A stretch of 21,836 nucleotides of DNA from a virus, in IMG/VR virus record IMGVR_UViG_3300007234_003798, positions 1 through 21,836 of that record. One strand, given 5' to 3'. Shown piece by piece: positions 1 to 21,836 of this stretch (its first letter is position 1; every line of letters begins with the position of its first letter). The position numbers and the translations under genes are program-made. The notes under the pieces were generated by a model. The model saw only the letters and a program-made list of their open reading frames with translations, was not told the DNA's origin and made no database searches.

Positions 1-564
1 TGGTGGGGACGAGGATGTTATTGTGTTGGACAGCAAAATCTTCTTTCGAATGGTGTTTGTGGGAGGAGATTTGACACTTGGTTGCAGGATTATCCTGATA
101 TTGTTGATCACAAATATGTGTTTGGTAATATGGGATATAATCTTAAACCTTTAGATATGCAAGGTGCAGTTGGTTCAATTCAACTTCTCAAGTTTGAAGA
201 GATACATAAGATTCGTAGAAGTAATAAGAAAAAAATACAAAAGATTATTGAGAGTATTCCTGGTACTGGAGTTGTAAATGAGCGAGAAGAATCTGAAACA
301 AGTTGGTTTGGAGTTCCTATTGTTTGTGATGATAAAAATCTGAAAAGATCTTTAGTTTCGCATTTTGAAAAAAATAAAATTCAAACTCGCAATTATTTTG
401 CTGGTAATATCTTATTGCATCCTGGATATAGTCATTTAGATGATGCTAGAAAATATCCAGAAGCAAATCAAGTTCTTGATAAAGTATTTTTCTTGGGATG
501 CTCTCCTACAATTACACAAGATATGATTGATTACATTGCAAAAGTTGTTTCTGAATTCAAATGA
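1..564 (+). CDS. RfbH-like DegT/DnrJ/EryC1 sugar dehydrase/aminotransferase, 5'-truncated by window edge
   Basis: The frame is open from base 1 and ends at TGA 562-564, so only the C-terminal 187 codons are here. The fragment opens with WWGR and cysteines at codons 6, 8 and 20 (C-Y-C then C), followed by RRFDTWL, DHKYVFGNMGYNLKPLDMQGA and, further on, TRNYFAGN. This matches the C-terminal half of CDP-4-keto-6-deoxyglucose 3-dehydrase (E1/RfbH) proteins. These are PLP/PMP enzymes of the DegT fold that carry a [2Fe-2S] cluster and remove the C3 hydroxyl on the way to 3,6-dideoxyhexoses. The CxC-to-C spacing here is longer than I recall for the Yersinia enzyme, so cluster binding is inferred. 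The active-site region lies upstream of the window. It overlaps the next gene by ATGA and begins the glycan module. Confidence 0.82.
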   Translation, partial: WWGRGCYCVGQQNLLSNGVCGRRFDTWLQDYPDIVDHKYVFGNMGYNLKPLDMQGAVGSIQLLKFEEIHKIRRSNKKKIQKIIESIPGTGVVNEREESETSWFGVPIVCDDKNLKRSLVSHFEKNKIQTRNYFAGNILLHPGYSHLDDARKYPEANQVLDKVFFLGCSPTITQDMIDYIAKVVSEFK

Positions 565-1496
565 TTGTTTCTGAATTTTATTATGGTCAAGGTTTTGGTA
601 ACCAGTTATTTGTTTACGTAGCTACTAGAATGCTCGCCCGTAAGAGGGGATTTGATTATGGGTTCACTGGACTGGAAAATTTTGGCGATAGAAGATTCAA
701 TGATAATGGAATTCATTTTATGGATCTTGATCTTGGTAAACCAGTTTATGGTGGTTCCAGTCCTCCTGGCGGCCCACCAGATAAACTTCCTGATGGGATA
801 GAGAACTATTATGTAGAACATAGGCACGGGTTATATACTGACCCTATGCTAAAAACAGATATTAGACTCACTGATAAAAAACTTTTTGAAATAAAAGATA
901 ATACAAAGATTGATGGATCTTTTCAATCGGAAGATTATTTTTATGATGAAATGGATTTGGTTCGTAGTTGGTTAAAAGTAAAACCAGAATTTGAACACAA
1001 TGAAACTTGTGGTGATGATATTTGTGTCATCAATTTTCGTGGTAGTGATATGATTGGGAATGCTGGTTGTTGGTTTCCAAGATCATATTATGACAATGCA
1101 ATACAAAATATGTTGAAGTTTAATCCGAACATGAGATTTTGTATTGTTACTGAAGATGTTAAAACTGCAAATATAGTTTTACCAGAGTTTCCTGCTTATC
1201 ATGATAGTGTTGCTTGGGATTTTGTTGCACTTAAAAATGCAAAAAATATTATTTGTGGAGCATCAACATTTGCTTGCTGGCCATTGTGGTTGAATAAAAA
1301 CATACAAAATTGCATTGCTCCAAAGTATTGGTTTGATCACAATAGATCTCAAGGATGGTGGTCTCTTGGATGTAGCATATATAGTTACCCAACTTATTAT
1401 ATGGACAGAGTAGGTAAACTCTTTACACCTGATGAATGTAGGTTAGAATGGGAAGAGTATAAGCAAAGAACAAATATCTATAGAGATGAAGTATGA
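561..1496 (+). CDS. GT11-like (alpha-1,2-fucosyltransferase family) glycosyltransferase, divergent
   Basis: 311 aa. The N-terminus has the GT11 pattern G-x-G-F-G-N-Q-L-F (residues 9-17) followed by the helix of the first Rossmann-like domain. The donor-site motif, normally H-x-R-R-G-D, reads N-F-R-G-S-D at 158-163, so the His and one Arg are missing. The C-terminal motif IICGASTFACWPLWL corresponds to the usual IANSSFSWWGAWL. GT11 enzymes transfer fucose from GDP-fucose to glycans. The altered motif suggests a different donor or acceptor, or reduced activity. Start ATG 561 overlaps the upstream stop and the stop overlaps the next start, so translation is probably coupled. It is the most divergent of three GT11 copies in the module. 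Confidence 0.78.
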   Translation: MIVSEFYYGQGFGNQLFVYVATRMLARKRGFDYGFTGLENFGDRRFNDNGIHFMDLDLGKPVYGGSSPPGGPPDKLPDGIENYYVEHRHGLYTDPMLKTDIRLTDKKLFEIKDNTKIDGSFQSEDYFYDEMDLVRSWLKVKPEFEHNETCGDDICVINFRGSDMIGNAGCWFPRSYYDNAIQNMLKFNPNMRFCIVTEDVKTANIVLPEFPAYHDSVAWDFVALKNAKNIICGASTFACWPLWLNKNIQNCIAPKYWFDHNRSQGWWSLGCSIYSYPTYYMDRVGKLFTPDECRLEWEEYKQRTNIYRDEV

Positions 1497-2182
1497 TTGA
1501 TCTATCTGATGTTACATTGGTCAGTATTGATACTACAGACCGAATAAATGAAACTCTAACTGCGGTTTATACCAGCATGAATGGTATAAAATATGGGTCC
1601 GTGAAATTAGTAACAGATAAGGATCCTCCAAATTTAGATTCAAATATCACCATAGAACGACCAGTAACTGATATTAAAAACTATAATGATTATAATCATT
1701 ATGTCGTGTACCATCTTCATAATCATATAGACACATCACACTGCTTACTTGTTCAGCAAGATGGTTTTGTTTTGTTCCCAGATAAATGGGATCCACAATG
1801 GTTGAATTATGATTATATTGGAGCTCCATGGGCAGTAGTTGAGGATGCATACATTGATCCTTTTGGTAATCACCATCGTGTTGGTAATGGTGGATTTTCT
1901 TTAAGGAGTAAAAAGTTTCTTGAGGTTCCGACTAAAGTTGAAGTTCCTTGGGAAACTAACAATAGTGACTTTTATTGGATGCCAGAAGGAGTTGTGAATT
2001 ATCATGAGGATGGAAATGTTTGTGTTCATAATAGGCATATTTTTATAGAGCAGGGGTGTAAGTATGCACCTGTTGATGTTGCTGTAAGATTTTCACAGGA
2101 AACAAGAGTTCCGGAATGTGAGGGGGTGACACCATTTGGATTTCATTATAGACTACCACCAGGAGTTAAATTAGAAAGATGA
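1493..2182 (+). CDS. DUF5672-like protein, probable glycosyltransferase
   Basis: 229 aa. The features are a hydrophobic strand ending in LLVQQDGFVLFPDKW, then YDYIGAPW and VGNGGFSLRS, the hallmark segments of DUF5672 as I know it. That family often sits beside sugar-transfer genes in bacteria and large phages and is thought to be glycosyltransferase-like. The QQDGF segment could supply the metal-binding acid of a GT-A fold, which is inference. ATG 1493 overlaps the upstream TGA and the stop overlaps the next ATG, so it is embedded in the glycan operon. Substrate unknown. Confidence 0.75.
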   Translation: MIDLSDVTLVSIDTTDRINETLTAVYTSMNGIKYGSVKLVTDKDPPNLDSNITIERPVTDIKNYNDYNHYVVYHLHNHIDTSHCLLVQQDGFVLFPDKWDPQWLNYDYIGAPWAVVEDAYIDPFGNHHRVGNGGFSLRSKKFLEVPTKVEVPWETNNSDFYWMPEGVVNYHEDGNVCVHNRHIFIEQGCKYAPVDVAVRFSQETRVPECEGVTPFGFHYRLPPGVKLER

Positions 2183-2988
2183 TAGGACATAACCATCTAG
2201 GAAAGAATGGCCGATTTGGAAATCAAATGTTCCAATATGCAGCAACTAAAGGAATTGCAAAAGCAAGAGGATATGACTTTTGTATTCCGAATGGACCGAG
2301 GAATGATGATGAGTTTAATGATGAAGAAAATCAACATAAACTCTTCATGGCTTTTAAATTGCCATCACTTAATAATGTTGGTCTTTTAAATGGACAATAT
2401 AAACAGGAATCATCTTTTAGGTATGATAAAGAACTTGTAAAAACTTGTCCTGATAATGTAAATCTATATGGTTACTTTCAGTCTGAAAGATATTTCTTTC
2501 ATGTAGAAGAAGAACTTCGTAAAGACTTTGAGTTTCGTGATGATGTAAAGAAACTCTGTGATGAAATTTGGAAAGAAATTGTCATTGATGAGGGACATAC
2601 AGAAGCAATTTCTCTGCACGTTCGTCGCACAGATCATTTGATCAAACCAACATATCATCCTGTGCTTCCTATCAGTTACTATGAAGAAGCACTGTCTAAA
2701 CTTCCCGAAGACATTCCAGTTTTTGTCTTTACTGATGACCCTCAATGGGCTTTTGGACATGAGTTTTTCTCTTCAGATAGATTCTTTATCTCTGAAAGTG
2801 ATAACATACATGATATGTGTTTGATGTCTATGTGTAATTACAACATCATTGCCAACTCTACCTTCTCATGGTGGGGAGCATGGTTGGCAGGACATAATAG
2901 GGTGATTGGTCCTAAACTGTGGTTTGGACCTGATGGGGAGGATCCTACGGATATTTACCAGAAGGAATGGGAGTATCTTGATGTCTGA
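2179..2988 (+). CDS. GT11 family alpha-1,2-fucosyltransferase-like protein
   Basis: 269 aa, close to usual GT11 length. GRFGNQMFQYAATKGIA (residues 11-27) is the typical N-terminal block. The donor motif reads H-V-R-R-T-D at 147-152, with Thr in place of the usual Gly. The C-terminal block IIANSTFSWWGAWLAG and PKLWFGP are canonical. The expected reaction is fucosyl transfer from GDP-fucose to a glycan acceptor; the acceptor cannot be read from sequence. It closely resembles the GT11 gene at 5202, suggesting duplication within this locus. Its last 8 bases overlap the start of the next gene. Confidence 0.88.
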   Translation: MIGHNHLGKNGRFGNQMFQYAATKGIAKARGYDFCIPNGPRNDDEFNDEENQHKLFMAFKLPSLNNVGLLNGQYKQESSFRYDKELVKTCPDNVNLYGYFQSERYFFHVEEELRKDFEFRDDVKKLCDEIWKEIVIDEGHTEAISLHVRRTDHLIKPTYHPVLPISYYEEALSKLPEDIPVFVFTDDPQWAFGHEFFSSDRFFISESDNIHDMCLMSMCNYNIIANSTFSWWGAWLAGHNRVIGPKLWFGPDGEDPTDIYQKEWEYLDV

Positions 2989-3736
2989 AATCAGCATTGC
3001 TATCCCGTGCCATGATCGTGGTGAGAATGGCCCTAAGTGGTTGAGAGAACTCTTCGATTCAATTAAGAGTCAAACTTTTCAAGATATTGATATTGTCATT
3101 TCTGATCAAAGTAAGAATGATGGTATCTTGGATGTCTGTAAGGAATATTCAGATGATTTTGAATTCACATATGTTAGATATGAGGGTGATGTCCCTTGTG
3201 AAAATATAAACGTTGCTCTTGATAACTGTGAAGGTAGAATTATTAAAATCATGTTCTCTGATGATGTGTTTGTAGATAACACTGCTCTTCAAAACATATA
3301 TGATCAGTATCAAGACCCTGAGTGTAAGTGGGTATTCAGTGGATTTTGTGAACTGAGAGATGGTAGATATGCAAGTGAAAAGATGCCTATATGGTCAGAC
3401 TACACTTTAGAAGGTAGAAATTTACTCAGCAGCCCTTCTGCAGTTTCTTTTCTAAATGATTGTAAGGTGAAATTTGATATTAATCTCAAACTCTTGCTTG
3501 ACACTGATTTTTATCATAGAATGAGATGGAATAATGGTATGCCTAAATTCATTCATAGTGTATTGATTGCAAATCGTGAGCATGATAATAGAGTAAGCAG
3601 TCAGGCAACATCACAGTATGACTGTGTAATTGAACATCCAGAGGGAAACTGGATGATGAACAGAGGAGAGTATCGCTATGTTCAAGAAAAATATCCAGAG
3701 TTCATGAAAAACAGAAAGTATCCAGATGAGAATTGA
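2981..3736 (+). CDS. Family 2 glycosyltransferase (GT-A fold)
   Basis: 251 aa from ATG 2981, chosen because the protein then begins ISIAIPCHDRGENGPKW, the standard first strand and loop of GT2 enzymes; an upstream in-frame extension would run into the previous gene. LRELFDSIKSQTFQDIDIVISDQS is the typical nucleotide-binding region. IKIMFSDDVFVDN carries the DxD-like metal site (S-D-D). The C-terminal half is less conserved. It overlaps the upstream gene by 8 nt and the downstream one by 11 nt. It likely transfers a nucleotide-activated sugar onto a glycan; the sugar is unknown. Confidence 0.87.
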   Translation: MSEISIAIPCHDRGENGPKWLRELFDSIKSQTFQDIDIVISDQSKNDGILDVCKEYSDDFEFTYVRYEGDVPCENINVALDNCEGRIIKIMFSDDVFVDNTALQNIYDQYQDPECKWVFSGFCELRDGRYASEKMPIWSDYTLEGRNLLSSPSAVSFLNDCKVKFDINLKLLLDTDFYHRMRWNNGMPKFIHSVLIANREHDNRVSSQATSQYDCVIEHPEGNWMMNRGEYRYVQEKYPEFMKNRKYPDEN

Positions 3737-4547
3737 TTTAACGAAAGCTACATTCATAATTCCAATACGAATAGAGTCAGAAGATCGGCTTAGAAATATC
3801 ATAACGGTAGTTGCATTTCTTTTAGAAACTTTTGATACTAATATTCTCATCAAAGAGGTAGATACTCATTCAGTGTTTGAAGAGAAGGCAATGCCAATTC
3901 TTCATAATATTGTGGATGTAGATATCAATATTAACCACATCTTTGAGAAAAGTGATGATAAGTTATTTCATCGACAAAGAATTATTAATGAAATGTTGAT
4001 GGAAGCAAAGACTGAAGTTATTTTCAATTATGATAGTGATGTAATTCTTCCTCTAGAATCTTATGTAAAATCATATCAAAGTATACTTGATAAAACTTTT
4101 GATGTGGTCTATCCTTATGAGAGAGGAAACTTTCAAAAACGAGTGTATGCTGACGATGAGGTCGTCTCCAAGTTTTTAATGACAAAGGACTATACCGATT
4201 TGGATAAGCATACAAATATTTCAACTGCTGATGCTGGATGGGTGCAAGTTTTCAATAGGGATGTTTATATAGAGGGAGGAATGGAGAATGAAAACTTTAA
4301 AGCCTATGCTCCAGAAGATGTTGAGAGATTGCACAGATTCACCACTTTAGGATATAAGGTTGGTAGAATTGTTGATTTTGTTTATCATTTGGAGCATGGG
4401 AGAAGTGAAAATTCTTGGTTTTCCAATCCACACATGGCAAGTAATGTTGCTGAATGGGAAAAAATAAAAGTCTTAAATAAGAAACAATTAAAACATTATT
4501 ATTCACGTCAAAAATATCTGAAAAAATATAATCACTTTCAAATTTGA
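3726..4547 (+). CDS. GT2/GT7C-like glycosyltransferase
   Basis: 273 aa. The N-terminal half has the FIIPIRIES strand and VIFNYDSDVILP, a D-S-D metal motif. The C-terminal half contains GGMENENFKAYAPEDVERLHR, which strongly resembles the acceptor/UDP-sugar segment of the galactosyltransferase C-terminal domain (GT7C: GGxNENFxxWGxEDxE). It probably uses a UDP-sugar such as UDP-Gal or UDP-GalNAc, which is inferred from the motif. It starts 11 nt inside the upstream gene and ends before a 50-bp gap, the longest within the glycan module. Confidence 0.82.
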   Translation: MRIDLTKATFIIPIRIESEDRLRNIITVVAFLLETFDTNILIKEVDTHSVFEEKAMPILHNIVDVDININHIFEKSDDKLFHRQRIINEMLMEAKTEVIFNYDSDVILPLESYVKSYQSILDKTFDVVYPYERGNFQKRVYADDEVVSKFLMTKDYTDLDKHTNISTADAGWVQVFNRDVYIEGGMENENFKAYAPEDVERLHRFTTLGYKVGRIVDFVYHLEHGRSENSWFSNPHMASNVAEWEKIKVLNKKQLKHYYSRQKYLKKYNHFQI

Positions 4548-4597
4548 TGTAGTGATTCAATCATGTGTAAACTGTAATTTTTTAAAGGAGAAATAAA

Positions 4598-5197
4598 ATG
4601 AATAAGTTAAAAATTGATTCTGAAGATCTTCTTGCAAACTATAATCAGTATGAATATCTTACTGATTATATGTGGGCCGGTCAAAAAGGTAACTGGAACA
4701 AACCAGGAGTGAGTGATTATCCACTATATGCATATCTTTCTACATTATTTAATGATATAACGATTCTTGAGATTGGAACATGCTTGGGTGGATCTGCACT
4801 TATGATGTCTCATAATGAATCTAATAATATTATCAGTTATGATATTGCCAAACATTCTAATGATGTTCCTGAAAAATTTAGAAACATTGAATTTAGAATT
4901 GGTAATTTTATGAATGATAATATTGATTACACTAATATTAGATTTTTAACAATTGATGCAGCACATACTGGTAGAGAAGAAGTTGAAATGGTTAAACATT
5001 TGGAGAGTGTTTGGGAAGGTGGATTGTTATTTTTGGATGATATCCATAATAATGCCGGTGGAAGTATGCAAGAATTTTGGGATGGAATTGATCGTGATAG
5101 GCATGATTGTTATGACTTTTCTGAACTTGGTCATGGTTCCCGATTAGGTACGGGAATTGTTAACTTCAACAAATACTATGATTTAGAAATTATTTGA
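4598..5197 (+). CDS. Class I SAM-dependent methyltransferase (Methyltransf_24/CmcI-like)
   Basis: 199 aa. ITILEIGTCLGGSA is motif I (SAM-binding glycine loop). FLTIDAAHTGREEVEMV followed by WEGGLLFLDDIH matches the D-x-A-H and DD metal/catalytic segments of TylF/CmcI-type small-molecule O-methyltransferases. ATG 4598 is preceded by AAAGGAG at 4584-4590, a clear ribosome binding site; this is the only gene of the module starting after a gap. In context it may methylate a sugar or another surface-glycan substituent, which is inference. Confidence 0.72.
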   Translation: MNKLKIDSEDLLANYNQYEYLTDYMWAGQKGNWNKPGVSDYPLYAYLSTLFNDITILEIGTCLGGSALMMSHNESNNIISYDIAKHSNDVPEKFRNIEFRIGNFMNDNIDYTNIRFLTIDAAHTGREEVEMVKHLESVWEGGLLFLDDIHNNAGGSMQEFWDGIDRDRHDCYDFSELGHGSRLGTGIVNFNKYYDLEII

Positions 5198-5201
5198 GAT
5201 T

Positions 5202-6050
5202 ATGTTATTTTTTAATCACATAGGAAGTCTGGGGAGACTTGGAAATCAAATGTTCGAATATGCTGCTCTTCGTGGAATAGCAGCTAAACATGGTTATCAA
5301 TTTTGTATTCCTCCATCACATATGAAAGGGATAGAAAATTATAGTCTTCATGATTGCTTTAAACTCTCATCAAATAGACATGAGGGAATTGGTGAGGATG
5401 TTAAATACGTTCAGGAACCACACTTTCATTTCTCTCAAGAACTCTTTGACAAATGTCCAGACAATACAAGTCTCCATGGGTTCTTTCAATCTGAAAAATA
5501 CTTTCAACACATTTCAGATCAAATAAGAGAGGACTACACATTTCATGATGAACATCTTCTTCCGTGTAAGGAGATGATGTCTACAGTTGAAGGTGAACCT
5601 ATTATGCTTCATGTTCGACGTGGAGATCCAAATCTCACTGACCCTCGTGGATTCAAATGGAGTTATACTCAATGTGGTGATCAACACCCTGTTCAACCAC
5701 TTGAATATTATGAGCGAGCCCTTGCAGAGTTTGATGATGATCAACCAGTAATTGTATTTTCAGATTCTCCTGAATGGGTCAAAGAACAAGAATTTTTCTC
5801 TGGAGATAGATTTTTAATTTCTGAACCTCAACAGAAATATTCTGATGGTTCTTATACACCATATGCTGACTTGTGCTTGATGTCATTGTGTTCACATGCT
5901 ATAATTGCTAACAGTAGTATGAGTTGGTGGGGAGCATGGTTGATTGCAAACCCTAACAAAAAAGTGATTGCACCAAAGATGTGGTTTGGTCCTGCTTATG
6001 CAGATAAAAACATCAAAGACCTTTATTGTTCCGATTGGATTGTGCTATGA
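5202..6050 (+). CDS. GT11 family alpha-1,2-fucosyltransferase-like protein
   Basis: 282 aa. GRLGNQMFEYAALRGIA at the N-terminus, an intact donor motif H-V-R-R-G-D at 137-142 and IIANSSMSWWGAWLI near the C-terminus are all canonical for GT11. Of the three GT11 copies this is the one with the standard donor motif. It is similar along its length to the copy at 2179, including FCIP, FQSE and PKMWFGP segments. It begins 4 nt after the methyltransferase stop and its stop overlaps the nadE start. Confidence 0.9.
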   Translation: MLFFNHIGSLGRLGNQMFEYAALRGIAAKHGYQFCIPPSHMKGIENYSLHDCFKLSSNRHEGIGEDVKYVQEPHFHFSQELFDKCPDNTSLHGFFQSEKYFQHISDQIREDYTFHDEHLLPCKEMMSTVEGEPIMLHVRRGDPNLTDPRGFKWSYTQCGDQHPVQPLEYYERALAEFDDDQPVIVFSDSPEWVKEQEFFSGDRFLISEPQQKYSDGSYTPYADLCLMSLCSHAIIANSSMSWWGAWLIANPNKKVIAPKMWFGPAYADKNIKDLYCSDWIVL

Positions 6051-6868
6051 ATAGAATTACAGACTATCAACATCTCAAAGAAAATATTGTTAAATGGTTA
6101 AATCAATATGTTTCAGATAATCCTAGTATCAAAGCATTTGTTGTAGGGGTATCTGGTGGAATCGATTCTGCTGTTACAGCTACTCTTTGTGCTGAAACTG
6201 GGTTTCCAACTTATGTTCTTTCAATGCCATTGTATTCTTCTCATGATAGTGATTCTCTTTCAAGAGATTATGTTAATGAGTTGGAAAAGAAATATGATAA
6301 TGTGACTAAAGTTCGAGTTGAACTTTCTGGAGTTTATGATAAATTCTTGCAATCATTTGGATGGTGGACTGGTGATGAGTTTACTAAAAATGAACTTGCA
6401 AATGCGAATACAAAATCACGACTTCGTATGGTAACTTTATATCAAGTTGCTGGTTCTAAAAATGGTATTGTTGTTGGAACTGGTAATAAGGTTGAGGATT
6501 ATGGTGTTGGGTTTTATACTAAATATGGTGACGGTGGTGTTGATATTGCACCAATTGCAGATCTTTATAAAACAGAAGTATGGGAACTTGGAAAATATCT
6601 TGGTGTAGATCAACGTATTATTGATGCTCCTCCAACCGATGGGCTTTGGGGAGATAGTAGAACGGATGAGCAACAACTTGGTGTTTCCTATGAACTTCTC
6701 GAATGGGTAATGGAAAGTGGAATAATGGATTGGAAAGATCCATCTTCACTTGATATGTGGAAAGGTAATCCTTTATCTGATGAACAGAAACATGCAGTTA
6801 AGCAATATCAAAAGTTTAACACCCAGAATCAACATAAAATGTCATCAATTCCTACGTTTAAACTATGA
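6047..6868 (+). CDS. nadE: NH3-dependent NAD synthetase
   Basis: 273 aa from ATG 6047. This start overlaps the upstream TGA; a TTG further upstream would lie inside the previous gene. The motif SGGIDS (residues 43-48) is the ATP-pyrophosphatase P-loop. SRLRMVTLYQVAG, VVGTGNKVED, TKYGDGGVDIAPIADLYKTEVWELG and the later TDEQQLGV are diagnostic of NadE, which adenylates and amidates deamido-NAD to NAD+. There is no glutaminase domain, so this is the short ammonia-using form. It is followed with ATGA overlap by a dehydrogenase of an NAD-dependent family, so it may keep NAD+ available for that enzyme or for infection in general (inference). Confidence 0.93.
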   Translation: MNRITDYQHLKENIVKWLNQYVSDNPSIKAFVVGVSGGIDSAVTATLCAETGFPTYVLSMPLYSSHDSDSLSRDYVNELEKKYDNVTKVRVELSGVYDKFLQSFGWWTGDEFTKNELANANTKSRLRMVTLYQVAGSKNGIVVGTGNKVEDYGVGFYTKYGDGGVDIAPIADLYKTEVWELGKYLGVDQRIIDAPPTDGLWGDSRTDEQQLGVSYELLEWVMESGIMDWKDPSSLDMWKGNPLSDEQKHAVKQYQKFNTQNQHKMSSIPTFKL

Positions 6869-8001
6869 AAATTGGAGTTATCGGAGCTGGTAGATTAGGT
6901 ATTTGCTTTGCTCTTCTTTGCGAACAAGCTGGATATGAAGTTATTGTTTCTGATTGCAGAGAAGACTATGTAAATGGTCTTCAAAACAAATTTATTAATA
7001 CCAATGAACCTGAAGTACAGAAGATGCTACTTGAGGCAACAAACTTTACTGCTACGATAAGTAATCAGAAAGTAATTGATGAGTGTGATATAATTTACAC
7101 TCTTGTTGCAACACCTTCACGTTCGGATGGAAGTTATAACGTTGAAGCTGTATGGGAGGTAGTGGAAGATATTAAAAAATCTTCTAAATCTGCTGGTAAA
7201 TCTTTTGTTGTTGGGTGTACAACAAATCCTGGAGATTGTGCAGAGATTCAAGAAGAGTTGAAAGAATGCGGTGTAGAAGTATTTTACAATCCAGAATTTA
7301 TTGCTCAAGGATCCATTGTACGTGATTTGAGACGTGCAGATATGGTTCTCATTGGTGGTGATAATAGTTTAGTATATGCAGATCTTTGTGAACTTTATCA
7401 CAAGATTCAGGAAACTGAACCAAAGATTCACTTTATGTCAACTACTTCTGCAGAACTTGTCAAACTTGCAGTTAATTGTTTTCTAACAACAAAAATTAGT
7501 TATGCAAACATGGTTGGACAAGTGATGACTCTCTATGGTTTGGAGAATGAAATATCAACTGTTCTTGAAGCAATTGGTGATGATACGAGAGTTGGTCGTA
7601 AATATTTGAAGTATGGATATGGTTTTGGTGGCCCATGTCTTCCTAGAGATAATCGTTCTTTTGGAGCATTTGCAAAAAAACTTGGTCTCAAATTTGATCT
7701 AGGAAACACCACTGATAACTTTAATAATGAACATGCAAAATTCTTATGTGATTATTTTATTTCTAAAAATGTAAATAAACTTCCTTTTTACTTTGATTAT
7801 GTTTCTTATAAAAAAGGAACTGATATTCTCACAGAGAGTCAGCAGTATAGACTTTGTTTAGACCTTCTTTATGCTGGTTATACTGTTTATATTGACGATA
7901 TTGAAACTATTATGACACAGATTAGAGACGATCTTGATGGATATGGTGAACGGGTTAAGTTTGGCAAACCATCTGAAGAAGTTTATAAGATTGACTTTTA
8001 A
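6865..8001 (+). CDS. UDP-glucose/GDP-mannose dehydrogenase family protein
   Basis: 378 aa, somewhat shorter than typical family members (about 390-450). The order of motifs is GVIGAGRLG (NAD-binding Rossmann, residues 4-12), TNPGD and YNPEFIAQGS, then AELVKLAVNCFLTTKISYANM (central dimer domain with the conserved Lys/Asn), then GFGGPCLPRD with the catalytic Cys at 258. The C-terminal sugar-binding domain is abbreviated. The enzyme oxidises a UDP- or GDP-hexose at C6 to the uronic acid, using two NAD+. It overlaps nadE by ATGA. The exact nucleotide sugar cannot be decided from sequence alone. Confidence 0.9.
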   Translation: MKIGVIGAGRLGICFALLCEQAGYEVIVSDCREDYVNGLQNKFINTNEPEVQKMLLEATNFTATISNQKVIDECDIIYTLVATPSRSDGSYNVEAVWEVVEDIKKSSKSAGKSFVVGCTTNPGDCAEIQEELKECGVEVFYNPEFIAQGSIVRDLRRADMVLIGGDNSLVYADLCELYHKIQETEPKIHFMSTTSAELVKLAVNCFLTTKISYANMVGQVMTLYGLENEISTVLEAIGDDTRVGRKYLKYGYGFGGPCLPRDNRSFGAFAKKLGLKFDLGNTTDNFNNEHAKFLCDYFISKNVNKLPFYFDYVSYKKGTDILTESQQYRLCLDLLYAGYTVYIDDIETIMTQIRDDLDGYGERVKFGKPSEEVYKIDF

Positions 8002-8004
8002 AAA

Positions 8005-8811
8005 ATGACAGAAGCACTTTTAGATAAAAATAAATCTGCCTTTAAACTTAAGGGTATGGGTCCGATATATTGTATCAATCTGGATGATCAACCAGAAAGA
8101 TGGAAGTATATGGAAGATCAATTTAAGTATTGGGAAATTGAAAACTATACTCGCATCTCTGGATATGATGGCCGTGATGATGACTTGAGTGATATACTCA
8201 CAGGAAAATATCCTGATAGAGTTTCTTCTGGAGAAATTGGATGTTCTACAAGTCATCTTAAAGCCATCAAGCATTGGTTAGAAACTTCTGATTCTCCTTA
8301 TGCGATTATGATGGAAGATGACTGTAGTTTAGAAACGGTAAGGTTTTGGAATTTTACTTGGAATGACTTTTATGCACATGTTCCATATGATTGGGATGTA
8401 GTTCAAATTGCTATTATCTGTACTGGGGATATTCATGTTCGTCTTCACAAAAGATTTGTAAATGATTTTTCAACAGCATGTTATATTATCAATCGTCATC
8501 ATGCAGAAAAACTTTTAAGATTTCATGTTCGTGGTGAAAAGTATAAATTGGACAATGGATGTAAACCAAGACCAGTTGCTGATGATTTGATTTATAATTC
8601 CGGTAACACTTATTCCATGCCCCTATTAGTCTATAGAACAGAACTTGGGTCTTCTATACACCCAGAGCACGTTGACATCTATCACAAGGGCAATTACCAG
8701 GCTCTCACTAACTTTTGGCAACAGAATGGTGCTAATATTGATATTGTTGATTATATGAACTACGATCCATATCTTGGAAGAATTACGGAACCAACACAAA
8801 GAGATGCTTGA
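8005..8811 (+). CDS. GT25 family glycosyltransferase (LPS biosynthesis type)
   Basis: 268 aa. IYCINLDDQPERW near residues 21-33, followed by GEIGCSTSHLKAIKHWL and YAIMMEDDCSL, is the standard series of GT25 motifs, with the E-D-D site thought to bind the metal and UDP-sugar. GT25 members such as LgtB/Lex2-type enzymes transfer galactose or glucose to LPS. It is the last gene of the glycan module. Its stop codon lies inside the -35 box of the next promoter, which marks the boundary with the photosynthesis block. Confidence 0.9.
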   Translation: MTEALLDKNKSAFKLKGMGPIYCINLDDQPERWKYMEDQFKYWEIENYTRISGYDGRDDDLSDILTGKYPDRVSSGEIGCSTSHLKAIKHWLETSDSPYAIMMEDDCSLETVRFWNFTWNDFYAHVPYDWDVVQIAIICTGDIHVRLHKRFVNDFSTACYIINRHHAEKLLRFHVRGEKYKLDNGCKPRPVADDLIYNSGNTYSMPLLVYRTELGSSIHPEHVDIYHKGNYQALTNFWQQNGANIDIVDYMNYDPYLGRITEPTQRDA

Positions 8812-8836
8812 CAGAACTTTACATTTCCTATATAAT
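8808..8836 (+). promoter_or_regulatory. Consensus sigma70-type early promoter of the hli operon
   Basis: TTGACA at 8808-8813 and TATAAT at 8831-8836 are both perfect consensus hexamers with a 17-bp spacer. The -35 box includes the TGA stop of the upstream glycosyltransferase. hli begins 25 bp after the -10, leaving a short leader. Confidence 0.85.
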
Positions 8837-8861
8837 TATGTAACAGTTCTTTACAAAGACA

Positions 8862-9080
8862 ATGACCGTAACAACTAATGAGCGTGGACAACAGAATATG
8901 TGGGCAACTGAACCCACCATGTACATGACTAAAGAAGATCTTGATCGTTATGGTATCGAAACACATGCTGAAAAAGCAGAGAAACTGAACGGTCGTGTTG
9001 CCATGCTGGGATTCGTCGCAGCAGTCGTTTCCTATGCAACTACTGGTAGCCTGTTCTTCTTCGGTGCATTCGGTATTTGA
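8862..9080 (+). CDS. hli: High-light-inducible protein (HLIP)
   Basis: 72 aa. The C-terminal half holds the Hli/chlorophyll-binding signature AEKLNGRVAMLGFVAA at about residues 38-53, with the conserved E..NGR.AM, followed by a hydrophobic stretch forming one transmembrane helix. HLIPs bind chlorophyll and carotenoid in the thylakoid membrane and protect photosystem II during assembly and light stress; phage copies are thought to support photosynthesis during infection. It sits directly behind a consensus promoter and likely heads a small operon running to ferredoxin. Confidence 0.94.
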   Translation: MTVTTNERGQQNMWATEPTMYMTKEDLDRYGIETHAEKAEKLNGRVAMLGFVAAVVSYATTGSLFFFGAFGI

Positions 9081-9082
9081 TT

Positions 9083-9274
9083 ATGGAACACAGCATCGTT
9101 GAACTTTTCACATATTATGTGATTGCTGGAGCACTCATCATCGGAGCACCTGCCGTCTTTTTCCTTGTTGCTTTCATGCCTGCTCTTCAGAATACGAAGG
9201 GTCGTATGGTAGGATATAAGGACCACAAGACTTATGGTGATTCATCTATTTACGAAGTAAACAGGAGCACTTGA
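9083..9274 (+). CDS. Small membrane protein of unknown function
   Basis: 63 aa from ATG 9083, two bases after the hli stop; a TTG overlapping that stop is the alternative start. Residues about 10-33 form one strongly hydrophobic helix, followed by a soluble tail with NTKGRMVGYKDHKTYGDSSIY. The position beside hli suggests a thylakoid role. I considered PsbN but the tail lacks the PsbN ending, so no family is assigned. Confidence 0.75.
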   Translation: MEHSIVELFTYYVIAGALIIGAPAVFFLVAFMPALQNTKGRMVGYKDHKTYGDSSIYEVNRST

Positions 9275-9276
9275 CA

Positions 9277-9660
<384 letters not shown>

Positions 9661-9661
<1 letters not shown>

Positions 9662-9954
9662 TGAACAAGTTTCTTCTTTTCTCCAAGGACTCTTGTGGCC
9701 CTTGTATGTTGGTAGAAAAATACTTTCGTTCTATCAAAGATGAAAGAACCAGCATCATTGAAAAGGTAGATCTTGAAGATTTTGGGTCAACTCCATCTCA
9801 AGAAGCACTAGATCTTGCTAAAAAGTATGGTGTGACTGCAACACCTGTTCTTGTTGTTACAGATTCTGAAGGAAACAAGTTAGAAGAATACATAGGTGGT
9901 ATGGGAATTACCCAAAACATCAGAAAGTTATTTGATCAGTATGCCAAATCCTAA
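9661..9954 (+). CDS. Thioredoxin-like protein
   Basis: 97 aa, near thioredoxin length. The active site C-G-P-C is at residues 12-15 after the first strand FLLFSKDS, and a cis-proline loop follows in YGVTATPVLVV. These are the two defining thioredoxin-fold features. It reduces protein disulfides, with likely targets in nucleotide metabolism or photosynthetic redox control. Coupled to ferredoxin by a one-base stop/start overlap, it could draw electrons indirectly from that pool, which is inference. It ends overlapping the next small ORF by 14 nt. Confidence 0.88.
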
Positions 9955-10090
9955 TCAACTTCAAGAAGACATAGTTAAATTAAATGCCCTATACGAAGAA
10001 CTCTGCTGGGGGCACGATGACGAATTAGTATTCAGTCACGAAAATGGCAGAGTCGTTATTTACAACAAAACTCAGGAGCAAAAACAATGA
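9941..10090 (+). CDS. Small hypothetical protein (49 aa)
   Basis: Starts at ATG 9941 inside the 3' end of the thioredoxin-like gene. The sequence is charged, with LQEDIVKLNALYEELCWGHDDELVFSHENG: a short helix, then a strand-turn-strand. No family recognised. It overlaps the mini-HLIP start by 4 nt (ATGA), which supports its being translated. Confidence 0.65.
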   Translation: MPNPNQLQEDIVKLNALYEELCWGHDDELVFSHENGRVVIYNKTQEQKQ

Positions 10091-10194
10091 ACGAAAAAGC
10101 AGAACGCATTAATGGTTGGGCAGCAATGATTGGAGTCATTGCCGCAATGGGATCTTATGCCGTTAGTGGCCAGATCATTCCAGGTGTATGGTGA
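10087..10194 (+). CDS. hli: Minimal high-light-inducible protein (35 aa)
   Basis: ATG 10087 to TGA 10194. AERINGWAAMIGVIAAMGSY carries the Hli core (E..NG..AM.G) and nothing else: there is no N-terminal domain and a single helix ending in GQIIPGVW. This is shorter than ordinary HLIPs (about 40-70 aa) but retains the conserved Glu, Asn and Gly used for pigment binding and helix packing. It overlaps the preceding stop by ATGA. It is a second hli gene 1 kb after the first, and likely acts in the thylakoid membrane. Confidence 0.85.
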   Translation: MNEKAERINGWAAMIGVIAAMGSYAVSGQIIPGVW

Positions 10195-10199
10195 ATGAT

Positions 10200-10325
10200 A
10201 TGTTACTTCTAGGTTCTATAATGCTGGGCACATTTATTTTTTATGCCGCCCTGTTTAGTGAGGACGTAGATGATGATGATGACATGGACGGCGGTATGAT
10301 GGTTCCCGCATATAACCCAATTTAA
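10200..10325 (+). CDS. 41-aa membrane micro-protein with polyacidic tail
   Basis: ATG 10200 (an in-frame GTG at 10191, overlapping the hli stop, is the alternative). One hydrophobic helix (LLLGSIMLGTFIFYAALF, residues 2-19), then EDVDDDDDMDGGMM and a short MVPAYNPI end. The shape suggests a thylakoid or plasma-membrane peptide with an acidic cytoplasmic tail that could bind cations or a basic partner. It lies between the mini-HLIP and a terminator. Family not recognised. Confidence 0.65.
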   Translation: MLLLGSIMLGTFIFYAALFSEDVDDDDDMDGGMMVPAYNPI

Positions 10326-10330
10326 TTCTC

Positions 10331-10365
10331 AAACTCTGTTCTAAATAAAGGACAGAGTTTTTTTT
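10331..10365 (+). terminator. Intrinsic terminator closing the hli-ferredoxin operon
   Basis: AAACTCTGT (10331-10339) pairs perfectly with ACAGAGTTT (10352-10360), followed by an eight-T run (10358-10365, partly in the stem). The loop contains CTAAATA. Confidence 0.85.
10341..10347 (+). promoter_or_regulatory. Possible late promoter box in terminator loop
   Basis: CTAAATA, a T4-late-like box, lies in the loop of the terminator and 23 bp before the ATG at 10371. The position is right for a late transcript of the 53-aa ORF. The motif is short, so support is modest. Confidence 0.35.
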
Positions 10366-10370
10366 GTATT

Positions 10371-10532
10371 ATGTCACATAACCAATTGACAAGAGATGAA
10401 ATCAAGTGTCATGTTCTTAAGTTAAAACATCAAGTTGATCAAGAGCCAAAAACTGTATGGCAAGGAGAAAAGGATCTTGCTCATAAGTATCTTAATTTGG
10501 TCTTGGACAAGATAGAGGAATATCGATTTTAG
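10371..10532 (+). CDS. Small hypothetical cyanophage protein (53 aa)
   Basis: ATG 10371 to TAG 10532. A charged, mostly helical protein with EIKCHVLKLKHQVDQEPK and LAHKYLNLVLDKIEEYRF; no signal or membrane segment. It fills the space between two terminators just upstream of psbA and looks like the small helical ORFs common in cyanophage photosynthesis regions. Its stop codon forms part of the next terminator stem. Confidence 0.65.
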   Translation: MSHNQLTRDEIKCHVLKLKHQVDQEPKTVWQGEKDLAHKYLNLVLDKIEEYRF

Positions 10533-10552
10533 GGGTTGACACCCCTTTTTTT
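10531..10552 (+). terminator. Intrinsic terminator whose loop carries the psbA -35 box
   Basis: GGGGT (10532-10536) pairs with ACCCC (10541-10545), extended by A10531-T10546, with loop TGAC and a T tract at 10546-10552. The last stem base, the loop and the first base of the 3' arm spell TTGACA, the -35 of the next promoter. Confidence 0.82.
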
Positions 10553-10564
10553 GTGCCTTATAAT
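10536..10564 (+). promoter_or_regulatory. psbA promoter P1 (consensus sigma70 type)
   Basis: TTGACA at 10536-10541 and TATAAT at 10559-10564, spacer exactly 17 bp. The spacer contains the T tract of the overlapping terminator. Start would be near 10571, giving a psbA leader of about 250 nt. Confidence 0.82.
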
Positions 10565-10598
10565 AGACAGGTCTTCGGGAGACACCGCTTCAACACCT

Positions 10599-10621
10599 CC
10601 AAATGGGTACTACCAAATGGG
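10599..10621 (+). repeat. Tandem CCAAATGGG direct repeat
   Basis: Two exact copies of CCAAATGGG, start to start 14 bp apart, end 3 bp before the -35 of psbA promoter P2. The placement suggests an activator or repressor site, or an RNA element in the P1 transcript. Confidence 0.5.
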
Positions 10622-10624
10622 GAC

Positions 10625-10653
10625 TTGACAAGTAGTGGAGACCGTAGTATACT
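10625..10653 (+). promoter_or_regulatory. psbA promoter P2 (sigma70 type)
   Basis: TTGACA at 10625-10630 and TATACT at 10648-10653 (5 of 6), with a 17-bp spacer. The -10 runs straight into a late-type box, reading TATACTAAATA. The leader from here would be about 160 nt. Confidence 0.7.
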
Positions 10654-10658
10654 AAATA
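10652..10658 (+). promoter_or_regulatory. Late-type box overlapping psbA P2
   Basis: CTAAATA resembles the T4 late box TATAAATA and shares two bases with the P2 -10. It could let the phage late sigma factor drive psbA from almost the same start. Confidence 0.45.
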
Positions 10659-10820
10659 AATCAACGACAAAGAAGTTTACATTTCTTAACCGTTGGAACA
10701 CACCCCGCAAACCGAGACCTCTAGGGTGTCTAAATCACGTCTCTTATATCCCAAGGCGAGGGGTCTTGGGAAATAGTAACTCCACCATGTCCCTGATGGT
10801 CTTACTTAAATTTCAAAACA

Positions 10821-11900
10821 ATGTCTTCTACAACACTTTCAAAACAACAATCGAATACTTGGGACCAGTTCACTGAGTGGGTCACTTCCACCAACAATCG
10901 TCTTTATGTTGGTTGGTTCGGAACTCTTATGATTCCAACCCTGCTTGCTGCTACACTCTGCTTCATCGTTGCCTTCATCGCTGCTCCTCCTGTGGACATC
11001 GATGGCATCCGTGAACCAGTCGCTGGTTCTCTCCTTTATGGAAACAACATCATCTCTGGTGCTGTTGTTCCTTCTTCTAACGCAATTGGACTCCACTTCT
11101 ATCCCATCTGGGAAGCTGCATCACTTGATGAATGGCTTTACAACGGTGGTCCTTATCAATTGGTCGTCTTCCACTTCCTGATTGGCATCTTCTGCTACAT
11201 GGGTCGTGAGTGGGAACTTTCTTATCGTCTGGGTATGCGTCCCTGGATCTGCGTTGCATATTCCGCACCTGTTGCTGCTGCATCTGCTGTATTCCTGGTC
11301 TATCCTTTCGGTCAAGGTTCTTTCTCTGATGGTATGCCCCTTGGTATTAGTGGCACGTTCAACTTCATGCTTGTCTTCCAAGCAGAGCACAACATCCTGA
11401 TGCACCCCTTCCACATGCTTGGTGTGGCTGGTGTCTTCGGTGGTTCACTGTTCTCCGCAATGCACGGTTCTCTGGTTACTTCTTCACTGGTTCGTGAAAC
11501 CACAGAAAACGAGTCCCAGAACTATGGTTACAAGTTCGGTCAAGAAGAAGAGACCTACAACATTGTTGCTGCTCATGGATACTTTGGTCGTCTAATCTTC
11601 CAATATGCATCCTTCAACAACTCCCGTTCACTTCACTTTTTCCTTGCAGCATGGCCTGTCGTAGGAATCTGGTTCACTGCACTTGGTGTTAGCACCATGG
11701 CATTCAATCTCAACGGTTTCAACTTCAACCAGTCCATCATCGACGGTCAAGGTCGTGTGCTCAACACCTGGGCAGATGTGCTGAACCGTGCCAACCTCGG
11801 GATGGAAGTGATGCACGAGAGGAACGCACACAATTTCCCTCTGGATCTTGCTGCTGCTGAGTCCACTCCTGTTGCACTTACTGCTCCAACCATCGGTTGA
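10821..11900 (+). CDS. psbA: Photosystem II D1 protein
   Basis: 359 aa, colinear with cyanobacterial D1 from the [15 protein letters not shown] helix to the tail. Visible functional residues are Tyr161 (TyrZ), Asp170 and Glu189 (Mn cluster region), His198 (P680 ligand) and the C-terminal DLA processing site at 342-344 followed by a 15-residue extension. Residue 130 is Glu (MGREWEL), the form of high-light D1 isoforms. No intron interrupts it. Phage D1 replaces host D1, which photodamage removes during infection. It is visibly richer in G+C than the glycan genes. It has two upstream promoters and its own terminator. Confidence 0.98.
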
Positions 11901-11921
11901 GTTTCCTGAAAACTGAATAAT

Positions 11922-11952
11922 AAAAAGGGGGTCTCATTGAGATCCTTTTTTT
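11922..11952 (+). terminator. psbA intrinsic terminator
   Basis: GGGTCTC (11929-11935) pairs with GAGATCC (11939-11945) with one G-U pair and loop ATT. It is extended by A-rich and T-rich flanks and a seven-T run at 11946-11952. Confidence 0.82.
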
Positions 11953-11953
11953 G

Positions 11954-11961
11954 TATAAATA
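11954..11961 (+). promoter_or_regulatory. T4-type late promoter
   Basis: TATAAATA is an exact match to the T4 late consensus. It follows the psbA terminator directly and lies 25 bp before the endonuclease ATG. Confidence 0.6.
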
Positions 11962-11986
11962 GGTATTGAGAATACGCATTACAATA

Positions 11987-12352
11987 ATGAAAACTTGTAG
12001 CATCTGTAAGCAAGAGTTGCCTCTTTCAAACTTTCATAAAAGAACTTATGCTTCTGGAAATATTGGATATCAAAATAAATGTAGAAAATGCACCACTACT
12101 GTTAGGAGAGAGTATTATAAGCCCCACGAAAAAACTAGACAAAAACTAAAAATTAGTGAGGAGCAGTATAATGATCTAATGAAGAATGAGAACTGTCAAA
12201 TATGTGATGCAGAACTAACCAAGAAGTGTATTGACCACTGCCACTCCACAAACAAGATACGGGGTGTCCTCTGCAACAACTGCAACACCGCACTGGGTCT
12301 TGTAGGAGACAACACCCATATCCTCCAAAAGATGATTGAGTATCTCGGTTGA
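11987..12352 (+). CDS. Endonuclease VII/HNH-type nuclease, possible free-standing homing endonuclease
   Basis: 121 aa from ATG 11987; a TTG 21 bp upstream is a weaker start. The N-terminal half has CSICKQELPLSNF and KCRKC, a zinc-finger-like Cys set. The C-terminal half has CQICDAEL, then IDHCHSTNKIRGVLCNNCNTALG, the recombination endonuclease VII signature (DHCH...RG.LCN.CN..LG) with its zinc cysteines and catalytic D/H. T4 gp49 resolves Holliday junctions, but short relatives scattered in phages are often mobile endonucleases. Its place between psbA and psbD recalls endonucleases near psbA in other cyanophages such as S-PM2. It looks more AT-rich than psbA. Confidence 0.85.
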   Translation: MKTCSICKQELPLSNFHKRTYASGNIGYQNKCRKCTTTVRREYYKPHEKTRQKLKISEEQYNDLMKNENCQICDAELTKKCIDHCHSTNKIRGVLCNNCNTALGLVGDNTHILQKMIEYLG

Positions 12353-12377
12353 TATAAAAACTAAATACTGATATAAT
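12349..12377 (+). promoter_or_regulatory. Promoter running into a terminator hairpin
   Basis: TTGATA at 12349-12354 (5 of 6) and TATAAT at 12372-12377, spacer 17 bp. The -35 includes the stop of the endonuclease gene, and a late-type CTAAATA (12361-12367) lies in the spacer. The predicted start near 12384 is inside the 5' arm of the next hairpin. Confidence 0.6.
12361..12367 (+). promoter_or_regulatory. Late-type box CTAAATA
   Basis: Lies 38 bp before the ATG at 12406 and within the spacer of the sigma70-type promoter above. A transcript from here would start just before or within the terminator stem. Confidence 0.35.
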
Positions 12378-12378
12378 A

Positions 12379-12404
12379 AGAGGGTCACACAGACCCTCTT
12401 TTTT
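12379..12404 (+). terminator. Intrinsic terminator of the endonuclease gene
   Basis: AGAGGGTC (12379-12386) pairs perfectly with GACCCTCT (12392-12399), loop ACACA, followed by T's to 12404. The ATG of the next gene is 1 bp beyond the T run. Confidence 0.85.
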
Positions 12405-12405
12405 A

Positions 12406-12582
12406 ATGGCAAAAGTTAGAGACCCACTCAAGTATGGATACTATGGAGTTGATTATGTGCTCTGGGGTAAAGATAGAGTTGCTGTTTACTTTGATATGAT
12501 TACTGCACAACAATCAATGATGTCTATGCTGAAACGTGGAGTTGAAGTCAAAGGAATGAGAGAGATTAAAGTAAATGGGTAA
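12406..12582 (+). CDS. Small hypothetical protein (58 aa)
   Basis: ATG 12406 to TAA 12582. A soluble mixed protein: YGYYGVDYVLWGKDRVAVYFD suggests strands, then a Met-rich helix (TAQQSMMSMLKRG). No known family recognised. Overlap of 8 nt with the next gene supports translation. It is the first gene after the terminator/promoter pair at 12349-12404. Confidence 0.65.
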   Translation: MAKVRDPLKYGYYGVDYVLWGKDRVAVYFDMITAQQSMMSMLKRGVEVKGMREIKVNG

Positions 12583-12826
12583 GAGGAAAAGTGCCTGGAG
12601 AATTTGGGCAAAAGCATTAGGACAAAAAGATGGAAAAGATGATCGAGAGGCAGATATTATTGCTGGCATACGCACCCTTATTTTTATTTCTTACTTGGTT
12701 ACCAATGTGGCTATCGTGGCCAATGCAGTAAGACACTGGAATGATGGGGTAAATAGAAATGTAGTCACGGGCACACAACCCACACAGAGGGTTTCCAATG
12801 TATCGGGAACCGCATCTCAACGATAA
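12575..12826 (+). CDS. Single-TM hypothetical protein between psbA and psbD (83 aa)
   Basis: ATG 12575. The N-terminus is basic and amphipathic (RKSAWRIWAKALGQK), then acidic. One hydrophobic helix spans about residues 34-52 (TLIFISYLVTNVAIVANAV), followed by RHWND and a Thr/Ser/Gln-rich tail. The topology suggests a membrane-anchored protein with an interfacial basic helix. No family recognised. It overlaps both neighbours, and a thylakoid role is inferred only from position. Confidence 0.7.
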   Translation: MGKRKSAWRIWAKALGQKDGKDDREADIIAGIRTLIFISYLVTNVAIVANAVRHWNDGVNRNVVTGTQPTQRVSNVSGTASQR

Positions 12827-13007
12827 GTCAAAGGAATGTGCGGATATATGGAATGAATGGTATGAAATATTTCAAGATTCGGAAAAAAGAAACACGCCAA
12901 AACGTAAAGAATTGAGAGATGAATGGTGTAAGTGTTGTGATGAATTGAGTGAAATGGTTCGTCAAGAATATCTAACAAACCCTAGGTACAATAATTTAAA
13001 AATGTAA
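12798..13007 (+). CDS. Small soluble hypothetical protein (69 aa)
   Basis: ATG 12798, overlapping the previous gene by 29 nt. The protein is charged and helical with conspicuous Trp and Cys residues (IWNEWYEIF, EWCKCCDEL). The CKCC cluster could bind metal, but no partner Cys/His set is seen. No family recognised. The long overlap lowers certainty slightly, but the frame is open through to its stop. Confidence 0.6.
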   Translation: MYREPHLNDKSKECADIWNEWYEIFQDSEKRNTPKRKELRDEWCKCCDELSEMVRQEYLTNPRYNNLKM

Positions 13008-13012
13008 TAAAG

Positions 13013-13111
13013 ATGATAACGACAGAAACTCCTGATAAGTTGAGGCAAATTATTATGGATACATGGCCTCAACTTTATCGAAGACAAAGAGTAGGTATTA
13101 CTTCTTATTGA
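13013..13111 (+). CDS. Possible 32-aa micro-ORF upstream of psbD
   Basis: ATG 13013 to TGA 13111, six bases after the previous stop. The product has LRQIIMDTWPQLYRRQRVG, a possible amphipathic basic helix. The stop codon lies in the -35 box of the psbD promoter, the same arrangement as at hli. The small size keeps confidence moderate. Confidence 0.45.
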   Translation: MITTETPDKLRQIIMDTWPQLYRRQRVGITSY

Positions 13112-13136
13112 CTAATACTGTAAAGTTATGTAAACT
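13108..13136 (+). promoter_or_regulatory. Putative psbD promoter
   Basis: TTGACT at 13108-13113 (5 of 6) and TAAACT at 13131-13136 (4 of 6), 17-bp spacer. As at psbA P2 the -10 leads directly into CTAAATA. The leader would be about 25 nt. Confidence 0.5.
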
Positions 13137-13141
13137 AAATA
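13135..13141 (+). promoter_or_regulatory. Late-type box overlapping the psbD -10
   Basis: CTAAATA, sharing two bases with TAAACT, so the site reads TAAACTAAATA. Compare TATACTAAATA upstream of psbA. Confidence 0.45.
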
Positions 13142-13167
13142 TGAGAAGTAATTAAGAGGTAATTTTT

Positions 13168-14229
13168 TTGGCTTCATCTACTCTATCAATTCCACAACAA
13201 AAAGGAGGTTGGTTCGATGTCCTCGATGATTGGCTTAAGCGTGATCGGTTTGTTTTTGTCGGTTGGTCTGGCATTCTCCTTTTCCCTACAGCTTATCTCG
13301 CTCTTGGCGGTTGGCTTACAGGAACCACCTTTGCTACCAGTTGGTACACCCATGGCTTGGCGAGTTCATACCTTGAGGGTGCTAACTTTCTCACTGCTGC
13401 TGTTTCTACTCCTGCTGATGCTCTCGGACATAGCCTCCTTCTTCTTTGGGGTCCAGAAGCTCAGGGAGATTTCGTCCGCTGGGTCCAACTTGGGGGACTC
13501 TGGCCTTTTGTGGCGCTCCACGGAGCTTTCGCTCTAATTGGTTTCATGCTTCGACAGTTTGAAATTGCACGTTTAGTGGGGATTAGACCGTACAATGCAA
13601 TTGCTTTTTCGGGTCCTATTGCCGTATTCGTTAGCGTTTTTCTCATGTACCCACTTGGACAGTCCAGTTGGTTCTTTGCACCGTCCTTTGGCGTTGCGGC
13701 AATCTTCAGATTCTTACTTTTTCTACAAGGATTTCATAACTGGACACTCAACCCCTTCCATATGATGGGAGTTGCTGGTATACTGGGAGGAGCACTCTTA
13801 TGTGCTATTCATGGTGCTACTGTAGAAAACACACTTTATGAAGATGGCGAACAATCAAATACTTTCAAGGCATTTGAGCCGACTCAAGAAGAAGAGACTT
13901 ATTCAATGGTTACCGCTAATCGTTTTTGGTCGCAGATTTTCGGTATTGCGTTTAGCAATAAGCGTTGGTTGCATTTTTTCATGCTGTTTGTTCCTGTTAT
14001 GGGTCTCTGGACATCTTCAATCGGGATCATCGGTCTTGCACTCAACCTTCGTGCATACGATTTTGTATCCCAAGAATTGAGAGCAGCAGAGGATCCAGAA
14101 TTCGAAACATTTTACACAAAAAATATACTTTTGAATGAGGGGTTAAGGGCTTGGATGGCTCCAGTAGACCAGCCGCACGAGCAGTTTGTATTTCCAGAGG
14201 AAGTGCTTCCCAGGGGAAATGCACTGTGA
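13168..14229 (+). CDS. psbD: Photosystem II D2 protein, TTG start
   Basis: 353 aa, full length and colinear with cyanobacterial D2 from [21 protein letters not shown] to the C-terminus. [10 protein letters not shown] includes the TyrD region, and [17 protein letters not shown] carries the P680/quinone-iron histidine segment. D2 pairs with D1 in the PSII core. No ATG is available: the in-frame ATG at 13141 meets a stop after four codons. The start is therefore TTG 13168, eight bases after AAGAGG (13154-13159). A GTG-started gene overlaps its stop. Confidence 0.96.
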
Positions 14230-14438
14230 ATCACTATCTGGTTCTTGTATATGGCATATGCTTTTCTCTTATCGCAGGAGGTGCTTTTGCTTTGATGTGG
14301 AGCAATGTTCAATCTATTAATAAGATAATGGATAAACCTCCTAAACCACGTCATCCAGAAGCACCTGAACCAGGAGAACAAGTAATGTATGTTGATTTAT
14401 CTAGAGAAAAACTAGAGAATTTATATGGTGACAAATGA
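14226..14438 (+). CDS. Small single-TM protein downstream of psbD (70 aa)
   Basis: GTG 14226 overlaps the psbD stop (GTGA), the best coupled start; an earlier in-frame start would lie inside psbD. Residues about 4-24 form a hydrophobic helix ([21 protein letters not shown]), then a Pro-rich linker ([16 protein letters not shown]) and an acidic/basic tail. The architecture is like a membrane-anchored accessory subunit. Family unknown. Co-translation with D2 hints at a PSII-linked role (inference). Confidence 0.72.
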
Positions 14439-14535
14439 ACCTATACCAAAGTGGGTATATTGGATGGGCATTGGACTAATGTTATTCACAGTCTTTTGTT
14501 TTGGTATTATGCTTGCAGGTATGATCTATGTGTGA
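14425..14535 (+). CDS. 36-aa single-TM micro-protein
   Basis: ATG 14425 (a GTG follows immediately at 14428) to TGA 14535, overlapping the previous gene by 14 nt. PKWVYWMGIGLMLFTVFCFGIMLAGMIYV is one long hydrophobic helix with an aromatic N-terminal belt, much like small photosystem subunits. It ends just before a terminator. Not assignable to a named subunit. Confidence 0.65.
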   Translation: MVTNEPIPKWVYWMGIGLMLFTVFCFGIMLAGMIYV

Positions 14536-14541
14536 TATAGT

Positions 14542-14566
14542 AAGAGGGTTAATTCCCTCTTTTTTT
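14542..14566 (+). terminator. Intrinsic terminator of the psbD operon
   Basis: AAGAGGG (14542-14548) pairs with CCCTCTT (14555-14561), loop TTAATT, then T's to 14566. A weak TATAGT (14536-14541) precedes it, similar in layout to 12372-12404. Confidence 0.83.
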
Positions 14567-14599
14567 ATGATCGGAAATCTTGATCCTGAAGAACGTATT

Positions 14600-14875
14600 A
14601 TGGCTAAACCGACTGTGTATGAACAAGTTGCATCCCTAGTCCGAAAATATGGATGGGAAGAAGATGATGAGATTACTGTTGAAATGGCAGGAACTCAAGT
14701 CTCTGGTATTGATGTGGGTGAAGAGTACAATAAAAGGTGGCAATCTCCTATTGGCACTCGTAAGTATAACAAAGATGCCTTTATTGTTATTAAGAATCAG
14801 TCTCGCAGGGACCTGACCAAATCTCAACCTTTCTCTGAAGGTGAATTTAATCCACGACATCCTCACGAAGGTTAA
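14600..14875 (+). CDS. Hypothetical protein (91 aa)
   Basis: ATG 14600 is preferred; an in-frame ATG at 14567 would add 11 residues but sits directly on the terminator T run with no ribosome site. The sequence MAKPTVYEQVASLVRKYGWEEDDEITVEMAG suggests a helix followed by strands; KYNKDAFIVIKNQSRRDL and FNPRHPHEG follow. Soluble, no family recognised. It sits alone between a terminator and the next promoter-like site. Confidence 0.68.
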   Translation: MAKPTVYEQVASLVRKYGWEEDDEITVEMAGTQVSGIDVGEEYNKRWQSPIGTRKYNKDAFIVIKNQSRRDLTKSQPFSEGEFNPRHPHEG

Positions 14876-14883
14876 ACAACCTC

Positions 14884-14912
14884 TTGCTAGAGACCTTTTT
14901 TGATGGTATGAT
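14884..14912 (+). promoter_or_regulatory. Promoter-like pair
   Basis: TTGCTA at 14884-14889 (4 of 6) and TATGAT at 14907-14912 (5 of 6), 17-bp spacer. Upstream bases can form weak hairpins with the CCTTTTTT at 14894-14901, so a terminator may be nested here as at other sites. Confidence 0.4.
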
Positions 14913-14934
14913 GACTTCAAACAAAACTAAATTC

Positions 14935-15258
14935 ATGACTAATAGAGACTGGGAAGCAATGAATAGTCTTGAAGAAGCATTCAATCAAATTACTACATTT
15001 GAGTTTCTTCTTGAGCAACTACAAGAAGCAGTAAATACCAATAACACTCAACGCATCGTTGATACTACTGCTGCATTGACGGCTTTTTATACTCCTTATT
15101 GTAATAACTGGGATGATAAATTTACATCTGCATGGAATAAAATAATTCGAAATGAACCTAATTCATCTCATGACACTTCTTCAGCAGATGAAAATACAAC
15201 TGATAGGGATTGGGAAGACTTTTGGAATAGTTTCTGTGAAGAAAAATGCCAACCATGA
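14935..15258 (+). CDS. Hypothetical acidic protein (107 aa)
   Basis: ATG 14935 is chosen because it lies about 22 bp after the -10 of the promoter-like pair; in-frame ATGs at 14908 and 14911 overlap that -10. The protein is largely helical (SLEEAFNQITTFEFLLEQLQEAVN) with a central helix rich in Thr and aromatic residues and a Ser/Asp/Glu-rich end containing DWEDFWNSFCEEK. Soluble, no family recognised. Confidence 0.65.
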   Translation: MTNRDWEAMNSLEEAFNQITTFEFLLEQLQEAVNTNNTQRIVDTTAALTAFYTPYCNNWDDKFTSAWNKIIRNEPNSSHDTSSADENTTDRDWEDFWNSFCEEKCQP

Positions 15259-15294
15259 AATTTGGTAATTAAATATATACTATTAAATTATAAA

Positions 15295-15555
15295 ATGACT
15301 ATGAATTTTTTAATTTATTCAAAGTTTGGTTGTCCATTCTGTGTAAAACTTAAAAGAGCAATGGAAATTGCAAATCTTCAACATAAAGTTTATATGCTAG
15401 ATGAAAATTTTGACCGAAATGAATTCTATGCTAAATTTGGCCATGGTTCAACATTTCCACAAGTTGTATTGAATGTTGAAGGTCCTGATGATGGAACTCG
15501 TTTAGGTGGATGTACAGAAACTATTCAGTATTTGAGAGAAAATAAACTAGTTTAA
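15295..15555 (+). CDS. Glutaredoxin
   Basis: 86 aa from ATG 15295, typical of short glutaredoxins; ATG 15301 is also possible. The active site C-P-F-C is at residues 13-16 after strand NFLIYSKFG. The cis-proline loop STFPQVV and the glutathione-site GGCTET follow in the expected order. Phage glutaredoxins of the NrdC type reduce ribonucleotide reductase or other thiol enzymes with glutathione. It is followed after 5 bp by an unrelated small gene. Confidence 0.92.
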   Translation: MTMNFLIYSKFGCPFCVKLKRAMEIANLQHKVYMLDENFDRNEFYAKFGHGSTFPQVVLNVEGPDDGTRLGGCTETIQYLRENKLV

Positions 15556-15560
15556 GATCA

Positions 15561-15908
15561 ATGGAAGAAGTTTACGATATCGTAGAAAAAGCAATTGATC
15601 ATGCATTTAATGGTAAATTCTTACTTAAATTTTACGAGTATCTTAAAGAGAGAAAAACCAAAAGAGTGGAGGTAGTTGAATTTATTCACAGTTCTACCGC
15701 ACAAGAAATTACATCTCTTATATGTGAACTTGAAGAATATCTTGAAGGTGGTAGTGATTATAATCATAAATTCCTTCGTGAAGCATATGGACACATTCCA
15801 AAACCACAAGCAAGAAAGATAAAAGTTTATTTAAATGATATTATTGATGATGCAAAGAGGTATGACTATGATAGAAAGCCAGGAAGGAGAAAAAAGCAAT
15901 CTAAATAA
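15561..15908 (+). CDS. Hypothetical basic/helical protein (115 aa)
   Basis: ATG 15561. Predicted helical throughout: EEVYDIVEKAIDHAFNGK, LLKFYEYLKERKTKRVE, then an acidic helix (SLICELEEYLEGG) and YGHIPKPQARKIKVYLNDIIDD. The tail is very basic (RKPGRRKKQSK), suggesting nucleic-acid contact. No family recognised. It overlaps the start of the next ORF by 41 nt. Confidence 0.7.
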   Translation: MEEVYDIVEKAIDHAFNGKFLLKFYEYLKERKTKRVEVVEFIHSSTAQEITSLICELEEYLEGGSDYNHKFLREAYGHIPKPQARKIKVYLNDIIDDAKRYDYDRKPGRRKKQSK

Positions 15909-16095
15909 TGATGAACTCGGGATTAACCGAGGAGTTGAGCTACTATTAAGAAAAAGGAGAAGAAAGGAATCTGAACCCAAAACTTTTGAAGTAAAGTTTG
16001 GTAAAATGATTGCTCTCTTCCGCAGAGAGTTTCATTTTTATTTTGAATTCAGTTTTGATTATAAGAAAAAATTCTCTGGAGAAAGGCAATGTTAG
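15868..16095 (+). CDS. Hypothetical basic protein (75 aa)
   Basis: ATG 15868 is placed 7 nt after AAAGAGG (15854-15860), better than ATGs at 15835 or 15862. The sequence includes RGVELLLRKRRRKESEPK, then an aromatic Phe-rich stretch (FRREFHFYFEFSFDYKKKF). It overlaps the next gene by 7 nt. No family recognised. Confidence 0.55.
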   Translation: MIESQEGEKSNLNNDELGINRGVELLLRKRRRKESEPKTFEVKFGKMIALFRREFHFYFEFSFDYKKKFSGERQC

Positions 16096-16307
16096 CAGTA
16101 ACTCTTACCATTAGTACTCTTGTTAGTATAATGTTCTTTTTTGTTGGTGGTATGCTAGGATGGCTAGCAAGAGAACATTTCTATCAGACTCAACCAATTG
16201 TCACTCATCCAGAAATGTTTGATGAAAATGGCAATGTATTACCAGATGAAATTTTAGCAGTACGATTTGAAAACAGTTATGACAACTACGAAGAAGAAGA
16301 CGAGTAA
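16089..16307 (+). CDS. N-terminally anchored small membrane protein (72 aa)
   Basis: ATG 16089. Residues about 3-25 are a hydrophobic helix (AVTLTISTLVSIMFFFVGGML), followed by GWLAREHFYQTQP. The soluble part is acidic, with HPEMFDENGNVLPDEILAVRFE and a YDNYEEEDE end. The single anchor and acidic domain suggest an inner-membrane or thylakoid protein of unknown role. It overlaps the next gene by 29 nt. Confidence 0.72.
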   Translation: MLAVTLTISTLVSIMFFFVGGMLGWLAREHFYQTQPIVTHPEMFDENGNVLPDEILAVRFENSYDNYEEEDE

Positions 16308-16851
16308 GACAACTCAACCAATTGGAGCAATATTGCCTCCCAATCCATTTGTATATGAAGTTTTAGAACTGGCATCTAAACAAAGGTCAAGTGCTAAAAA
16401 AGTGGAGGTTCTTAAAACATATGAACACATTTCATTAAAGTCTATTTTTATTTGGAATTTTGATGAGACTGTAATTTCTGAACTTCCTGAAGGCGATGTT
16501 CCTTATGGTGATGCAGAAGACCAATCAGTGTATTCTGGATCTCTCTCTGAAAATTTGGCAAGAGAGGCCCGTGGTGGTGAATCTGCCACTGGTCAAGACC
16601 TTGATGGAAGAGGTAAAACATCTCTTCGTAGAGAGTATCGAAATCTCTATCACTTTGTCAAAGGTGGTAATGGTGGGTTGAATCATATTCGTAGAGAGAT
16701 GATGTTCATCAATCTTCTTCGTGGTCTTCATCCTAAAGAGGCTGAAGTTTTGATTTTGACCAAAGATAAAAGACTCTCCACAAAGTATAAAATTACAAAG
16801 GACATTGTTTCACAAGCATATCCTGATATTCAATGGGGAAACCGTTCTTGA
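16279..16851 (+). CDS. DUF6433-like conserved cyanophage protein (190 aa)
   Basis: ATG 16279 is preferred over a TTG 12 bp upstream. After a Lys/Thr-rich start the protein has FVYEVLELASKQRSSAKKVEVLKTYEH, then IFIWNFDETVISELPEGDVPY, then LRREYRNLYHFVKGGNGGLNHIRREMMFINLLRGLHPKEAEVLILTKDKRL. This matches my memory of a family conserved in T4-like cyanophages (DUF6433), whose function is not established. The basic helical C-terminal half could bind nucleic acid. Soluble, no membrane segment. Confidence 0.72.
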   Translation: MTTTKKKTSKTTQPIGAILPPNPFVYEVLELASKQRSSAKKVEVLKTYEHISLKSIFIWNFDETVISELPEGDVPYGDAEDQSVYSGSLSENLAREARGGESATGQDLDGRGKTSLRREYRNLYHFVKGGNGGLNHIRREMMFINLLRGLHPKEAEVLILTKDKRLSTKYKITKDIVSQAYPDIQWGNRS

Positions 16852-16858
16852 TAATATT

Positions 16859-17209
16859 ATGACTGAACAAGTTGCAGAAAAGACAGAAGTTACTCAAGAA
16901 TCTAAAATGGAGTCATGGACATCATCTGAAAAGGAAAATTCTAAAAAAGTATATGGTTGTGAAATTATGATTGAAAATGGAACTTGGGAACAAGTTACCA
17001 CTAAAGAATGTCCTAATGATGCCCATATTATAAAGTATGAAGTTGATGGTGAGACTCGATATGATTTAACTCGTAGTCAAAAAGTAGTCAATATCTTTAA
17101 CATGTATTGGGATAAATTCCGTGATGGATTAAAGAGTATTGAATATGGTAAGGGTGCATATAACCCTAAACTATGGGGAGCCAAACCTCCCAAGGAGAAA
17201 AAGAAATGA
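16859..17209 (+). CDS. Conserved cyanophage hypothetical protein (116 aa)
   Basis: ATG 16859, 7 bp after the upstream stop. The N-terminus is polar and probably disordered (TEQVAEKTEVTQESK). The core has KVYGCEIMIENGTWEQVTTKECPNDAHIIKYEVDG, strands with two Cys, then TRSQKVVNIFNMYWDKFRDGLKSIEYGKG and a basic Pro/Lys end. No family recognised. It overlaps the next gene by ATGA. Confidence 0.7.
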   Translation: MTEQVAEKTEVTQESKMESWTSSEKENSKKVYGCEIMIENGTWEQVTTKECPNDAHIIKYEVDGETRYDLTRSQKVVNIFNMYWDKFRDGLKSIEYGKGAYNPKLWGAKPPKEKKK

Positions 17210-17418
17210 GTGCTGGATTTGGTGGAAACCCTGGAGAGGGTAGAACAGGAAAGGATGCAAAAATTACAATTGATTTAGATGCAATTGATGGTGTGGTTAA
17301 GAAGTATAAGAAAGTTAAAAAATACATGAAGTCAAATATGTATGCCGTGATGTCAATGGATGGAACTGAACAGATTGTTAAAGAGTTGATTGAAGAAGCA
17401 GAGCAAAACGAAATTTAG
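17206..17418 (+). CDS. Hypothetical protein (70 aa)
   Basis: ATG 17206 follows AAGGAG and overlaps the preceding TGA, so this start is well supported. The N-terminus is Gly-rich (AGFGGNPGEGRTGKD), the middle basic (DGVVKKYKKVKKYMK), the end an acidic helix (TEQIVKELIEEAEQNE). Soluble; no family recognised. It is the last gene before the 216-bp intergenic region. Confidence 0.7.
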   Translation: MSAGFGGNPGEGRTGKDAKITIDLDAIDGVVKKYKKVKKYMKSNMYAVMSMDGTEQIVKELIEEAEQNEI

Positions 17419-17436
17419 CTTTTAAATCCATTTTAG

Positions 17437-17467
17437 GGGGCAAAAAAATCTGGGGCTTTTTTGCTCC
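17437..17467. terminator. Long hairpin, possible terminator
   Basis: GGGCAAAAAA (17438-17447) pairs with TTTTTTGCTC plus flanking G-C pairs (17457-17467), with one G-U. The T run is inside the 3' arm rather than after it, so termination is plausible but not certain; it could also act from the other strand. Confidence 0.5.
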
Positions 17468-17511
17468 TATAAGGTTTTTAAACAGTATCAAATGATACAC
17501 AACAAAAGTAC

Positions 17512-17540
17512 TTGACTAAATAAGGTATAAGGTCTATAAT
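17512..17540 (+). promoter_or_regulatory. Sigma70-type promoter with overlapping late-type box
   Basis: TTGACT at 17512-17517 and TATAAT at 17535-17540, 17-bp spacer. CTAAATA at 17516-17522 overlaps the -35. GGTCTA-TAA-TAGACC (17531-17545) is a perfect 6-bp inverted repeat centred in the -10. Confidence 0.75.
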
Positions 17541-17548
17541 AGACCTGT

Positions 17549-17633
17549 CGTTCATCCAAGAGGCAGTCGCTGTGCACATAGCATAGAAAGACACATCTGG
17601 ACGCAAGTAAGTCGCGGAACGGAGCGTTCATCC
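17549..17633 (+). repeat. Leader flanked by CGTTCATCC direct repeats
   Basis: CGTTCATCC occurs at 17549-17557 and 17625-17633. The second copy forms a perfect 5-bp hairpin with GAACG (17617-17621) via loop GAG, just before ATG 17635. The first copy could pair with the same GAACG instead. Confidence 0.5.
17599..17622 (+). repeat. Bipartite element GGACGCA-N10-GGAACGG, copy 1
   Basis: GGACGCA at 17599-17605 and GGAACGG at 17616-17622 with exactly ten bases between. It is repeated with the same spacing at 17808-17831, also upstream of a small ORF. Confidence 0.55.
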
Positions 17634-17634
17634 T

Positions 17635-17808
17635 ATGATTGAGTTACTACTATTAGCTAATTTACATAGTCCTCCAAACATGACTTGTCAGCAAGTTAGA
17701 GAGGTGGCAGAAACCGTACTGGATTCTGATATGTCTCAACAAGATAAGCAAAGATTCTTATCTCGTTTGTTTGGACAGCATATGATGCTAAAGTGTCTTA
17801 AGAAATAG
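17635..17808 (+). CDS. Small hypothetical protein (57 aa)
   Basis: ATG 17635 to TAG 17808. IELLLLANLHSPPNMTCQQVREVAETVLDSD is a hydrophobic start then a helix; DKQRFLSRLFGQHMMLKCLKK is a basic amphipathic helix. Compact soluble or weakly membrane-associated protein, no family recognised. It has its own promoter and repeat-rich leader, and its stop codon overlaps the second GGACGCA element, suggesting coordinated control with the next gene. Confidence 0.7.
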   Translation: MIELLLLANLHSPPNMTCQQVREVAETVLDSDMSQQDKQRFLSRLFGQHMMLKCLKK

Positions 17809-17831
17809 GACGCACACGACTGAAGGAACGG
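17808..17831 (+). repeat. Bipartite element GGACGCA-N10-GGAACGG, copy 2
   Basis: GGACGCA at 17808-17814 and GGAACGG at 17825-17831, the same ten-base spacing as copy 1 but a different spacer sequence. It begins on the last base of the upstream stop codon and is 37 bp before ATG 17869. Confidence 0.55.
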
Positions 17832-17868
17832 GAGATTAAATTCACCCTAGTATTTCAGGAGAAACACA

Positions 17869-18036
17869 ATGAATACACTTCTCATGATCAAGAAGCAGAT
17901 CGACAAAGCATCTGCACTTCACGACGCTCAAATTGCTCATACTGCATATCGTGGTGTTGAGTATAACGTATGTGGTCATGAACCACATGAGACTCACGGT
18001 ACATTCTGCTATCGTGGTCATACTTATAACAAGTGA
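17869..18036 (+). CDS. DUF4278-like small protein (55 aa)
   Basis: ATG 17869 follows AGGAG (17857-17861). After a short helix (LLMIKKQIDKASALHDAQ) come two Y-R-G repeats: AYRGVEYNV and CYRGHTYNK. Paired YRG.xY strands are the feature of the DUF4278 family of cyanobacteria and cyanophages. Several His and Cys residues lie between (VCGHEPHETHG) and could bind metal. Function unknown. It is followed by a terminator/promoter composite. Confidence 0.72.
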   Translation: MNTLLMIKKQIDKASALHDAQIAHTAYRGVEYNVCGHEPHETHGTFCYRGHTYNK

Positions 18037-18059
18037 ATTACTTGTATTAGAATGCATAG

Positions 18060-18085
18060 GAGAGGTTGACTACCTCTCTTTTTTT
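18060..18085 (+). terminator. Intrinsic terminator whose loop carries a -35 box
   Basis: GAGAGGT (18060-18066) pairs perfectly with ACCTCTC (18072-18078), loop TGACT, T run 18079-18085. The loop with the last stem base spells TTGACT. Confidence 0.85.
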
Positions 18086-18094
18086 GTCTATAAT
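18066..18094 (+). promoter_or_regulatory. Promoter nested in the terminator
   Basis: TTGACT at 18066-18071 and TATAAT at 18089-18094, 17-bp spacer made of the 3' stem arm and the T tract. Expected start is about 18101, 15 bp before ATG 18116. Confidence 0.7.
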
Positions 18095-18115
18095 TGTAGT
18101 AGTTGACTCCATTTC

Positions 18116-18289
18116 ATGGATAGAGATAAATTAAAACTCATCATCAAAAACATGGAACTCCTTCTCGATTCTTTGAAAGCAGAAGTGCTTTCTGAACCTG
18201 AATCGTACTTACAGGGAGAATACTTAAATTATCCACAAATTACTGACTATGATGAGGTATTTGATGATGACGATGGATACCCCGATTAA
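18116..18289 (+). CDS. Small acidic hypothetical protein (57 aa)
   Basis: ATG 18116 to TAA 18289. An N-terminal helix (DKLKLIIKNMELLLDSLKAE) leads to an acidic end (DYDEVFDDDDGYPD). Soluble, no family recognised. It is the first gene after the nested terminator/promoter and overlaps the next gene by 17 nt. Confidence 0.7.
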   Translation: MDRDKLKLIIKNMELLLDSLKAEVLSEPESYLQGEYLNYPQITDYDEVFDDDDGYPD

Positions 18290-18473
18290 AAGTATGTACG
18301 AAGAATTAAATTGCTTCGAAGAAGCCCTTAAACATTTCGGAACTAGAGTAGAGTTTGCTATTGCTATGGAGATGGGTAGAAAACTGACTCCAGAAGAAGC
18401 ATATCAAATTATCAAAACTGAACTAAAAGCATTAAAATCCTGTCGTAAGAAATTTAAAAAAGATGAATGTTAG
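18273..18473 (+). CDS. Small hypothetical helical protein (66 aa)
   Basis: ATG 18273 is used; ATG 18294, giving a 59-aa product starting MYEELNCFEEALKHFG, is equally possible. The protein is helical throughout, with LTPEEAYQIIKTELKALKSC and a Lys-rich end. No family recognised. It overlaps thyX by 11 nt, which suggests shared expression. Confidence 0.7.
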   Translation: MDTPIKSMYEELNCFEEALKHFGTRVEFAIAMEMGRKLTPEEAYQIIKTELKALKSCRKKFKKDEC

Positions 18474-19098
18474 ATTGATTAGTGTGACTCCTGATGCGGA
18501 GAAAACAATGGGTTATGTTGCTCGTGTGAGCAATCCCTCTAACCAAGAGAATCCTAAAGTTGCAGGACTTCTCAAATATTGTGTGAATCACCAACACTGG
18601 TCTGTGTTTGAGCAGGCATTCATGACGCTTGAAATTGAGACTACCAGGGGACTGGCGGCCCAAATTTTGAGGCATCGTAGTTTCACATATCAAGAGTTTT
18701 CCCAACGATATGCTGATTCTTCTCTGTTAGGTGGTACAATTCCTCTCCCAGAACTCCGTCGTCAAGACACCAAGAATCGTCAGAATTCTATTGATGATGT
18801 TGACCCATTTATCGTGCAAAAATATGAGATGTTGATGCAAGACCATTTTAAAGAAGCAATGGACTTGTATCAAAAAATGCTTGATGAAGGTATTGCAAAG
18901 GAATGTGCTCGTTTCGTGTTACCCCTCGCAGTGCCCACAAAACTCTACATGTCAGGTTCATGCAGGTCATGGATCCATTATATCTCTTTGAGGTCGGCCA
19001 ACGGCACACAGAAGGAGCACATGGACATTGCAGAGGCATGTAAAAAAATTTTTGTGGAGCAATTCCCGACTGTTGCTGAAGCACTAGAATGGGTCTAA
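18463..19098 (+). CDS. thyX: Flavin-dependent thymidylate synthase
   Basis: 211 aa, normal length. The ThyX motif RHR-x7-S is at residues 70-80 (RHRSFTYQEFS), followed by QRY. The C-terminal FAD/dUMP segments include KECARFVLPLAVPTKLYMSGSCRSWIHYISLR. ThyX makes dTMP from dUMP using methylenetetrahydrofolate and reduced FAD, supplying phage DNA synthesis. It begins inside the preceding small gene. The late-type CTAAATA overlaps its stop codon. Confidence 0.96.
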   Translation: MNVRLISVTPDAEKTMGYVARVSNPSNQENPKVAGLLKYCVNHQHWSVFEQAFMTLEIETTRGLAAQILRHRSFTYQEFSQRYADSSLLGGTIPLPELRRQDTKNRQNSIDDVDPFIVQKYEMLMQDHFKEAMDLYQKMLDEGIAKECARFVLPLAVPTKLYMSGSCRSWIHYISLRSANGTQKEHMDIAEACKKIFVEQFPTVAEALEWV

Positions 19099-19101
19099 AT
19101 A
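19095..19101 (+). promoter_or_regulatory. Late-type box CTAAATA
   Basis: Includes the thyX stop codon and lies 22 bp before ATG 19124, the right distance for a late transcript of the following gene. Confidence 0.4.
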
Positions 19102-19123
19102 TCTTTATCTTGAATTTATAACT

Positions 19124-19369
19124 ATGGCAACATATCCTGTTAAACACAAAGAAACTGGTGAAACCAAAGATGTAAAAATGAGCGTTCATGATTGGGATCA
19201 GTGGCGTAAAGATAACCCAGATTGGGAAAGATACTATACTCCAGAAAATGCTCCCAACTTTGGTGAAGTTGGTGAAGTATATGATAAACTCAAAAAATCT
19301 CATCCTGGTTGGAATGATGTTCTTCATAAAGCATCAAAAGTTCCAGGTTCAAAAGTAAAACCAGTCTAA
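19124..19369 (+). CDS. Conserved cyanophage hypothetical protein (81 aa)
   Basis: ATG 19124. TYPVKHKETGETKDVKMSVHDWDQWRKDNPDWERYY begins with a short strand pair of zinc-ribbon-like outline but without the cysteines. The C-terminus is GWNDVLHKASKVPGSKVKPV, resembling small T4-like phage proteins I recall only as conserved unknowns. Soluble. It sits 5 bp before phoH, likely on the same transcript. Confidence 0.72.
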   Translation: MATYPVKHKETGETKDVKMSVHDWDQWRKDNPDWERYYTPENAPNFGEVGEVYDKLKKSHPGWNDVLHKASKVPGSKVKPV

Positions 19370-19374
19370 AGTTT

Positions 19375-20130
19375 ATGCCAAGAAGAAAAAAAGCATCTGA
19401 TCAACCAATTGGTGTTGGGCTAACCGCAAAACAAATGAAGAGGAAAAAACCAATTAATCTCGATTTAATGCGAGATATTGAACCTCTCACAGAAAATCAA
19501 AAAATTCTATTTGATTCATATGATGACGAAAAAAATATCGTAGCCTATGGTGCTGCTGGAACAGGAAAAACATTCATTACACTTTATAATGCACTTCAAG
19601 ATGTTCTAGATGAAACAACACCCTACGAAAAAATTTATATTGTAAGATCACTTGTTTCTACCCGTGAAATTGGGTTCCTTCCTGGAGATCATGAAGACAA
19701 GTCCTCTCTGTATCAGATTCCATATAAAAACATGGCAAAGTACATGTTTGAAATGCCTACAGATGCTGACTTTGAGATGCTTTATGGTAATCTCAAAACT
19801 CAAGGAACAATTAGTTTTTGGAGTACTTCATTCATTCGTGGAACCACATTGGATAGATGTATTGTAATCGTTGATGAATTTCAAAACTTGAATTTTCACG
19901 AACTTGATAGTATTATTACAAGAGTTGGTGAAAACACCAAAATTATGTTCTGTGGAGATGCCACTCAAAGTGATTTGATCAAACAAAATGAAAGAAATGG
20001 TGTGGTCGATTTTATGAAAATTTTGAGAGCTATGCCATCTTTCAATGTTATTGAATTTGGTGTTGAGGACATTGTAAGGTCTGGTCTCTGTAAGGAATAT
20101 CTACTAACAAAACTGCAAATGAATCTATGA
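19375..20130 (+). CDS. phoH: PhoH-like P-loop ATPase
   Basis: 251 aa. Basic N-terminus (PRRKKA), then LTENQKILFDSYDDE. Walker A is GAAGTGKT at 59-66, Walker B IVIVDEFQN around residue 165, and then the motif TKIMFCGDATQSDL. These are the PhoH/helicase-like core motifs. phoH is one of the commonest cyanophage host-like genes; a role in phosphate stress is inferred from the host regulon, and an RNA-related ATPase role is also possible. It overlaps the nuclease gene by ATGA. Confidence 0.95.
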   Translation: MPRRKKASDQPIGVGLTAKQMKRKKPINLDLMRDIEPLTENQKILFDSYDDEKNIVAYGAAGTGKTFITLYNALQDVLDETTPYEKIYIVRSLVSTREIGFLPGDHEDKSSLYQIPYKNMAKYMFEMPTDADFEMLYGNLKTQGTISFWSTSFIRGTTLDRCIVIVDEFQNLNFHELDSIITRVGENTKIMFCGDATQSDLIKQNERNGVVDFMKILRAMPSFNVIEFGVEDIVRSGLCKEYLLTKLQMNL

Positions 20131-20807
20131 ATTTTATTCATCATAATTATCTCGGTGAAATTGAACTTGAAAAAAAAGAAACTAATGGAATGCGCCTATA
20201 CCATCTTCCTGATGGTCAATGGGTGCCTTCTATTACATCAGTAACCTCTTTTTATAATCGACAAATTTTCGTAGAGTGGAGAAAACGAATTGGTGTTGAA
20301 AAAGCAAATGCGATTACAAAAAAAGCAACTGCAAGAGGAACAGATTTTCACGAAGCAGCTCAGGCATATTTGATGAATTTGGAAATGGACTGGAATGAGT
20401 TCATGCCAATGACTAAAATTATGTTCACTCATGCAAGACCCTATCTTGATAAGATAAATAATATACATGCCATTGAAAGAACGCTGTATTCTAAATATCT
20501 TGGATTGGCAGGAAGAGTTGATTGTATTGCAGAATATGAGGGAGAACTTGCAGTAATCGACTTTAAGACATCTGATAAAATTAAACCAGAAAAGTGGATT
20601 GAAAACTATTTCGTGCAAGAAATGTTTTATGCATCTGCTTATTATGAGATGACTGGTATTCCTGTTAAAAAGTTAATTACTTTGATGGTCACTCCTGGTG
20701 GAGACGTAAAAGTATTTGACAAAAGAAACAAAGAGGATTATATTAGAATGCTAGTTCGGTATATTAAAGAATTTGTACATCACAATACTGGGTCAGATGG
20801 AGAATGA
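20127..20807 (+). CDS. PD-(D/E)XK superfamily nuclease
   Basis: 226 aa. After SITSVTSFY and the RGTDFHEAAQ motif (residues 70-79) come Glu117, Asp132 (GRVDCIAEYEG) and Asp145-x-Lys147 (VIDFKTS), the PD-(D/E)XK catalytic set, then FVQEMFYASAYYEMTG. This layout matches the RecB/Cas4-like and MGME1-like exonucleases often annotated in T4-like cyanophages. It may trim or process phage or host DNA during replication and recombination. It overlaps gene 33 by 11 nt. Confidence 0.87.
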   Translation: MNFIHHNYLGEIELEKKETNGMRLYHLPDGQWVPSITSVTSFYNRQIFVEWRKRIGVEKANAITKKATARGTDFHEAAQAYLMNLEMDWNEFMPMTKIMFTHARPYLDKINNIHAIERTLYSKYLGLAGRVDCIAEYEGELAVIDFKTSDKIKPEKWIENYFVQEMFYASAYYEMTGIPVKKLITLMVTPGGDVKVFDKRNKEDYIRMLVRYIKEFVHHNTGSDGE

Positions 20808-21054
20808 ATTAGAAAAGGTTTTAGAGCAAAAGTTTTTTTGCCCATCCCGCTTTGCACAAGAAATAGAAAAAATTGTTCTTGAGCAGGAGAATGTGAGTTA
20901 TATTGATGCAATTATTTATTTTTGTGATCAGAATAAAATAGAATTAGAATCAGTACCAAAACTAATTTCAAAACCACTTAAAGAAAAAATTAAGTGTGAA
21001 GCAATCGAATTGAATTTCATGAAAAAAAATTCCAAAGCAAAACTTCCTCTTTAA
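20797..21054 (+). CDS. 33: T4 gp33-like late transcription co-activator
   Basis: 85 aa from ATG 20797 (ATG 20804 is out of frame). The core FAQEIEKIVLEQENVSYIDAIIYFCDQNKIELESVPKLI, followed by a basic end, fits cyanophage gp33. T4 gp33 joins the late sigma gp55 to the sliding clamp gp45 on RNA polymerase. Position immediately before gene 59 matches the T4 order 33-59, which strengthens the call. It would act on the TATAAATA/CTAAATA boxes seen in this window. Confidence 0.82.
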   Translation: MENELEKVLEQKFFCPSRFAQEIEKIVLEQENVSYIDAIIYFCDQNKIELESVPKLISKPLKEKIKCEAIELNFMKKNSKAKLPL

Positions 21055-21055
21055 T

Positions 21056-21658
21056 ATGAAAGTGACTCCTTTCGAAACTTATAAGACGTATTTGGCACTC
21101 AAAAATCATTTTTCGAAAGATAAGTATGATTATCATAAGTACTGTAAGAAAACGAGAGCTACCGTCCAATCGTTTTATAAGAGAAAAGATAGATTCTGGT
21201 TTGAAAAAATATCCAGACAAAAAAGTGATAAAGAAATAGAACAATTTTTTGTTTCAAATTTTGTTGCTACCGACACCCCAGAAAATTTATGGATTGGAGA
21301 GATTATCAATTCTGGCGAAAGAAATTACGTCGAATGGACAAAACGACATCAGAGTTTGACGTACTTGTTCAAAGAACAAAGCAGCGAATTGTTCTTGGAA
21401 AACGAATTAGAGAGTGTTTTCGATTGTTCGAAAGGCCATCCTCCCATTCTAAAAAAGTTTTTAAGTGGAGAAATTTCAATCGAAACTCTGGTGATTTATG
21501 ATAAAATATTTTCTTTCAAAAGCAAATTTGACAAGCAACTTTCAGACCCAGTGTGGGAAACCGTAAGTATGAAGATAAAAAAATATTCTTCTTTCATACA
21601 TATAGATGTATTTCGTTATAAGAAAATTTTAAAACAAATTGTACTTGGAGAGGTATGA
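21056..21658 (+). CDS. 59: T4 gp59-like DNA helicase loader
   Basis: 200 aa, near T4 gp59 length (about 217). It starts 1 bp after gene 33. MKVTPFETYKTYLALKNHFSKDKYDYHKYCKK is the typical N-terminus, then RKDRFWFEKISRQKSDKEIEQFFVSNF, WIGEI and a basic C-terminal part ending YKKILKQIVLGEV. gp59 loads the gp41 replicative helicase onto gp32-coated forked DNA. Rich in Lys and aromatic residues, as expected for a DNA-binding helical protein. The stop overlaps the next ATG. Confidence 0.9.
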   Translation: MKVTPFETYKTYLALKNHFSKDKYDYHKYCKKTRATVQSFYKRKDRFWFEKISRQKSDKEIEQFFVSNFVATDTPENLWIGEIINSGERNYVEWTKRHQSLTYLFKEQSSELFLENELESVFDCSKGHPPILKKFLSGEISIETLVIYDKIFSFKSKFDKQLSDPVWETVSMKIKKYSSFIHIDVFRYKKILKQIVLGEV

Positions 21659-21836
21659 GTTTTTTCGAGTCTAAAATGGTTCAAGATGAATTAAAAAGCA
21701 TCAATGACCTACAAGAAATTGTGTATGCAGGGATTTTTAAATTTCCTGCTATGGATCGTTCTGAAAAATTGAATCATATTAAAATGCTGGAAGAACTTTT
21801 AGAAAAACAAAAAGTTCTTTATATGAGATTGTCATT
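21655..21836 (+). CDS. DUF1825-like protein, 3'-truncated by window edge
   Basis: ATG 21655 overlaps the gp59 stop (ATGA) and follows GGAGAGG. The 60 codons present begin MSFFESKMVQDELKSINDL and continue with MDRSEKLNHIKMLEELLEKQKVLYMRL. This matches the cyanobacterial/cyanophage DUF1825 N-terminus (about 108 aa when complete). The function is unknown; it is predicted as a helical bundle. In cyanophages it is found near genes 33, 59 and 32, as here. Confidence 0.78.
   Translation, partial: MSFFESKMVQDELKSINDLQEIVYAGIFKFPAMDRSEKLNHIKMLEELLEKQKVLYMRLS

Follow-up and report, generated by a model that had tools for sequence, protein, structure and literature searches.

A putative composite terminator-promoter element of cyanomyoviruses with the -35 box in the terminator loop

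The psbA upstream region and two composite elements

The window, by which the whole stretch of DNA that was analysed is meant (a virus record of 21.8 kb), is related to marine Synechococcus myoviruses. Ahead of psbA, the gene of the photosystem II D1 protein (10821..11900, + strand), it carries an ORF of 53 aa belonging to phrog_566 (function unknown; 10371..10532, + strand), whose stop codon TAG at 10530-10532 shares two bases with the base of a hairpin stem. From 10531 on, the 34 bases of the element read A-GGGG-TTGACA-CCCC-TTTTTTT-GTGCCT-TATAAT. They comprise a predicted terminator hairpin, AGGGGT(TGAC)ACCCCT (10531..10546, + strand, -8.7 kcal/mol), and a tract of 7 T, evident from the sequence (10546..10552, + strand), which lies within the spacer of a putative promoter, P1. 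The -35 box of P1, TTGACA (10536..10541, + strand), is formed by the TGAC loop together with the closing T-A pair, and the -10 box, TATAAT (10559..10564, + strand), stands 17 bp past it. P1 is thus a 12/12 match to the consensus with a spacer of exactly 17 bp, and its start site would fall at about 10570-10572. This confirms the sequence-only reading, which had placed TTGACA across a terminator loop with TATAAT 17 bp further on; strictly, the loop is TGAC and the outer T and A are paired.

The hairpin at 10531 is modest when taken alone, with a stem of just 6 bp and a z-score of -1.75 over 27 nt, and folding of the 70-nt stretch around the P1 element is uninformative (z 0.38). A stronger hairpin is found in a second composite of the window, where AGGAGAGGT(TGACT)ACCTCTCTT is followed by TTTTTG (18058..18080, + strand, -12.4 kcal/mol) and overlaps a promoter of the form TTGACT-17-TATAAT with an 11/12 match (18066..18094, + strand). 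This element ends 21 nt ahead of its predicted target, a phrog_878 gene of unknown function (18116..18289, + strand). Both composites display the features of intrinsic terminators, namely a G/C-rich stem, a short loop and a T run directly 3' of it, and the window as a whole holds 22 terminator-like sites vs 9.4 expected.

Between P1 and psbA lies a second promoter of the sigma70 type, P2, with the layout TTGACA-17-TATACT (10625..10653, + strand), followed by the structured leader PhotoRC-II (RF01717, 73.7 bits; 10687..10784, + strand). Relative to psbA, the composite P1 is positioned at -285 and the conserved P2 at -196. The -10 box of P2 continues into a late-promoter-like CTAAATA (10652-10658), the region 10648-10658 being TATACTAAATA, and this overlap of early and late signals recurs across many psbA upstream regions. 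P2 (10625-10653), PhotoRC-II (10687-10784) and the twin element at 18058-18094 had been missed by the sequence-only reading.

Other signals in the window are overlapping as well. At 17512-17540, TTGACTAAATA..GGTCTATAATAGACC, a promoter is combined with an inverted repeat over its -10 and a late-like motif over its -35, and it is little changed in S-SKS1 (197516), S-PM2 (142280) and Syn9 (159895). A strong terminator at 10331-10360 (12 bp, -15 kcal/mol) has CTAAATA in its loop. A late-promoter counterpart of the composite class was considered and rejected, as CTAAATA occurs at 3 of 1494 terminator loops vs 1 for its reverse complement and is not enriched.

Recurrence of the composite among cyanomyoviruses

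The window contains 2 promoters of at least 11/12 with the -35 on a terminator loop, vs 0.02 expected from rotation, and 5 copies of it with shuffled dinucleotides yielded no composite. For comparison, 16 complete cyanomyovirus genomes as well as RB49, T4 and KVP40 were scanned for promoters and strict terminators. Offsets of the -35 from the terminator loop peak sharply at zero in the cyanomyoviruses, with 30 cases at -2..+2 and 1-2 in the neighbouring bins. Promoters of at least 10/12 have their -35 on a loop in 29 cases vs 2.7 expected, with a maximum of 10 in 2000 rotations, and those of at least 11/12 in 15 cases vs 0.68 across the same 16 genomes; RB49, T4 and KVP40 have no promoter of at least 10/12 in this position. 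TTGAC ranks third among loop 5-mers (36 of 1325 cyanomyovirus terminators, vs 15 for its reverse complement) and is found at 1 of 341 terminators in RB49, T4 and KVP40 together. Under the strict criteria, at least one composite is present in 12 of the 16 cyanomyovirus genomes and none in Syn9, S-CRM01, Syn33 and SynMITS9220M01; real genomes reach up to 6, shuffled ones 0-1. In the scanned genomes the main coding strand carries nearly all of the composites, and the stems within one genome are mostly unlike. S-SKS1, for instance, has composites at psbA, at hli and elsewhere. The search that the sequence-only reading had proposed, for hairpin loops containing TTGAC with TATAAT 17 bp on, does return further cyanomyoviruses, with unlike stems.

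Orthologous sites were located via the downstream protein rather than via the hairpin. A promoter lies 15-35 nt ahead of the start codon in 13 phrog_878 genes; it is composite in 11 of them, with 11 different 5' arms in five pairing registers. For hli, the count is 13 composites among 33 promoters, again with differing arms and registers. Swapping the 25-nt 5' flanks among orthologues left a mean of 6.6 good stems for phrog_878 and 6.8 for hli, and none of 2000 swaps matched the real stem count in either family; an earlier, smaller hli set had given 12 of 16 composites vs 6.35. The comparison thus indicates that the arms vary and still pair, with the -35 between them fixed. The hli promoter of the window itself (8808-8836) is a perfect 12/12 match and not composite, although its counterpart is composite in many relatives, which means that the composite form comes and goes and the promoter stays.

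At psbA the picture is more restricted. The steady feature of about 100 cyanophage psbA upstream regions is P2, located at about -180 to -210, directly ahead of PhotoRC-II. P1 does not correspond to this conserved cyanophage psbA promoter, and a composite is absent from most of these regions: it occupies the place of P1 in the window and S-SKS1 only, and the place of P2 in L006 and L009. Further psbA composites came from a targeted scan, with L768 equal to the window over the whole element and L769, L771 and L783 of the S-SKS1 type. When the P1 sites of the two lineages are aligned, TTGAC, six T and TGCCTTATAATA are invariant, and the arms are GGGG/CCCC in the window lineage and GACCC/GGGTC in the S-SKS1 lineage. 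The role at psbA assigned by the sequence-only reading would apply to the window and S-SKS1 lineages and is not supported as a general psbA feature, since most relatives do without the composite. That reading had regarded its loss from close relatives with psbA expression as evidence against it, and most relatives do keep psbA and lack the composite, carrying P2 instead. As judged from these alignments, two lineages maintain the composite at psbA, although psbA in general does not depend on it.

The class was also sought in metagenomic and bacterial sequences. An IMG/VR scan with the pattern TTGAC..T6..TATAAT returned at least 122 matches and, among the matches listed, 43 of 122 carry the -35 in a loop closed by a G/C stem. 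All 43 composites among the matches listed are spaced by 16-18 bp (35 by 17), and at 39 of these 43 loci, again among the matches listed, cyanomyovirus genomes take most of the best protein matches. A control with a scrambled -35 (TTCAG for TTGAC) has a hairpin in 11 of 116 matches, 0 of these at 16-18 bp, while scrambling of the -10 (TTGAC..ATTATA) gave a control set contaminated by real composites, whose -10 (TATATT/TATAAT) lies just upstream. In a scan of bacterial genome contigs, a hairpin accompanies just 11 of 120 matches; these hairpins are mostly A/T-rich and show no spacing preference, and the composite class is not general in this Clostridia-rich sample.

Several metagenomic loci vary the design. 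In L302, L345, L355, L356, L765 and L776 a nested CTGGCAAAATCCAG hairpin lies beside TTGAC, with an outer stem such as AGGGGC..GCCCCT. The composites of L301, L311 and L327 have a common ccctttttttacgacTATAAT 3' part, and their contigs are distant from cyanomyoviruses, with a best ORF identity of 36-48%; going by these three loci, other marine myoviruses may also carry composites of this class.

The offset distribution of the cyanomyoviruses has a second peak at +33..+42, made up of hairpins that begin, for the most part, 0-2 nt after the -10. This geometry accounts for 22 cases in the cyanomyoviruses plus the window, where TATAAT is followed by AAGAGGGTC(ACACA)GACCCTCTT and a T tract (12349-12400). 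With the hairpin directly after the -10, transcription would begin within the 5' arm, and the same logic would apply, in that incoming RNA would form the hairpin and new RNA would not. Several of these cases carry an identical TTGCCAAGAGGCAACGCTCTGTGA before the -10. It is probably the coding end of psbD, so that those -35 matches may reflect the protein.

Proposed function and competing explanations

Taken together, the element is probably, with good confidence from sequence comparison, a composite of an intrinsic terminator and an early promoter for host sigma70, which would end one operon and start the next within about 34 bp. RNA polymerase arriving from upstream would transcribe the G/C hairpin together with the U tract, releasing its RNA at about 10548-10553. 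The same DNA would be bound by host RNA polymerase with a sigma70-type factor through the -35 in the loop and the -10 past the T tract, and initiation would occur at about 10571, some 7 nt past TATAAT. As the new RNA would be devoid of the 5' arm, it would neither contain the hairpin nor terminate. The proposal of the sequence-only reading, in which a single piece acts as terminator and promoter and the new RNA lacks the 5' arm, thereby gains support from both the sequence and its relatives. At psbA, the composite would provide an extra upstream promoter and a barrier to read-through ahead of P2 and the PhotoRC-II leader; actual termination, initiation and insulation at the composite are predictions from its sequence. 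Cyanomyoviruses are without alt, modA and modB, and their early genes are believed to be transcribed by host RNA polymerase in its unmodified form, together with a factor of the sigma70 type (PMC2984593).

As the promoter would be covered by a polymerase halted at the T tract, the terminator and promoter functions could interfere with each other. Both occlusion and a hand-off are possible outcomes. In a hand-off, the polymerase would release its RNA at the U tract, stay over the -35 and -10, regain sigma and restart, which we consider a rather improbable course of events. If it did occur, upstream transcription would feed the downstream gene instead of blocking it, and the geometry would couple termination to initiation.

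The overlap could have arisen by chance where a promoter and a terminator, each of the ordinary kind, share a crowded intergenic space, as the gaps of cyanophages are short, both signals are abundant and 6-bp stems are common. The peak at zero offset, the rotation and shuffle controls, the 17-bp spacing and the orthologous sites kept with changed arms speak against this, and make coincidence very hard to believe. An inverted repeat around a -35 could also be read as the operator to which a dimeric repressor or activator binds, and not as a terminator, a palindrome covering the -35 being a classical operator position. Such a protein site would be expected to have a fixed arm sequence, and there is none, with 11 different arms at 13 phrog_878 sites, whereas the T tract on the side of the coding strand is constant; varied arms and a constant T tract fit the terminator hairpin of an RNA and do not fit a protein site, so that an operator is highly implausible.

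Somewhat more weight, though still with little likelihood, can be given to a short mobile piece that mainly promotes gene shuffling by recombination and carries its transcriptional roles along. A role of this kind has been credited to the PeSL cassettes of T4-like phages in work cited in PMC4503421, near-identical pieces are found ahead of unrelated genes in ACG-2014f and S-MbCM7, and S-SKS1 holds three related stems (198124, 152961 and 22757). On the other hand, stems within one genome are mostly unlike and hence poorly suited for homologous exchange, orthologous composites remain before the same genes, and shuffling by PeSLs was judged unlikely for S-PM2 by the authors of PMC4503421. The last alternative concerns the window alone, where P1 might be weak or silent, with P2 driving psbA and the composite serving only as a terminator. 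Most relatives keep P2 and not P1, and P2 combines an early -10 with a late-like motif; P1, however, is a perfect 12/12 match, invariant in two lineages and closer to the consensus than the P2 of the window, which leaves a silent P1 unlikely but worth bearing in mind.

If the composite does combine terminator and promoter, each of a series of tightly packed gene modules could close off transcription and begin it anew, the leaders being about 15 nt long. How early and middle transcription is controlled in cyanomyoviruses has been described as still unclear (PMC2984593), and TTGAC in a terminator loop with TATAAT 17 bp on provides a searchable rule for operon boundaries in these phages.

Comparison with known composite cassettes

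Composite cassettes have a precedent in T4-like phages, for which the promoter-early stem-loop (PeSL) was reportedly described by Arbiol et al. in 2010 and by Comeau et al. in 2014 (Genome Biol Evol). PeSLs are treated as established composite promoter-terminator cassettes of these phages where they are cited in PMC4503421 and PMC5931544. Common to the PeSL and the cyanophage composite are a strong early promoter of the sigma70 type and a stem-loop terminator in a short element between co-directional genes. Both window composites have such a promoter (12/12 and 11/12, with 17-bp spacing) and, in the same short element, a predicted hairpin with a T tract.

The layout differs among the phages. 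In RB49 cassettes, the terminator precedes the -35 by 28-47 nt, or the spacer holds a hairpin that lacks a T tract; the RB49 layout, with the terminator upstream of the -35, is not that of the cyanophages, in which the offset peaks at 0. Unlike RB49, the cyanophage composite uses the -35 itself as the loop and has the T tract in the spacer. In KVP40, the four copies of AAAAGGGTTGACTACGGTCAGCCCTTTCTTG-TATTAT resemble the cyanophage form in that a terminator-like hairpin extends over the -35 and stops short of the -10; these arm-type elements were also caught by the composite finder when a looser loop window was used, and were counted apart. In KVP40, however, the -35 is paired as part of the 5' arm, which ties the stem to the -35 sequence and renders the copies near identical, whereas the cyanophage composite has its -35 in the loop, with stems that are free to vary.

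With regard to a possible hand-off, Kang et al. 2020 found that after intrinsic termination the polymerase often stays on the DNA and can reinitiate nearby if sigma is retained (PMC6978380). Theirs was a single-molecule system with bacterial RNA polymerase, involving neither an overlapping terminator-promoter nor cyanophages, and the composites offer natural templates on which to ask whether a polymerase recycles directly from a terminator to an overlapping promoter. A literature search, with the two PeSL originals outside its reach, returned no paper in which a terminator loop holds a -35 box, and Comeau et al. 2014 may mention such a form. The cyanophage composite may accordingly be placed among PeSL-type cassettes as a geometrically tighter variant.
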